DNA from: Rickettsiales bacterium
GTDB lineage: Bacteria; Pseudomonadota; Alphaproteobacteria; Rickettsiales; JABCZZ01
Length of the DNA: 64,000 nt
NCBI GenBank assembly: GCA_035765535.1
Contig: DASTXE010000006.1
Location: 372,001 to 436,000 of the forward strand
Reading direction: 5' to 3'
Below are positions 1 to 64,000 of the stretch, piece after piece. The position numbers and the translations under genes were made by a program. Under the pieces are notes generated by a model. It searched no databases, was not told where the DNA came from, and worked only from the letters and a program-made list of their open reading frames with translations. Each line of letters starts with the position of its first letter. Positions within the stretch are counted from its first letter, which is position 1.

Positions 1-563
1 ATCCGCACGAATGCATTATAGGCAAGCACGGCAGGAATCGCCGCAAACAAGCCGACAGCCGTCGCCACTAGCGCCTCCCCCACCGGTCCCGCTACTGCGG
101 TTAGGCCCGCATTACCTTCAGCAGTGATCTTTGCAAGCGCTCCGGTAATTCCCCACACCGTGCCGAAGAGACCGATGAAAGGCGATGTGCTGCCGACCGA
201 AGCCAGCATAGTGAGCCCCTTATCCAGTTGCACTTTGGCAAGATCGAGCGCCTGTATTAAATGCATGGAGAGAATGGTCTGGCGTTCTTCATGGGCATAG
301 GATGCGATGACCGGCTTCAGCCGCTCCGCTTCATCGGTCAGCATATCGACCATACCGTTAACACGTGCAGACGTAACATGCTTCGGCCAGTCTGCCTGGG
401 TGGTGTATTTACGGCGGAACTGCTGCAGCGCTCTGCGGTCCGCACGCAAGCTAAAACCTTTCCACAGCAAAATATACCAGCTGATGACCGACATAGCGAT
501 AAGCGCACCGAGCACGGCAATAACGACCGGGTCTCCCTGTGTAAGCGTATGTAAGATGTTCAC
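1..563 (-). CDS. exbB: ExbB/TolQ/MotA-family proton channel subunit (3' end outside window)
   Basis: This is the inner-membrane channel subunit that couples the proton gradient to TonB. It begins at a GTG at 561-563, preceded by the ribosome site GAGGAG. The protein starts MNILHTLTQGDP and has a first membrane span at about residues 15-35 (VIAVLGALIAMSVISWYILL). A basic cytoplasmic loop follows. The conserved second and third spans include GLFGTVWGI and the Ala/Gly-rich segment EALVATAVGLFAAIPAV, the signature of the ExbB/TolQ family. About 187 residues are visible; the C-terminus lies left of the window. The start lies 10 bp past the tonB stop, so the two are co-transcribed. TolQ is the alternative, but the tonB neighbour favours ExbB. 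Confidence 0.88.
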   Translation of the reverse strand, partial: MNILHTLTQGDPVVIAVLGALIAMSVISWYILLWKGFSLRADRRALQQFRRKYTTQADWPKHVTSARVNGMVDMLTDEAERLKPVIASYAHEERQTILSMHLIQALDLAKVQLDKGLTMLASVGSTSPFIGLFGTVWGITGALAKITAEGNAGLTAVAGPVGEALVATAVGLFAAIPAVLAYNAFVR

Positions 564-573
564 TTGTATCTCC

Positions 574-1212
574 TCAATCCAATTTAAACTGCACCGGTAC
601 CATTACCCTTGCATCTACCGCTTCATTGCCGCGTTTTGCAGGAATGAACCGCCAGTTTCTGACCGCATCGCGCGCAGCTTCATCGAGCAGTGAAGAACCG
701 CTTGTATGCGCAACGTTAACGCTATGGGCCGAGCCTTCTTTGGTAACAGCAACATCCAGCATCACCTGCCCCTGCACACCGCGGCGTTTTGCAGAAAGCG
801 GATATTCAGGCGGTGGGTTTTGCAAATATGCAGCATTAAAAACCGGCTCCGTAGTCGCTGCCAGTTTATCTGTGGCATTTGCATCTTGCGGACCGGAAGT
901 GGACGGAGCAGAAACTTTCTCCTTAATAGCTTCCACCTTCTTCTGTGGTTTCCGTTTATGTTCGGTCTTACTGCGTGCCTGCATGCCCTTGGGCTTTGGC
1001 GACGCAAGCAGCACCGGATCAACAACAGGTGTTTCTTCTTTCACTTCCACTTTTTGAATAACGGAGGGCGCTACCATGCTGACCTGGATCACCTGCTGCG
1101 GCAGGGCTGCAGTCTCAGCGGGCATCAAAGCCCATGCAGCTACACCGCCATGCAACGCAACCGCACTGGTCATTGCGATGATATGTTCCCATGATTTCCT
1201 GTCTGGCTGCAT
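574..1212 (-). CDS. tonB: Energy transducer TonB
   Basis: TonB is a periplasm-spanning protein that transmits energy from ExbB/ExbD to outer-membrane receptors for siderophores, heme or cobalamin. The 212-residue product has a short cytoplasmic head, one N-terminal membrane anchor (about residues 12-30), a Lys/Pro-rich spacer (about 70-100) and a C-terminal TonB domain from about residue 130. That domain contains PPPEYPLSAKRRGVQGQV, the family's YP-x(3)-RR-x-G-x-G-x-V motif, and ends with ARVMVPVQFKLD. The upstream promoter carries a Fur-like box, which suggests iron repression. exbB follows immediately. The order tonB-exbB is unusual but seen elsewhere. Confidence 0.92.
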   Translation of the reverse strand: MQPDRKSWEHIIAMTSAVALHGGVAAWALMPAETAALPQQVIQVSMVAPSVIQKVEVKEETPVVDPVLLASPKPKGMQARSKTEHKRKPQKKVEAIKEKVSAPSTSGPQDANATDKLAATTEPVFNAAYLQNPPPEYPLSAKRRGVQGQVMLDVAVTKEGSAHSVNVAHTSGSSLLDEAARDAVRNWRFIPAKRGNEAVDARVMVPVQFKLD

Positions 1213-1249
1213 ATTTTAATTAATAATAATTCTTAGTTGCATATTGGGT

Positions 1250-1293
1250 AGAATAAAATCCTTACCCTGTCAATGCAAATAATAATCATTATT
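1250..1293 (-). promoter_or_regulatory. tonB promoter with overlapping Fur-like box
   Basis: On the minus strand, -35 TTGCAT (1273-1278) and -10 TATTCT (1250-1255) are spaced by 17 bp. A 19-bp element at 1275-1293 matches the classical Fur consensus at about 15 of 19 positions (core AATAATCATTATT on the plus strand) and overlaps the -35 box. Iron-dependent repression of tonB-exbB is inferred from this layout; an Irr or RirA site is less likely by sequence. Confidence 0.6.
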
Positions 1294-1352
1294 AGTTAAT
1301 GGAGATAATATGTGCTTTATAAGCAGCTAAGCAAAGATACGTTGTGTGTGAA

Positions 1353-1838
1353 TTAATGCGCAACAAGGCCGGACAGAAAGGCAATCTGCGGCTTTACCAC
1401 CATCAGATAGGAGATCCCTGCCAGAGAGAGAAATGCGATGACGGCCAGCCATTCCCAATTCCTATGCATTTGCCGAAAACGCGGCGGCAATTCCTCCCGG
1501 CTTGAAAATGCAACCTGCGCCATATCGCGCATCTTGCTTTGCTGTAACGCTCCCATGACCCAGCATACAGCGGCAAAGAGATACAGCATGACAGCAAGCA
1601 CCAACCAACCTTCCGTGAAGGAGTAATCTCGCTCATGCATCATCATCATACCTGTGGCAGGCTGAATGACACCGGTCGGCAGAGTAAACATCCAGTTCAT
1701 ACGCACAACATTGCGCGCAGAGAAATAAATGCTGCCAGGTTCCCGGCTGCGATTCGCCATAAACAGAAAGAAAGCGCCGCCCACCGCAGTTCCGAGCAGA
1801 ATAATGGAATTTAGGATATGGATCCATTCGAGTAACAT
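1353..1838 (-). CDS. DUF2269 integral membrane protein
   Basis: A 161-residue hydrophobic protein with four predicted membrane segments: about residues 7-27, 45-65, 75-100 and 130-150. It matches my recollection of the DUF2269 family: N-terminal LLEWIHILNSIILLGTAVGGAFF, a Met-rich stretch TGMMMMHERDYSF, and a C-terminal helix ending LMVVKPQ. The function of the family is not established. It lies upstream of tonB on the same strand, but the tonB promoter separates them. A ribosome site GAGGAAAGG sits about 11 bp before the ATG. No metal-binding motif is obvious beyond scattered Met and His. Confidence 0.75.
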   Translation of the reverse strand: MLLEWIHILNSIILLGTAVGGAFFLFMANRSREPGSIYFSARNVVRMNWMFTLPTGVIQPATGMMMMHERDYSFTEGWLVLAVMLYLFAAVCWVMGALQQSKMRDMAQVAFSSREELPPRFRQMHRNWEWLAVIAFLSLAGISYLMVVKPQIAFLSGLVAH

Positions 1839-2200
1839 GCTTTCTTATACCTTTCCTCGTTTATCTTTTGCAATCCGCAAGTCCAAAACTTCCATGCCTA
1901 ACATTTTACGAAATCGTTTCCAATACTCTTCGGAGAAATATTTTATTTGTTATACAATGTATTAAGTGGAAAAATCCTATTACACCTACCACATTCACAG
2001 CAATGACTTTTACAAAAAACAAATACTTGTCCGAAAGCATGAAAAAAGATAAAATCAAGTTTTACAATACATTGGAAACTATTTATGGGCCCGGGACCCC
2101 GTAAAGGCCATTTTGTAACACAATCTTCATACAACAAGTTAACGATTTTTTGTATGATAACAGAATGCAATAGTCTCTATTGTCACAAAGGTACAAGTCT
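1839..2200. promoter_or_regulatory. AT-rich divergent intergenic region with inverted repeat
   Basis: This 362-bp spacer separates DUF2269 (leftward) from the orphan gene at 2201 (rightward). It holds an inverted repeat with 8-bp arms, TCATACAA at 2127-2134 and TTGTATGA at 2150-2157, about 45-75 bp before the orphan's ATG, a suitable place for an operator. A short GC-rich patch (GGGCCCGGGACCCC, about 2087-2100) interrupts the AT-rich DNA. A 33-codon open frame at 2003-2104 has no ribosome site and is not called. No confident -35/-10 pair was found. Confidence 0.35.
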
Positions 2201-3904
2201 ATGGGATCTCGGTATGACTGGCAGGACCCGTCCTCGCCAATCAAACAGATAGATGTTACAAAGAACGCTGGCGGATGGCTGCAGGTAGTCATTTACGCCC
2301 CCCAGAACTTCGACAGCAAATTGGCTACGCTTCCGCAATATCTGACAAAGCGCGGATACATCACTTACGGCGATACGGTAGAGGGACAGCAGGTTTATAA
2401 GATTGCAGATTTCGGCAAGAAGGAAGAACCCATCCTGGACGTATTGCGCAATGGCGGCTTCACCGCAGGCGCCCCCAAGAAATCAGATACGCCCGATCAT
2501 ATTCAGGAACTCACAGGCCTGGAAAAGGTGCGTCGTTACAGCGCCAACCTCAGCGGCATCTTTGGTATAGCAGGCCATGCACTGCAGATCGTATACGGTA
2601 AGTTGACCGGCGATAAAAATCGTATCACGGCCGGTGTGCTCTACGGCACTTCCAACATGCTGGGAGCAGCATTTGGCTCCGGCGCAGGCCCCATCCAGTT
2701 TTCGCGTATTACCAGCGGGCTGCATGATTTTCTGCACAAGGAAGGGCTTACCTTTACCGAACCCCTTATCAAAACACCTGAGATTACCTATCGCGAACGT
2801 ACGCTGGGGCACCGTGTATGGGATATGGCAAAAACCCACCCGATCCAGGTATTAAACGCCATCGCACTTCCAGGTAACATTGCATTGCTGCGAAGCGGTC
2901 TCATGGAAGCCAGCCACCGCAAGGACATGCCCCTGCTCAAACGCCCGGGTATTGGCACTGCCGGGGCCGCTGCTGTGGCTGCGACCAGCGCCCTGATTGC
3001 CGTAGTGATACCGGAAGTTTCCGAAGAAAAACTTGACCAGTTCCGCAAGAGAAAAGGCTTCCTTAAATGCCTGAAAGACGGAGAAATCGGCGAGGCCTTC
3101 AAGATCCTGCCCGATTCCGTCTATATGTTCATTGCCCGCAAACCGCTTGCGGTGCAGGGCGCCCTGCTCTTGTCGGATAATGCCCTTATGCTTAAGGACG
3201 CTTACGAAACGTCCAAAAGCTACCAGCAGAACATCAGCAACGGCATGCATCGTGCCGAACCCCCATTAAAATGGGCAATCGCCAGCCTTTACTCCACTTC
3301 CAGCCTGTTCACCGGTATCACGACGGAAAAGCGCCACGAATATTATGAAAGCCCGCAGGCTTATGAAGGGCTATATACACAGGTTGCCAACCTTCTATTG
3401 ACATCCCCCAGAGGCACCACTCCGGAAATTATCAAGCATACGGCTGCTTTTCTTGCTGCCGATCGCGATGTACGCATCCACGAAAATCAGATTGAACAAG
3501 GACTGACAGACAAAATCAGGGAACTCCAGAACAACCCCTGGATAAAATCTGCTCTAAAAGAAGTGGATACTCAGCAGGCCGCAACTCCGCAAACACCTGC
3601 CACCTCCCCGGCAGCGCCAGATGCTTCCCATCATGCGGCAGATAGCAGCACGCATCCTGCTCACCATGAAAATGCCGCCGCACCACAAAATGCACCTGAA
3701 CACGCTGCTGCCGCAACTGCCTCTAAAGGCTATGTGGACAAAGTTCGCCCTCAGGCTCAGGCGACCCCCGGCATGGCGCCGAAAGCAACAAATGATTTAA
3801 AACCCCGCCCCCTGCCCACCACTCCTCCAGAGTCCTGGACCCAGAGAAGAGACTCCGAAACCGCTACAGACCCCGCACTTTCCGGGGCTTCCATACGCGC
3901 TTAA
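2201..3904 (+). CDS. Uncharacterised protein with threefold hydrophobic hairpin repeat
   Basis: I do not recognise this 567-residue protein. The ATG at 2201 is chosen over a TTG at 2180 because AAAGG lies 9 bp upstream of it. The N-terminal domain (about 1-95) is soluble and mixed alpha/beta. Three similar segments follow at about residues 113-163, 213-274 and 313-377. Each has a hydrophobic helix (for example SGIFGIAGHALQIVYG, LNAIALPGNIALL, QGALLLSDNALML) and then a second helix carrying a Thr-Ser pair: LYGTSNML, VAATSALI and LYSTSSLF. A Pro/Ala/His-rich tail (about 460-560) is low complexity. There is no signal peptide. I infer a membrane protein with three helical hairpins, vaguely like PQ-loop or YgjV layouts. 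It is monocistronic. Confidence 0.7.
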   Translation: MGSRYDWQDPSSPIKQIDVTKNAGGWLQVVIYAPQNFDSKLATLPQYLTKRGYITYGDTVEGQQVYKIADFGKKEEPILDVLRNGGFTAGAPKKSDTPDHIQELTGLEKVRRYSANLSGIFGIAGHALQIVYGKLTGDKNRITAGVLYGTSNMLGAAFGSGAGPIQFSRITSGLHDFLHKEGLTFTEPLIKTPEITYRERTLGHRVWDMAKTHPIQVLNAIALPGNIALLRSGLMEASHRKDMPLLKRPGIGTAGAAAVAATSALIAVVIPEVSEEKLDQFRKRKGFLKCLKDGEIGEAFKILPDSVYMFIARKPLAVQGALLLSDNALMLKDAYETSKSYQQNISNGMHRAEPPLKWAIASLYSTSSLFTGITTEKRHEYYESPQAYEGLYTQVANLLLTSPRGTTPEIIKHTAAFLAADRDVRIHENQIEQGLTDKIRELQNNPWIKSALKEVDTQQAATPQTPATSPAAPDASHHAADSSTHPAHHENAAAPQNAPEHAAAATASKGYVDKVRPQAQATPGMAPKATNDLKPRPLPTTPPESWTQRRDSETATDPALSGASIRA

Positions 3905-3939
3905 CACTCCCCTAAATTTCTACTGGCAAAAATTCGTTC

Positions 3940-3958
3940 GTATACTATAACGGTATAC
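3940..3958. promoter_or_regulatory. Possible operator/-10 region of the lipoprotein-glucosidase operon
   Basis: Two GTATAC hexamers (3940-3945 and 3953-3958) flank a 7-bp spacer 20 bp before the small lipoprotein gene. TATACT at 3941-3946 could serve as a -10 box, but no good -35 box was found. A site for a sugar-responsive repressor is possible but only inferred from the symmetry and the downstream genes. Confidence 0.3.
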
Positions 3959-3977
3959 CCGGCAAAAGGGTATTGTG

Positions 3978-4067
3978 ATGTATAATATACGACTATTGCT
4001 AATGTTCGGTCTGGTTTCAGCATGTCTTTGCGATAAAGCAAAGACGGCACAGCCCCCTGTTGCTTAA
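3978..4067 (+). CDS. 29-residue small lipoprotein
   Basis: A very short gene encoding MYNIRLLLMFGLVSAC followed by 13 residues ending QPPVA. It has a basic N-terminus (Arg5), a hydrophobic core (residues 6-15) and a lipobox V-S-A-C with the lipidated Cys at residue 16. A purine-rich ribosome site AAAAGGG lies 7 bp before the ATG. The mature peptide would be only 14 residues, similar in size to entericidin-like or LptM-like micro-lipoproteins. It ends 18 bp before the GH13 start, so it is probably the first gene of that operon. The role is unknown. Confidence rests on the signal sequence and ribosome site, since chance short frames are common. Confidence 0.55.
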   Translation: MYNIRLLLMFGLVSACLCDKAKTAQPPVA

Positions 4068-4085
4068 GTTCAAAAGGAAATATTA

Positions 4086-5705
4086 ATGACGAAAGACTCC
4101 AAGGATTGGTGGCGCGGCGCCGTTATCTATCAGATTTACCCCCGCAGCTTTCATGATACGAATAATGACGGTGTAGGCGATCTGCGCGGCATCACGGAAA
4201 AGATGGATTACCTGGCCCAGCTGGGCATTGACGCAATCTGGATTTCACCGTTCTTCAAATCCCCCATGAAGGATTTCGGCTACGACGTTTCCGATTATGA
4301 AGCGGTCGATCCGCTTTTCGGCACGATGGAAGATTTCGACAAAATGATCGAAACCGCCCACGCAAAAGGCATCAAGATCATGATCGACCAGGTAATCAGC
4401 CATACCTCGGATCAGCATGAATGGTTCAAGGAAAGCCGCAGCAGCAAGGATAATCCCAAGGCAGACTGGTATGTCTGGGCAGACGCAAAGCCGGATGGTA
4501 CCGCTCCCAACAACTGGATGTCCTATTTCGGCGGCCCGGCTTGGCAATGGGATACCAGACGCCAGCAATATTATATGCATAACTTCCTGGCCAGCCAGCC
4601 GGACGTAAATTTCCATAATCCACAAGTGCGTCAGGCATTGCTGGATAGCGTTGAATTCTGGCTGAAAAAAGGCGTCGACGGATTCCGCCTCGACACTGTA
4701 GATATGTATTACTGCGATAAGGAACTACGTTCCAACCCGCCGCGTCCCCCCGGTGTGATCGACGGTATTCCGGAGAGCAATCCCTATTCGCGTCAGCAGC
4801 ATATCTATGACCGCAGCCGCCCCGAGAATCTTACCTTCCTCGAAGATTTCCGCAAGCTCACCGACCGCTATGAGAATATCACCACTGTAGGTGAACTCGG
4901 TGCCGAAAACGCGCTCGACCTGATGGCCGATTATACCAAAAAGGATAAGCGCCTGCACATGGCTTATACTTTCCCGCTCTTAGGGGATAAATTCAGCGCT
5001 GCTCATGTGCGCCAGTCCGTTGAATATATGGAAGCCCACATCCAGGATGGCTGGGCCTGCTGGGCGTTCACCAATCACGACATCGTGCGCGTCGTGTCCC
5101 GTTGGGGCAAAGGCAAACATAATGACCGCTTTGCAAAAATGCTTATTGCGCTGATGAGCAGCCTGCGCGGCTCCGTCTGCATGTATCAGGGCGAAGAACT
5201 CGGCCTGACGGAAGCGGATGTGCCGTATGAAAAACTGCAGGATCCGTATGGCATTGAATTCTGGCCGGAATTCAAAGGCCGCGATGGTTGCCGCACCCCC
5301 ATGCCCTGGCAGGCCGACAAACCTAATGCAGGTTTTTCGGTCAAAGAACCGTGGCTGCCTGTGCCGAAGGATCATCTGCCCCTGGCTGCCGACGCACAGG
5401 AAAAGAACAAGGATTCCGTGCTGAATTTTACCCGCCAGTTCTTTAAATGGCGCAAAACGCAACCTGCATTGATGAAAGGCGATATCAAGTTCTATGATGC
5501 GCCGGAACCCATCGTTGCGTTCACTCGCAACTGGGAGGGAAAAACCCTGCTTTGCGTATTCAACCTTGGATTGGAAGAACTTAGCTACAAAATTCCGCTC
5601 AGTGGCACCGTGAAACATGTGCAAATGGACGGTTTTGCTTGCATGCAAGAGAACAATATGCTTCATTTACCGCCCTATTCGGCGTTCTTTGCTACTGTGG
5701 AGTAA
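4086..5705 (+). CDS. aglA: GH13 alpha-glucosidase (AglA-like)
   Basis: A 539-residue cytoplasmic glycoside hydrolase of family 13, likely hydrolysing maltose, isomaltose, sucrose or trehalose-type alpha-glucosides to glucose. The (beta/alpha)8 domain starts WWRGAVIYQIYPRSF; a Ca-site-like DTNNDGVGD lies at 24-32. Conserved region I is DQVISH at 101-106, the form I recall from alphaproteobacterial AglA enzymes. Region II is GFRLDTVD with nucleophile Asp203, region III TTVGEL with acid/base Glu270, and region IV FTNHD with Asp332. No signal peptide is present. The ribosome site is AAGGA. The following MFS gene and the facing ED/galM/glk operon support intracellular disaccharide use. Exact substrate cannot be read from sequence; an oligo-1,6-glucosidase is the alternative. 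Confidence 0.9.
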   Translation: MTKDSKDWWRGAVIYQIYPRSFHDTNNDGVGDLRGITEKMDYLAQLGIDAIWISPFFKSPMKDFGYDVSDYEAVDPLFGTMEDFDKMIETAHAKGIKIMIDQVISHTSDQHEWFKESRSSKDNPKADWYVWADAKPDGTAPNNWMSYFGGPAWQWDTRRQQYYMHNFLASQPDVNFHNPQVRQALLDSVEFWLKKGVDGFRLDTVDMYYCDKELRSNPPRPPGVIDGIPESNPYSRQQHIYDRSRPENLTFLEDFRKLTDRYENITTVGELGAENALDLMADYTKKDKRLHMAYTFPLLGDKFSAAHVRQSVEYMEAHIQDGWACWAFTNHDIVRVVSRWGKGKHNDRFAKMLIALMSSLRGSVCMYQGEELGLTEADVPYEKLQDPYGIEFWPEFKGRDGCRTPMPWQADKPNAGFSVKEPWLPVPKDHLPLAADAQEKNKDSVLNFTRQFFKWRKTQPALMKGDIKFYDAPEPIVAFTRNWEGKTLLCVFNLGLEELSYKIPLSGTVKHVQMDGFACMQENNMLHLPPYSAFFATVE

Positions 5706-5748
5706 TGGTGGAGTAAGTCGATACCGATAAAAGAGCTGGAGTGAGACC

Positions 5749-7041
5749 ATGCATACTGCAAGCACATTGCGTATTAAGTTATCGTTATTTCTGACCTACT
5801 TCGTTTTTGCTGTCCTGATGAACAGCGTCGGGACGGTGATTCTGCAAGTCATCAATAATTACGGTGTCAGCAAGACCGATGCCAGCATTCTGGAAGCCTT
5901 CAAGGATCTGACGATTGCTTCGGTTTCGTTCCTGGTGGCATCGTTCCTCGCACGGTTTGGCTTCCGCAGGGCGATGATGGTGGGGCTGGCGATGGTAACG
6001 CTTGCAACGCTTGCCATGCCGCTGATCCCCTCTTTCTGGACCACTAAACTACTGTTCTTGTCTGTCGGCATCGCTTTTGCCCTGACGAAAGTATCCGTCT
6101 ATTCCACTGTCGGCTTGATTACTGAAGATGCCAGGGAGCATGCTGGCTTCATGAACACTATCGAAGGAATCTTCATGATCGGGGTTCTTTCCGGTTATTG
6201 GCTGTTCAGCGCGTTTATTGACTCCACAAATCCGCATTCTCAAAGCTGGTTGAATGTCTACTGGATCATCGCCGCAGTCTGTGCCTTCAACATCGTAGCG
6301 CTCTATGTCTCCCCCTGCGATGAATCTAACGCCCGCGTCGATGGCTCCAAAGTTTCCGATGATTTCCGCGGCATGCTGCGCCTGATGGCACGTCCTATGG
6401 TCTATATGTTCGTGATTTCGATATTCCTTTACGTACTGATTGAGCAGAGCATCTGCACCTGGCTACCCACCTTCAATAACCAGATTTTAAAGCTTCCTTC
6501 CGCTATGAGCGTACAAATGACCAGCATCTTTGCCGCATGCCTGGCGCTGGGACGTCTGGGCGCAGGTGTAGTGATGCGCCGCATGCACTGGCATCCCGTG
6601 CTGACAGCCTGCCTGCTGGCCATGGGAGTACTGGTATTACTCACCCTTCCCCTCACGCATGGCATTACCGAGAACCCGGCTCTGACATGGTGGACTGCAC
6701 CACCCGCCGCGTATATTTTCCCATTGATCGGATTGTTCATGGCACCGATTTACCCCGCTCTCAGCTCCGTGATGCTCAGCGCCCTGCCGAAACACCAGCA
6801 CTCGGCTATGTGCGGCCTGATCGTAATTTTCTCGGCATTGGGCGGAACGATCGGTTCGCGTATTACCGGCTACACGTTCGACCATTTCAGTGGCCAGACG
6901 GCTTTCTATCTGTCCCTGATTCCTATGGGGATTATCATGATCTCGTTATTCTTCTTCAAGCGCGAAACCGATAAAATCATCGGCACGGAGCAGTTGGATG
7001 AAGAGCGGAAGGAAAACGCTAACTCGCTGGCCGCAGCTTAA
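5749..7041 (+). CDS. MFS transporter, probably for a sugar
   Basis: A 430-residue polytopic protein with the twelve-helix pattern of the major facilitator superfamily. The loop between helices 2 and 3 reads ARFGFRRAMMVG, a degenerate form of the MFS A-motif (G-x3-D-R-x-G-R-R). The two halves are joined by a polar loop near residues 185-205 (SPCDESNARVDGSKVSDDF). It lies 43 bp after the glucosidase on the same strand, so import of the enzyme's substrate is the natural inference, though the family alone does not give specificity. Its last 4 bp overlap the end of the convergent cupin gene, leaving no room for a terminator. Confidence 0.85.
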   Translation: MHTASTLRIKLSLFLTYFVFAVLMNSVGTVILQVINNYGVSKTDASILEAFKDLTIASVSFLVASFLARFGFRRAMMVGLAMVTLATLAMPLIPSFWTTKLLFLSVGIAFALTKVSVYSTVGLITEDAREHAGFMNTIEGIFMIGVLSGYWLFSAFIDSTNPHSQSWLNVYWIIAAVCAFNIVALYVSPCDESNARVDGSKVSDDFRGMLRLMARPMVYMFVISIFLYVLIEQSICTWLPTFNNQILKLPSAMSVQMTSIFAACLALGRLGAGVVMRRMHWHPVLTACLLAMGVLVLLTLPLTHGITENPALTWWTAPPAAYIFPLIGLFMAPIYPALSSVMLSALPKHQHSAMCGLIVIFSALGGTIGSRITGYTFDHFSGQTAFYLSLIPMGIIMISLFFFKRETDKIIGTEQLDEERKENANSLAAA

Positions 7042-7391
7042 ATAGCGCGGTAAGGTGCCGCAGTCGCTTCGTCGCCTGTATTGGGAGTGCCAGCAGGCTC
7101 GATCAACAAAAGATGGGCCTCCTCTTCCGCATACGGCTGATGCTCAACTCCGCGGGGCACCACATATAATTCTCCCGGCCCCAGAACCACGTCGCGATCA
7201 CGCAGGCGGATTGTAAGACGCCCTTTCAGGACAAGAAAGAAATCATCCGTATCGTCATGCTTATGCCAGACGAATTCACCGCACACTTTCACGACCATCA
7301 CATTATGGCCGTTAAAGTTGCTGACCGTCCTGGGCGCCCAATGCCCTGAAAATAAGGCAAGCTTCTCCGCCAGATTAATACTGTCACTCAT
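7038..7391 (-). CDS. Small single-domain cupin protein
   Basis: A 117-residue cupin. The first metal motif is visible as FVWHKHDDTDDFFLVLKG (His-x-His, then acidic residues in place of the usual Glu) and the second as GPGELYVVPRGVEHQPYAEE with its conserved His. Such proteins are sugar isomerases, dioxygenases or ligand sensors; the specific activity is unknown. It is the last gene of the ED operon, 8 bp after galM, so a role in hexose handling is plausible but inferred. The 3' end overlaps the convergent MFS gene by 4 bp. Confidence 0.8.
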   Translation of the reverse strand: MSDSINLAEKLALFSGHWAPRTVSNFNGHNVMVVKVCGEFVWHKHDDTDDFFLVLKGRLTIRLRDRDVVLGPGELYVVPRGVEHQPYAEEEAHLLLIEPAGTPNTGDEATAAPYRAI

Positions 7392-7399
7392 ATGAAATC

Positions 7400-8452
7400 C
7401 TAGAAATGGGAAAACCGGTATATCGTCTCGGAGGCGCGAGCCTGCCCGGGGCGCAAAATCGTGGATGGGAACTGCGGCTTATTGGGGGAGTCCGGAAAAT
7501 GCTGGGTCTCCAGGCACAGGCCGCTACGCTTTGTATAAGAAGTTTTCCCCGACTTGCTGGCAAAGCCTTCGCGTATATGCTGGCCCGTATAAAACTGCAT
7601 GCCCGGCTCTGTCGTCAGCACTTCCAGCACGCGTCCACTTGAAGGCTCTTCCACACGCGCAGCCAGCACGGCACCGTTGCCCCCTGCAGGCTTATCCAGC
7701 ACGAAATTAATATCGAACCCTCCGCCAAGCTCCATCTGCGGATGCCGCTCGCTCAACGCATCCCCTATAGGACGTATATGCCGCAGATCATAGGGAGTTC
7801 CTTCCACGGTCACGATCTCCCCTGTCGGGATCATATCCGCATTGAGCGGGGTGTAAGCTGCAGCGAATATCTGTATCCTGTGTCCGTCGACCGTACCGCA
7901 CCCCTCGCCTGCAAGATTAAAATAGGTATGGTTGGTGAGGTTAAGCGGAGTCGCCTTGTCAGTGGTTGCATAATATTGAATCCGCACGGCATTATCTTCG
8001 GTCAGCGTATAGGTAACACGCACGGAGACATTACCGGGATAGCCTTCTTCTCCGTCACGCGAATCATAGGTAAAAGTGATAGTGCTATCGCTACGAGCCA
8101 CCATATTCCACAGCACGCGATTAAAACCGGTATGGCCGCCATGCTGGTGATTAGGGGGTTTGTTCACAGTCAGTGCATAAGACACGCCGTCGAGCCCGAA
8201 TTTTCCGCCCGCAATGCGGTTGCAGAATCGCCCGATCGTCCCTCCGAAAGAAGGATGTTCCCTGTTTTTATAATCCTGCGGATTCCTGAACCCAAGCGCT
8301 ACGTCCGCCACCACGCCGTTTTTATCGGGAACACAGATGCAGGTAATCGCCGCGCCGAAATTGGTAATGCCAACCTGCATTCCGTGAGCATTCTTGAGCT
8401 CATATAAGGTAATTGTATTGTCTTCGGAAACCGCCTTCTGCACTGAACTCAT
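7400..8452 (-). CDS. galM: Aldose 1-epimerase (galactose mutarotase)
   Basis: A 350-residue galactose-mutarotase-fold enzyme that interconverts alpha and beta anomers of glucose or galactose. Motifs visible are GGTIGRFCNRIAGGKF, the substrate-binding HQHGG loop, the catalytic His region NLTNHTYFNLAG and the catalytic Glu region GLCLETQHFPDSPN near the C-terminus. Length is normal. GAGGGACT before the ATG is a clear ribosome site. It lies 26 bp after eda. In this operon it would speed conversion of the alpha-glucose released by the glucosidase before glucokinase acts. Confidence 0.93.
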   Translation of the reverse strand: MSSVQKAVSEDNTITLYELKNAHGMQVGITNFGAAITCICVPDKNGVVADVALGFRNPQDYKNREHPSFGGTIGRFCNRIAGGKFGLDGVSYALTVNKPPNHQHGGHTGFNRVLWNMVARSDSTITFTYDSRDGEEGYPGNVSVRVTYTLTEDNAVRIQYYATTDKATPLNLTNHTYFNLAGEGCGTVDGHRIQIFAAAYTPLNADMIPTGEIVTVEGTPYDLRHIRPIGDALSERHPQMELGGGFDINFVLDKPAGGNGAVLAARVEEPSSGRVLEVLTTEPGMQFYTGQHIREGFASKSGKTSYTKRSGLCLETQHFPDSPNKPQFPSTILRPGQARASETIYRFSHF

Positions 8453-8478
8453 AGTCCCTCTTTCCGAAATGTTCCGCT

Positions 8479-9108
8479 TTACCTTTTAACTGCAGCAAGC
8501 GCCTCTTTAACCAGCATGGTGATCTCGCCCCATTTCCCTTCCCGGATCGGCTGGGTGGGAACAATCCACGAACCGCCCACGCATAACACGTTAGGCTGTC
8601 CCAGATATTCATTCATATTCGCCTGCGTGATGCCGCCTGTGGGGCAGAACTTCACATTGCCGAACAGCGCAGCGAAATTCTTGAGCATCCCTACCCCACC
8701 AGCCAGCGCCGCCGGAAAGAATTTCAGGCGGTCAAAACCATGCTGCATCGCGAGCAGCGCTTCGGATGTCGTGGAGATACCCGGAATATACGGCACACCG
8801 CATTGTTTTCCCGCCGTAAGAAGCGCATCCGTAATACCGGGACTGATGATGAACTGCGCTCCCACATCCTTTACCCTGGCAAAGCCATCTGCGCTGGTAA
8901 TGGTTCCCGCTCCCACCACCATATTTTTTCGCTCTTGAGCCAGCAGCTTGATCGCATCGAGCGCCGCACCCGTGCGCAGTGTCACTTCCATCGTCTTGAT
9001 GCCACCTTCCGCCAGTGCATCCGCCAGCGGCAGCGCATCTTCCGCCCGCTCCAGCGTAATGACGGGAATAATCGGTCCAAGGGTAAGAATATCGTGTGCT
9101 GCGCTCAT
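8479..9108 (-). CDS. eda: 2-keto-3-deoxy-6-phosphogluconate aldolase
   Basis: Class I aldolase that splits KDPG into pyruvate and glyceraldehyde-3-phosphate, the last dedicated step of the ED pathway. The start at 9108 (MSAAHDILTLGPIIPVI) is preferred over a start 19 codons upstream, because that extension would overlap the glk coding end and does not resemble the family N-terminus. In the 209-residue product the catalytic residues are Glu41 and Arg45 (MEVTLRTGAA) and the Schiff-base Lys129 (RLKFFPA). It starts 4 bp after the glk stop, implying translational coupling. Confidence 0.95.
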   Translation of the reverse strand: MSAAHDILTLGPIIPVITLERAEDALPLADALAEGGIKTMEVTLRTGAALDAIKLLAQERKNMVVGAGTITSADGFARVKDVGAQFIISPGITDALLTAGKQCGVPYIPGISTTSEALLAMQHGFDRLKFFPAALAGGVGMLKNFAALFGNVKFCPTGGITQANMNEYLGQPNVLCVGGSWIVPTQPIREGKWGEITMLVKEALAAVKR

Positions 9109-9112
9109 AAGC

Positions 9113-10081
9113 TCACTTTCGGTTATTGAGAATTGTCGCCGCACCAACAAGTGCCGTCTGAACACTGTCGGTTATCACATAAAGCGGTATCTCCGAGACA
9201 TAATCCTTAAAGCGTCCTTTAGCCTCAAAACGACCGCGCAAACGGCTTTTATGCACCAGATCGCCGAGTTTCGGAACGATCCCGCCACCGATGTAAATGC
9301 CCCCCATCGCGCCGAGCTGTAATGCCCAATCTCCGGCCACAGTGCCAAGCACACCGAGGAACAGCTTCACCACTTCACCGCATGTGGATTGCGGATCTTC
9401 AATCGCCTCGATGGTAATATCGGATGCTTTGAGCGCACGCGGTTTTTCGCCCTTGATATGACTTAGCGATCGGTACAGGAACTCAATCCCCGCGCCGGAA
9501 AGTATGCGTTCGACTGAAACGCGCTCGCCATATTCCTTCCATCCAAGGCGCATGATCTCGGCTTCCACCTCATTGACCGGTGCAAAACCGATATGTCCGC
9601 CTTCACCCTGCAGCGCCGTCCACTGTTCGCCGCCCCAGATAAGCGCGGAAACGCCGAACCCGGTTCCGGCCCCCATGACACCGATCGGCATATGTTCTTT
9701 CGGACTACCACCGCCTACAGCAAAATACTGCTCTGGAGTGAGTTCAGGCACGCCCATGGCAAGCGCCGTGAAATCATTTACGAATACTACTCTCCTGAGC
9801 CCAAGCGCGTCTTTGATCGCTTTCTGCGAAAATTCCCAGTCGCAGTTCGTGAGCTTTACCGTATCGCCCGTGATAGGACACGCAAGCGCAAGGCATGCAC
9901 TGTCGACCTTCGGATTACCCTGCTCCCGAAGAAACGCCTTCAGCGCATCCACTGTGCTGCCGTAATCGCTATTGATACAGTTATAAATGCTTTCGGATAC
10001 GAGCTTACCGTCTTCCACAAGCGCAAAGCGCGCATTGGTTCCGCCTACATCTCCAACGAATGAAATCTGTTTATTAGTCAT
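9113..10081 (-). CDS. glk: Glucokinase
   Basis: A 322-residue ATP-dependent glucokinase of the bacterial Glk (non-ROK) type, phosphorylating free glucose to glucose-6-phosphate. The ATP-binding phosphate-1 motif is [12 protein letters not shown] (10-21). The catalytic base is Asp103 in [21 protein letters not shown] and [10 protein letters not shown] are the sugar and adenosine region motifs. Its start overlaps the edd stop by 8 bp and it is followed at 4 bp by eda. Since no phosphotransferase genes are seen, phosphorylation of glucose freed in the cytoplasm is its likely job here. Confidence 0.95.
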
Positions 10082-11897
10082 GACTGGTCAACACAAATGA
10101 GGCGCCGTCTTCCGCGCCGGTGACAACATGACGTGCGCCGGAAAACAGCTCACGTCCAAGCCCATGGTGATAGTGACTGATATCAGGGCTGGCGGGTTCG
10201 CGCGCGGCAAGCGTCGCTTCATCCACCTTTACTTCCAAAATTCCTTTCTCAGCATCGAGCAGGATAATATCGCCGTCGCGCACTTTTGCAAGCGGACCGC
10301 CACGCAGGCACTCCGGTACGATATGGATCGCCGCAGGCACCTTGCCTGAGGCACCGGACATACGCCCGTCCGTGACCAGCGCCACCTTGAAACCGAGTCC
10401 CTGCAGCACGCTGAGCGTCGGCGTCAGCTTATGCAGCTCCGGCATACCGTTCGCACGCGGCCCCTGGAATGCAACGACTGCAACGAAATCCCCATGCAGA
10501 TCGCCTTTTTTGAATGCTTCAAGCAGCGCTTCCTGGCTAAAAAATACCCTCGCAGGTGCTTCCACTACGCGATGCTCCGGCTTTACGGCCGAAACCTTGA
10601 TAACAGAACGGCCAAGATTGCCTTTTAGCACACGCAAACCGCCCTCCGGGCTGAACGGCTCATCTGCCGGGCGCAGCACATCTTTGTTGAGGCTTGTGTC
10701 ATTTACCCGCTGCCATTCTATCTTATCTTCAACAAGCAGCGCTTCGGTGCGGTAATGCTCCAGCCCTTTGCCCATGACCGTCGTCACATCATCATTGAGC
10801 AGACCATTTTTCAACAGGCTGTCGATCATGAAACCGAGACCACCTGCCGCATGGAAATGGTTCACATCCGCTTCGCCGTTAGGGTAGACGCGCGCAAGCA
10901 GCGGCACCACATGCGAAAGTTCGGCGAAATCATCCCAGTCGATCACGATGCCAGCTGCACGCGCGATGGCGATCAGGTGAATCGTATGGTTCGTCGAACC
11001 GCCGGTTGCCACAAGGCCGATAATGCCGTTGACGATCGCTTTTTCGTCCAGCATCTGCGCAAGCGGCAGATACTGCCCCGCCAGTGCTGAATTCTTCATA
11101 GCCTGTACCGTCGCCGCCCTCGTGAATGCGTCGCGCAGCTTCGTGCCGGGATTCACAAACGAACTTCCGGGGAGCTGCAGCCCCATGACTTCCATGAGCA
11201 TCTGGTTGCTGTTCGCTGTGCCGTAGAACGTACAGGTTCCCGGCGAATGGTAGGATTTCGCTTCCGCGTCCAGCAATTCTTCCTTGGTCGCCTTGCCCTG
11301 CGCATAAAGCTCACGCACGCGCGCTTTTTCCTTATTCGGCAGGCCCGAAGGCATTGGCCCGCCCGGCACGAACACCACTGGCAGATGGCCGAAGCTCAAC
11401 GCACCGATCAAAAGCCCCGGCACGATCTTGTCGCAAATTCCCAGGCACAAAGCCGCATCGAACATATTATGCGAAAGCGCCACCGCCGTGGACATGGCTA
11501 TTACGTCACGGCTGAAGAGCGAAAGTTCCATCCCCGGCTCGCCCTGCGTGACACCGTCACACATCGCAGGCACACCGCCCGCAAACTGCGCCACTGCCCC
11601 TACCCTGTGCGCTTCCTGTTTGATGATTGCGGGATACGCTTCATAAGGCTGGTGCGCCGAAAGCATGTCGTTATAGGCAGAAACAATGGCAATATTGGGC
11701 TGCTGGCCATTGCGCAGCGCTGCCTTATCTTCTGCACCGCATCCTGCAAAACCATGCGCAAGATTGCCACAGGAAAGCGTGGAGCGCTTGGGCCATTTGC
11801 CTGCCGCTTCCTGCATACGCGAAAGGTATGCTTCACGCGTCGTGCGGCTACGTTCAATGATTCTTTTGGTTACATTCAGAATTACGGGATGCGTCAT
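10074..11897 (-). CDS. edd: 6-phosphogluconate dehydratase
   Basis: An iron-sulfur dehydratase of the IlvD/Edd family converting 6-phosphogluconate to KDPG, the defining ED enzyme. The start at 11897 ([17 protein letters not shown]) is preceded by GAGGAAG and gives 607 residues, the normal Edd length; an upstream in-frame start would add 21 unrelated residues overlapping pgl. Signature segments are [39 protein letters not shown] and CDKIVPG (the Cys regions that bind the cluster), and the C-terminal [17 protein letters not shown]. It sits 10 bp after pgl. Confidence 0.96.
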
Positions 11898-11907
11898 AAC
11901 TTCCTCT

Positions 11908-12594
11908 TCAAGCCGCCCAGTACACTTCGAGCGGCACCTTGTCCTGCTGTACGATAGCACGCACCGGAAGCGTGAGGCAAGAGCCGGGTTTCTGCGCTTC
12001 TTCGTACAATGTTTTCTTCTTCGCGCCGGTAATGTGCAATATCAGCTTACGGCAGTTCAGCAGCGCCGAAAGTGTCTGCGTCATACGCGGGTGCGGCGCA
12101 TAGGATGGCGGGTTAATGGCAGCACAGCGATGCGGATTATTAAGCTCCAGCGCTTGTGCAAGACCTTCCGTTTCCGGGAACAGGGAAGCAGTATGCCCGT
12201 CTTCTCCCATACCCAGAATCACCACATCGTAAGGAGCCTGCATCACTGCCAGCGCCTTTTCCACCTCTGCAACACCTTCAGCAGGCGTTGCAGCCTTATT
12301 CTTAAGACTCACAAAATGCGCACCATTTGTAAGCAGCTGTTCGCGCACCATACGCTCGTTGCTGTCTGCTTCATTCGGTTCCACCCAGCGCTCATCCGCC
12401 AGCGTAATCCATATCTTATCCCACGCAAGCGCATGCTGCTTCAGCGCCGCAAAAAACGGCTTGGGCGTGCTGCCGCCGGAGACGACAAGACTTGCCTTGC
12501 CGCGCTCACGTATCGCTGATGATAGAGCCTTCGCCGTATCTTCCGCCAATTGTATAGCGGCAGCATCCGACGAGGGAAATGAATGAAACGCCAT
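11908..12594 (-). CDS. pgl: 6-phosphogluconolactonase
   Basis: A 228-residue DevB-type lactonase of the glucosamine-6-phosphate isomerase fold, hydrolysing 6-phosphogluconolactone made by Zwf. Motifs include [14 protein letters not shown] near residue 40, [20 protein letters not shown] and [16 protein letters not shown], all characteristic of the family. It starts 11 bp after the zwf stop. The short spacing on both sides fits one transcript from zwf. Confidence 0.94.
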
Positions 12595-12605
12595 TACTTC
12601 TAAAC

Positions 12606-14072
12606 CTATTCTGACTCTTGCCAGCGGCGTCCGTCGCGCGCCATAAGCGCACTTGCGTCCGCAGGCCCCCAGCTGCCCGCAATATAGGGCTTGGGTTTCT
12701 GGTTATTTTCTTCCCAGCCATTGAGGATGCTTTCCGCCCAAACCCATGCAGCTTCCACTTCGTCGCTGCGCATGAAGAGGGTTGGATTGCCGCGCACCAC
12801 GTCCATCAGCAGACGCTCATAAGCATCCGGCGTGCGCTCCTCGAATTCTTCCGAAAGGCTCAGGTTCAGATGCACCGGCTTCAGGCGGTATCCACCCGGT
12901 CCCGGCACTTTGGTAATCACTTCAAGCTTGATGCTTTCGTCCGGCTGCAGGCGGATGATCAACTTGTTCGTATGCGGCTCAGTAGCCTGATCCGGGAAAA
13001 GCTGGTGCGGAACGGGACGGAACTGCACCACGATTTCCGAAAAACGCTCCGGCAGACGCTTGCCGGTACGCAGGTAAAACGGCACACCGGACCAGCGCCA
13101 ATTATCCACATGCGCCTTAACTGCCACGAATGTTTCCGTATCGCTGCTTTTCTGACCGAGATCTTCCACATAGCCGCCGACCGGCTTTCCGCCGGAAGCG
13201 CCTGCGCGGTATTGCCCGCGGATCGTATCGCGCACAACATCCGCCTTAGTGAACAGGCGCAGCGAACGCAACACCTTCAGCTTTTCATCGCGCAGAATAT
13301 CCGGCTCCAGACGCGGCGGCGGCTCCATTGCAATGAGACACAGCAGCTGCAGCAGATGGTTCTGCACCATATCGCGCAAAGCGCCGTATTTGTCATAGTA
13401 ACGCGCACGGCTTTCCACACCGAGGCTTTCCGCCACCGTGATCTGCACATGGTCGATCGCCGTGCTGTTCCACACTTTTTCGAACAGATTATTGGCAAAA
13501 CGCAGGATCATCAGGTTCTGCACCGTTTCCTTGCCCAGATAATGGTCGATACGGTAAACTTGTCGTTCCTCGAAATATTTCAGCACTTCATTGTTAATGG
13601 CACGGAACGATTCCAGATCGTGACCAATAGGCTTTTCCAGCACCACGCGCGCATCCGGCGTCACAAGGCCCGCATTATGCAGATTACGGCAGATTGCACC
13701 AAATACATCCGGCGGAGTCGAAAGATAGAATACCCGCACCTGATTAGCATCCTTGGCAAAAAATGCCGCCAGCTGGGCATATGCCTTGACGTCATCCGCA
13801 TCTACCGCCGCGTAATGGATATGCCTGGAGAAACGGTTCCATACGCCCGCGTCGAAATCCGCGGAAGCGACATGCTCCTCGCACGCCTTCTTCACCATCT
13901 CCACATACTGGTCGAGCGCCGCGCGGCCGATACCCAGAATGCGGCTGTTTTCAGGAAGCTGGCCGTCACGGTAGCGGTAATATAGGCCCGGGAGGATTTT
14001 ACGCAGCGCCAGATCGCCATTGCCGCCGAAAATAACGATATCGGTCGGGGAAAGAGGAGGTACAGAAGACAT
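12606..14072 (-). CDS. zwf: Glucose-6-phosphate 1-dehydrogenase
   Basis: First enzyme of the ED route, oxidising glucose-6-phosphate to the lactone with NADP+ or NAD+. The 488-residue product has the dinucleotide-binding loop GGNGDLA at residues 16-22 (Asn in place of the commoner Ser/Thr), VVLEKPIGHDL, and the substrate/catalytic motif RIDHYLGKE with His177. Length is standard. As the first gene it should carry the operon promoter in the 190-bp gap before ridA, but I see no convincing -35/-10 pair there. Confidence 0.96.
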   Translation of the reverse strand: MSSVPPLSPTDIVIFGGNGDLALRKILPGLYYRYRDGQLPENSRILGIGRAALDQYVEMVKKACEEHVASADFDAGVWNRFSRHIHYAAVDADDVKAYAQLAAFFAKDANQVRVFYLSTPPDVFGAICRNLHNAGLVTPDARVVLEKPIGHDLESFRAINNEVLKYFEERQVYRIDHYLGKETVQNLMILRFANNLFEKVWNSTAIDHVQITVAESLGVESRARYYDKYGALRDMVQNHLLQLLCLIAMEPPPRLEPDILRDEKLKVLRSLRLFTKADVVRDTIRGQYRAGASGGKPVGGYVEDLGQKSSDTETFVAVKAHVDNWRWSGVPFYLRTGKRLPERFSEIVVQFRPVPHQLFPDQATEPHTNKLIIRLQPDESIKLEVITKVPGPGGYRLKPVHLNLSLSEEFEERTPDAYERLLMDVVRGNPTLFMRSDEVEAAWVWAESILNGWEENNQKPKPYIAGSWGPADASALMARDGRRWQESE

Positions 14073-14264
14073 TGTTTCTATCTTAATGACAAGCTTGATT
14101 AATTTTTAAGGGACTACTTTTGTAACAGCAGCCAATGGCTTCGGTCAAGTTCCTCGATAGCCCAGCCACTACTTATCCCTTATTGAGACGCCCTAGCCCG
14201 CTTGACGGCAGGATTGCAAGCAGCTAATGCTATTGCTCATTCTATAAACCATCAGGCAGACAAC

Positions 14265-14618
14265 ATGACAAATATCACCCGTATTGGCGCTGGCCCGCGC
14301 ATGAGCGAAGCCGTTATCCATGGCGACAAAATTTATACCAGCGGTGTCGTTGCGGATCTGACGATGGGTAAATCTGTCAAGGAACAGACGCAGGAAATCC
14401 TTGAACAGATTGACACATTGCTCGCTCAGGCAGGCAGCGACAAGACCCGCATCCTGAAAGCCAATATCTGGCTGACTGATATTAAAACCTTCAGCCAGAT
14501 GAATGAAGCATGGGATGCATGGGCAGTTCCGGGCCAGACTCCGGCGCGCGCCACGGTAGAAGCAAAACTCGCCGAACCGGGCTATGACGTGGAAATCATG
14601 ATTGAAGCTGTTCGCTAA
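14265..14618 (+). CDS. RidA/YjgF family reactive-intermediate deaminase
   Basis: A 117-residue RidA-like protein; members hydrolyse enamine/imine intermediates such as 2-aminoacrylate. The start MTNITRIGAGPRMSEAV is chosen at 14265, since the 21 upstream in-frame codons are unlike the family. Recognisable features are HGDKIYTSGVVA, the helix EQTQEILEQIDTLLAQAGS, NIWLTDIKTFSQMNEAWD and the conserved Arg in PARATVEAKLAEPGYDVEI. This is the subgroup with a Trp-rich NxWL segment rather than canonical RidA. It reads away from zwf and precedes a GyrI-like gene by 24 bp. Confidence 0.88.
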   Translation: MTNITRIGAGPRMSEAVIHGDKIYTSGVVADLTMGKSVKEQTQEILEQIDTLLAQAGSDKTRILKANIWLTDIKTFSQMNEAWDAWAVPGQTPARATVEAKLAEPGYDVEIMIEAVR

Positions 14619-14642
14619 CCGTATATTTCATATAGGAAAACC

Positions 14643-15122
14643 ATGGTCAACCTGACACAAGACCCCACAACGGTCACCCTTGAACCCGCTTTGCTTCTAT
14701 ATCTGGAAAAAACCGGTCCCTTTGCAATCAATGCCCCGCTCGCATGGCAGGAATTCATTCCCCTGGTGAAAGCCCATATCGATATGGGCAATATCATTGT
14801 CGGTGTGGGATTAAGCCATATCGATTCCAGCAAGAAAGGCAATGATGCCTTCGTTTATCAGGCGGGCATGCTGCTGAGAACTTCTCCGGCAACCGTGCCG
14901 GAAGGGTTGCAGCTGCGTACGCTGGCTAAAGGTAAATACGCAAGCTTCCTGCTCACCGGTTCTTATATGCAGTTGCCGCAAGCCTACCCGGCCGCCTTTG
15001 AGATTCTGGCAAAAAAGGGCTATAGCACGCGCGACGATTTCTGCATCGAGAAATACCTCACCAATGCAGAAACCACACCGGAAGCGGAACTCAAGACCGA
15101 GATTTTGATTCCGATCGTATAG
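14643..15122 (+). CDS. GyrI-like small-molecule-binding domain protein
   Basis: A 159-residue stand-alone effector-binding domain of the AraC-E / GyrI type. It shows the usual alternation: an N-terminal strand ALLLYLEKTGPF, a helix APLAWQEFIPLVK, the segment VGVGLSHIDSS, the glycine-rich strand LAKGKYASFLLTGSYMQLPQAYPAAFEILAKKGY and a final DFCIEKYLTNA strand. No DNA-binding domain is present. Such proteins bind hydrophobic or cationic small molecules, or inhibit gyrase in the SbmC case. It follows ridA by 24 bp and is probably co-transcribed. Converges on xerD with 3 bp between them. Confidence 0.75.
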   Translation: MVNLTQDPTTVTLEPALLLYLEKTGPFAINAPLAWQEFIPLVKAHIDMGNIIVGVGLSHIDSSKKGNDAFVYQAGMLLRTSPATVPEGLQLRTLAKGKYASFLLTGSYMQLPQAYPAAFEILAKKGYSTRDDFCIEKYLTNAETTPEAELKTEILIPIV

Positions 15123-15125
15123 ATT

Positions 15126-16034
15126 TTATTTCTTCGCCAAAGGATGATGCTCACTCACGAGCTTCGTAAGCTTCTCCTTTTCAATATGCGTATAAATCTG
15201 CGTAGTGGAAATATCCGCATGTCCCAGCAGTTCCTGTATCACGCGTAAATCCGCTCCGCCGGAAAGCAGGTGGCTTGCGAAAGAATGGCGCAGCGTATGG
15301 GGTGAAATACTTTCGGGATCAATCCCCACTGTCACCGCCAGTTCTTTCAGCATCTGCCCGAAACGCTGGCGCGTAATATGACCTTCTTTACCGCGCGATG
15401 GAAATAACCAGGCACTGGAGATTTTTCTATTCTTAAGATCTTCAAGATGGGTATTAAGTGCTTCAAGCGCATGGTCATGCAGCGGAACAATCCGCTCTTT
15501 ATCCCCTTTGCCACGCACGATCAGGAAATGCCGCCCTTCTGCCCCGGCCTTCTGCACAGCCGAAAGCGGCAGCGTCACCAGTTCCGAAACACGCAAGCCC
15601 GAAGCATAAAGCAGCTCCAGCATGGCCGTAAGCCGTTTATCCTCTGCCACTCTCGCCGCTTCAATCAGCCGGGTAATATCGTCTTGTTCCATGCTCTTAG
15701 GCAGGCTGCGCGGTTGCTTAGGCACTTCCAGCGCCGTAGCCGGATCGTCCTTGCGGACATCGTCACTATAGAGAAAATGAAAGAATTGCTTAAGGCTGGA
15801 GACGCGCCGCGCCACCGTCCGCGGAGAAAGTCCGCTTGCACTGAGCGACGCCACATAGGCTTCGAGCATTCCCCTGTCCGCTTGTGCAAAACCGGATTTA
15901 CGCTTTGCTAGAAAGCCTGCCGCCTCGCGCAGGTCCCGTCCGTAAGACTCAATCGTATTACCCGCAGCCCCGCGTTCAGCTGCCATCATCTCCAGGAAAG
16001 ACTCGATTAGTGCGCTGTCACTGCTTCCTTGCAT
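15126..16034 (-). CDS. xerD: Tyrosine recombinase XerD-like
   Basis: Site-specific recombinase expected to resolve chromosome dimers at dif with a XerC partner not seen here. In the 302-residue form starting MQGSSDSALIE the SAM-like N-terminal domain spans about 5-95. The catalytic set is complete: Arg148 (SGLRVSEL), Lys176 (RGKGDKER), His246 and Arg249 (PHTLRHSF), His272 (LLGHADI) and nucleophile Tyr281 (IYTH). The start at 16034 overlaps the upstream glycosyltransferase by 17 bp; GAGGAG lies about 11 bp before it. A phage or element integrase is unlikely given the family match and no element around it. Confidence 0.9.
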   Translation of the reverse strand: MQGSSDSALIESFLEMMAAERGAAGNTIESYGRDLREAAGFLAKRKSGFAQADRGMLEAYVASLSASGLSPRTVARRVSSLKQFFHFLYSDDVRKDDPATALEVPKQPRSLPKSMEQDDITRLIEAARVAEDKRLTAMLELLYASGLRVSELVTLPLSAVQKAGAEGRHFLIVRGKGDKERIVPLHDHALEALNTHLEDLKNRKISSAWLFPSRGKEGHITRQRFGQMLKELAVTVGIDPESISPHTLRHSFASHLLSGGADLRVIQELLGHADISTTQIYTHIEKEKLTKLVSEHHPLAKK

Positions 16035-17703
16035 ATAACCGCAACTCCTCATCCTTGGTATCCAGCGCACGCGCACCTTGCCAGATCAGCTTCCAGCCGG
16101 GTCCGTGTTCGAGATGCTCCGAACGCAGCTCCACCGTAAAAAGCAGTGGCGCGGTCGCCACATCAAACTGTGGCACAATGTTCAGCCTGTGGCCAGGCAT
16201 AAAATATTCAAACATCGGTCCGACACTTTCTCCCATGCGGTATTCTTCCATCTTCTCCCCCCGGTAGGGCGAGTGGTCGATAAACTCCTGCATCTGCGTG
16301 AGCACCGTACGATAGCTTCTGGTTTCATCCGTCCATGGCAGCAGCAACATCATTCCCACGATCCAGACCGATGCAACAGCAAAGAACCATATAAGAACGA
16401 GATGATTCACATCGCGCGCCCGCAGGCGGAACAAAAACAGAAAGCATACGGTCGCCAGAATAGCCACTAACACCGCTGGCCATTGGCTGTAGGGCGGCAT
16501 GAAATTGACTGGGAACACTCGCGCAACCGCAGCCAGGTTATGGCCCGTCATTAGCCCACCCCATACAATCCACAGCAATATTATCGTTGCCAGAAACAGG
16601 ATACGAACCATATGGTTCCACCCAGCCGTAAACCGCGCATTAAGTTTCAGCACTTCGGGAGCCGCAAGAACCGTGAAAGCCGGGATTAATGGCAGCATGT
16701 ACAGGGCGCGGCTGGAAGCAGAGATTAACAGCAACAAAAGCCCCACCACTGAAAGGACGGCAGGCAACAACCATTGCGGCGCTAAAGCAAAAATCCTTTT
16801 CCTGCGCCAGTCGTGTATCCTTCGTACGGTACGTAGCAACACCAGCGGAAATACTGGAAAACAGAACCAAAATACAGAATAAAGCACGTAACCGCACTCA
16901 TTATTAGCCCCAAGCCTGGAGACAGAAAAACCTACAAACCGCCCAACATTATTTTCCCAAAGCCACTGCGTAAACAGCGCAGGAGAATCGCGATACAGCA
17001 ACAGCGGCCAGATTACAAAAAATGGCGAGGCCACTACGCCTGCCAGCAGGAGGGCGTTGAGTGTAGGCAACGTGCGTAACCTCTTCATCAAGACCAGCAG
17101 CACCGGCAGGCTTATCCCGAAAATGCCAAGCACAAACATGCCTTTGGAAAGGAAAGCGATTCCGGCGCCAATTCCAAGCCAGAGCCCTGCCTCCTTCCAG
17201 CGCATATTTTCACAGGCAAGAAGGCTCGCTCCGTATAATGTAACCGTAAAACCGGTAAGCAGCGCCACATCTGTAAACATATCATGCGAGTGACGGAGTA
17301 CCCCGATTGTACCCAGAAATAAGAGCAGAGCGGTAATACGGAGCTCCTCTGCATGCTCCTTCCCCCTGAATAGTACTTTGCAAGTTTTCCACAGGAACCC
17401 GCATGTGACGAGCATATAAAAGAAGCTGGTCAACCGCGCGGCATTATGCAGCGCCAGCCACGGGCTCAGCGCCTTGCACAGTATAACCGCACTCCAGTAA
17501 TAAAGCGGCGGCTTTTCCATGAAAGGCACGCCCGCATTGGTAGGAATCAGCCAGCTATGCGTGGTATAAAAATGATAGATAATACCGAAAGTGTAAGTCT
17601 CATCCTGTTTCCAGGGGTCATGGCCGATAATTCCCGCGAGCAGGAAAACAAGGATAAAACAGATAGTAAAAATACGCGGAAAATTTTTCACAACTTTTAG
17701 CAT
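16018..17703 (-). CDS. ArnT/PMT-type glycosyltransferase (family 39/83), membrane
   Basis: A 561-residue polytopic inner-membrane glycosyltransferase using a polyprenyl-phosphate sugar donor. The first periplasmic loop carries the acidic catalytic pair in KQDETYTFG (Asp34, Glu35), followed by FMEKPPLYYW, both typical of ArnT-like enzymes. About eleven membrane helices follow, then a short C-terminal periplasmic domain from about residue 470. The acceptor (lipid A, protein or glycan) cannot be told. No ribosome site is seen before the ATG; a CtrA-like box lies 5-20 bp upstream. Overlaps xerD by 17 bp. Confidence 0.8.
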   Translation of the reverse strand: MLKVVKNFPRIFTICFILVFLLAGIIGHDPWKQDETYTFGIIYHFYTTHSWLIPTNAGVPFMEKPPLYYWSAVILCKALSPWLALHNAARLTSFFYMLVTCGFLWKTCKVLFRGKEHAEELRITALLLFLGTIGVLRHSHDMFTDVALLTGFTVTLYGASLLACENMRWKEAGLWLGIGAGIAFLSKGMFVLGIFGISLPVLLVLMKRLRTLPTLNALLLAGVVASPFFVIWPLLLYRDSPALFTQWLWENNVGRFVGFSVSRLGANNECGYVLYSVFWFCFPVFPLVLLRTVRRIHDWRRKRIFALAPQWLLPAVLSVVGLLLLLISASSRALYMLPLIPAFTVLAAPEVLKLNARFTAGWNHMVRILFLATIILLWIVWGGLMTGHNLAAVARVFPVNFMPPYSQWPAVLVAILATVCFLFLFRLRARDVNHLVLIWFFAVASVWIVGMMLLLPWTDETRSYRTVLTQMQEFIDHSPYRGEKMEEYRMGESVGPMFEYFMPGHRLNIVPQFDVATAPLLFTVELRSEHLEHGPGWKLIWQGARALDTKDEELRLYARKQ

Positions 17704-17916
17704 GAAATTAACTAATCATTAACAAAAAGTATTTACAATTATTAATAATTGAGAAATATTTCATTAATATGTTCGGTAAGTACAGGTTTTCGATAAGAAA
17801 TTCAATATCAATTAGCAGACAATATATGGCGAAGACGGTCTTGACCAGCGTGTTATATGACGATAGTGTGACGGTAACGGAAAGAATATAACTTTTAGAT
17901 TTGACGTTTGTTTTAT
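17704..17916. promoter_or_regulatory. AT-rich divergent region with CtrA-like box and 16-bp palindrome
   Basis: This spacer lies between the leftward glycosyltransferase and greA. TTAA-CTAATCA-TTAAC at 17708-17723 matches the CtrA consensus TTAA-N7-TTAAC exactly. A perfect palindrome CAATTATTAATAATTG occupies 17736-17751. TTGACC at about 17840 and TTGACG at 17901 are -35-like, but neither has a good -10 at the right distance. CtrA control is an inference; the region is AT-rich, so a chance match is possible. Confidence 0.4.
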
Positions 17917-18393
17917 ATGGAAAAAATACCGATTACCGCGAAAGGCTTCCGTGAAATGGAAGCGGAATTGAAAAATCTTAAAACAGTAGAGCGTGGCAGC
18001 GTAATTAAAGCGATTGCCGAAGCCCGCGAGCATGGCGATTTGAAGGAAAATGCCGAATACGCCGCTGCGCGCGAAAGACAGAGTTTTATTGAAGGGCGCA
18101 TTCTGGAATTGGAAGGCAGGATTGCCTGCGCCGAAGTGATAGAAGTGTCCAAACTGAGCGGCGAAATTGTGAAATTCGGCGCTACGGTAAAGCTGATCGA
18201 CGAGGACTCCGAAGAAGAATGCATCTACCAGATCGTCGGTGAATACGAAGCAGATATTAAGAAAGCGATGTTGTCTATCACCGCCCCCATTTCGCGGGCA
18301 CTGATCGGCAAGCGCAAGGGTGAATCCGTAGAAGTGACGACCCCCAAAGGAAGCAAAAGCTATGAGATTATCGAAGTTATCTTTGAAGAATAG
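17917..18393 (+). CDS. greA: Transcription elongation factor GreA
   Basis: GreA enters the RNA polymerase secondary channel and stimulates cleavage of backtracked RNA. With the ATG at 17917 (MEKIPITAKGF) the protein is 158 residues, exactly the usual length; a TTG three codons upstream is less likely. The N-terminal coiled coil carries the acidic tip in AEAREHGDLKENAEYAAAR, and the C-terminal FKBP-like domain ends TPKGSKSYEIIEVIF. There is no Shine-Dalgarno sequence before the ATG, so translation may depend on an unstructured or leaderless start. Confidence 0.95.
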   Translation: MEKIPITAKGFREMEAELKNLKTVERGSVIKAIAEAREHGDLKENAEYAAARERQSFIEGRILELEGRIACAEVIEVSKLSGEIVKFGATVKLIDEDSEEECIYQIVGEYEADIKKAMLSITAPISRALIGKRKGESVEVTTPKGSKSYEIIEVIFEE

Positions 18394-18452
18394 GCGCTGG
18401 GCTCCTCCCAGAGCTTCAGTCCGTTATCTGAAGTGCTGAGGGGATAAAAGCC

Positions 18453-19556
18453 ATGCGAATCCAGCCTTCCGACCTGCAAAAACTGACTGCAGACCCATCC
18501 GCGGATGTTCGCGTGGATGTCACGGAAAAAATCGCTTCTGGATTCAAAAACGGCGAATTCACTATCAGTGAAAAGAAAATTGCTACCGAAATCTTCCGCC
18601 TTCTCGTCAACGATATTGAAAAACGCGTACGCATCGCATTAAGCAAACAACTGGCAGACAGCATGGACGCACCGCATGACGTGGTGCTGAAGCTTGCCAA
18701 TGACGTCAAGGAAGTGGCCCTCCCCGTACTCCAGCATTCTTTCGTGCTTACGGAAGGCGATCTGATCGACATTACCCACCATTCTCAGGATACGGAAGTC
18801 ATGTCGGCCATCGCACGGCGCGATATCGTTTCACGGGAGTTGTCGGCAGCACTGCTGAAAAAATCAGACATGACGGTGGTGGAAACGCTCTTAAGCAATA
18901 AGAACGCCAGCATAGACGACCGTGGCCTCAATGAGATCTATACAGGCTATTCCTCCAATATCTCCATGCTGGAGCTGATGGCAAAGCGTGGCGGCATCCC
19001 GGCAACGCTTGCGGAAAAGCTGTTCGTCGTCGTATCTGACGAGGTCAAGAAGATCCTGACCAGGCAATATAATATCTCATTCCAGGTCGCAAGCGACTCC
19101 GCCCAGTATGCACGCGAGCTGGCCACGCTTGGCCTGATCGACGACTCAATGCAGAAAATGGAGATGGAAGACCTTGTCTCCCACCTCGACAAAAACGGAA
19201 GACTAAGCTTCTCGCTTATTATCCGTTCGCTCTGTCTGGGTAATATACGCTTCTTTGAGTACGCCATGGCGAAACTCGCCGGCATCTCCAACATGAATGC
19301 CCGCATCCTGATACTCGACCGCGAGAACGGTTTTGAAAAACTTTATGAGAAAACCGGCCTGCCGCCGGAAATGTTCAAAGCCATACGCTATCTGCTGACC
19401 ATCGCGCTCGAGGAAACGGCGCTCGGCCGCTACCACCGCAACGATTTCCGCCAGCGCCTGGCGTCCCGCATTTCAAAGGATAGCAACGCCACCAAGATCG
19501 AATATATGGACTATATAGTCCTGCTGATTCAGAACAACATGGTTGATAATGGATAA
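18453..19556 (+). CDS. DUF2336 protein, first of tandem pair
   Basis: A 367-residue all-helical protein of the DUF2336 family, common in alphaproteobacteria and without an established function. The N-terminal two thirds look like HEAT-type helical repeats: VRVDVTEKIAS, DIEKRVRIALSKQLADS, DVKEVALPVLQHS. The C-terminal part contains LSFSLIIRSLCLGNIRFFEYAMAKLAGI and NARILILDRENGFEKLYEKTGLP. No membrane segment or signal peptide. GAGGGG lies 10 bp before the ATG. It is 60 bp after greA and directly precedes a paralogue aligned along its whole length. Confidence 0.85.
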   Translation: MRIQPSDLQKLTADPSADVRVDVTEKIASGFKNGEFTISEKKIATEIFRLLVNDIEKRVRIALSKQLADSMDAPHDVVLKLANDVKEVALPVLQHSFVLTEGDLIDITHHSQDTEVMSAIARRDIVSRELSAALLKKSDMTVVETLLSNKNASIDDRGLNEIYTGYSSNISMLELMAKRGGIPATLAEKLFVVVSDEVKKILTRQYNISFQVASDSAQYARELATLGLIDDSMQKMEMEDLVSHLDKNGRLSFSLIIRSLCLGNIRFFEYAMAKLAGISNMNARILILDRENGFEKLYEKTGLPPEMFKAIRYLLTIALEETALGRYHRNDFRQRLASRISKDSNATKIEYMDYIVLLIQNNMVDNG

Positions 19557-19610
19557 ATAGTTATGTATGCAGCAACTTATACCGCCACCGAAGCAGGGAT
19601 GCTCAGCACC

Positions 19611-20708
19611 ATGATACTCAGTGACCAGGATATAGATCGCCTGCTGAACGAACAGACCCCGTCTGTGCGTGTCGATCTGGCGGATAAAATCGCAGGCTCG
19701 CACCTGAACCGCCAGTACAGTCTCCACGATTTCGCCATCGCCGAACAGGTCATGCGTATTCTGGTTAAGGATACAGAAGTCAAGGTGCGTGAGGCACTGG
19801 CAACCCGCCTCAAGGAAAATCCTTATATCCCAAGGGACATTATTCTCGCCCTGTCGCACGATGTGGAATCCGTCGCCTTGCCCGTGCTCGAACACTCCCC
19901 GCTCCTGTCGGATGCGGAACTGATCTCCGTCATTGTAACCTGCAAGAGCGTAAGCAAGCAGTCGGCCATCGCAATGCGCAAAGCTGTCTCTAAGGATGTA
20001 TCCGTCGCGCTGGTCTCCACCCATAATTCCGAAGTGGTAGAAAAACTCGCTAAAAACCACAATGCGGACATTCCTGCGGAAGCTTATCACGAAATTATAC
20101 GCGACCACGGCAAGAACCAGATCATTATGAAAGCCGTGGCGGAACGCCCCAACCTGCCTGTCACGATCGTGGAAAAAGTCATTAGCATGGTGTCGGATTC
20201 GCTGGCCCGCGACATGCGTGCGAAATACGATATCGACCAGTCCGTGCTGGCGCTGGAAGCAGACAAGACACGCGAAGTCGCCACCCTGATGCTGGTGGAC
20301 GGCAACGCCGAGAAGCAGGAAGTGGAAAAACTGGTCGAGCAGTTACAGGCTTACGGCAGGCTGACCCCATCCATCATCCTGACATCATTGTGCCGCGGTA
20401 ACCTGTATTTCTTCGAAACCAGTCTCGCCCGCCTCTCCAGTATTCCCGTGCGTAATGCGCAGCTCCTGATCCATGACAAAGGCGGCCTCGGTTTCAAGGC
20501 GCTTTATAACAAGGCAGGCCTGCCGGACAAATTCTTCGCCGCCTGCAAAGTGCTGCTGGAAGTGGTCGCCATGATCCGGCGCGCGCAGCCTTCCCTGAAA
20601 GGAACGGATTACTCGAACCAGGTCATCCACAACCTGCTGGCCAAGACCGCCGGACAGAATGTCGACAACCTTTCCTACATTATCGCCCTGATCCGCCAGG
20701 CCGCTTAA
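19611..20708 (+). CDS. DUF2336 protein, second of tandem pair
   Basis: A 365-residue paralogue of the preceding gene. The start at 19611 (MILSDQDIDRLLNEQ) is chosen because it puts VRVD at residue 19, exactly as in the first copy; an earlier ATG at 19563 would add 16 residues. Shared landmarks are DVESVALPVLEHS, ARDMRAKYDIDQ, LTPSIILTSLCRGNLYFFETSLARLSSI and NAQLLIHDKGGLGFKALYNKAGLP. The two genes are one transcription unit. Divergence is high outside the landmarks, so the duplication is old. Function unknown; scaffolding or regulation by helical repeats is a guess. Confidence 0.83.
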   Translation: MILSDQDIDRLLNEQTPSVRVDLADKIAGSHLNRQYSLHDFAIAEQVMRILVKDTEVKVREALATRLKENPYIPRDIILALSHDVESVALPVLEHSPLLSDAELISVIVTCKSVSKQSAIAMRKAVSKDVSVALVSTHNSEVVEKLAKNHNADIPAEAYHEIIRDHGKNQIIMKAVAERPNLPVTIVEKVISMVSDSLARDMRAKYDIDQSVLALEADKTREVATLMLVDGNAEKQEVEKLVEQLQAYGRLTPSIILTSLCRGNLYFFETSLARLSSIPVRNAQLLIHDKGGLGFKALYNKAGLPDKFFAACKVLLEVVAMIRRAQPSLKGTDYSNQVIHNLLAKTAGQNVDNLSYIIALIRQAA

Positions 20709-20712
20709 ATAT

Positions 20713-20741
20713 TTGACACCCCCAGCGCCAGCGCCTATAAA
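20713..20741 (+). promoter_or_regulatory. Strong sigma-70 promoter of tRNA-Gly
   Basis: TTGACA (20713-20718) and TATAAA (20736-20741) are separated by exactly 17 bp, giving a near-consensus promoter whose predicted start lies about 10 bp before the tRNA 5' end. The GC-rich DNA after the -10 box is typical of stringently controlled stable RNA promoters. Confidence 0.8.
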
Positions 20742-20757
20742 GCTAGCCTTCGCTTAT

Positions 20758-20831
20758 GCGGGTGTAGTTCAATGGTAGAACAGCAGCTTCCCAAGCTGCA
20801 TACGTGGGTTCGATTCCCATCACCCGCTCCA
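20758..20831 (+). tRNA. tRNA-Gly (anticodon CCC)
   Basis: A complete 74-nt cloverleaf. Acceptor strands GCGGGTG and CACCCGC pair; the D-arm contains TTCAATGGTAGAA; the anticodon stem GCAGC/GCTGC encloses loop TTCCCAA with anticodon CCC; the T-arm reads GTGGGTTCGATTCCCAT. CCA is encoded (20829-20831). It resembles the E. coli CCC glycine tRNA. Only the 3' end of a convergent orphan gene lies downstream, with no sign of an integrated element. Confidence 0.96.
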
Positions 20832-20859
20832 GAAAACTTAATAACTTCCTGTTTCTCTT

Positions 20860-22698
20860 TTACCGCCCCATCCCCTCCTCCATCTGCCTTCGTGTCAGGC
20901 CAACTGCTCTGTGCGGTTGAGTCGGTGGCAAAGAACGAAATGGGGGGGGCTGCTCCGCCATGTTCAACAGTTCTAGCGTAGGCTTCTCAGGAGAATATGG
21001 CGCTACCTCATGTAATTGCTCATGATTCGGCAGCTCTGCCTTTGATGCTTCAAAAAAGCTTTGCACGGCTCGCGGCTCAATACGCCACACTTCGCCATCA
21101 CGCATAAATACAACAGCATGCTCCTGTTTATATGCTTCACCTATAGCTTGAGCCAGCCATTGATTGACATTCTCGTCGCTTGCTTCTCCCCAGTAAAGAT
21201 CGCTATTTAAATGTCTGGCTGAAAGGCGATCACTTCTGTTTACCAGGGCATGAACAGAATCCTGATTTACACGATAGGCTGCACCGCACGCCACGAAATG
21301 CGACTCTTCACCGGTAAGAAGTGTATTCTCAATCGCCGCAACAGCACGGTTTCCTATCTCATAACTTTGTTGTTTCTGGATATACTCCTGCCTGAGCTTC
21401 GGCAATTTATCTTCGATTCTCCTTGCGACTTCATTTGTATATGCGGTAACCACTTCATCTCCGGCCGCTAGCCTGGTGCTTATTTCGCTGTATATTTTCT
21501 TGAGCATAGCCCCATAAGCTTCATGTTCCTTACTTCCTCCTTCGCTACCCTGCCTGCGTGTTACCGCATCCACCCATGCCTGGCCCCTGCCTCCCGCCTG
21601 TCCCTGCACTACACTTACAAGCGGACAGTTAAATGGCTTAACATTCGTAGCATCGGCAAGATAATGACTGCCCCCATAACGCGTATATACAGGCTCTACT
21701 GTTCTCTTCCCTTGCCTCTTTGAATATAGCGGTTCTTCCTGCCGACCTGTGTCATCATCATAAGTATATAAGGGCCGCAGATCTGTCTGCCGCCGGAAGC
21801 TTCCGTTCTGGGCGGGAAAAGCAGCCGTTTTATAAAAAAAGTTTTCTGTTAATAGGGCCTCATCGACTGGTTCCCTTTGCATGGCCGTATCTTTTCCTAA
21901 GGCCACCACCATCCCAGGAAGGAAAGCTGACGTAAAAATCGTCTGCTCCCATACGGAGGTCGCAAAATTATCATAATGAGAAAGATCGCTCACTGTAATG
22001 CGTGTATCTTCAGCCTCAAGCCCTCTCTTCTGGAATTCCCGCCCCAATTCGATCAGGTAATCCATTATCACTGCCTGATAAGCAGGAATAGCCAGCGCGA
22101 GTCCCGGATTTACACGACCGAACTCCATTCCCGCAAGTATTTCCGTACTGGTATAGGGCTGGCTATCATGCCTTTTTCTGTCCGGCGACTTTGTATCAAA
22201 AGATAGCCTGTCATCAACATCCGCATTCACAGAAATATCATATCCCGGTATAAGCCCTCTTACATAAGGAGAATTCAAAATGGTGCCCGCTTCATAACGC
22301 TTCTGCACATACTCTTCGGCCCCTGCCATAATCAGTTTAGCCGCTTTCTTATAATTATTGAAAAAACGTAGCCGCACCTCCTCCGGAATATCATATCCCT
22401 CACGCTCTACCGTCATCTTCCCCAGTGTATAGGCCCGTTGCAGTAATTTTTCCGGCATCCACACTGCATCCGTTGGATCTATAGGGCCTTCCGCCCGCCA
22501 GCGCTCCTCCCTGGCGGCATTATACGCCTTCGCATCGGCATGTTCGGCAAACAATCCCTGATCTATTAAATGTTCCGCCATTGCACTGAAATCAAAGCCG
22601 ACATCGGGCGGTGCTGCCGCATTGTACTGTCCGGGTTTAAACTCGTGATATCCCTCTACAGTATTTTCATATAGATCGTCATCTTCATCTGTACTCAT
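20860..22698 (-). CDS. Uncharacterised 612-residue soluble protein
   Basis: I do not recognise this protein. It has no signal peptide or membrane segment. The first 30 residues are acidic (MSTDEDDDLYENTVEG). A mainly helical N-terminal half follows (about 40-270), then a middle part rich in charged and Gly residues (about 300-400, with GQAGGRGQAWVD). A helical stretch at about 400-470 (EVARRIEDKLPKLRQEYIQ) precedes a final mixed domain containing EHAVVFMRDGEVWRIEP. The C-terminal 50 residues are Pro-rich. A TTAA-N7-TTAAC box lies 48 bp upstream of the start. It is monocistronic. The ribosome site is poor; AAAGGGGG is 25 bp upstream, too far to serve. Confidence 0.65.
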   Translation of the reverse strand: MSTDEDDDLYENTVEGYHEFKPGQYNAAAPPDVGFDFSAMAEHLIDQGLFAEHADAKAYNAAREERWRAEGPIDPTDAVWMPEKLLQRAYTLGKMTVEREGYDIPEEVRLRFFNNYKKAAKLIMAGAEEYVQKRYEAGTILNSPYVRGLIPGYDISVNADVDDRLSFDTKSPDRKRHDSQPYTSTEILAGMEFGRVNPGLALAIPAYQAVIMDYLIELGREFQKRGLEAEDTRITVSDLSHYDNFATSVWEQTIFTSAFLPGMVVALGKDTAMQREPVDEALLTENFFYKTAAFPAQNGSFRRQTDLRPLYTYDDDTGRQEEPLYSKRQGKRTVEPVYTRYGGSHYLADATNVKPFNCPLVSVVQGQAGGRGQAWVDAVTRRQGSEGGSKEHEAYGAMLKKIYSEISTRLAAGDEVVTAYTNEVARRIEDKLPKLRQEYIQKQQSYEIGNRAVAAIENTLLTGEESHFVACGAAYRVNQDSVHALVNRSDRLSARHLNSDLYWGEASDENVNQWLAQAIGEAYKQEHAVVFMRDGEVWRIEPRAVQSFFEASKAELPNHEQLHEVAPYSPEKPTLELLNMAEQPPPFRSLPPTQPHRAVGLTRRQMEEGMGR

Positions 22699-22745
22699 TG
22701 TACACCCAGTCTATGCCATTCCCCCTTTATGATAACATCCTATAT

Positions 22746-22761
22746 TTAACAAACTATTAAC
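22746..22761. promoter_or_regulatory. CtrA-like box upstream of the 612-residue orphan
   Basis: TTAA-CAAACTA-TTAAC fits the CtrA full-site consensus exactly and lies in the 158-bp gap between the kinase gene end and the orphan start, in a position to act on the orphan's promoter. No other clear element is seen in this gap. Whether this organism has CtrA is not shown by the window. Confidence 0.4.
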
Positions 22762-22856
22762 GCCTATCCGGCATGGCAAGCTTGGAAACTTATAAATTGA
22801 ACAAAACCAATCATATTTATCCATAAATACATGGAATTACTCAGTAACGCTGCTCA

Positions 22857-24497
22857 TTAGCCGGTTGCGCTGGAATAAAGCTTTTCCTGTGGCCGGATCA
22901 GATTGCTTAGCATGGCTTCCAGCCGGTCAGGGTCAAAAGGTTTGGCAATATAATCGTCCATCCCTGCCGCCAGGCAACGTTCGCAGTCACCTGCAAGCGC
23001 ATGCGCGGTCATGCCGATAATGGGTAAATGAGGTAAATTCTTTTGCCGTTCATGCTCACGGATGAGTTTGGTCGCTTCCAGCCCGTTCATCCCGTGCATC
23101 TGCACATCCATTAATACAGCCGCAAAACTGCCTTCCTGTATTTTCTGAATCGCTTCGGCACCATCAGAAGCCACTTCGCAATCATAGCCGAATGTTTCCA
23201 GGAACGTTCTGGCAACCAGAACATTCGCGGGATAATCTTCCACCAGAAGAATGGTGGTTTTTACCCGTTCCACATGTGGATGAGGTATGGAGCGTGAAGA
23301 TTGTTCGCGCTCTTCGGGAAGCAAAGTAGCGGCCACCTTAAGCGGCAGGCTGACTGTAAAAACGGAACCCTTCCCTAGCGTGCTTTCCACTTTTAGAGTA
23401 CCGCCCATGATTTCGGTAAGCTTCTTGGTAATGGCAAGCCCGAGGCCCGTTCCCCCATATTTACGGTTGATGGAGGAATCGGCCTGCATGAATTTATCAA
23501 AAATCGCCGGCAGCTTGTCCGGCGCAATGCCGATACCGGTATCTTCAACCGCAATAGAAACGATCTGCATGTCGGATTTTGCATCCGGCAGCATAGTGAT
23601 GGCAATATGCACACCGCCTTTCTCTGTAAATTTCACCGCATTGCTGCATAAATTCAGTATGATCTGGCGAATACGCGCAGAGTCGCCGATAAACGTGCGC
23701 CCCTGTACGGATTTATCGTCACTGCTGAACTCGAGATGCTTCTCCTGCGCACGCATGGAAATCATGCTCACAACCTCTTCGATGAGCTGTGCCATTGAAA
23801 AAGAAACCTGCTCAAGTTCAATCGTCTGCGCCTCGATTTTGGCCACATCGAGCAAGTCATTGATAAGCTCAAGCAGAGAATTCGCACTGGTCTGCAATGT
23901 GCTGATATATTCCTGTTGCTTTTCCGTGAGCGGTTCGCTTGAGGCAAGGATATTGGAAAGCCCGATCACCACATTCATGGGTGTACGGATTTCATGGCTC
24001 ATATTCGCAAGAAATTCCGTCTTTGCCATATTCGCCGCTTCAGCCGCAGCTTCCTTCCTCTTAATCTCAACCAGATAATCGCGTAGCCGGTATTGCCGCT
24101 TGCGATCGCGCAATGCCGCCTGAACGGTGCTCACCAGTTCTGCAATCTGAACAGGACGTGCAATCATGGTCATATTGCCGATGGCCTGCAATGCCTGTGT
24201 GGTGGAAAAAGATTCTTTTCCGGCATGCGTCAATACTATCAGGGGAAAATCAGACCATGGCGGCTGATGCTTAAGCACATTCTCCAGAATATGCTCTTTA
24301 TCGCCCCAAATAGCCTCTTCTGTAATAATGGCAGCATCTGCCCCCCGGGCAATGCCCTCGCACACCTGGTTTATACTCGAGCATATCTGTGTGTTAATCG
24401 ATTGCCGAAGCAATATATCGGCCGTCGCGTTGGCATCCTTAGCCGTCGGAGCCAGAATCAATACGCGAAAACTTGAGGAAAAGATATTGGACCTCAT
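22857..24497 (-). CDS. Hybrid histidine kinase with N-terminal pseudo-receiver
   Basis: A 546-residue soluble hybrid kinase. Residues about 10-130 resemble a receiver domain (RVLILAPTAKDANATADILL), but the phosphoacceptor position reads AAIITEEAI with no Asp, so it is probably a pseudo-receiver. A coiled linker leads to the dimerisation domain FLANMSHEIRTPMN (phospho-His168), then the ATPase domain with NLCSNAVKFTEKGG, VEDTGIGI and GGTGLGLAITKKL. The C-terminal receiver has VLMDVQMHGMNG (Asp464) and Lys in YIAKPF. There is no membrane span, so the input is cytoplasmic. Its ATG overlaps the KaiC-like gene's stop by 4 bp, implying a stoichiometric pair. Confidence 0.92.
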   Translation of the reverse strand: MRSNIFSSSFRVLILAPTAKDANATADILLRQSINTQICSSINQVCEGIARGADAAIITEEAIWGDKEHILENVLKHQPPWSDFPLIVLTHAGKESFSTTQALQAIGNMTMIARPVQIAELVSTVQAALRDRKRQYRLRDYLVEIKRKEAAAEAANMAKTEFLANMSHEIRTPMNVVIGLSNILASSEPLTEKQQEYISTLQTSANSLLELINDLLDVAKIEAQTIELEQVSFSMAQLIEEVVSMISMRAQEKHLEFSSDDKSVQGRTFIGDSARIRQIILNLCSNAVKFTEKGGVHIAITMLPDAKSDMQIVSIAVEDTGIGIAPDKLPAIFDKFMQADSSINRKYGGTGLGLAITKKLTEIMGGTLKVESTLGKGSVFTVSLPLKVAATLLPEEREQSSRSIPHPHVERVKTTILLVEDYPANVLVARTFLETFGYDCEVASDGAEAIQKIQEGSFAAVLMDVQMHGMNGLEATKLIREHERQKNLPHLPIIGMTAHALAGDCERCLAAGMDDYIAKPFDPDRLEAMLSNLIRPQEKLYSSATG

Positions 24498-25996
24498 GCG
24501 GTTTTCATCAGGCGCTCATCCTCCCCCACAAAGACCGGGGTCCCGGTAAGAATGCCCTGGAACTTATGCAGCTTCTCCCCTACACGCAGTCCGCCGCTCT
24601 CGATCTTAAATTCGCGGATACTGCGCTCATGTTCACCCATACGCTTCTTGAGGATCGATATAGTTTGTCTGACTTCCCCATGTGCTTCGAAATAGCGAAA
24701 CAGCACGACTGAGTCAGCCAGGTAGCTGGTATCGATAGGCGTATTCATAGCGTTACCCAATAGGCCGTGCTGCGCCACCACCAGGATGGTGACAATATTC
24801 TTGTGGCCAAGATAGGTAAGCAGTTCATGCAGCTGGGCGGTCAGGAAATGTTCTTCCGGCATGGAGTTCAGGTAACCGTTCAAACTATCAATTACGACAA
24901 CACGGGCAGCGGACTGTCCGTCTGCATCCTGCGTTGCCTGACGCACCGTGTGCGCGAATTCGCCGGGCGACATTTCAACGGGATCAATGGCCTGAATCGT
25001 AATATGTCCGCTTTTAACATATTTGCGTACAGGCTGACTCATGCCTTCAGCCCGCTGGATCAGCATTTCCATCCGTTCATCAAACGTAAAAATGGCAGCC
25101 CGCTCTCCTGCCTCCGCAACCGATAGTGCATATTGTACTGCCAGAGAGGATTTGCCCGAACCTGCAGGGCCTATAAGCAACATGCTTGCGCCATACTCAA
25201 TCCCCCCGCCCAGCATATTATCCAGTTCGCTAATGCCACTTTTGAGATATGTTCTACCATGCGCCTGGGCATGCTCGGATGCCACCAGCCGAGGAAATAT
25301 CGCGAGACCGCCCCTAACAATGTTAAAATCGTGATACCCGCCGCGGTATTTCTGCCCGCGCAATTTGGTAATACGTAAGCGGCGGCGTTCGGAACCGTAT
25401 TCCGGCGAAAGCTGCTCCAGGCTGATAACACCGTGAGCAATACTCTCAAGTTGTTTATCCTCATGATTCAGCGCAGTTTTATCATCAAGAAAAAACGTTG
25501 TGCAATTACGGCCAATGAAAAACTGTTTCAATGCCAGCACCTGGCGACGGTAACGCAGCAGGTTTTGCGCTAATAACTTTACCTCCGCCAGTGAATCTAT
25601 CACACAGCGTGCGGGTTTAATGGTTTCGATGCGCCCAATAATGGCTTTGGTCGTTTCGGAAAGCTCTATCTCCGATGGCTGGTACATAGTGTACTGATTT
25701 TCCGGCTGTAAGTCCGCCTCCTGCGCTATCATTTCGAAAATCTCAATACCACTCAGATCCCATCCGTGGGATTTAGCCGTTGCCATTAATTCCTGCTTGG
25801 TTTCCGACAGCGTAATGTAAAGCACCTTCTCGCCATTTTTGGCACCTTCTATTAGAAATTGCATGGCAAGTGTGGTTTTGCCGGCACCGGGTGTGCCATG
25901 AAGCAGGTAAACGCGGTTTGCCGGTAAGCCACCGCCCAATATATCATCAAGCTCCGCACTTCCGGTTCTAATATTGGTTGCATGATTATTAGGCAT
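24494..25996 (-). CDS. KaiC-like double-domain RecA-family ATPase
   Basis: A 500-residue protein with two RecA-like domains. Walker A motifs are GTPGAGKT (34-41) and GPAGSGKS (276-283), each preceded by the KaiC signature SGxxELDxxLGGG-like segment. The carboxylate pair of KaiC is altered: SE in domain 1 (ITLSETKQE) and DE in domain 2 (FTFDERMEM). At the place of the KaiC Ser431/Thr432 autophosphorylation pair I read Ser-Tyr (IDTSYLADS). The tail after IREFKI is short. The following gene is a hybrid kinase overlapping by 4 bp. No kaiA or kaiB lies nearby. A clock role is unproven; KaiC-like stress or signalling switches are the better comparison. Confidence 0.9.
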   Translation of the reverse strand: MPNNHATNIRTGSAELDDILGGGLPANRVYLLHGTPGAGKTTLAMQFLIEGAKNGEKVLYITLSETKQELMATAKSHGWDLSGIEIFEMIAQEADLQPENQYTMYQPSEIELSETTKAIIGRIETIKPARCVIDSLAEVKLLAQNLLRYRRQVLALKQFFIGRNCTTFFLDDKTALNHEDKQLESIAHGVISLEQLSPEYGSERRRLRITKLRGQKYRGGYHDFNIVRGGLAIFPRLVASEHAQAHGRTYLKSGISELDNMLGGGIEYGASMLLIGPAGSGKSSLAVQYALSVAEAGERAAIFTFDERMEMLIQRAEGMSQPVRKYVKSGHITIQAIDPVEMSPGEFAHTVRQATQDADGQSAARVVVIDSLNGYLNSMPEEHFLTAQLHELLTYLGHKNIVTILVVAQHGLLGNAMNTPIDTSYLADSVVLFRYFEAHGEVRQTISILKKRMGEHERSIREFKIESGGLRVGEKLHKFQGILTGTPVFVGEDERLMKTA

Positions 25997-26087
25997 AATC
26001 CCTCTCTACTTTGAGTGGTCGATATTTAATACTGTTCAAAATCAATTTGTTGTATTGTACTAATATGGCATTAAGAAACAATATGGA

Positions 26088-26117
26088 TTGTAAAACTCAC
26101 ATCTATTTCGGTATGAT
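26088..26117 (+). promoter_or_regulatory. Candidate promoter giving a leaderless grpB-like mRNA
   Basis: TTGTAA (26088-26093) and TATGAT (26112-26117) are 18 bp apart. The -10 box ends 6 bp before the ATG at 26124, so transcription would start at or next to the initiation codon. The gene indeed lacks a Shine-Dalgarno sequence. Confidence 0.4.
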
Positions 26118-26123
26118 GCGGCC

Positions 26124-26660
26124 ATGCTGGGACTGAAACATAACGTTAATTTTCTTGTCGATTACGATCCCCAATGGGAACAGGATTTTGCAGAGGAGCG
26201 CCTGCGGATTTTAAATGCTTTAGGAGAGTTGGTACTGGGTATTGAGCATTATGGTTCAACCTCAGTAAAAGGCATGCGCGCCAAACCTATTCTGGATATC
26301 ATGGTGGGGGTAAACCCGTTAAGCAACTGGCAAAAATGCAAAGCCCCTCTCGAGCAGTTAGGATATGATTACGCCGAGCATGCCGGCGTGCCGGGACATC
26401 ATATCTTCGGGCGCGGGCGTGATTTAAGTGAGCGAACGCATCTCATTCATATCGTGGAATTTGAGGGAGAATCCTGGCGCTCCGGCATCACACTTCGTGA
26501 TGCTTTGCGCAGCAACCCCCAATTGCGGGAGGCATACATTCAGGAAAAAGAACGTGCCTGCAGGGAAGCCCCTGAAGGTAGAGCCAAATATAACCTGCAG
26601 AAAGCGGACTTCATTAGCAAAATGAAGTCAGAATTGCTAAAAACCAATAACAACGGATGA
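26124..26660 (+). CDS. GrpB (UPF0157) family protein
   Basis: A 178-residue member of the GrpB family, which belongs to the nucleotidyltransferase fold. The family signature is clear: VDYDPQWEQDFAEERLRI, the hallmark HYGSTSVKGMRAKPILDIMVGV (Gly-Ser plus the Asp pair of nucleotidyltransferases), then LIHIVEF and the C-terminal Tyr/Lys-rich KYNLQKADFISKM. The biochemical role is not established, although fused forms occur with dephospho-CoA kinase. It diverges from the KaiC-like gene and converges on DUF2267 with 19 bp between. Confidence 0.88.
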   Translation: MLGLKHNVNFLVDYDPQWEQDFAEERLRILNALGELVLGIEHYGSTSVKGMRAKPILDIMVGVNPLSNWQKCKAPLEQLGYDYAEHAGVPGHHIFGRGRDLSERTHLIHIVEFEGESWRSGITLRDALRSNPQLREAYIQEKERACREAPEGRAKYNLQKADFISKMKSELLKTNNNG

Positions 26661-26679
26661 TGTTCGAATGGTTTCACGA

Positions 26680-27096
26680 CTATTTCCAGAAATCCTGTGC
26701 TTCCGTCGGCAAACTCATTAACATACGGCTAAAAGAAGCTAGCTCTACATGCTTACGTAAAGCTCTTGCCACATCCGCAATAGCCGAATCCGGCGAAAAA
26801 TTATGATCCCGGCGAAATGACCGCACCTCTCTTGCCAGCGATTCACGATCCGCGAAAGGCAGCTTTTCCTCCTGTATATTCCAGCTCTCTACAAAAATAG
26901 CCCGCAAGAGAGGAGGAAGTTCGTCCGCAAAACGTAATGCGTCTGCAATATGAAGACGGCGACGGAACACATACAGCACGGCTTGCACTGTCGTATAGGT
27001 CTGATTACGTGTAGTCAGACCGGTTTCTTCTTTCGCATCCGCAAGAAATGCTTCAAATGCTTCTGATGCGTGCTGATATTCCATGGGAATCGTCAT
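26680..27096 (-). CDS. DUF2267 protein
   Basis: A 138-residue helical protein of the DUF2267 family. The start at 27096 (MTIPMEYQHASEAFEAFL) has the ribosome site AAGAGAGG 6 bp upstream and is preferred over a GTG 21 codons earlier. Family landmarks are the repeated helical bundle with TVQAVLYVFRRRLHIADALRFADELPPLLRAIFVESW. The function is unknown; relatives sit in stress or general-metabolism loci. Confidence 0.78.
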   Translation of the reverse strand: MTIPMEYQHASEAFEAFLADAKEETGLTTRNQTYTTVQAVLYVFRRRLHIADALRFADELPPLLRAIFVESWNIQEEKLPFADRESLAREVRSFRRDHNFSPDSAIADVARALRKHVELASFSRMLMSLPTEAQDFWK

Positions 27097-27247
27097 TTTC
27101 GGCCTCTCTTCTTTGGGTAATTCGCAATGTGGCAAGTGATCATATGTGAGCTTTAGCACTTCTTTGCAGGAAATCCTTCCGCAATATATGGATATTTTAC
27201 GCTCCCCGCTTCAGCCTTACATTAGCTCCTAATAACAACACGGCACC

Positions 27248-28120
27248 ATGGCAAAAGCATCGGATTCAACATTACAGGAACGCCGGGAAAAACGGCAGGC
27301 ACGCAGAGCGAAACAGCATCGCGAGAACTTTATGCGCGCTGAAAAAATGCATGAATTACGCATGTCTAGTCCTCTTGCGTCAGAGCAACCTGAATTGAAG
27401 CATCGCTATTATATCGGCTGCTCCGGCTGGTATTATCAGGATTGGCGCGGCGTTTTTTATCCTGAGGAATTACCCAAAAACGAATGGTTTCATTATTATG
27501 CCAGCCATTTTGGAACCGTGGAGCTTAACGCACCGTTTTATTCCTGGCCCACCGCCGCTACCGTCAAAACATGGATCCGCCAGAATAAGCAGGAAGATTT
27601 TATCTATACCATCAAAGTCAATGAATTGATCACTCACAGCAAGGCTTTTGAAGACACACAGGAGACGATCCGGGATTTCGGCTATATTGCGGATATGCTG
27701 GGGCCGCAGATGGGCTGTTTCCTGTTCCAGCTTCCGCCCCGGTTTCAATATACACCCGAACGGTTAAAGAATATCCTGAGCCAGTTGGAACCCGGCAAAC
27801 GCAATGTTATAGAATTCCGCCATGCCAGCTGGTGGAACGAAACCGTGTACAAGGCATTTCGCAAAAGCGGCGCAATTTTCTGCTCCTGCAGCGGCCCCAA
27901 ACTTCCTGATGAACTTATACAGACTGCAGATGAGATTTATATCCGCTTCCACGGCACGCAAAACTGGTACCGTCATGATTATAGCCTTGAGGAGCTGAAA
28001 GTCTGGACCGACCGCATAAAAAACTGTAATCCAAAACACGCATGGATTTATTTCAACAACGACTTTTCCGGCCATGCCATCCGCAATGCGACATTGCTTA
28101 TGAAGCTGTTAAAGGCGTAA
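27248..28120 (+). CDS. DUF72 (YecE-like) TIM-barrel protein
   Basis: A 290-residue DUF72 protein with a basic N-terminal extension of about 45 residues (many Arg/Lys/Gln). The conserved core starts YYIGCSGWYYQDWRGVFYPE and includes the active-site-like VELNAPFYSWP, GCFLFQLPPRFQY and IEFRHASWW, ending with the IYFNNDFSGHA segment. The family adopts a TIM-barrel resembling AP endonucleases, with no proven activity. Converges with the DUF3224 gene, 5 bp apart. Confidence 0.88.
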   Translation: MAKASDSTLQERREKRQARRAKQHRENFMRAEKMHELRMSSPLASEQPELKHRYYIGCSGWYYQDWRGVFYPEELPKNEWFHYYASHFGTVELNAPFYSWPTAATVKTWIRQNKQEDFIYTIKVNELITHSKAFEDTQETIRDFGYIADMLGPQMGCFLFQLPPRFQYTPERLKNILSQLEPGKRNVIEFRHASWWNETVYKAFRKSGAIFCSCSGPKLPDELIQTADEIYIRFHGTQNWYRHDYSLEELKVWTDRIKNCNPKHAWIYFNNDFSGHAIRNATLLMKLLKA

Positions 28121-28125
28121 TCAGG

Positions 28126-28518
28126 TTAATCGATCATATAACGGAAAGTATAGAAATGCTTGCCGTCTTTTATATCGATCGTCATATCCCCCTTTAAACC
28201 CGCAAGTTCGCCGGTACCGGTGCCAGGCACAACAGTAATATACTGTGCAGGCGTTCCCTTATTCATGGCGGAGCTGTGCTGCAGACAGAAACTGCCTTCA
28301 ATTCCCTCCACTTTTCCAGTCACCTTCTCCAGAGCAACATATCCCCCGGACTGGGTTTTCATATCCATGATCCCCATCATGGCCACGACGCTGGTGGCTT
28401 CCAGCGGTCCCGTAAATGTTTTTTCAAACGTCATCCTGCCCGCCCCGATATGCTGCAAAGTATCATCGACCGGCTGCGGAGTGGCTTTTACTTCGAAAGC
28501 CCCTTGAATCGTTTTCAT
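28126..28518 (-). CDS. DUF3224 protein
   Basis: A 130-residue beta-barrel protein of the DUF3224 family. It shows GAFEVKATPQP, KTFTGPLEATSVVAMMGI, YVALEKVTGKVEGIEGSFCLQHS and VPGTGTGELAGLKGDMTI, the standard series of strands. The fold resembles allene oxide cyclase-like barrels; function is unknown. No signal peptide. Confidence 0.85.
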   Translation of the reverse strand: MKTIQGAFEVKATPQPVDDTLQHIGAGRMTFEKTFTGPLEATSVVAMMGIMDMKTQSGGYVALEKVTGKVEGIEGSFCLQHSSAMNKGTPAQYITVVPGTGTGELAGLKGDMTIDIKDGKHFYTFRYMID

Positions 28519-28615
28519 TCTAACCTCACTCTATAGCTTTTGGCCGATACTGTTACGCATTGACATGTAAATTATCTATAGAATTATGATGCCAAACGTG
28601 AGTCATGAGGAACAA

Positions 28616-29182
28616 ATGAATTCAGCCAAACCCCGTTGCGCCTGGGTACCGGATGGCAAACCCGATTATACGCATTACCATGATGCGGAATGGGGCGTGC
28701 CGGTGCATGACGACCGCCATCTGTTCGAAATGCTGTGCCTGGAAGGCGCACAGGCGGGGCTAAGCTGGTATACAATTCTGCAGCGCCGCAAGGGCTACCG
28801 CAAAGCATTCAGGAACTTCGATCCGGCCAAATGCGCACGGCTGACAGATGCAGAACTGGAACATATTCTGGCTACAGGAAACGTTATACGCAACCGCCTG
28901 AAAGTGTTCTCCGTACGCAAGAATGCCATCGCTTTTCTTGCGATCCAAAAGGAATTCGGCTCTTTCGATAGCTATCTCTGGAGCTTTGTCGGCGGAAACC
29001 CCAGAATCAACCGCCCCACAGGCCGTAATGACGTTCCTGCCAGCACAAAGGAATCGGATGCCATCTCCAAAAATCTCAAGAAACGCGGCATGAGTTTCGT
29101 GGGTTCAACAATTATCTATGCCTATATGCAGGCGGTCGGCCTCGTGAACGACCACACACAGGATTGCTTTCTTTGTCCCTGA
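28616..29182 (+). CDS. tag: DNA-3-methyladenine glycosylase I
   Basis: A 188-residue base-excision enzyme that removes 3-methyladenine. The ATG at 28616 has GAGGA 4 bp upstream and gives the canonical N-terminus ending RCAWVPDGKPDYTHYHDAEWGVPVHDD. Zinc ligands are visible as the N-terminal Cys and His (CAWV, YHDAEW) and the C-terminal HTQDCFLC. The substrate pocket region LEGAQAGLSWYTILQRRKGYR is intact. Length is normal. Stands alone, 7 bp from the convergent REC-GGDEF gene. Confidence 0.94.
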   Translation: MNSAKPRCAWVPDGKPDYTHYHDAEWGVPVHDDRHLFEMLCLEGAQAGLSWYTILQRRKGYRKAFRNFDPAKCARLTDAELEHILATGNVIRNRLKVFSVRKNAIAFLAIQKEFGSFDSYLWSFVGGNPRINRPTGRNDVPASTKESDAISKNLKKRGMSFVGSTIIYAYMQAVGLVNDHTQDCFLCP

Positions 29183-29189
29183 GTAAGGA

Positions 29190-30110
29190 TTAAGCTACAG
29201 CTTCTTCGTGGAACTGATAATTGCTGCCCATCGCCCGCTTGGCGGAGTACATTGCCGCATCCGCCCGCTGGATAAGACTATCACGCGTCTGCGGCGGCCC
29301 ACCGAGCGTTGTCGCCACACCAATGCTGATGCCGACCTCCACAAGCTGCCCTGTCACCGGGAATGGCTCGGATACAAGATCGATAATCTTATTGGCGACC
29401 GCCACACAGTCATTCGGCCCTCTGACATCTTCGATCAGCACGGCAAACTCATCGCCGCCGAAACGTGCCGCCGTATCATATGGCCGCATGCACTCCCTGA
29501 GACGCTGTGCAACGCCTTTAAGAAGCGCATCCCCCGCAGCATGCCCCATCGTATCGTTAACCTGCTTGAAGCAATCCAGATCCATGAAAAATACCCCGAT
29601 ATGGATCGGGTGACGCCTGCTTCTGGCAAGCGCCATATCCAGACGGCTCTCAAAGGAATGGCGGTTGGCAAGCCCGGTTAGAGGGTCAAAGTGCGCTTTC
29701 CTTGCCAGCATGCCTTCCAGCTGCTTACGCTTGATCGCATATTGAATCGCGCGCCTTATATCCGTGCCGGTATTATGGGACTTGAACAGGTAATCCTGCG
29801 CCCCCGCTTCCATGCCGCGAATGGCCATTCCTTCATCATTATGCCCTGTAAGAATGACAACCGGAACATGCGGCATCATCTGCTGTATAGCCAACAGACC
29901 GCTGAACTCCACCGCATCGGGCAGATTAAGATCCAGCAGCACCACGTCATATATCCCATCTGCCAGTGCGCGCAATGTCTCCGCTATCGTGAAAACATGC
30001 TGGATTGTATAGGCATCCGGCGCAAGCGTCTGCAATGTTTTCTTAATCAGCAGAGCATCGCTCAGCGTATCTTCCACCAGCAGGAGTTTAATCGGGTGCG
30101 CTGCATTCAT
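29190..30110 (-). CDS. Response regulator with GGDEF diguanylate cyclase domain
   Basis: A 306-residue two-domain protein. The receiver (about 6-125) has the acidic pair ED (13-14), phosphoacceptor Asp60 in VVLLDLNLP, and the Lys in YLFKSH. The GGDEF domain (about 135-300) has an intact catalytic GGDEF motif at 218-222 and an inhibitory-site motif RPYD at 209-212, five residues upstream, so c-di-GMP feedback inhibition is expected. An ATG two codons upstream (30116) is possible, but AAGGA spacing favours 30110. The phosphodonor is unknown; no kinase is adjacent. Confidence 0.92.
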   Translation of the reverse strand: MNAAHPIKLLLVEDTLSDALLIKKTLQTLAPDAYTIQHVFTIAETLRALADGIYDVVLLDLNLPDAVEFSGLLAIQQMMPHVPVVILTGHNDEGMAIRGMEAGAQDYLFKSHNTGTDIRRAIQYAIKRKQLEGMLARKAHFDPLTGLANRHSFESRLDMALARSRRHPIHIGVFFMDLDCFKQVNDTMGHAAGDALLKGVAQRLRECMRPYDTAARFGGDEFAVLIEDVRGPNDCVAVANKIIDLVSEPFPVTGQLVEVGISIGVATTLGGPPQTRDSLIQRADAAMYSAKRAMGSNYQFHEEAVA

Positions 30111-30150
30111 AAGCATTATCCTTGAGAGAGCTTTCTTATCCGGGAGTGAA

Positions 30151-30172
30151 GGCAGGAAGCATCCTTCCTGCC
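30151..30172 (-). terminator. Hairpin after yceI-like gene
   Basis: A perfect 8-bp stem GGCAGGAA / TTCCTGCC with loop GCATCC lies just after the stop of the YceI gene and before the REC-GGDEF start. There is no T-run, so it may be a weak or Rho-assisted terminator, or an mRNA 3'-stabilising hairpin. Confidence 0.45.
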
Positions 30173-30182
30173 CTCATAGCCA

Positions 30183-30764
30183 CTACTGCAGATTAGCTTC
30201 GCTTTCGATATCGATCTTCACCTGGTCACCCAGTCCCGGCAGGTAACGGTCGATCCCGAAATCCGAGCGGTTGATTGAAGTGCTAGCAGTGAAACCCGCC
30301 GTCATCTTATTCATCATATTCTTATCAAGCTTGTTCAGCTTCACATTGAGTGCAACGGGCTTGGAAACGCCGTGGAGCGTCAGCGTACCGTGAACGACCG
30401 CACTGTCCTTACCGTTAAGATCCACCCGGTCGCTCACGTAAGTGGCTGTCGGAAAAGCTTCTGCATCCAGAAATTCCTTACCTTTCACATGCTCATCAAG
30501 CTTGGCGATATCCGTATCGAGATTGGCAATCGGAATGGTTACATTCACTTTGCTCGCCGCCGGGTTCTGCTGATCGAGCACCAGGGTGCCCTGGATATTC
30601 ATGAATTTGCCTGACGGATTGGAAAAACCGAAATGGTTGATATGGAATTCGACCGCCGTATGCATCGGGTCCAGCGTATAGGTTTCCGGTGAGGCAAAAG
30701 AAGGCGTTGCCAGTGTGCAGGCGAGCAATGTGCCATAGGTCAACCGGGAAAGAAGATGTCGCAT
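30183..30764 (-). CDS. YceI family periplasmic lipid-binding protein
   Basis: A 193-residue secreted protein. The start MRHLLSRLTYGTLLACTLATPSFA at 30764 has AGGA 8-9 bp upstream; residues 1-24 form a signal peptide cut after SFA. The mature part is the YceI lipocalin-like barrel: YTLDPMHTAVEFHINHFGFSN, the strand VNVTIPIANLDTD, KEFLDAEAFPTATYVSD, GTLTLHGVSKPV and INRSDFGIDRYLPGLGDQVKI. Family members bind isoprenoid lipids; the physiological role here is not shown. Confidence 0.93.
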   Translation of the reverse strand: MRHLLSRLTYGTLLACTLATPSFASPETYTLDPMHTAVEFHINHFGFSNPSGKFMNIQGTLVLDQQNPAASKVNVTIPIANLDTDIAKLDEHVKGKEFLDAEAFPTATYVSDRVDLNGKDSAVVHGTLTLHGVSKPVALNVKLNKLDKNMMNKMTAGFTASTSINRSDFGIDRYLPGLGDQVKIDIESEANLQ

Positions 30765-30839
30765 AATCATGTTCCTTTTATAAGAAGTGAATGACAAGAG
30801 ATTAATCAGGACGATAGTTTCTATTCGGGAAAAATACAA

Positions 30840-31075
30840 GCGGACACAATCGCATCGGGAAAAAAATTCCGCCTGTTCGCCTGATTAGTCATAACCTGAT
30901 ATAACAGAAAAAGATCAGCTGCAATAAACTACTGGATTTCCTAAGGACAAAACTACTCTTCCTGTGTCGTTTATAGACATTTTATACAATCGCTCTGAAT
31001 AAAATACGATTGATTTATGCCATGCCGTTTATAATAGCCGGAGTTAAAACGCATCATGTTAGGGTGGTAATCGTT
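30840..31075. promoter_or_regulatory. Divergent spacer with a perfect -10 box for the glycine-zipper gene
   Basis: A TATAAT hexamer at 31030-31035 lies 40 bp before the lipoprotein ATG and points rightward; its -35 region is poorly conserved, which suggests activator dependence. No long repeat or structured RNA was seen in this 236-bp gap. Confidence 0.35.
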
Positions 31076-31315
31076 ATGAAAAAATATGCACAATATATCA
31101 GCGCTATTTTAGTGGTCACACTTATAACTGCCTGCGGTGACACTCAGGGACAAAGAGCTTTATCCGGCGGCGCTATCGGTGCCGGTGCGGGTGCCTTAGG
31201 CGGTGCCGTTCTCGGTGGAAGCCCGGTAGGGGGTGCTTTGATCGGCGGTGCGGCAGGTGCGGCAACGGGTGCTTTGACAACAAAAAAACAGATTAATTTC
31301 GGCGATATTAAATAG
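31076..31315 (+). CDS. Small glycine-zipper lipoprotein
   Basis: A 79-residue protein starting MKKYAQYISAILVVTLITAC, with AGGGTGG as ribosome site. The lipobox is I-T-A-C with lipidated Cys20. The mature part is dominated by glycine-zipper repeats (GGAIGAGAGALGGAVLGGS, ALIGGAAGAATGA) of the type found in envelope-inserted small lipoproteins such as YMGG/OsmB-like proteins. A role in the outer envelope under stress is inferred from the family only. An upstream in-frame start would destroy the signal sequence. Confidence 0.85.
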   Translation: MKKYAQYISAILVVTLITACGDTQGQRALSGGAIGAGAGALGGAVLGGSPVGGALIGGAAGAATGALTTKKQINFGDIK

Positions 31316-31346
31316 CACTACATCGTCATCACATCCAGGATAGTAT

Positions 31347-32009
31347 ATGACTGAAAACACACAGGGTATTTCCAGACCGCAGTGGCTGGTTTCCTGTATC
31401 ATCTCCATGCTGGTAGGCATAGGCGGAACGGCACTTTATTATAGTCCCCCGCCTCCTCCGCATGAGGTCGGTGAGGATACCTCATGGATAGCCTTGTCTC
31501 CTGCCAGCGATCCTTTGACTTATACGCAGGAAGCCATGTTTCACTCCGATATCAAACTGCCTGCAGTCACTTCTTTCTCCGGTAAGGTGAAATTCATTAC
31601 AGACGCAACAAGCCAGAAACCTAAAACAAAACTTGGCTATGTGGTGGATATGAATATTGCGCCGCTGGATACCAAACAGTTTCCACCCCAGCCCAAGCCT
31701 AGCTCCGGAACCGATGCATCCGCGAAAGCAGCGCCAGTTCCCACCGTCGATTACGATGTAGTGTTCTATTTCATCCTTAAGGACAAAGACGGCTTCCCTC
31801 TGATGAAACTCGCCAGCAATGAAGAGACTGTGCATTCAGGGCAGAACAACCATTTTCAGTTCTATGCCAGGAATTACGTACCCGCATCTGTTGCCGCCAA
31901 TACACGCGTGATAAGCGCACGCATTGAAGCGGTCAGGTGTTTAAGCTGCAGATCTGAGATCGAGCATGAAGCGGAACGGCGTAAACCGCACTCCATCTTC
32001 CATTTCTAA
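31347..32009 (+). CDS. Uncharacterised single-span membrane protein
   Basis: A 220-residue protein with one N-terminal membrane anchor (about residues 13-31), a run of prolines right after it (YYSPPPPPHEVGE), and a soluble beta-rich domain outside, broken by a Pro/Ala/Ser linker (about 110-130). The C-terminal region has a Cys-x2-Cys pair (VRCLSCRSE) that could form a disulfide or bind metal. AGGA lies 7 bp before the ATG. It follows the glycine-zipper gene by 31 bp and is probably co-transcribed. I do not recognise the family. Confidence 0.65.
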   Translation: MTENTQGISRPQWLVSCIISMLVGIGGTALYYSPPPPPHEVGEDTSWIALSPASDPLTYTQEAMFHSDIKLPAVTSFSGKVKFITDATSQKPKTKLGYVVDMNIAPLDTKQFPPQPKPSSGTDASAKAAPVPTVDYDVVFYFILKDKDGFPLMKLASNEETVHSGQNNHFQFYARNYVPASVAANTRVISARIEAVRCLSCRSEIEHEAERRKPHSIFHF

Positions 32010-32043
32010 CCATAAAGGACGGTTTCAAAACCAACACACAATA

Positions 32044-32075
32044 AAAAAGGCCGCTACTTTCATAGCAGCCTTTTT
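32044..32075. terminator. Bidirectional intrinsic terminator
   Basis: A 13-bp stem (AAAAAGGCCGCTA with TAGCAGCCTTTTT, one C/A mismatch) and loop CTTTCA, with A-tract and T-tract on the two sides, lies between the rightward membrane-protein gene and the leftward rplQ. It ends the ribosomal array and the facing unit. Confidence 0.88.
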
Positions 32076-32094
32076 GGGTGGTCTAGCAAATGGC

Positions 32095-32511
32095 TTAAGC
32101 TGCTTCTGCCGGAGCTTCAGCAACCGGACCGGAGTCCTGGCCTTTTGCGGATTCATCGCGATCCACCAGCTCGATAATTGCCAGCGGAGCATTGTCGCCG
32201 TAGCGGAAGCCCGCTTTCAGCACGCGGGTGTAACCGCCCTTGCGGTCCGCATAACGCGTCGCAATGGTGCTGAACAGTTTTTCAACCAGCGCCGTATCCT
32301 GAATCTCTGCAATGGCCTGACGGCGAGCATGCAGACCGCCGCGCTTGCCGAGCGTAATCAGGCGCTCAACAACCGGACGAAGATCCTTCGCCTTCGGCAA
32401 AGTGGTGGTAATCTGCTCATGCTTGATCAAAGCCTGGCACATATTGGCAAACATAGCTTTACGGTGTGACGATGTAACACCAAGCTTTCTACCGCTAATT
32501 TTATGACGCAT
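32095..32511 (-). CDS. rplQ: 50S ribosomal protein L17
   Basis: 138 residues starting [20 protein letters not shown], the canonical L17 N-terminus at the exit of the large subunit. The C-terminus carries an acidic/Ala tail ([11 protein letters not shown]). Last gene of the alpha cluster, 19 bp after rpoA, followed by the intrinsic terminator at 32044-32075. Confidence 0.97.
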
Positions 32512-32530
32512 TGTATCTCTCCCTCATCCC

Positions 32531-33547
32531 CTAGTACGGATCTTCAAATTTACGTGCCAGCTCTTCAATATTTTCAGGCGGCCATTCCGGTACTTCCATA
32601 CCGAACTTGAGCCCCATGCTGACGAGCACTTCCTTGATTTCATTAAGCGACTTGCGGCCGAAGTTCGGCGTCTTGAGCATTTCGCTTTCGGTCTTCTGTA
32701 CCAGATCGCCGATGTAAACGATATTGTCGTTCTTCAGGCAGTTTGCGGAACGCACAGACAGTTCCAGCTCGTCTACCTTCTTCAGCAAATACGGGCTGAA
32801 CTTCAGATCCGACTTTTCTTCTTTCTTTTCTTCCAGAGCCTGCTCTTCGAAATTGATGAACAGACGCAGCTGGTCCTGCAGGATACGTGCAGCAAATGCT
32901 ACTGCGTCTTCCGGCGTAACCGTGCCATCTGTTTCCAAAGTCAGGGCAAGCTTGTCATAGTCAGTCACCTGGCCAACGCGGCTATGGTCAACTTTATAGC
33001 TGACTTTGCGGACCGGGCTGAACAGCGCATCTACCGGGATCAGACCGATCGGCGCATCTTCCGGACGGTTCTGCGAAGCGCGGACGTAACCCTTGCCCAC
33101 TTCAACCGTCAGTTCCATGTTCAGCTTAGCGCCTTTATCGAGCGTGCAGATCACATGATCTTTATTGATGATTTCAACATCATGCGTTTCCGCAATCATG
33201 CCGGCAGTCACTTCGCACGGACCGACAGCCTGCAGCGACAGGTGCTTCTTTTCCGGGCTATGTACTTTAATGCGCAGCTCTTTAATGTTGAGGATGATGT
33301 TGGTAACGTCTTCACGTACGCCGGTCAGCGCAGAGAACTCATGCAGCACGCCGTCGATCTTGATCGCGGTGACAGCAGCGCCTTGCAGCGAGGAAAGCAG
33401 AATCCTGCGCAGGGCAACGCCGAGCGTATTGCCGAAACCACGCTCAAGCGGTTCTGCAACGATCGTCGCAATATTCGGATTGTTGCTTGCAACATCCACA
33501 TCGAGCTTGTTCGGTTTAATTAAATCATGCCAGTTTTTGCTAATCAC
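32531..33547 (-). CDS. rpoA: RNA polymerase alpha subunit
   Basis: 338 residues. The N-terminal dimerisation domain has [23 protein letters not shown]. The C-terminal domain has [16 protein letters not shown] with the Arg equivalent to E. coli Arg265 that binds UP elements and activators, and [18 protein letters not shown]. Lies between rpsK and rplQ as in most proteobacteria, although rpsD is missing from the usual place between rpsK and rpoA. Confidence 0.98.
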
Positions 33548-33606
33548 GGATTGTCCTCACTTCTTAGTGTTTGACGATAAAGTCTTATGTCCCACATTCA
33601 CGATAA

Positions 33607-33635
33607 AAGATGAACGGCCTGAAGCCGCTCATCTT
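33607..33635 (-). other. Hairpin between rpsK and rpoA
   Basis: Arms AAGATGA and TCATCTT enclose an inner GGC/GCC pair in the 105-bp gap where rpsD normally sits. On the minus strand it is followed by a short T-rich stretch. It could be a partial terminator, a processing site or a binding site for autogenous control; the sequence does not decide. Confidence 0.4.
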
Positions 33636-33652
33636 ATGTATCACATCAAATA

Positions 33653-34075
33653 TTAAACCCTGCGGCGCTTCGGCGGACGGCATCCGTTATGCGGAACCGG
33701 AGTGATGTCACGAATGGACGTCACAACCAGACCGACAGCCTGTAATGCGCGCAGCGCGGATTCACGACCGGTGCCCGGTCCTTTTACAACGACAGTCACC
33801 GTCTTCAGACCATGCTCCTGCGCTTTTCTTGCAGCGGCATCGGCAGTAACCTGCGCAGCATACGGCGTGGATTTACGCGAACCTTTAAAACCATGCGCAC
33901 CAGCGGAAGACCAGGAAACGGTGTTACCCTGCATATCGCTGATCGTTACAATCGTATTGTTGAAGCTTGCATTAACATGCACAACGCCTGCACTGATATT
34001 CTTGCGCTCGCGCTTTTTAATGCGCCCTGCATTTGCGTCTTTGTCTTTGCCTTTAGCTGCCTGTGCCTGAGCCAT
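33653..34075 (-). CDS. rpsK: 30S ribosomal protein S11
   Basis: 140 residues. Core motifs are [44 protein letters not shown] and the C-terminal [15 protein letters not shown]. The N-terminus is about ten residues longer than the E. coli protein and Lys-rich ([18 protein letters not shown]). Follows rpsM by 35 bp. Confidence 0.97.
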
Positions 34076-34110
34076 AATAATCTAATCCTCGAGTTGCCTG
34101 TATTCAGGTA

Positions 34111-34491
34111 TTATTTCTTCGTCGCTATTTTCTTACCGGCAATAGCCTTAGCCTTGCCCTTACGGGTGCGCGCATTTGTATGCGTACGCTGACCGCGAAC
34201 CGGCAACCTCTTACGGTGGCGAAGACCACGGTAGCAGCCCAGATCCACAAGGCGCTTCACGTTCATCGACACTTCACGGCGCAAATCGCCTTCAACAGTG
34301 TAATCACGGTCAATGATTTCGCGAATCTTGATCACTTCGCTTTCAGTAAGCTGGTGCACGCGCTTACTCAGCTCAAGATCTGCTTTCTGGCAGATTTCCT
34401 CTGCTTTTTTCGGTCCGATACCGTGAATATACTGCAGCGCGATTAGAACGCGCTTCCCAGTCGGAATATTTACACCTGCAATACGAGCCAC
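34111..34491 (-). CDS. rpsM: 30S ribosomal protein S13
   Basis: 126 residues with a GTG start at 34491 behind a strong AAGGAG site. [26 protein letters not shown] is the canonical N-terminus, and [12 protein letters not shown] lies in the basic tail contacting the decoding region. adk precedes it; rpmJ (L36), usual between secY and rpsM in E. coli, is absent. Confidence 0.97.
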
Positions 34492-34518
34492 AAATTCTCC
34501 TTAAAACTCAATCACTTA

Positions 34519-34555
34519 TAAAAAATAGGCCCAAACAAGGAACATCCAAGCCTAT
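34519..34555 (-). terminator. Hairpin with T-run between adk and rpsM
   Basis: Read leftward, ATAGGC ... GCCTAT form a 6-bp stem with a 19-nt loop, directly followed by six Ts. It resembles a weak intrinsic terminator or attenuator placed inside the ribosomal array, and might lower expression of the alpha cluster relative to spc. TATAAG just after it may restart transcription. Confidence 0.4.
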
Positions 34556-34581
34556 GGGTAAGAGAGCGGAAATAATATGAA

Positions 34582-35256
34582 TTATTTCCCCGCTGTCAAT
34601 CTTTTTAACGAACTTTGAAGCACTTTATCGATATACTTCGTTACTTCGCCAATTTCCGCCATTCCATCCACACTATGGAGCACACCGTGCTTTTCATAAT
34701 AAGGAAGTAACGGGGCCGTCTGGAGGTGATAAGCCGCCAGTCGCGATTTCACCGTTTCACGATTATCGTCCTTACGGCGCACAAATTCGTGGGAACCGCA
34801 AACATCGCATACGCCCTGCATTTTAGTAGGCTTGAACTCATCGTGATAACCCGCGCCACACTTTGCGCATGCAAAGCGTCCGGCAATACGGTTAATCAGC
34901 ATGGCGTCATCTACCGTGATCTCGATGACGAGATCAATATAGCGGTTCATGGCTGCCATGGTCTTGTCGAGTGCTTCCGCCTGCACGACCGTGCGCGGGA
35001 ACCCGTCAAGAATAAAACCGTTACGGCAATCCGGCTGGGAGATACGCGACCGGATCAGCTCAACCATGATATCGTCGGAAACCAGCTGCCCTGCCTTCAT
35101 GACCGAATCAGCCTGTTTGCCGATCTCAGTACCTTCAGCTACAGCTGCGCGTAACATATCACCGGTGGAAAGCTTAGGCACGTTCAGGCGCTTCTGTAAT
35201 AATTCCGCCTGCGTTCCCTTCCCTGCTCCCGGCGGCCCTAAAAGAATAATGTTCAT
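34582..35256 (-). CDS. adk: Adenylate kinase
   Basis: 224 residues; interconverts ATP + AMP and 2 ADP. The P-loop GPPGAGKGT is at 7-15; DGFPRT is the conserved region contacting AMP. The LID (about 128-165) has two Cys-x2-Cys pairs (CAKCGAGY and CDVCGS), so it should bind structural zinc. Its ATG overlaps the secY stop as ATGA. Placement after secY is common in alphaproteobacteria. Confidence 0.97.
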
Positions 35257-36593
35257 TTCTTCCCCTTGAGCCTTGCCTTCTTGATCAACCCTTCATACTG
35301 ATGGGCAAAAAGATGCGACTGTACCTGCGCCACGAAATCCATAAGCACGTTAACCGTAATCAGCAGACTCGTTCCGCCGAGATAGAACGGCATTTTGTAA
35401 TTCGCAATCAGAACTTCCGGAAGTGCGCATACGAAACATAAGTAAATCGCACCGACAACGGTCAGACGGGTCAAAACATAGTCCAGGTATTCCGCTGTAT
35501 TCTTGCCGGGACGGATACCTGCGATAAATCCACCATATTTCTTCAGGTTTTCTGCCGTGTCATTGGCATTGAATACGATCGGGGTATAGAAAAAGCAGAA
35601 AAACGCAATGATCGCCATATATAAGACGATGTAAAGCGGCTGACCATGGCCAAGATACGCCGTCACTGTGGACATCCAGGAAGGACCTTTGCCCTGGTTG
35701 AAGCCGGCGATAGTCAGCGGGAACAACAGAATCGAACTCGCAAAAATCGGAGGAATCACGTTGGACATATTAAGCTTCAACGGCAAGTGCGAGCTCTCGC
35801 CGCCCATGATTTTCATCCCTACCTGACGCTTTGGGTACTGCACGATAATACGGCGCTGTGCACGCTCCATGAACACGATAAACGCGATCAAAGCCAGTGC
35901 AATCGCGATAACGATCAGGATAATCTCAACCGGAAGCGCACCGGTACGGCCCAGTTCAAGGGTGCTAGCCAGAGCGCTCGGAAACCCTGCAACGATGCCT
36001 GAGAAAATGATAAGCGATGAACCGTTGCCAATGCCGCGCGCGGTGATCTGCTCACCGAGCCACATGAGGAACATCGTTCCACCGACCAGCGTCATGGCTG
36101 TTGTCAGGCGGAAGAAAAGACCAGCATCAATAACTGCTGATACCCCATTTTCCTGCATGCTTTCCAGACCGACGGCAATACCGTAGCCCTGCATGAAAGC
36201 AAGCAATACTGTACCGTAACGCGTATATTGATTGATTTTGCGTCTGCCTGCTTCGCCTTCTTTCTTCAAAGCTTCCAGATGGGGAGAAGCAATCGTCATC
36301 AGCTGGATGATAATCGACGCAGAAATATAAGGCATGATCGCAAGCGCGAAAATGGTCATACGACCGAGCGCACCGCCCGAAAACATGTTGAATACACCAA
36401 GAACGCCACCGGAGTGATGTTTAAAAATCTGGGCCAGAATCTGTGGATCGATACCGGGAATCGGAATATAAGCCCCTATACGGGCTACAATAAGAGCGCC
36501 TATCACGAACCAGAGACGCTGCTTGAGTTCCTTTGCCTTGCCTATGACGCTGAGATCAAAGCTACCGGCAAGGCGTTCCGCCGCAGAAACCAT
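35253..36593 (-). CDS. secY: Preprotein translocase subunit SecY
   Basis: 446 residues, ten membrane helices; the channel of the Sec translocon. Motifs are [12 protein letters not shown], the plug-region [26 protein letters not shown], and the cytoplasmic loop [17 protein letters not shown] that contacts SecA and the ribosome. Last gene of the spc part, directly coupled to adk. A 67-bp gap separates it from rplO. Confidence 0.98.
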
Positions 36594-36660
36594 AAATTCT
36601 GTACCTTACATTTTCAGGTTAAAGATTGGGGTAATCCGGGGAGAACAGCAACTGCCAGAA

Positions 36661-37122
36661 TTAAGCAGCAGCTGCAACCGTAACTTTGCCGCCAGCCTTC
36701 TCTACCGCTTCAATCGCCGCTTTGGAAGCGCGCGTAATTTCAATCGTAAGCTTGGCTTTGATTTCGCCCTTGGAAAGGAGCTTCACGCCATGCGGATTTT
36801 TGCGGGCAACGCCTGCTTCAACAAGCGCTTCAACCGTAACCGGCTTTTTAGCATCCAGTTTACCAGCATCAACAGCCTTCTGCAGGTCGCTGAGATTCAC
36901 AACGCTGAACTCAACGCTCTTATACTGGTTGAATCCACGCTTCGGCAAGCGACGGTGAATCGGCATCTGACCACCTTCGAAACCTTTGATACGCACACCG
37001 GTACGCGCCGTCTGGCCTTTACCGCCACGGCCGGAAGTCTTGCCTTTGCCGGAACCGATACCGCGACCAACGCGCATACGGCCTTTGCGTGCACCTTCGT
37101 TATCTTTAATTTCGCTCAACAT
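36661..37122 (-). CDS. rplO: 50S ribosomal protein L15
   Basis: 153 residues; the Gly/Arg-rich N-terminal extension [21 protein letters not shown] is typical of L15, as is [17 protein letters not shown]. Starts 52 bp after rpmD. Confidence 0.97.
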
Positions 37123-37174
37123 ATGTTCCTCGTCGCAATCTTATTTGTGAATCACGCTCAAAGCGTAATTACGA

Positions 37175-37528
37175 TTATTCTACCACCTTTACCAGGTGCT
37201 TTACTTTTTCGATCATTCCACGCAGAGAAGGCGTATCTGCAAGCGTACGCTTACGGTTGATCTTATTGAGGCCAAGCCCGATCAGCGTATCGCGCTGATA
37301 TTTCTGGCGACCGATAGGGCTGCCCGTCTGGATCAGCGTTACAGTCTTTCCCGAAGCAGCCTGAGCCGGAGCTTTCTTTTCTTTCGGAGCAGCCGTTGCA
37401 GCAGCTTCCTTCTTAGCGGGAGCAGCTTTCTTGGCTGTCGTATCCGTTGTTTTCTTGGCAGCAGGTTTCTTCACCGCTTTCTTTTCAGCAGTTTCGGAAC
37501 CTTCGGCTTTCGCTTTTTTCTCAACCAT
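37175..37528 (-). CDS. rpmD: 50S ribosomal protein L30 with long basic N-terminal extension
   Basis: The last 58 residues are a normal L30 ([48 protein letters not shown]). Ahead of them lie about 59 residues made almost entirely of Lys, Ala, Glu, Pro and Thr, like a histone H1 tail ([20 protein letters not shown]). Bacterial L30 is usually about 60 residues. No alternative ATG or GTG lies near the L30 core, and the frame is open from rpsE, so the extension appears real. It could bind rRNA or DNA; its function is not known. Confidence 0.93.
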
Positions 37529-37548
37529 ATGTATCGCCCTAAACTATA

Positions 37549-38121
37549 CTATTCTTCTTTTTTGTCGTCTTTCACTTCCGCACCCGACTCACGACGGCCG
37601 ATGATTTCACCGACTTTCTTGCCACGTTTTGCAGCAACTGCACGCGGAGAACGCATGGTCGTAAGCGCATCGAAAGTGGCTTTCACCATGTTATGCGGAT
37701 TGGAAGTACCGATCGACTTTGCTACAACGTCCTGAACGCCCAGCGCTTCGAAAACAGCGCGCATCGGACCGCCAGCGATGATACCCGTACCCGGAGCAGC
37801 CGAGCGCATGAAGATCTTGCCTGCACCGAAACGGCCAGCGATATCATGATGCAGTGTGCGGCCTTCGCGCAGTGCGATACGCACCATATGCTTTTTAGCA
37901 TCGTCGGTCGCTTTCTTTACTGCATCGGTAACTTCTTTCGCCTTGCCGGAACCATAACCGACACGTCCCTTGCCGTCACCGACAACAACGAGCGCAGCAA
38001 AACCGAAACGCTTACCGCCTTTAACTACTTTTGCAACACGATTGACTGCAACGAGCTTATCGATGAACTCGTTGGCCGCTTCTTCTTTGTCTGCTGCCGC
38101 TTTTTTGTTTTCACGTGCCAT
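37549..38121 (-). CDS. rpsE: 30S ribosomal protein S5
   Basis: 190 residues. The double-stranded-RNA-binding half has [24 protein letters not shown] and the C-terminal half [23 protein letters not shown] charged tail (EVKDDKKEE) extends beyond the E. coli length. 17 bp after rplR. Confidence 0.97.
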
Positions 38122-38138
38122 CTGTTATTTCCCAATGC

Positions 38139-38501
38139 TTAGAATGATAATCCGCCTTCACGCGCGCTGTCCGCAAGCGCTTTAACGCGCCCATGATACA
38201 GATAACCGCCACGATCGAACACTACTTCAGAGACTTTAGCTTTTTTCGCACGTTCTGCAATCAGACCGCCAACCATTTTAGCTGCGTCAATCGTAGCACC
38301 GGATTTTACTTTATCCGTGACTGCTTTTTCAACGGTGGAAGCATGAGCCAGCGTTACGCCCTGAGCGTCATCGATAACCTGCGCATAGATATGCTTGCCG
38401 GAACGAAATACGGACAGACGAACACGGCCGCCAGCTTTCTTGCGAATTGCAATACGAACACGTTCTTTACGGCGTTCAAATAAATGGTGTTGCTTTCCCA
38501 T
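38139..38501 (-). CDS. rplR: 50S ribosomal protein L18
   Basis: 120 residues. It binds 5S rRNA; typical [21 protein letters not shown] and [21 protein letters not shown] are visible. 6 bp after rplF. Confidence 0.97.
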
Positions 38502-38507
38502 ATGATC

Positions 38508-39041
38508 CTACTTCTTCTTGCCTTCTTTACGACGGATTTTCTTGCCTTCATAGAGCACGCCCTTGCCCTTGTACGGGTCAACGCGACGCAGACGATGAAG
38601 TTCCGCAGCCACCTGGCCGACCAGCTGCTTATCAGCACCGGAAATAACGATCAGGGTCGGCTTTTCCGCCTTGATTTCAACACCGGCCGGAATCACAAAT
38701 TTGATTTCATGGCTGTAACCGAGCGACATAGTGAGAACACCTTTGTCAACTGCGGCCCTGAAACCCACGCCGATGATTTCAATGCGAACGCTGAAACCTT
38801 CAGAAACGCCCTTCACCATGTTATTGATGAGTGCGCGAGCGGTTCCCCACATAGCACGCGCTTCCTTGCTGTCGTTAGCCGGAGCAACATGAACTTTGCC
38901 ATCCGTGAACGAAATCTTGGCAGCGCTATTGATTGCAGCATGCAGTTCGCCTTTGGCGCCCTTAACGCTGATTTCCTGGCCTTTGATATCGACCTTTACT
39001 TTATCCGGTACTGCAACCGGCAACTTACCTACACGCGACAT
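38508..39041 (-). CDS. rplF: 50S ribosomal protein L6
   Basis: 177 residues. Starts MSRVGKLPVAVPDKVKV; the C-terminal GQVAAELHRLRRVDPYKGKG is the rRNA-contact motif of L6. Ends with a Lys-rich tail. 10 bp after rpsH. Confidence 0.97.
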   Translation of the reverse strand: MSRVGKLPVAVPDKVKVDIKGQEISVKGAKGELHAAINSAAKISFTDGKVHVAPANDSKEARAMWGTARALINNMVKGVSEGFSVRIEIIGVGFRAAVDKGVLTMSLGYSHEIKFVIPAGVEIKAEKPTLIVISGADKQLVGQVAAELHRLRRVDPYKGKGVLYEGKKIRRKEGKKK

Positions 39042-39051
39042 GAGTCATCCC

Positions 39052-39447
39052 CTAGAATACGCTGCACAATACTTCGCCGCCGACATTGGCGCTACGTGCT
39101 TCGAAGTCAGACATTACACCTTTGGAAGTGGAAACGATAGCAATGCCCAGACCGTTGAAAAACTTCGGCAAATCCGAAATGGAGCTATAAAGGCGGCGCC
39201 CCGGGGTGGATTCACGCGAGATTTCTTTAATAACCGGTTCACCTTCATGATACTTAAGGTCAACGCGGATATCTTTTTTATTTCCGTCTTCTACAACAGC
39301 ATAGTCACGGATGTAACCGTCATTCTTCAGCACTTCGAGCACGTTGGCGCAAAGCTTGGAATAGTGGCACTCAACATGCGCCAGACGTGCCTTCTGGCCG
39401 TTTCTGATGCGCGTAATCATATCCGAAAGGAGGTCGTTAATAGCCAT
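39052..39447 (-). CDS. rpsH: 30S ribosomal protein S8
   Basis: 131 residues. DLLSDMITRIRNGQKA and the C-terminal STSKGVMSDFEARSANVGGEVLCSVF are diagnostic. In E. coli S8 represses the spc operon; no matching mRNA site was identified here. Confidence 0.97.
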   Translation of the reverse strand: MAINDLLSDMITRIRNGQKARLAHVECHYSKLCANVLEVLKNDGYIRDYAVVEDGNKKDIRVDLKYHEGEPVIKEISRESTPGRRLYSSISDLPKFFNGLGIAIVSTSKGVMSDFEARSANVGGEVLCSVF

Positions 39448-39458
39448 AATTTCTCTCC

Positions 39459-39764
39459 TTACCAGCTGGACTTAACGAGGCCGGGAATCTGACCGAACGA
39501 GCCGAGCTCGCGCAGTTTGATACGGCAAAGTTTGAATTTACGATAGTTACCACGCGGACGACCGGTCAGTTCGCAACGATTGCGGTGACGGGTTTTAGCG
39601 CCGTTGCGCGGCATGGCAGAAAGCTTCATCTGAGCAGCGAAGCGCTCTTCCATGGAAAGCTCTTTATTCATGATGACAGCCTTAAGAGCGGCACGCTTGC
39701 CAGCAAACTTCTTTGCCAGCCTTTCCCGCCTGTTGTTTTTCTCTACCGAGCTAGTTTTTGCCAC
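39459..39764 (-). CDS. rpsN: 30S ribosomal protein S14 (zinc-independent form)
   Basis: 101 residues, the long S14 form without Cys-x2-Cys zinc motifs. [23 protein letters not shown] and the C-terminal [18 protein letters not shown] are typical. 12 bp after rplE. Confidence 0.97.
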
Positions 39765-39776
39765 AATGTACCTCTT

Positions 39777-40352
39777 TTACTTAACAAACGGAAACTGGAA
39801 GCCAGCGAGAAGTGCCTTTGCTTCTTCATCAGTATTAGCGGTGGTCACGAAGGACACATCCATACCGCGGATCTTATCAACTTTATCATAGCTGATTTCC
39901 GGGAAGATGAGCTGTTCTTTGAGACCGAAAGTGTAGTTACCCTGCCCGTCGAAGCTCTTGCCAGACACACCACGGAAGTCGCGAATACGCGGCATTGCAG
40001 TGGTAATCAGACGATCCAGGAATTCATACATACGCTGTTTACGCAAAGTCACCTTAGCACCGATCGGAAGATTCTGGCGCAGCTTAAAACCTGCAATGGA
40101 TTTGCGTGAACGCGTGATAATGGGCTTCTGACCGGAGATCAGCGCCAGTTCATTGACAGCGACATCAATAACCTTGCTGTCATCAACGGCTTCGCCAAGC
40201 CCCATATTGATAACGATCTTTTCCAGCTTCGGAATCTGCATCGGATTCGCATAACCGAACTGCTTCTGCAGGTCGGCACGGATTTTTCCAACATAGAGCG
40301 CCTGCATGCGCGGCATGGAAGAAGTCTCAGTCGTTTTAGCAGCTTTTTTCAT
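39777..40352 (-). CDS. rplE: 50S ribosomal protein L5
   Basis: 191 residues from the ATG at 40352 ([12 protein letters not shown]); an upstream TTG is less likely. Contains [30 protein letters not shown] and [16 protein letters not shown]. Preceded by a 131-bp gap to rplX that carries a promoter-like element (40409-40436) and a small stem (TCCGG/CCGGA) just before the ribosome site. Confidence 0.97.
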
Positions 40353-40408
40353 ATAACTTTCTCTGTACAAATCCGGTTTTTGCCGGAAAAAATCAAAAGA
40401 GGACGCGA

Positions 40409-40436
40409 CTTATACTATAATTCCCCTTTATTGCAA
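40409..40436 (-). promoter_or_regulatory. Internal promoter upstream of rplE
   Basis: TTGCAA (40431-40436) and TATAAG (40409-40414) are separated by 16 bp; the downstream bases read TCGCGTCC. The same arrangement, with TATAAGTCGC and a GGGAAT in the spacer, occurs before rplB. This suggests a genuine promoter for the spc genes from rplE on. Confidence 0.55.
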
Positions 40437-40483
40437 TGAAAAAAACCTGCAATGGGAATCTTTTCAAGTCTTAGCCCGGAATC

Positions 40484-40807
40484 TTAAGCGATCACCTCGC
40501 CAGAACGTCTGGCAACGCGCACTTTGTTACCATCGGCCAGCTCTTTGTAGCCAACACGCGTAGCTTTACCTTCTTTCGGGTCGAGCAGCGCCACGTTGGA
40601 AATATGCAGCGAGGCCTCCTTGCTGACGATACCACCGGCATTCGTACGATCCGGACGCTGGTGACGTTTTACAAGGTTAACACCGGAAACGACAACGCGG
40701 TCACTTTCACGGATAACCGAAAGAACGGAGCCTTTTTTGCCTTTATCTTTACCGGCAATAACAACGACTTCGTCGCCTTTTTTAATTTTAACTTTTTTCT
40801 GAGACAT
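40484..40807 (-). CDS. rplX: 50S ribosomal protein L24
   Basis: 107 residues. The KOW motif is [23 protein letters not shown]; later [17 protein letters not shown]. Followed by a 131-bp gap, the largest within the spc cluster. Confidence 0.97.
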
Positions 40808-40821
40808 GTGAGTCGTTCCCC

Positions 40822-41190
40822 TTACAACACTTCCGGTGCCAACGATACGATCTTCATGAACTGCTTGGCACGCAGTTCGCGCACAACCGGGCCGAAGATA
40901 CGGGTGCCGACCGGCTCATTATCCTTACCGACCAGAACCGCCGCATTCTTATCAAAACGGATAGCGCTGCCATCCGGACGGCGAACGGCAAAAGCAGTGC
41001 GCACGATAACGGCGCGGTGCACCTGGCCCTTTTTAACTTTACCACGCGGAATAGCATCCTTTACAGACACCACAATTACGTCGCCGACGGATGCCGTCTT
41101 ACGCTTGGAACCGCCCAGCACCTTAATGCACTGTACGCGCTTGGCGCCGGAATTATCCGCAACATCCAGGTTTGTTTGCATTTGAATCAT
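40822..41190 (-). CDS. rplN: 50S ribosomal protein L14
   Basis: 122 residues. [28 protein letters not shown] is the standard N-terminus; length is the family norm. 33 bp after rpsQ, 14 bp before rplX. Confidence 0.98.
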
Positions 41191-41223
41191 AAAAAGCCCG
41201 CTTTCTTTCTGTCACCTGACCAA

Positions 41224-41451
41224 TTAATAGATCACAGCCCATTTTTTCGTTTTCGAAATCGGGCGTGATTCGACGATCTTTACGACATCGCCGGTTTTGC
41301 ACTTGTTCTGCTCGTCATGAGCGGAATATTTCTTGGAGCTACGCACCGTCTTTTTGTAGATCGGATGCGTGAAACGACGCTCAACCTGGACTACAACGGT
41401 CTTATCGCCTTTGTCGCTGGTCACTACACCTTGCAAAATACGTTTCGGCAT
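41224..41451 (-). CDS. rpsQ: 30S ribosomal protein S17
   Basis: 75 residues, OB-fold. [29 protein letters not shown] and the [15 protein letters not shown] segment are diagnostic. Two bases after rpmC. Confidence 0.97.
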
Positions 41452-41453
41452 CG

Positions 41454-41756
41454 TTACTCTCCTGCAGCTTTCTTTTTAGCGGTTGTTTTCTTGGCTTTCG
41501 TCTCTTTAGCGGCGGCTTCTGCCTTCGGCGCTTTTGGAGTCTTCGCCTTCTTCACAGCGGGTACGGTACCTGCCGGTTCATTCAGCAACGTCTTGACGCG
41601 AGCGATATCGCGACGAACGGCACGGAAACGTGCAGTGTTCGGCGTTTCACCGCCTGCAATTTGAAAACGCAGGTTGAACAGCTCTTTCTTCAGGGAAACA
41701 GCCATATCCTTCAATTCGTCGTGTGACTTACCACGCAATTCGGAAATGTGCGCCAT
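41454..41756 (-). CDS. rpmC: 50S ribosomal protein L29 with basic C-terminal extension
   Basis: 100 residues, where L29 is usually 60-70. The two-helix core is normal ([26 protein letters not shown], then [21 protein letters not shown]). About 36 further residues are Lys/Ala/Thr/Pro-rich ([19 protein letters not shown]). L29 sits beside the peptide exit tunnel where SRP and trigger factor dock, so the tail could reach that site; this is inference. Its composition mirrors the L30 extension in the same array. Confidence 0.95.
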
Positions 41757-41760
41757 AAAC

Positions 41761-42180
41761 TTAGTGTCCTTCCCCTAAACGAGCTATAAACTTGGTTTTG
41801 ATCGGGAGCTTTGCAGCTGCGCGTTCAAAAGCCTCGCGTGCCACCTGTTCGCTCACACCGTCTACTTCGAACAGAACGCGGCCCGGCTTTACGCGGCATA
41901 CCCAAAATTCAACGGAACCTTTACCGCTGCCCATACGTACTTCAGCAGGCTTGCGCGTAACAGGTACATCCGGGAAAATGCGGATCCAGAGGCGGCCGAC
42001 ACGCTTTACGTGTCTGGAAATCGCACGGCGAGCCGCTTCAATCTGGCGCGCAGTAACGCGTTCCGGTTCAAGCGCCTTCAGGCCGTATTCCCCGAAATTC
42101 AGGTCAAAACCACCTTTAGCGTTACCTTTAATACGGCCTTTATGGGCCTTACGGTATTTTGTCTTCTTCGGCATCAACAT
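41761..42180 (-). CDS. rplP: 50S ribosomal protein L16
   Basis: 139 residues. [19 protein letters not shown] matches the MLxPK start of the family; [20 protein letters not shown] is the conserved loop near the peptidyl-transferase centre and A-site tRNA. Confidence 0.97.
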
Positions 42181-42191
42181 AAAATATGCTC

Positions 42192-42881
42192 TTATATCAG
42201 TTCGTTACCAGTGGTGCGCTCAACGTCTTTCTTGTCCTGCGCCATCGGATCGTGGGCCATGATTTCGCCCTTGAACACCCACACCTTCACACCGATGATA
42301 CCATAGGTGGTAAGGGCGGTTGCTATACCATAGTCTACATCAGCACGCAAGGTATGAAGCGGAACGCGACCTTCGCGGTACCATTCCATACGGGCGATTT
42401 CGTTACCACCAAGACGACCGGAGCAGTTAATACGAATGCCCAGCGCACCAAGACGCAGAGCCGATTGTACTGCACGTTTCATCGCGCGGCGGAAAGCGAT
42501 ACGGCGTTCAAGCTGCTGAGCAATGCTTTCAGCGATCAGAGTGGCGTCAATTTCCGGCTTGCGGATTTCAACAATATTCAGATGCACTTCATCACGCGTG
42601 AACTTGCTGAGATCTTTTTTAATCTTTTCGATATCAGCGCCTTTTTTACCAATCACCACACCCGGACGTGCCGTATGGATAGTGATACGGGCTTTTTTGG
42701 TCGGACGCTCGATAATAATGCGGCTGATACCAGCGCTGCCGAGATTCTTTTTCAGATATTTACGGATGGAGATATCTTCATGCAACTTGCCTGCAAAGTC
42801 ACCACCCGCAGCAAACCAGCGGGAATCCCAGGTTTTGTTTATCCCTAAACGTAAGCCAACCGGATTAATCTTCTGACCCAT
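42192..42881 (-). CDS. rpsC: 30S ribosomal protein S3
   Basis: 229 residues. [22 protein letters not shown] opens the protein; the KH domain has [20 protein letters not shown], and the C-terminal domain [19 protein letters not shown]. Helicase-type residues at the mRNA entry are conserved. Confidence 0.98.
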
Positions 42882-42884
42882 GCC

Positions 42885-43265
42885 TTATTCCCCTTTTTCG
42901 CGCAAAATAATGGTGAGATTGCTGAACGGCTTGAGAATCCTTGCACCACGACCGCGCGCACGGGTATGCATACGCTTCATAACAAGGCTCTTGCCAACCC
43001 ATGCTTCCGATATAACGAGATCGTCAACATTAAGGTTGAAATTATTTTCAGCATTGGCGATAGCTGACTGAACAGCTTTACGAACATCGCCTGCAATACG
43101 CTTGTGGCTGAAGGCAAGCTGGACGAGCGCGTTTTCAACTTTCATGCCGCGAATCATCTTGGCGACATAATTGAGCTTAATCGGGCTGACGCGCAGACGA
43201 TTGATAATCGCCCTGGCCTCTCCTTGCCTGCTGCCCTTGGCAGCTTCAGATTTCTGCTTTGCCAT
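42885..43265 (-). CDS. rplV: 50S ribosomal protein L22
   Basis: 126 residues. The beta-hairpin that lines the exit tunnel is [23 protein letters not shown] short charged N-terminal extension ([16 protein letters not shown]) precedes [14 protein letters not shown]. Confidence 0.97.
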
Positions 43266-43276
43266 AAATCAATCCT

Positions 43277-43558
43277 TTAACCTGCTTTTGCTTTCTTATC
43301 GCCGCCACCATGGGCAACGAAGGTACGCGTCGGAGCGAATTCGCCGAATTTATGGCCAACCATATCTTCAGTCACCAGCACCGGGATGAACTTTTTGCCA
43401 TTGTAGACGCCGAAAGTGACGCCAATGAACTGCGGCAATATTGTCGAACGACGTGACCAAATCTGGATGATCTGGTTACGACCGCTTGCACGGGCTTTTT
43501 CAGCCTTAGCAAACAGGTAACCATCGACAAACGGGCCTTTCCAAACTGAACGAGCCAT
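43277..43558 (-). CDS. rpsS: 30S ribosomal protein S19
   Basis: 93 residues. [22 protein letters not shown] and [19 protein letters not shown] are canonical. 11 bp upstream of rplV. Confidence 0.98.
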
Positions 43559-43571
43559 AATCTCCTACCCC

Positions 43572-44402
43572 TTATGCTTTCTTGTGACGGCTATGAACAA
43601 TAAGCTTATTCGTGCGCTTATTCTTCCTGGTCTTATTACCTTTGGTACCCTTGCCCCACGGTGTAACCGGATGACGGCCACCTGAGGTACGGCCTTCACC
43701 ACCACCATGCGGATGGTCAACCGGGTTCATTGCAACGCCACGCACGCAAGGACGGATGCCCTTCCAGCGGCTGCGACCTGCCTTACCAATCATTTCGTTC
43801 TGGTGGTCCTGGTTGGACACAGCACCGATCGTTGCCATACACTCACCGCGAACCAGACGAACTTCGCCCGAACGCATTTTAATCTGCACATAACCGGAGT
43901 CTTTACCTACCAGCTGCACATAACCACCGGCAGCACGGGCAATCTGACCGCCCTTACCGGGCTTCATTTCAACGTTATGAACGATCGTACCCACCGGAAT
44001 GTTACGCAGCTGCATAGCAAAACCGGGCTTTACGTCCGTTTTCACGCCGGAGCAAATCACATCACCGACCGCGAGACGCTGCGGAGCAAGAATATAGGAA
44101 AGTTGGCCGTCTTCATATTTAATGAGGGCAATGAACGCCGAACGGTTCGGATCGTATTCGATACGCTCGACCGTAGCGTTGACGTCAAATTTGGTACGCT
44201 TAAAATCAACATGACGATAGCGCTGCTTATGACCGCCACCGACGCGGAACGCAGTAACGCGTCCGAGATTATTACGTCCACCGGATTTATTCTGACCTTC
44301 CGTCAGAGACTTAACCGGTCCGCCCTTCCAAAGTTCAGAGCGATCTACCTGTACCAGACCACGCAAAGATTTGGTGGTCGGTTTAAATGTTTTAAGCGCC
44401 AT
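43572..44402 (-). CDS. rplB: 50S ribosomal protein L2
   Basis: 276 residues. [36 protein letters not shown] and the peptidyl-transferase-centre motif [17 protein letters not shown] are visible. Preceded by a 93-bp gap with a promoter-like element at 44462-44489, so it may be transcribed independently of the S10 promoter. Confidence 0.98.
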
Positions 44403-44461
44403 AACTACGTCTCCATGTTTTGCGGCGGCAAATATTAACCCAAATTGAATCGGGGAAGCGA

Positions 44462-44489
44462 CTTATATCCATTCCCTAGCAAATTGCAA
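44462..44489 (-). promoter_or_regulatory. Internal promoter upstream of rplB
   Basis: TTGCAA (44484-44489) and TATAAG (44462-44467) are 16 bp apart and followed by TCGCTTCC, almost the same as the element before rplE. It lies just after the rplW stop, about 60 bp before the rplB ATG. Confidence 0.55.
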
Positions 44490-44495
44490 GCAAAA

Positions 44496-44828
44496 TTATG
44501 CTATACCGCTCGCTAAATCGATCGACTGACCGGCTGCCAGGGTGACAACCGCTTTTTTGAAGTCTTTTCGCTGGCCCAGAGCGCCACGGAATACTTTTAC
44601 CTTACCCTGCACGTTGATCGTATTCACGCTCACGACTTCAACCTTAAAAAGAGCTTCAACCGCTTCTTTTATTTGGGTTTTCGTCGCATCATTGCGTACG
44701 CGGAACACAACCTTGTTCTGTTCGGAGATAGCCGTAGCTTTTTCCGTGATCACCGGGCGTTCGATAACATCATAGAATGCTTCCTTAAGTACCGGAGCTT
44801 CTTTCTTCGCCTTTTTTGCTATTGCCAT
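44496..44828 (-). CDS. rplW: 50S ribosomal protein L23
   Basis: 110 residues with an N-terminal basic extension ([16 protein letters not shown]). [26 protein letters not shown] and [15 protein letters not shown] are diagnostic. It forms the ribosome-tunnel docking site next to L29. Confidence 0.97.
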
Positions 44829-44833
44829 ATCCC

Positions 44834-45460
44834 TTATTCCTTAGCTAAACGCGCTTCCAGGAAAGCAACAGCGTCCTTGGTCAGCACCAGTTCCTTGTGG
44901 TTCAAGATGTCATAAACATTGGCACCCTGCTGCGACAGAATATCAACGCCTTTAATATTGCGAGCTGCGCGGGCAAATGCCTCGTCAAGCTGTGCACCGC
45001 CGATGATAAGGGGCTTTACAAAGCCGAACTTTTCCAGAGCGGCGGCAATTTTCTTCGTCTTCGCTTCTTTAACCTGCAGCGAGTCGAGAATCACCAGCTT
45101 GCCTTCTGCCTGTTTAGCGGAAAGCGCTACGCAAAGAGCAAGGTTACGCACCTTTTTCGGCAGGTCGATAGCGTGGCTACGGACAACCGGACCGAAAATC
45201 GTTGCACCGCCACGGAACTGCGGGGAACGCAGCGAACCGGCACGTGCACGACCGGAGCCTTTCTGTTTCCACGGCTTTTTCGTCGTGCCGCTTATTTCCG
45301 ATACGCCTTTGGTTTTATGCGTACCCGCACGGCGCTTTGCCAGCTGATACTGTACCATGCGCGCCAGGATGTCCTTGCGCATTGCTGCGCCGAACACTGC
45401 ATCAGCAAGCTCAATATCGCCAGCTGCCTTGTTATCAAGCGTCTTTACCGCGACCTTCAT
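44834..45460 (-). CDS. rplD: 50S ribosomal protein L4
   Basis: 208 residues from [26 protein letters not shown]-like ribosome site (GAAAGAGG) lies 8 bp upstream, so an earlier TTG is rejected. Contains the tunnel loop [24 protein letters not shown]. In E. coli L4 represses the S10 operon; no leader site was identified. Confidence 0.97.
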
Positions 45461-45496
45461 AGAAGTAACCTCTTTCAACCTTAATATTTCCTGCGA

Positions 45497-46216
45497 CTAT
45501 TCGCTCTTCTGTTCTGCCGGTGCGGCAACAGCTGCATCAGCCGCTTTTTTCAGCGCGGCAGGCAGCGGCACATTAGCCGGAGCAGCACGCTTTACAGCGT
45601 CTTTAATAAGCACGTAGCTGTTTTCAGAACCCGGTACGGCACCTTTGATATAGATAAAGCCACGTTCTGCATCCGTGGAAACCACTTCCAGATTGGACAC
45701 CGTAACGCGCTCAACACCTAGATGGCCAGCCATCTTCTTGCCTTTGAATACTTTACCCGGATCCTGACGCTGACCGGTCGAACCGTGTGAACGATGCGAA
45801 ACCGATACACCGTGCGAAGCTTCGAGACCTGCGAAGTTCCAACGCTTCATAACACCGGCAAATCCTTTACCGATCGTCGTGCCGATAACGTCTACATACT
45901 GACCCGGCAAGTAATGCGTAGCAGCAATTTCCGCACCGATTTCCGGGAGGTTTTCTGCGCTCACGCGAAATTCAGCGAGCTTCATGCCCGGCTCAACTTT
46001 TGCCTTTGCATAATGGCCGCGCAGGGCTTTGCTGACATTCTTCACTTTCGCCTTACCGGAAGAAAGCTGAACAGCAGTATAGCCGTCACGTTCCTGAGTC
46101 TTGTGCGCAACCACCTTGAGATTATCAAGCTGGAGCACGGTTACGGGGATATGAACGCCATCTTCGTCGAAAATGCGCGACATCCCAAGTTTCTTTGCAA
46201 TTACACCGGTTCTCAT
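45497..46216 (-). CDS. rplC: 50S ribosomal protein L3
   Basis: 239 residues. [20 protein letters not shown] and the loop [30 protein letters not shown] (including the Gln that is often methylated) are typical. A C-terminal Ala-rich acidic tail of about 25 residues is extra. Its ATG overlaps the rpsJ stop by 4 bp. Confidence 0.97.
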
Positions 46217-46539
46217 GCTGCCTTCTCCTCACCCAGCTGAATCTTCACGTCAACCCCGGCGGAGAGATCGAGCTTCATCAGCGCATCAACAGTCTGTGGC
46301 GTCGGATCGATAATGTCGATAAGACGCTTATGCGTACGGATTTCGAACTGCTCGCGCGACTTCTTATCGATGTGCGGTGAACGGTTAACCGTAAAACGCT
46401 CGATACGACGCGGCAGCGGCACGGGGCCACGAACCTGTGCGCCTGTACGCTTCGCGGTGTTCACGATTTCGCTCGTCGAGTTATCCAGCATCATATGGTC
46501 GTATGCTTTCAGACGAATCCGTATTTTCTGACTGTTCAT
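46213..46539 (-). CDS. rpsJ: 30S ribosomal protein S10
   Basis: 108 residues. [21 protein letters not shown] and [26 protein letters not shown] are canonical. Also serves as NusE in antitermination. The C-terminus is about five residues longer than usual. Confidence 0.97.
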
Positions 46540-46556
46540 ATCTTTTCCCTTTGGTT

Positions 46557-46592
46557 AAGGGGCCGGAGCACTTTACAGCACTCCAGCCCCTT
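46557..46592 (-). other. Hairpin between tuf and rpsJ
   Basis: A 12-bp imperfect stem, AAGGGGCCGGAG with CTCCAGCCCCTT (one mismatch), fills the 65-bp gap. No T-run follows on the minus strand. It may be an RNase-processing or attenuation site separating the abundant tuf message from the S10 genes. Confidence 0.45.
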
Positions 46593-46604
46593 CCCCTTTT
46601 ATCG

Positions 46605-47795
46605 TTACTCTACAATTTTAGCGACTACGCCCGCACCTACGGTTCTGCCACCTTCACGGATAGCGAAACGCAGACCTTCGTCCATAGCGATCGGCTGAAT
46701 CAGCTGAATTTCCATGGAGATGTTGTCACCCGGCATAACCATTTCAACACCTTCCGGCAGCGTTACTACGCCCGTTACGTCGGTCGTACGGAAGTAGAAC
46801 TGCGGACGGTAGTTAGCGAAGAACGGGGTATGACGGCCGCCTTCTTCCTTGGTGAGAACGTAAGCTTCCGCTTTGAACTTCGTGTGCGGAGTGATGCTGC
46901 CCGGCTTCGCCAGTACCTGACCACGCTCAACTTCGTCACGCTTCGTACCGCGCAGCAGTGCGCCGATATTGTCACCAGCACGGCCTTCGTCAAGCAGTTT
47001 GCGGAACATTTCAACACCGGTGCAGGTCGTCTTAACCGTCGGTTTCAGACCAACGATTTCAACTTCTTCACCCACTTTCACGATACCGCGTTCAACACGG
47101 CCGGTAACAACGGTACCACGGCCTTCGATGGAGAACACGTCTTCGATCGGCATCAGGAACGGCTTGTCGATCGGACGTTCCGGCTGCGGAATCGTCGCAT
47201 CAACAGCTTCCATCAGTTTCATGATAGCGTCTTTGCCGAGCGCCGGATTCTTGTCTTCCAGAGCGCACAGAGCGGAACCGCGGATGATCGGGATGGTGTC
47301 GCCCGGGAATTTGTACTTGTTCAGCAGTTCGCGAACTTCCATTTCAACCAGATCGAGCAGTTCAGCGTCGTCAACCATGTCGCACTTGTTGAGGAATACA
47401 ACGATAGCCGGTACGCCAACCTGACGAGCGAGCAGGATGTGCTCACGGGTCTGCGGCATCGGACCGTCAGCAGCGGATACTACGAGAATAGCACCGTCCA
47501 TCTGAGCAGCACCGGTGATCATGTTCTTCACATAGTCAGCGTGGCCCGGGCAGTCAACGTGCGCATAGTGACGGCCTTCGGTTTCATATTCAACGTGCGC
47601 GGTGTTAATGGTGATACCACGTGCTTTTTCTTCCGGAGCAGCGTCAATCTGGTCGTAAGCAGTGAATTTTGCACGGCCGGCTTCTGCCAGTACTTTCGTA
47701 ATCGCAGCGGTCAGCGAGGTTTTGCCGTGATCCACGTGCCCGATCGTACCGATATTGCAGTGCGGCTTATTGCGTTCAAATTTCTCTTTGCTCAT
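46605..47795 (-). CDS. tuf: Elongation factor Tu
   Basis: 396 residues. G1 GHVDHGKT (19-26), G3 DCPGH, G4 NKCD and the full second and third domains are present; the C-terminus [17 protein letters not shown] is standard. Only one tuf is seen in the window. A long open frame on the opposite strand is a codon-bias shadow. Confidence 0.99.
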
Positions 47796-47824
47796 TGAAA
47801 GACTCCTTGTTTATCTAAAATGGT

Positions 47825-49900
47825 TTAAGCAACTTTTTTCTTGATTTCGTCAATCATGTTAGACGGAACCTGCTCATAATGGTCGAACTGCATCGTATAT
47901 TGAGCACGTCCCTGCGTCATTGAACGCAGTGTATTAACATAACCAAACATTTTCGCAAGCGGAACCATCGCATCAATCACGATAGCGTTACCGCGCATGT
48001 CCTGGCCCTGAATCTGGCCACGGCGGCCGGTAAGATCGCCGATGACGGAACCGGTATATTCTTCCGGCGTCACGACTTCGACCTTCATGATCGGCTCAAG
48101 CAGCTTCGGGTCACCCTTCGGCATGCCTTCGCGGAATGCAGCTCTTGCAGCGATTTCGAATGCGAGCACGCTGGAGTCAACGTCATGGTAAGCGCCGTCA
48201 ACCAGCGTTGCCTTGAAGTCGATCGTCGGGTAACCGGCAACCACGCCGTTATCCAGAGAAGCCTTCAGGCCTTTTTCAACGCCCGGGATGAATTCCTTCG
48301 GAACCGAACCGCCAACGATTTTGCTTTCAAAGATGAAGCCGCTGCCCGGTTCAAGCGGTTCGAGTTCGAGCGAGATACGCGCAAACTGACCGGAACCACC
48401 GGACTGCTTCTTGTGAGTATAATCGATTGTGGTCTTCTTCGAGATCGTTTCGCGGTAAGCAACCTGCGGAGCACCTACATTCGCTTCCACCTTGAACTCG
48501 CGTTTCATACGGTCAACGATGATTTCCAAGTGCAATTCGCCCATACCCTTAAGGATGGTCTGACCGGTTTCTTCATCGCTGGAAACGCGCAAAGAAGGAT
48601 CTTCAGATGCAAGCCTGGACAGAGCCATGCCCATCTTTTCCTGGTCGGCCTTGGTCTTGGGTTCAACAGCCAATTCGATAACCGGCTCGGGGAATTCCAT
48701 ACGCTCGAGGATAACAGCGGCATCCGGATCGGACAGCGTGTCACCGGTCGTGGTGTCTTTCAGACCGGCCAGCGCGATGATGTCACCAGCATAAGCTTCC
48801 TTGATATCTTCGCGGGAGTTCGCGTGCATCAGCAACATACGGCCCACGCGCTCACGCTTGTCCTTCACCGTGTTGAGTACATAGGAACCGGATTCCAGTT
48901 TGCCGGAATAAATACGGGCGAAGGTCAACGAACCGACGAACGGGTCGCTCATGATCTTGAATGCCAGTGCGGAGAATTTTTCGCCGTCTTCCGCCTTGCG
49001 CACGATTTCAGCTTCGGTCTTCGCGTCGATACCCTTGATCGCCGGAACGTCCAGCGGGCTCGGCAGGAAGTCCACAACCGCATCAAGCATCGGCTGAACG
49101 CCTTTGTTCTTGAAAGCAGCGCCGTTCAACACCGGAACGAATTTGAACTGTACGGTACCTTTACGGATACAAGCCTTGAGCTGCTCGGTGGTCGGCTCAG
49201 TGCCGCCAAGATATGCTTCCATAACCGCATCGTCCATTTCAACGGCGATTTCGAGCATCTTTTCACGGGCTTTTTTCGCAGCATCAACCATGTCGGCAGG
49301 AATTTCAACTTCGTCGAACTTCGCGCCGAGGTTTTCATCATGCCATACAATAGCCTTCATTTTGATCAGGTCGACAACGCCAAGATATTTGTCTTCGGAA
49401 CCGATCGGCAACTGAAGCACGAGCGGTACGGTACCCAGACGGTCAACCATCATGTCGACACAACGCTGGAAGTTCGCACCGGTACGGTCCATCTTATTGA
49501 CGAAGCAGATACGCGGAACACGGTATTTGTCGGCCTGGCGCCATACGGTTTCGGACTGCGGCTCAACACCCGCAACGGAGTCGAATACGGCAACAGCACC
49601 GTCAAGTACGCGCATGGAGCGCTCTACTTCGATGGTGAAGTCTACGTGGCCCGGTGTGTCGATAATGTTGATGCGGTAGTCGCCCCAGAAGCAAGTGGTA
49701 GCAGCAGAGGTAATGGTAATACCACGTTCCTGCTCCTGCTCCATCCAGTCCATGGTGGCAGCACCTTCGTGCACTTCGCCGATCTTGTGCGATTTACCGG
49801 TATAATAAAGAATACGCTCCGTAGTCGTGGTTTTACCTGCGTCGATATGCGCACAGATACCAATGTTACGATAGTCTTTAAGCGGTGTTTTACGAGACAT
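47825..49900 (-). CDS. fusA: Elongation factor G
   Basis: 691 residues. G1 AHIDAGKTT (17-25), DTPGHVDFT and NKMD are present, with [15 protein letters not shown] as switch region and [35 protein letters not shown] in domain V. 29 bp separate it from tuf. Confidence 0.99.
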
Positions 49901-49931
49901 ATTCTTAATTTCCCAGAACTTTTCTTATTGG

Positions 49932-50411
<480 letters not shown>

Positions 50412-50783
50412 TTATTTAGGACGCTTCGCGCCGTAGAGCGAACGCGACTGCTTACGATTCTTAACACCCTGGGTATCGAGCGTACCGCGAATAATGTGGT
50501 AGCGCACACCCGGCAAGTCCTTTACACGGCCGCCGCGGATCATGACCACGGAGTGCTCCTGAAGGTTATGCCCTTCACCCGGGATATAGCTGGTAACTTC
50601 AAAGCCGTTCGTGAGACGGACGCGGGCGACCTTACGCAGAGCCGAGTTCGGCTTTTTCGGCGTGGTCGTATAAACGCGCGTACAAACGCCACGTTTCTGC
50701 GGGCAGGCTTCCATAGCCGGCACTTTGTTGCGATGCGTCGGCTTCACACGTGGTTTGCGAACCAATTGATTAATTGTCGGCAT
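50412..50783 (-). CDS. rpsL: 30S ribosomal protein S12
   Basis: 123 residues. The decoding-centre motifs [18 protein letters not shown] (Lys42/Lys43 region) and [12 protein letters not shown] (Lys at the position linked to streptomycin) carry the usual drug-sensitive residues. First gene of the whole ribosomal array; AAGGA-type ribosome site. Confidence 0.98.
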
Positions 50784-50848
50784 GAAGTATCCTTAATAAT
50801 TCTTTTGTAACTAGTTAACGGGAAAAAAGCAGCCCGCAAGAGGGGGGC

Positions 50849-50877
50849 AACATAACCATAGGCCTAAATTCAGTCAA
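50849..50877 (-). promoter_or_regulatory. Candidate str-operon promoter
   Basis: TTGACT (50872-50877) and TATGTT (50849-50854) are 17 bp apart, giving a leader of roughly 60 nt before rpsL. A GCCC/GGGC stem followed by a T-run (minus strand, 50848 to 50823) lies right at the predicted start and may instead end the upstream receptor gene. Confidence 0.5.
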
Positions 50878-50914
50878 GATAAATTTTGCAAGTTTAAGGC
50901 TTTTTGACAAGGAC

Positions 50915-50969
50915 GGCGGACAGTAGGCAAACTGCGGGGAAATTACCCTGCGTCTGCCCCCTGCCCGCC
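50915..50969. repeat. Long imperfect hairpin after the TAXI receptor gene
   Basis: A 55-nt imperfect palindrome with outer arms GGCGG/CCGCC, inner CAG/CTG, GGCAAAC/GTCTGCC and a GC-rich top around AAATTA. It starts 17 bp after the receptor's stop, so it probably marks the 3' end of that transcript, though it lacks a T-run. Confidence 0.5.
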
Positions 50970-50985
50970 GCTTTAGAAACCGGGC

Positions 50986-52017
50986 TTACTGGCCCTTAAT
51001 AATATTGAGCAAATCCTTCTCCAGCGTATTCTGGCTGTCATCGGATTCATTGTCACCCGACAGGATGCCCTTGGAGCATTCATCGCGCTTCCAGCTGCCG
51101 ACATCCGCATCCAGATCCACCTGCTGCCACTTGGGGTGCCCTGTGGACTTCAGATCGCCCATGTTATCGTAGATGGCCTTGACAAGTTTGCCCATATTGC
51201 GGCAATGCTCGCGGTAATAGTCCCCCTTTTTCATGGTATAATCATAGGTTACGAGCAACGCCTTCACGGAAACCGTCGGCACGTCCTGCGTAACGTAGCT
51301 ATAATCGTCATGGGTGATGGTGGCTGAATTATATTCCTTCAGCAGCCTGCGGTCAGTGATCGGCAGGAAGTGAACATGAGACAGTTTCCCGGCGTTCGCC
51401 CCTTGAATGCTTTCAAGCTCTTCCATGTTCTTGAACATTTTTACCGGCTTTCCGCCCACGAATACCATCGCATCAACTTCGCCGTTCAGCACCGCAATCA
51501 CACCGTGCGGCGGATCGACCTGGTACATTTTGGCGGGAGTAATCCCAAGAATCGAGAAAATATTGACTGCAGTGATAAGACTGCCGCTATCTTCACTGCC
51601 AACGACGACACGCTTATTGTTAAGCTCTTCGATGCTCTTGATGTCATTATTGGCGAGAATATGGACTTCCTCATTATATAAAGGAAGAACGAGGCGCAGC
51701 TTGCGGGCTTTTTCCATAGAATCTTTATTCTTGGAACGGCTTAGGAAGCCCATCACGTCCGACTGCACGATCGCCAGGCCGACCTTTTCCTTGCTCGTAA
51801 TACGCTTCAGGTTGTCTACCGATCCCTTGGAGTCGAACACATTGACCTGCACGCTGGCTTTTGCGGCTTCACGGGCAATATCACGGCCGAATACTATATA
51901 AGTACCGGTTTTCGGTCCGGTAACCATCCCGATGGCTGCATCATCGCTTGCGGCCATTCCGGGGACGCTGACCGACATCAGGCACAATGCCAGAAGGATT
52001 ATACGTTGCAATTTCAT
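50986..52017 (-). CDS. TAXI-family TRAP transporter solute-binding protein
   Basis: A 343-residue secreted receptor. The signal peptide is MKLQRIILLALCLMSVSVPGMA (cut after residue 22). The mature part follows the TAXI pattern: MVTGPKTGTYIVFGRDIAREA, AIVQSDVMGFL, RLVLPLYNEEVHILANNDIKSIEEL, the ligand-loop VVVGSEDSGSLITAVNIF and GEVDAMVFVGGKP. No TRAP membrane components lie nearby, so the partner is elsewhere or absent. The C-terminus ends EKDLLNIIKGQ, resembling the C-terminus of the upstream gene product. Confidence 0.85.
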   Translation of the reverse strand: MKLQRIILLALCLMSVSVPGMAASDDAAIGMVTGPKTGTYIVFGRDIAREAAKASVQVNVFDSKGSVDNLKRITSKEKVGLAIVQSDVMGFLSRSKNKDSMEKARKLRLVLPLYNEEVHILANNDIKSIEELNNKRVVVGSEDSGSLITAVNIFSILGITPAKMYQVDPPHGVIAVLNGEVDAMVFVGGKPVKMFKNMEELESIQGANAGKLSHVHFLPITDRRLLKEYNSATITHDDYSYVTQDVPTVSVKALLVTYDYTMKKGDYYREHCRNMGKLVKAIYDNMGDLKSTGHPKWQQVDLDADVGSWKRDECSKGILSGDNESDDSQNTLEKDLLNIIKGQ

Positions 52018-52221
52018 TAGCGACCTCTTCTGTTTATAACAATAACCGCCCTGCCCGAAGACAAAGCTCTACTATAGCGCATCCGCCATATCCGGCATGG
52101 CACGCAACCACTCAATGCCCTGGCGTTGTATGCCAGGCACACCCAATCTGTAAAGAAAAATTAATAAATGACTTCCAAACGGCAGCCATAATAATTCAAG
52201 CGTATCGCTGAAGCCGAGAAC
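52018..52221. other. Spacer with a small hairpin
   Basis: A 204-bp gap between two same-strand genes. CCTGGC/GCCAGG arms around GTTGTAT (within 52116-52139) form a short hairpin without T-run. I see no clear promoter or further gene. Confidence 0.3.
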
Positions 52222-52896
52222 TTACTGTCTATCAATAATGGAGAGCAGATCCGCCCCGGCAGCCGGGCTGGCTTTCTTCGGCGCAGCTTCCTCCGGTTTC
52301 GCGGTAGACGGTTTTTCATCGGCAGGCTTCTGAGGCGCGGCAGCTACCGGTGCTGGTTGACCGGCAAGCTCAGGCTTCCCTGCCTCAGGCGTATCCAGCT
52401 GGGGCTTCTCCTGAACGGAGACATCCTCAACAGGAGCTGCTTGCGCAGGAGTAGCCTCGACCGGTTTTGCCGGTGCAGGCGCCGGTTCAACCGGCGTGGC
52501 CACAGAAAGGGGCTGTGAATCTTCACTTTTCACATAAGGCTGGGCGTCAGGAAGCCTGACAATATTATTCTGGCCTTTCGGCGTAGGAACGGAAACTGCA
52601 GATACGGTATCCGCTTTATCATTATCCAGAATGGCAACCAGACCGGCATTCACTATGACGAACAGTGCGACCAGCAGAAAAGTGAATTTGAGATTCATGG
52701 AATGGGCTTCTGCTTTATCGAGCATGATCTCCGGCATAACGACTCCAGCATGATCCACGGGCTCTTGTGTTTCAGAGTCCGGCATGATCAATGTAAACTT
52801 CGCCGGCCCCTGTTTGTTGCCGGTAAGATTGTCAGCGCCCTCACCAGTATTCGGAAGGGACACCAATGTTTGACTTGATATTTTTCCGCGAGGCAT
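52222..52896 (-). CDS. Uncharacterised Pro/Ala-rich single-span membrane protein
   Basis: 224 residues: a soluble N-terminal part (1-68), a membrane span at about 69-90 (LKFTFLLVALFVIVNAGLVAIL), then a long Pro/Ala/Glu/Lys linker (about 125-210) and a short C-terminal end ADLLSIIDRQ. The topology resembles TonB or other periplasm-spanning linkers, with the tail outside. The last residues resemble the end of the TAXI receptor encoded next (DLLNIIKGQ). I know no family for it. Low-complexity composition limits inference. Confidence 0.65.
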   Translation of the reverse strand: MPRGKISSQTLVSLPNTGEGADNLTGNKQGPAKFTLIMPDSETQEPVDHAGVVMPEIMLDKAEAHSMNLKFTFLLVALFVIVNAGLVAILDNDKADTVSAVSVPTPKGQNNIVRLPDAQPYVKSEDSQPLSVATPVEPAPAPAKPVEATPAQAAPVEDVSVQEKPQLDTPEAGKPELAGQPAPVAAAPQKPADEKPSTAKPEEAAPKKASPAAGADLLSIIDRQ

Positions 52897-53132
52897 TCAC
52901 GTAACCTTAATTTTTATTTACACGCCTTAAAACATACTCTCACCATTTATGCAATAGTCTCTTTGTGCATTTTGCATTTTTAGGTTGTGCTCCTATTCAT
53001 AAACACTACCAAGCAATTGATCAGACAAACGCAACGGTGCGCAGCCAATGAATGTTGATCCCAAAAAGAGACACCCAGAGAGCGAGTATGTTTTAGAAAA
53101 TTTTATGAAGCGTGCTTACAAGTCTGTAAGAA
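52897..53132. other. Spacer downstream of tRNA-Thr
   Basis: A 236-bp AT-rich gap. CTTAC/GTAAG arms (53115-53130) form a small stem just after the tRNA 3' end; otherwise no gene, repeat or convincing promoter was seen. Confidence 0.3.
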
Positions 53133-53208
<76 letters not shown>

Positions 53209-53316
53209 GCCGGAAAAATTTACCGGCAGCATCATTACCCAGAAGATTTCAAAAGTGCAAGCACTCCTTTACGAATAAAATGCAATTATGCGAGTAGCCA
53301 TTGCGGAGATCTCTAC

Positions 53317-54059
53317 TTAAAGCAGCGCCTTCACAAATTCCGGCACCAGTTCCGTGGCCCTGCCATACCGTGCTTCGTCGAATAAATACCCACCCTGCGA
53401 CGGTTCAAGATTCAGCTCCAGCGTATGGGCGCCGCGAGCCCTGGCTTCACTTGCGAATCCTGCCGCCGGATAGACATTGCCCGACGTACCGACGGAAACA
53501 AATAGATCGCAACGTGCGAGCGCCTCGTAAATCTCCATCATATAAAGCGGCATTTCACCAAACCATACAATATGGGGGCGCAACGTTCCAACTTCGTGAC
53601 AGCAGCCGCAAAGACTCTCTGAGCTTATATCCCCTGCCCAGCCATAAATAGTATCTGTTTCAACGCAGCGCACCTTCTTCAATTCGCCGTGCATGTGAAA
53701 AAAGCGAAATCCTTTGCCGCTCGCATGCCCCGCCAGTGCACGATCATGCAGATCGTCTACATTCTGCGTCACCAGCGTGAAGTCACCGTCAAACCGCTCG
53801 GCAAGCATCGCAAGCGCTGCATGCGCAGCATTCGGCTGCACAGCAGCCAATTGCGCACGCCGCTGATTGTAAAACGATTGCACCAGTTCGGGGTTACGCG
53901 CGAATGCTTCAGGCGTGGCCACATCCTCAATCCGGGATGATGCCACAGCCCATTTCCATCACGGAATGTCGCAACGCCGGATTCCGCGGATATCCCTGCC
54001 CCCGTCAGCACGACCACAGACTTGATGTCCCTGCCTTTCAGAACTTGAAAATCACCCAT
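53317..54059 (-). pseudogene. cobB: Sirtuin-type NAD-dependent deacylase, frameshifted
   Basis: Two overlapping frames together encode one CobB-like sirtuin. The first (from 54059) gives MGDFQVLKGRD and VVVLTGAGISAESGVATFRDGNGLWHH. The second continues RIEDVATPEAFARNPELVQSFY, QNVDDLHDRA, the catalytic-His segment HMHGELKKVRC, the zinc pair CGCC and FVSVGTSGNVYPAAGF. Adding one base near 53937-53938 would restore a normal GLW-HHS-RIEDV junction and a protein of about 247 residues. All motifs outside the lesion are intact, so the mutation is recent, or it is a sequencing indel. Programmed frameshifting is not suggested by a slippery site. Confidence 0.85.
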
Positions 54060-54115
54060 GCTCGCCCCATATTTTTCTATATCTTATGCAGCGCAATATA
54101 ATTAGACAATGGTCT

Positions 54116-54143
54116 TTGACATGCCGCAAAATCCGTCTATAAA
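54116..54143 (+). promoter_or_regulatory. mreB promoter
   Basis: TTGACA (54116-54121) and TATAAA (54138-54143) are separated by 16 bp, 39 bp before the mreB ATG. A consensus -35 is expected of a strong housekeeping promoter. Confidence 0.7.
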
Positions 54144-54166
54144 ATAAAGCCGTTCACCCTAAATAA

Positions 54167-55222
<1,056 letters not shown>

Positions 55223-55289
55223 TATTGCCTCACATCTTTTTCATTTGCAGCAAGTTTAGCCGGTAACGGTTTTTTAGACTGGAGACACC

Positions 55290-56219
55290 ATGGAAAACGC
55301 CGACATCGAAAAAGAGATTATCGCCGAGAAGAAAAGCATCTCGCATCTGCGTATTGCATTACTGGTCTTCCTGCTCGTAGTGACAGTCGCCTTCGCAGGC
55401 TTCTATAATGTCACCAATAAACATGTGGACCGCCAGATGGTGGATACCTCCGTATTGGACGCACGTCTTCAGAATATCGATAATGCCGTCTCCAGCCATG
55501 AACGGCGGCTTGAGAAAGTGGAACAGGACCTGGAAGCGCTGAGCAAAATGCAGAAAGCATCCACCCCCGAAGCCGTAAACGCGCTGGATACTAAGGTCAC
55601 AGCATTGGAAAAAGACGTGCATACGATGAAACCTTCCTCCGGTGCTAATGCGCAGACTCCGGAGCAAATCTCACATGCCATCGGACTGATTTCGGTCTTC
55701 TTCCATTTAAGTAGCAACATCACTTCCGGCAAACCGTTCATTGCCGAACTGAACGCATTTGAAAATAAATATGGAAAAGACGATCAGGCAGTAAACGATA
55801 TGATTGCCACCGTCGCGCCTTATGCAGACAGCGGCATCCCGACCACTCCGCAACTGCTGGATTCGTTCGACGATGCGGCCGACAGCGCCAAGCGCCGGGA
55901 AGCGGCACCACCGGAAAATGCGGGGTTCTGGCAGAAGCTGGTCTTTAATCTTTCGCACATGATAACCATACGCCGGATCGATCAAACGCAGAAAGGTAAC
56001 TCCACCGACATGATTATCGGACGCGCTGAGGATCACCTGAATAATGATGAGATCAGCGCAGCCATCACTGAAATTAATGCCCTGCCGGAGAATATCCGGG
56101 GTAATTTCGCCGCCTGGCTGGAAGACGCAAGAATCGCCGAACAGGCCCCCGCCATCATCGACAGTATGGAGGAAAAAGTGATGAAAAAAGCCTTCGCAGC
56201 CCAAGAAAAAACTGACTGA
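55290..56219 (+). CDS. Mic60/mitofilin-like inner-membrane protein (COG4223 type)
   Basis: 309 residues: a short cytoplasmic N-terminus, one membrane span at about 21-39, a predicted periplasmic coiled coil at about 45-110 (ALEKDVHTM, SSHERRLEKVEQDLEALSKM), and a helical C-terminal domain. The end (residues about 250-300: HLNNDEISAAITEINALPE, IRGNFAAWLEDARIAEQA) resembles the mitofilin C-terminal signature of alphaproteobacterial Mic60 proteins, usually encoded between heme genes and hemY. hemY indeed follows, 2 bp later. Role: membrane shaping, by analogy with bacterial Mic60. The coiled coil is shorter than in most homologues. Confidence 0.72.
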   Translation: MENADIEKEIIAEKKSISHLRIALLVFLLVVTVAFAGFYNVTNKHVDRQMVDTSVLDARLQNIDNAVSSHERRLEKVEQDLEALSKMQKASTPEAVNALDTKVTALEKDVHTMKPSSGANAQTPEQISHAIGLISVFFHLSSNITSGKPFIAELNAFENKYGKDDQAVNDMIATVAPYADSGIPTTPQLLDSFDDAADSAKRREAAPPENAGFWQKLVFNLSHMITIRRIDQTQKGNSTDMIIGRAEDHLNNDEISAAITEINALPENIRGNFAAWLEDARIAEQAPAIIDSMEEKVMKKAFAAQEKTD

Positions 56220-56221
56220 CA

Positions 56222-57253
56222 ATGTGGCGCATTATCCTGATCCTGCTGATTATCGCTTTCCTGTCACTGGGCGTGGCATGGCTGGCGGACACGCCGGGAA
56301 TCGTAACGGTGGATTGGGGCTCCTATCATCTTGAAACTTCCCTGCCGATGCTGCTGGCCATTGTCGCAAGCACCGCACTGCTGTTCATGCTGATCTATAC
56401 ATTGGTGCTGACGCTGCTTTACACACCGCGCCACTGGGCACATTCGCGTCTTGCCGGCCGCCAGATGCGCGGTATCGAGGCGATGACGGCCGCATTCGCT
56501 GCGCTAGCCACAAGCGATTTGCGACAGGCACGCAAGCAGGTCCTGCGCGCGCAGCAATACCTGCCGCATCAGCCGCTGCCGCTCATGCTGGCCGCACAGC
56601 TTGCCCGTATGGAAGGCAACGATAGCAAAGCGCGCCTCTATACGGAAAAGATGCTCGGCAATGAAGTAACGGAAGCCATGGCGCTGCGCCATCTGATTGA
56701 AAATACCCGCAACGCGGATGATCATGCGACCGCGCTCACCTATGCCGAAAAGGCTTTGGCCCTGAACCCTAAAGATACGGGCATGATTGCCACGCTCTGC
56801 GAACTCTACGTAAAAACAGGCAATCCCTCCCGTGCCAAGCACCTGCTCGAACACTCTTTGCAAAGACGTTACATCGATAAAAAATTCTTCCGTCAGGAAA
56901 GCGCCCGGATTCTATGCGAAGAAGCAAAACAGCTCATGGAACAGCGCCGCACCGACGCGGCTATCATTCAATTGAAAGAAAGCCTCTCCCGGCAGCCCGA
57001 ACTGACGGAAGCTGCCGTGCTGCTTGCCGAGATTCTCATTGCCCGCAATGAGTCGGAAAAAGCATTCGCTATTCTTGCAAAATCCTGGAAATACGCACCC
57101 CATGCCTCCTTACGCGAAACGCTGGTCAGACTCGGTGAAAATGAGCAGAACCGAAAGAAATTTATATCATCGCTGCAAAAAATTGCTAAAATACATCCGG
57201 AACATGAGGAAAGCGAATTGCTGCTCAGGGATATAAACAACACCGCCGGCTGA
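56222..57253 (+). CDS. hemY: HemY-like TPR membrane protein
   Basis: 343 residues. Two N-terminal membrane spans (about 3-20 and 41-64) flank the HemY_N motif GIVTVDWGSYHLETSLPMLLA; TPR-like helical repeats fill the rest (for example ALRHLIENTRNADDHATALTYAEKALALNPKD). This is the HemY of the hemCD-hemY loci, not protoporphyrinogen oxidase. hemC, hemD and hemE are not adjacent here. Role in tetrapyrrole metabolism is not well defined. Starts 2 bp after the Mic60-like gene. Confidence 0.88.
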   Translation: MWRIILILLIIAFLSLGVAWLADTPGIVTVDWGSYHLETSLPMLLAIVASTALLFMLIYTLVLTLLYTPRHWAHSRLAGRQMRGIEAMTAAFAALATSDLRQARKQVLRAQQYLPHQPLPLMLAAQLARMEGNDSKARLYTEKMLGNEVTEAMALRHLIENTRNADDHATALTYAEKALALNPKDTGMIATLCELYVKTGNPSRAKHLLEHSLQRRYIDKKFFRQESARILCEEAKQLMEQRRTDAAIIQLKESLSRQPELTEAAVLLAEILIARNESEKAFAILAKSWKYAPHASLRETLVRLGENEQNRKKFISSLQKIAKIHPEHEESELLLRDINNTAG

Positions 57254-57258
57254 TTGCC

Positions 57259-57747
57259 ATGTCGAAAAGATTATCTTCCATTCTTCTATTCTTATTGCTG
57301 GCTGCCTGCAGCGGTCAGGCCGCGAACGATGTGGATCACGGATTGGATGCAGTAGAAGATAATACTGCCGCCACCTGGAACAAGGCCCGCAGCATTGCGG
57401 GTTTCCCGGAACGCCAGCCCAAGCCGAAAACCTCCAATGCACAGGCCCGGTATTGCTACCGTGCGCTTGAGGATATCATTTGCTACGGAAAACCCATCCC
57501 CGGCCAGGAAGACCGCCTTATCGCCTACCAGGGCAGCCATGGCCAGACCGGCTATATATTGCCCGAACACCATACGGATGAAAATGGAATTGAATTGCCT
57601 GTACTGGAATCCTCAAAGGTCGCCGTGCCTCCCGCTGTCGCCGGAACAGAGGCAGCCCCCGCCGCAAACCGTCCTAAGCTGAAGGAAATCTTCTATAACC
57701 CGGATGAACTGCAGCCACGAGAGCTAGTTCCTCAAAAATCTGAATAA
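57259..57747 (+). CDS. Uncharacterised lipoprotein
   Basis: 162 residues beginning MSKRLSSILLFLLLAAC, a clear lipoprotein signal with lipobox L-A-A-C at Cys17. The mature part contains ARYCYRALEDIICYGKPIPGQ, two Cys residues in a pattern I have seen in small alphaproteobacterial lipoproteins of unknown function. The C-terminus is Pro/Ala-rich and ends charged. It starts 5 bp after hemY, so it belongs to the mreB-region operon or a sub-operon. Confidence 0.75.
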   Translation: MSKRLSSILLFLLLAACSGQAANDVDHGLDAVEDNTAATWNKARSIAGFPERQPKPKTSNAQARYCYRALEDIICYGKPIPGQEDRLIAYQGSHGQTGYILPEHHTDENGIELPVLESSKVAVPPAVAGTEAAPAANRPKLKEIFYNPDELQPRELVPQKSE

Positions 57748-57865
57748 AAACAGCATAATAGTTCCCTCCCAAGGTTCATCTCACTGCAGTAAAATTCACA
57801 AAACTGTCACATACTCCCTTTGGCTTTTATGTTACCTTCTTAAAAGAGGTAAATAATAGCCATAT

Positions 57866-59692
57866 ATGAGCACGGACACCGCAACCGCATTACAGGAACC
57901 TACAGCATTTGGCGCTCTGGAAACCAACACCATTTACCAGATCGGCGATAGCAATAAATACCTGTATATTAAATCGTCCCAGAAAAACGATCCGGTTAAC
58001 CCGCAAACCCCTCCTGTAATAACCTATTACGTTCATTTTGCGACCCGCGATCCTGCCAAAAATATGTTGAATCGCATTAATGCTGAAAGCTTCAGCATGG
58101 GAAAAGACGATACCGCTCTAATGACCGGATTACTGAACAAAATAGGAGCCGCAGAATTGCGCAAGGCGGAACCTCAAAGAGAGCATGTCATCGCGCTCAA
58201 TCACCCGCAAAACTATGCCGAACCAACGGACAGTGATCTTGATAAAAGACACAAAAACAGTCTGAAGCAGATCATAGACAGTCATGAAGAAGATAAAAGG
58301 GGCATTCCTCTGAATGCTCCGGTAAAAGTAGAAGCTTATTGGCAAACTGCGCATGAAGACTATCTCAGACAGCAGCAAGCAAAAACAGAGAAAGTAGAGA
58401 CAGACACTACAGCAGCTGATAAGCGGACTCCCCCGCCACCTCTGCCACTTCCCGATACCCTGCCCCATGTAAAAGATGAAGGTACCGGTCCTAAGAAGCT
58501 TACCTTCAGTCAGTTGGAAAGCGGGGTGATGTATCCAACGGGAAAAAACCGCACTTTCCTTTATATAGAACCTGGCGATTCAAATCATACAGTCAATGTT
58601 TACACTTATTCGGCACAGGCAACAACGCCTGTTATTTTCGATATTGAGGTCGCGCCCCCCCCTTCCACAGCCCAATCTCCTGCAGAAGCCAGATTGATAA
58701 AAGATAATAAAAAGCAACTGGCCAAAACTATTCAGGGGCTAGAGATTTATGAACCAGACCGCAGGTTATCCCCTACCGGTGAGGATGCAATCGCCGCCGC
58801 TCTCCCGCGTTACGTAATGCAGGCTTATTTGGGAGGCGTTAAACTTCTTCCAGAAGAAGAACGCAGAAAAAAAGTTGCTTCAAATGCTGAACGGCAAAAC
58901 CAATCTGCGGGATCACAAGAATTATGGGGTGATATCAAAGGCAGCATTACCGGTCAACCCCGGCTGGTATTAGCGACAGATAAATCAGGTAGGCTGCTGG
59001 CTGGCATCGTTATGCATCCCGGCGATTCCGTAGAAGAATGGGCGGCATTTGATACAAATACGCGCAAATGGACAGTACCAGAGAAAGATAGCGTCAAAGC
59101 AGAAGATGTAACCATTGTATCTCCCTCTGATAGTGCTGAATATATAAAGACCTTCAAACAACAGGCTGGTGTAACACTTACCGACAAGAAACATGAAGGA
59201 AAACCTTCGCTTTTTGATATTATGTTCAGCGAGGAATCCATAGGCGATGACACAGTGAAACAACGCTTTACACCGGAAAAAATCGCCGATCATCTAAGGC
59301 AGGACTTTAAGGATCGTTATTCCGTAGAAGCTCCGCCTGCGAAAGACCCACCAGAGTCCTCATCATCTCCTTCCTCTCCGATCGTCAATGCCAACATCAA
59401 CGGCAATCTGGATACAAAGCATGAACTGAATATGGGCAAAGGCACTGTTGCATTTGCTGCCATCGCGGGCACCGCATTGCTCGGAGCCGTTGGAATCGGT
59501 GCTATGAGAGCAAAAAACGCTCCTCAAACACCGGCAACACAACAGGATAATGGGCAGAATCCGCAAGCCGAACAGAATCAGAAATCTTGGATCAACAAGA
59601 TCGCGCCATTAGGGCTTGCAGCCGCAGCAGTCACAGGCGCTGCATTATTGGTTGCAAAGAGCAATTCCAATAGCGGCGGTCAAAGCCGGTAA
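57866..59692 (+). CDS. Uncharacterised 608-residue protein with internal repeat and two C-terminal membrane spans
   Basis: I do not recognise this protein. Residues 15-38 (FGALETNTIYQIG, NKYLYIKSS) and 214-237 (FSQLESGVMYPTG, RTFLYIEPG) align as a repeat, each opening a beta-rich domain of about 80 residues. A third segment near 355-400 (PRLVLATDKSGRLLAGIVMHPGD) may be related. Linkers at about 185-200 and 500-515 are Pro/Ser-rich. Two hydrophobic helices at about 526-549 and 578-597 end the protein, so the N-terminal domains probably stay in the cytoplasm. The AAAGAGG site lies 16 bp before the ATG, farther than usual. It converges on nuoE. Confidence 0.68.
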   Translation: MSTDTATALQEPTAFGALETNTIYQIGDSNKYLYIKSSQKNDPVNPQTPPVITYYVHFATRDPAKNMLNRINAESFSMGKDDTALMTGLLNKIGAAELRKAEPQREHVIALNHPQNYAEPTDSDLDKRHKNSLKQIIDSHEEDKRGIPLNAPVKVEAYWQTAHEDYLRQQQAKTEKVETDTTAADKRTPPPPLPLPDTLPHVKDEGTGPKKLTFSQLESGVMYPTGKNRTFLYIEPGDSNHTVNVYTYSAQATTPVIFDIEVAPPPSTAQSPAEARLIKDNKKQLAKTIQGLEIYEPDRRLSPTGEDAIAAALPRYVMQAYLGGVKLLPEEERRKKVASNAERQNQSAGSQELWGDIKGSITGQPRLVLATDKSGRLLAGIVMHPGDSVEEWAAFDTNTRKWTVPEKDSVKAEDVTIVSPSDSAEYIKTFKQQAGVTLTDKKHEGKPSLFDIMFSEESIGDDTVKQRFTPEKIADHLRQDFKDRYSVEAPPAKDPPESSSSPSSPIVNANINGNLDTKHELNMGKGTVAFAAIAGTALLGAVGIGAMRAKNAPQTPATQQDNGQNPQAEQNQKSWINKIAPLGLAAAAVTGAALLVAKSNSNSGGQSR

Positions 59693-59694
59693 GG

Positions 59695-60300
59695 TTACTT
59701 CTTCTTTTTAAGAGTAGTCGCGCCGCCCTGGGGTTCGGAAGACGTACGGCCGGATTGAGAGCCGGGCTTGGCTTTCCCTTCTTTCAGCGCATCCAGCAGC
59801 TTTACGACATTTTCTGCCGTCAGATCTTCGTAGAAATGATCGCCAACCTGCGCCATCGGCGCATTCACGCATGCCCCCAGGCATTCGGCTTCCTTAAGGG
59901 TAAATTGCTTATCGGGCGTGGTTTCACCCACCTTGATACCCAGATGTTTTTCGCATGCTTTGACGATCGCATCCGAACCGCGCAGCCAGCAGGGAGTCGT
60001 GGTGCAAAGCTCCACCATATGCTTGCCCACAGGAGCAAGATTATACATCGTATAAAAGGTCGCGACTTCATAAACGCGCATCGGAGCCATGTCGAGCATT
60101 TCCGCAATCACATCCATCGCCACTTTCGGTATCCAGTTGGCATGCTGCTTTTGCGCCAGCGTCAACAGCGGCATAACGGCCGAAGCCTGCCTGCCTTCCG
60201 GATAACGCGCGATGATCTTGCGCGCCTGTTCCAGATTTTCAGGAGTAAAGGCAAACTCCGTCGGCTGTTCAAACACTTTCTGCTGTACTGCTGCACCCAT
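59695..60300 (-). CDS. nuoE: NADH-quinone oxidoreductase subunit E
   Basis: 201 residues; the 24-kDa thioredoxin-fold subunit holding a [2Fe-2S] cluster. The four cluster Cys are at 99 and 104 ([10 protein letters not shown]) and 140 and 144 ([10 protein letters not shown]). The C-terminal 35 residues are a basic/polar tail ([14 protein letters not shown]). It is the last nuo gene here; nuoF does not follow, since the next gene is convergent and only 2 bp away. Confidence 0.95.
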
Positions 60301-60317
60301 AACTAATCTCTCACAAA

Positions 60318-61496
60318 TTATCTGTCGATTTCACCGAATACAATATCCTGCGTTCCGATGATCGTCACCAGATCCGCAAGCAGATGCCCCTTGGTCATGA
60401 ACTCAAGCGCCTGCAGATGGGCAAAGCCCGGTGCGCGCACTTTGCAGCGATAAGGCTTATTCGTGCCGTCCGATACGAGATATACGCCGAATTCACCCTT
60501 AGGCGCTTCCACGGCCGTATAGGTTTCCCCTTTGGGAACGTGATAGCCTTCGGTATAAAGCTTGAAGTGATGGATCATTGCTTCCATCGAAGTTTTCATC
60601 AGATCGCGCTTGGGCGGCGTGATTTTCGGATCGTTCGTTGCGACCTCGCCCTTTGGCATTTTCTCCAGGCACTGTTTGATGATACGCAGCGACTGGCGCA
60701 TTTCTTCCATACGCACAAGATAACGGTCCCAGCAATCGCCGTTCTTACCGATAGCAATATCGAAATCCAACTGGTCGTATACTTCATATGGCTGCGCCTT
60801 GCGCAGATCCCACGCAATGCCGGAGCCGCGCAGCATCGGACCGGAGAAGCCCCAGTCAAGTGCCTGCTGTGCGCTGACCACGCCGATATCCACCGTGCGC
60901 TGTTTCCAGATGCGGTTTTCGCTAAGCAGATTGTCCACATCGTCCAGATATTTCACGAAGCCTTCGGCCCAGCGAGCGATATCGTCTTCCATACCGGCCG
61001 GAATATCCTGATGCACGCCGCCCGGACGGAAATAAGCCGAGTGGAAACGTGCGCCGGAAGCGCGTTCATAGAAGGAAAGAATCTTTTCGCGTTCTTCAAA
61101 GAGCCACAGCAGGGGCGTCATCGCGCCCACGTCAAGCGCCTGCGTCGTCACGTTCAGAATATGGTTCAGGATACGCGTCAGCTCGCAGAACAGTACGCGC
61201 AGATATTTTGCGCGCGGTGGAATCTCACAGCCCAGCAGCTTCTCCACTGCCAACGCGTAGCAATGTTCCTGCGCCATCGGCGATACGTAATCCAGACGAT
61301 CGAAATACGGCAGCGCCTGCAGATAAGTCTTATGCTCGATAAGCTTTTCCGTACCGCGGTGCAGAAGACCGATATGCGGATCGGCGCGTTCGATCACTTC
61401 GCCGTCCATCTCAAGTACAAGGCGTAATACGCCATGCGCCGCCGGATGCTGCGGGCCGAAATTGAACGTCATGTTTTTGGTTTTTAATTCTGCCAT
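60318..61496 (-). CDS. nuoD: NADH-quinone oxidoreductase subunit D
   Basis: 392 residues; the 49-kDa subunit lining the quinone pocket. [22 protein letters not shown] includes the conserved His of the quinone site; [15 protein letters not shown] and the C-terminal VFGEIDR are canonical. Preceded by a GNAT gene with 2 bp between, instead of nuoC. Confidence 0.98.
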
Positions 61497-61498
61497 AA

Positions 61499-62002
61499 CT
61501 ATATATCTTCCAGGGAACGGTACATGATATGCACATCGGTAAGCCCAAGCTGGCTATGACGGAACGCCTTGGGAACCGTACCGATGATCTTGAAACCCAT
61601 TTTCTGCCATAATTTCACGGCAGCCTCGTTTGTCGCCACTACAAAATTGAACTGCATGGCGCTGTAACCAAGACGCTTTGCTTCCTTCAGCGATGCGCGG
61701 CACATGGCCTGCGCAATGCCTTTGCCACGGTAATCCTTATGCACCATATAACCGGCATTAGCCACATGGTCGCCAAACCCCGGTTTATTGCTGCGGATCG
61801 TGAACGTGCCGACAATCCTGTCACCATGCTTTACGACATAACCGTGGCAGTTATTGTGAATCCAGATATTCTGCGCCTGTTCTTCGGTCATATCCGGCGC
61901 ATAGGTGTACGTGTCGCCGCGGCTGATGACATCGCGGAAAATGTTCCAGATACCCGGCCAGTCACTTTCAGCGGCTGGCGATATGCTCCACTCTTCGCTC
62001 AT
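61499..62002 (-). CDS. GNAT-family N-acetyltransferase inside the nuo operon
   Basis: 167 residues. The acetyl-CoA pyrophosphate loop is [11 protein letters not shown] (R/Q-x2-G-x-G/A, at 92-97) after strand AGYMVHKD; the C-terminal [25 protein letters not shown] is the standard closing motif. It resembles phosphinothricin-type or L-amino acid acetyltransferases. It lies between nuoC (1 bp) and nuoD (2 bp), same strand, so it should be co-translated with Complex I subunits. Substrate is unknown. Its codon usage looks like the neighbours', so recent transfer is not obvious. Confidence 0.9.
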
Positions 62003-62003
62003 G

Positions 62004-62600
62004 TTAATTCACTTTCGGTTTATTAGCGTCGTCAAACGCGTATTTGGCACCTTCCCACGGGCTGAGGAAATCGAACGAGCGGTATGCCTGCTGGAGTTTC
62101 ACCGGAGAATAAACCACAGCTTTCTGCTCTTCGTCATAACGCAGTTCCACAAACCCCGTCAGCGGGAAATCCTTACGCAGCGGGTGGCCGTCAAATCCAT
62201 AATCTGTCAGGATACGGCGCAGATCTGAGTTGCCGGAGAAATAAATGCCGTACATATCCCAGGTTTCGCGCTCAAACCACCCTGCTGCAGAAAACACACC
62301 GACCACGGAAGGGACAGGCGTAGCCTCATCTGTCTGCAGCTTCACGCGCACACGGCAATTCAGTTTTACCGAAAGCAAATTATACACCACGTCGAAACGC
62401 TTTGCGCGTTCGGGATAATCCGCACCGCAGACATCCATCAGCTGCGTAAACTGGCACTCAGCATCGTCACGCAGGAAAAGCATGAGCTTCACCACATCGG
62501 CAGCCGGAACGTGCAGCATCAGTTCGCCGAATGCGATCTCCGCTTCTACCTTCTGCGCCTTTTTGATGTGCTCAGCGAGTTCTACAAGGGTTTTTGCCAT
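62004..62600 (-). CDS. nuoC: NADH-quinone oxidoreductase subunit C
   Basis: 198 residues; the 30-kDa subunit. [51 protein letters not shown] is the unmistakable family signature. Not fused to nuoD. 3 bp after nuoB. Confidence 0.97.
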
Positions 62601-62603
62601 GGC

Positions 62604-63149
62604 TTATCTCTTGATGGTTCCGGTTCTCTTGATTTTCTTCTGCAGCTGCATGATGCCGTAAATCAGCGCTTCCGCCGTCGGAGGGCAGCCGGGAACATAA
62701 ACATCCACCGGCACAATGCGATCGCAACCGCGCACGACCGAATAGGAATAATGGTAATAACCGCCGCCATTCGCGCAGCTTCCCATGGAAATCACATAGC
62801 GCGGCTCGGCCATCTGGTCGTAAACCTTACGAAGCGCGGGCGCCATTTTATTGCACAGCGTACCGGCCACAATCATCACATCTGCCTGACGCGGGCTCGG
62901 ACGGAACACAACGCCGAAACGGTCCATATCATAACGTGAAGCCGCCGCCTGCATCATTTCCACCGCGCAGCATGCTAAGCCGAATGTCATCGGCCAGAGC
63001 GAACCCGTACGCGCCCAGTTGACGAGCTTATCGAGTGAAGCCACAACGAAACCTTTATCGTTAAAGCTCTCGAATACATCGCCCAGAATCGCATCCTGGT
63101 TATACTGCATGTTGGCGGGCACTACCGCCGTGTTTTCCGTGATTGCCAT
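62604..63149 (-). CDS. nuoB: NADH-quinone oxidoreductase subunit B
   Basis: 181 residues; the PSST subunit carrying cluster N2. Ligand Cys are the adjacent pair 60-61 (LACCAVEMM), Cys125 (MGSCANGGG) and Cys155 (VPGCPPTAE). GTLCNKMAP and [14 protein letters not shown] are conserved. 6 bp after nuoA. Confidence 0.98.
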
Positions 63150-63155
63150 AAGCCC

Positions 63156-63539
63156 TTACTCCCAGTCCAGCGCGCCTTTTTTCCACTCGTAAATAAACCC
63201 GATCGTCAGCACCCCGAGAAACGCCATCATCGACCAGAAACCGTACACGCCGATCTTGCCGAGCGTCACCGCCCACGGGAAGAGGAAGGCCACTTCCAGA
63301 TCGAAGATGATGAACAGGATGGATACAAGATAGAAACGAACGTCGAACTTCATGCGCGCATCGCCGAACGCTTCAAACCCGCACTCATACTGGGATAGCT
63401 TCTCTTCATCCGGCTTGGTGGCATTGAAGCCGAAAATCGCCGGAATGATGAACGGGATGACTCCCATCACAAACGCGATTCCCCCGGCAATTCCAAGGAA
63501 AATCAGGATAGGAAGATAGCTTGTTAACAGGGTTTCCAT
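63156..63539 (-). CDS. nuoA: NADH-quinone oxidoreductase subunit A
   Basis: 127 residues from the ATG at 63539 ([15 protein letters not shown]); a TTG three codons upstream is less likely. Three membrane helices; the loop [36 protein letters not shown] contains the conserved Cys and acidic residues near the quinone entry. First gene of the operon. No Shine-Dalgarno sequence is visible. Confidence 0.95.
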
Positions 63540-63616
63540 GGGGTACAATATATGTTACAGTGTTTTTTATACCTGTAGTTATAATTCCAAATTCCGCTAT
63601 TACAAGGACTATTACA

Positions 63617-64000
63617 ATGTTTATTCAGACGGAAACAACTCCGAATCCGCTCACGCTGAAATTCATTCCGGGCGTCCCGGTTCTGGATGCGGGCACGGCG
63701 TTTTACACCGACAAATCCGCCGCTTCCGAATCTCCTTTGGCGCTTGCGCTTTTCGACATCGCCAATGTCAATGCCGTGTTCCTCGGCAGTGATTTTATCA
63801 CCGTGACGCGCGCCGAACAATCCTCCTGGGAAACGCTGAAACCCGCCGTTCTTACGACCATCATGGAGCATTTCGTCTCCGGCAGGAAAACCGTTAATAC
63901 CGGCAGCAAAACCACCAGCAACGGCGCCGGCGAGGAAGATAGCGAGATCGTGAAGCAGATCATCGAACTGATCGACACGCGCGTACGTCCCGCAGTGGCG
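63617..64000 (+). CDS. Nfu/NifU-type iron-sulfur scaffold protein (3' end outside window)
   Basis: 128 codons are visible. The N-terminal Nfu domain begins MFIQTETTPNPLTLKFIPG, with LALALFDIANVNAVFLGSDFITVTR; after a Ser/Gly-rich linker it starts the C-terminal NifU domain (QIIELIDTRVRPAVA). The Cys-x2-Cys cluster motif would lie beyond the window edge. AAGGA lies 9 bp before the ATG. It diverges from the nuo operon with a 77-bp gap. Role: delivery of [4Fe-4S] clusters, relevant to the neighbouring Complex I genes by inference. Confidence 0.9.
   Translation, partial: MFIQTETTPNPLTLKFIPGVPVLDAGTAFYTDKSAASESPLALALFDIANVNAVFLGSDFITVTRAEQSSWETLKPAVLTTIMEHFVSGRKTVNTGSKTTSNGAGEEDSEIVKQIIELIDTRVRPAVA

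Follow-up and report, generated by a model that had tools for sequence, protein, structure and literature searches.

SLC5-STAC-histidine kinases (CbrA) and other transceptor or accessory proteins are known as transporter-coupled modules (PMC7096432, PMC7918813), and descriptions exist of basal Rickettsiales whose gene content points to an extracellular or free-living life (PMC9352585, PMC10847448). The genome considered here (2.6 Mb, 6 contigs), which probably belongs to the Rickettsiales and from which we analyzed a stretch of 64,000 nucleotides (hereafter, the window), encodes two VirB4 homologues, and flagellar and TonB-system genes were recognized by eye among its open reading frames (ORFs), in line with the content described for these basal members. 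Near the beginning of the window lies the gene under study, a real ORF with an ATG at 2201; its closest orthologue (L007) has the same methionine as start, in agreement with this assignment (Table 1).

In a first-pass annotation, the 567 amino acid product had been described as an orphan with a pattern known from no named family. Searches of Pfam, NCBIfam, PHROGs and PDB sequences returned no match to the protein core. The orphan status, however, is refuted: a whole-genome search revealed five members in the genome of the window protein itself, and, within the same order, at least one member was present in 52 of the 344 genomes, spread over 33 of 134 genera (at most four candidates were scored per genome in this survey, copy numbers being therefore lower bounds). 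The window protein looks like an orphan from annotated databases because Pfam, NCBIfam and the PDB hold no sequence relative. The carriers belong to large-genome lineages, the family being absent from the small-genome families of the order, and outside the order, among 385 sampled genomes of the class, only three gave matches, all of them weak and to small proteins. A whole-collection scan found nothing with the window protein as query, and 16 named loci when the subfamily linked to amino-acid permeases (APC, see below) was used instead. This multi-copy family is hitherto undescribed and bears no database name. One of its members, the fifth copy of the same genome (L074 7829–9436, G000:C4), lacks the N-terminal domain and is fused in frame to a C-terminal GNAT acetyltransferase (PF13302).

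Table 1. Location of the gene, of the predicted parts of its product and of the neighbouring genes within the window
Feature	Position	Strand	Basis
CDS, 567 aa, three-hairpin family member of the 'sugar' subfamily	2201..3904	+	ORF, genome search, alignment, tree
N-terminal alpha/beta domain, residues 1–97	2201..2491	+	AlphaFold2, alignment
Hairpin 1, residues 106–158	2516..2674	+	AlphaFold2, profile–profile comparison
Hairpin 2, residues 214–269	2840..3007	+	AlphaFold2, profile–profile comparison
Hairpin 3, residues 315–373	3143..3319	+	AlphaFold2, profile–profile comparison, alignment
C-terminal helical domain, residues 380–461	3338..3583	+	AlphaFold2, alignment
Ala/Pro/His/Thr-rich tail, predicted disordered	3587..3901	+	AlphaFold2
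GH13 alpha-glucosidase-type enzyme, next gene, 181 bp downstream	4086..5705	+	Pfam PF00128 (3e-133)
MFS transporter	5749..7041	+	Pfam PF07690
Sugar cluster: aldose epimerase, KDPG aldolase, glucokinase, edd, pgl, zwf (Entner-Doudoroff pathway)	7400..14072	-	zwf by Pfam, others read from sequence

The AlphaFold2 model of the window protein (mean pLDDT 81.7, pTM 0.72, obtained with a 34-sequence alignment) predicts three consecutive helix pairs, at residues 106–136/139–158, 214–238/251–269 and 315–347/353–373, the last of which is opened by Pro315, an invariant residue in the alignment. In addition, the N-domain carries the family motif YxWxxxSxI..., the C-domain ends near a conserved NPW motif, and the tail is predicted to be disordered from about residue 477, with pLDDT values below 50 over most of 477–567. 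Three homologous hairpins in order, linkers and an NPW-ended C-domain, by which the family is recognized, are present in the window protein. The first-pass annotation had anticipated much of this anatomy, placing a threefold hairpin at about residues 113–163, 213–274 and 313–377 between a soluble N-terminal domain and a His/Pro-rich tail; the model and the profile scores given below agree with the hairpins, and the model likewise contains the N-domain and a low-complexity tail of the proposed character. With the whole model as query, Foldseek retrieved nothing from the PDB at E ≤ 0.001 and nothing significant from viral models, so that, at the sensitivity used, no solved structure matched the triplicated-hairpin fold. 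The N-domain weakly resembles the eIF1 fold (4bts, probability 0.96, E 0.42), a resemblance on which we place no reading.

The threefold repeat is observed directly in profile–profile comparisons, in which the three hairpin segments match one another pairwise with probabilities of 93.7, 91.2 and 76.7%. None of 200 column shuffles equalled the real HMM–HMM score for any hairpin pair (33.5, 32.2 and 26.3, compared to best shuffled scores of 16.0, 12.8 and 13.6). Reversed controls of the hairpin profiles scored 17.3, 14.5 and 13.8 (probability at most 15.9%), and the N-domain and C-domain controls remained below 1% probability. In contrast, single-sequence repeat detection left two of the three pairs no better than shuffled (shuffle fractions 0.86, 0.29 and 0.01); the hairpin repeat becomes clear only at the family level. 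The Thr-Ser pairs (150/151, 262/263 and 366/367) had been singled out as a mark of each repeat: they do share one position once the repeats are aligned, but they are not a feature of the family, being found at the three places in 2, 1 and 1 of 34 members, respectively. Family-wide, G, S or T mostly fill the serine column of repeat 1; in 27 of 34 members this column holds G in repeat 2, and it holds A in repeat 3 (again 27 of 34), the conserved property at this site being a small residue (G/A/S) and Thr-Ser being peculiar to the window protein.

Analysis of the gene neighbourhoods established a subfamily-specific linkage to transporter and catabolic genes. When 46 members are placed on a tree, neighbour type follows subfamily, with 9 label changes compared to 22.8 for shuffled labels (0/200 shuffles as low as 9). 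The clade of the window protein is characterized by carbohydrate uptake and catabolism genes (L078–L083, L088, L134, L136 and the window, with a transaldolase in L133); gene order and orientation vary among these loci, and the carbohydrate theme is constant. An ABC sugar-binding protein and permease adjoin the family gene in L079 and L081, the latter also containing a GH13 gene; an ABC binding protein, GH65 and MFS gene stand beside it in the sister locus L078, which holds a close homologue of the window MFS transporter; GH13 and MFS genes are found in L080 and L134, together with glycogen synthase in L134; and GH65 (L082) or zwf-pgl genes (L083, L088, L136) are neighbours elsewhere. In 12 loci of a second clade, one of them in the genome analyzed here, the gene immediately upstream encodes an APC amino-acid permease on the same strand, and in a third clade an O-methyltransferase precedes the family gene in 6 loci. 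In 13 loci, members of a clade devoid of the N-domain have as direct neighbour PutA (proline-catabolic), a divergent Na+/alanine symporter or both, PutA being on the same strand at a gap of 25–78 bp where directly adjacent; relatives of this group include single cases beside a nucleobase permease and an RND pump. Representatives of the partner families were confirmed by Pfam.

Of the genes immediately next to a family member (distance 1), 42% belong to the listed partner types; this share falls to 8.6% at distance 2 and to 3% from distance 4 onwards. As we compiled the list of partners with the neighbours already known, the enrichment p-value is optimistic, and we prefer the clade-wise consistency as evidence. 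Beyond the shared partner, wider flanks are conserved in subsets of loci only, and 17 of 60 loci have no listed partner within two genes; the own-genome copies L072 and L073, for example, stand among housekeeping genes. This loyalty of each subfamily to its neighbours is a new result, tying a nameless, widespread paralogous family, branch by branch, to specific nutrient systems.

Other arrangements were noted in the course of this analysis. In L087 (7067–8518) a family member is situated directly upstream of mraZ- and rsmH-looking genes, at the start of a cell-division cluster. Three tandem look-alike genes (438, 360 and 348 aa), possibly representing another hairpin family, directly precede the family member in L091 (6091–9540), and in the window itself two adjacent genes in tandem (18453–20708) encode repeat-like products, 367 and 381 aa long, that look alike. 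Upstream of the gene under study, TTGGAAACNATTT occurs at 1911–1923 (-) and 2072–2084 (+), both intergenic and in opposite orientation, these being the only two exact sites in the window; as the related genes of other genomes lack such a site in their upstream regions, we rejected the pair as an operator. Promoter and terminator scans remained at chance level.

The six helices of the window protein have little hydrophobic character (maximum 19-residue Kyte-Doolittle values, with family means of 0.86–1.27), and hairpin 2b is its only segment above 1.6, compared to 13 such segments in the neighbouring MFS protein and none in soluble enzymes. Moreover, the hairpin turns carry as much charge as the linkers, and a soluble six-helix core is therefore possible. 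Small relatives of 175–250 aa (L062–L064, L066 and L067), from other alphaproteobacterial families, mainly f147, also match the family profile. They contain the same three hairpins but neither the N- nor the C-domain, the f147 set being colinear with all three hairpins (hhalign 96.7%, E 3e-10). Their hydrophobicity is higher, with averages of 1.5–1.9 in five of the six helices, and they obey the positive-inside rule with an N-in/C-in topology of six transmembrane segments (6-TM). The AlphaFold model of one of them shows six main helices (pLDDT 91, pTM 0.84), and as for the window protein, its Foldseek search gave no PDB match at E ≤ 0.001. It follows that the core either derives from a 6-TM protein or is sister to one, and the large family proteins, set between marginal hydrophobicity and transmembrane relatives, may still cross the membrane. 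In L064, a locus of an alphaproteobacterial genome outside the order, three genes for small six-helix relatives stand in tandem (640–1161, 1407–2030 and 2030–2620).

Marginal hydrophobicity and charged turns would also be expected of a soluble or peripheral cytoplasmic six-helix adaptor, such as a regulator or an enzyme scaffold for the catabolic genes, acting without any membrane role, and the purely cytosolic enzymes among the neighbours (zwf, transaldolase, PutA and the O-methyltransferase) are in accordance with it. We nevertheless consider such an adaptor unlikely, given that its core is homologous to clear 6-TM proteins and that several subfamilies adjoin integral transporters.

Taken together, these results suggest a model, to which we assign a probability of about 0.45, in which each subfamily is the dedicated partner, either scaffold or regulator, of one nutrient-uptake/catabolism module, its core being derived from, or sister to, the small 6-TM proteins. 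The triplicated core would have acquired a soluble domain at its N-terminus, a helical one at its C-terminus and a disordered tail; it would lie next to the cognate transporter, either embedded in the inner membrane or attached to it, whereas the cytoplasmic N-, C- and tail regions could hold or regulate this transporter and/or the first catabolic enzymes. Under this model, the window copy would serve alpha-glucoside uptake and breakdown via GH13 and the Entner-Doudoroff pathway. A partner protein is the simplest account of a shared core with exchangeable extra domains, of the enzyme fusion and of branches that each keep to a single transporter or pathway; the weak hydrophobicity, the loci devoid of a listed partner and the O-methyltransferase, which is no transporter, count against it. 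The first-pass annotation had already considered a membrane scaffold, which comes close to this reading, with the membrane insertion of the window protein being putative.

The threefold hairpin repeat, the uptake gene context, and the compact 6-TM appearance of the small relatives, with conserved D/N/H in their first helices, would also suit a protein that is itself a solute carrier, the six helices forming a transport path around a pseudo-threefold axis and the neighbouring transporters providing parallel routes for the same nutrient. This appears improbable, more so than the soluble adaptor: most loci already have a full transporter beside the family gene, the helices show low hydrophobicity, neither a known carrier fold nor carrier motifs were matched, and the GNAT fusion and long soluble domains would be unusual for a carrier.

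Multi-copy, divergent and tail-bearing proteins are also what one would expect of effectors in Rickettsiales-like bacteria, raising the question of a secreted type IV secretion (T4SS) effector with membrane-inserting hairpins. The two VirB4 homologues, the lineage restriction and the disordered C-terminal tail of this multi-copy family are compatible with this idea, as is the report that no verified effectors were found for the T4SS of basal Rickettsiales (PMC9352585). We downgraded it on account of the metabolic synteny: that these genes keep their place, in different families, next to transporters and catabolic enzymes of the cell itself fits a housekeeping role, and the absence of the family from the small-genome families of the order further argues against secretion, rendering this alternative very improbable. 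In decreasing fit to the combined data, the possible alternatives are thus the cytosolic adaptor, the carrier and the T4SS effector.

Extending the dedicated-partner model, these proteins might constitute a new class of transporter partners, a three-hairpin membrane scaffold whose duplicated copies would have been allotted to different systems (sugar ABC/MFS, APC, AGCS-PutA, nucleobase, efflux), building uptake-catabolism assemblies in large-genome lineages of the order and being lost from, or never present in, small-genome, presumably host-restricted ones. We regard this generalization as tentative and rather doubtful. If the family were indeed a general transporter partner, it would offer a testable handle on the feeding of probably free-living Rickettsiales relatives, and also on what their host-restricted relatives are missing.

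Among known systems, PQ-loop, SWEET and SemiSWEET proteins share with the family an internal helical repeat and, in the window subfamily, a link to sugar, but their repeats are three-helix bundles, whereas here two-helix hairpins occur three times together with long soluble domains. The PQ-loop and MtN3 Pfam models do not match the family, NCBIfam gave a single weak match (SemiSWEET_1, 15.2 bits compared to a cut-off of 200), no SWEET or SemiSWEET is found among the best 50 Foldseek PDB matches, and a PQ motif is absent from the hairpins of the window protein and, among the 34 members, present in the core of just 12. Membership in this group is therefore not supported, and neither is membership in YgjV, for which no Pfam match was obtained at E ≤ 10 (window protein) or 0.1 (relatives). 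The mitochondrial carrier family also consists of three two-helix repeats; however, the threefold Px[DE]xx[KR] motif occurs in 0 of 34 family members, neither Pfam nor structural matches were found, and the protein is bacterial. Overall, the carrier-like layout suggested by the first-pass annotation, whether of the PQ-loop/SWEET/YgjV or of the mitochondrial-carrier kind, finds no support in Pfam, NCBIfam, Foldseek PDB searches or motif scans. By analogy only, the family is akin to the SLC5-STAC-histidine kinases (CbrA), in which a non-transporter module is kept with nutrient transporters. It shows no sequence relation to them and has no kinase or receiver domain; in contrast to these kinases, it partners several unrelated transporter families, and it does so by gene neighbourhood rather than by fusion.
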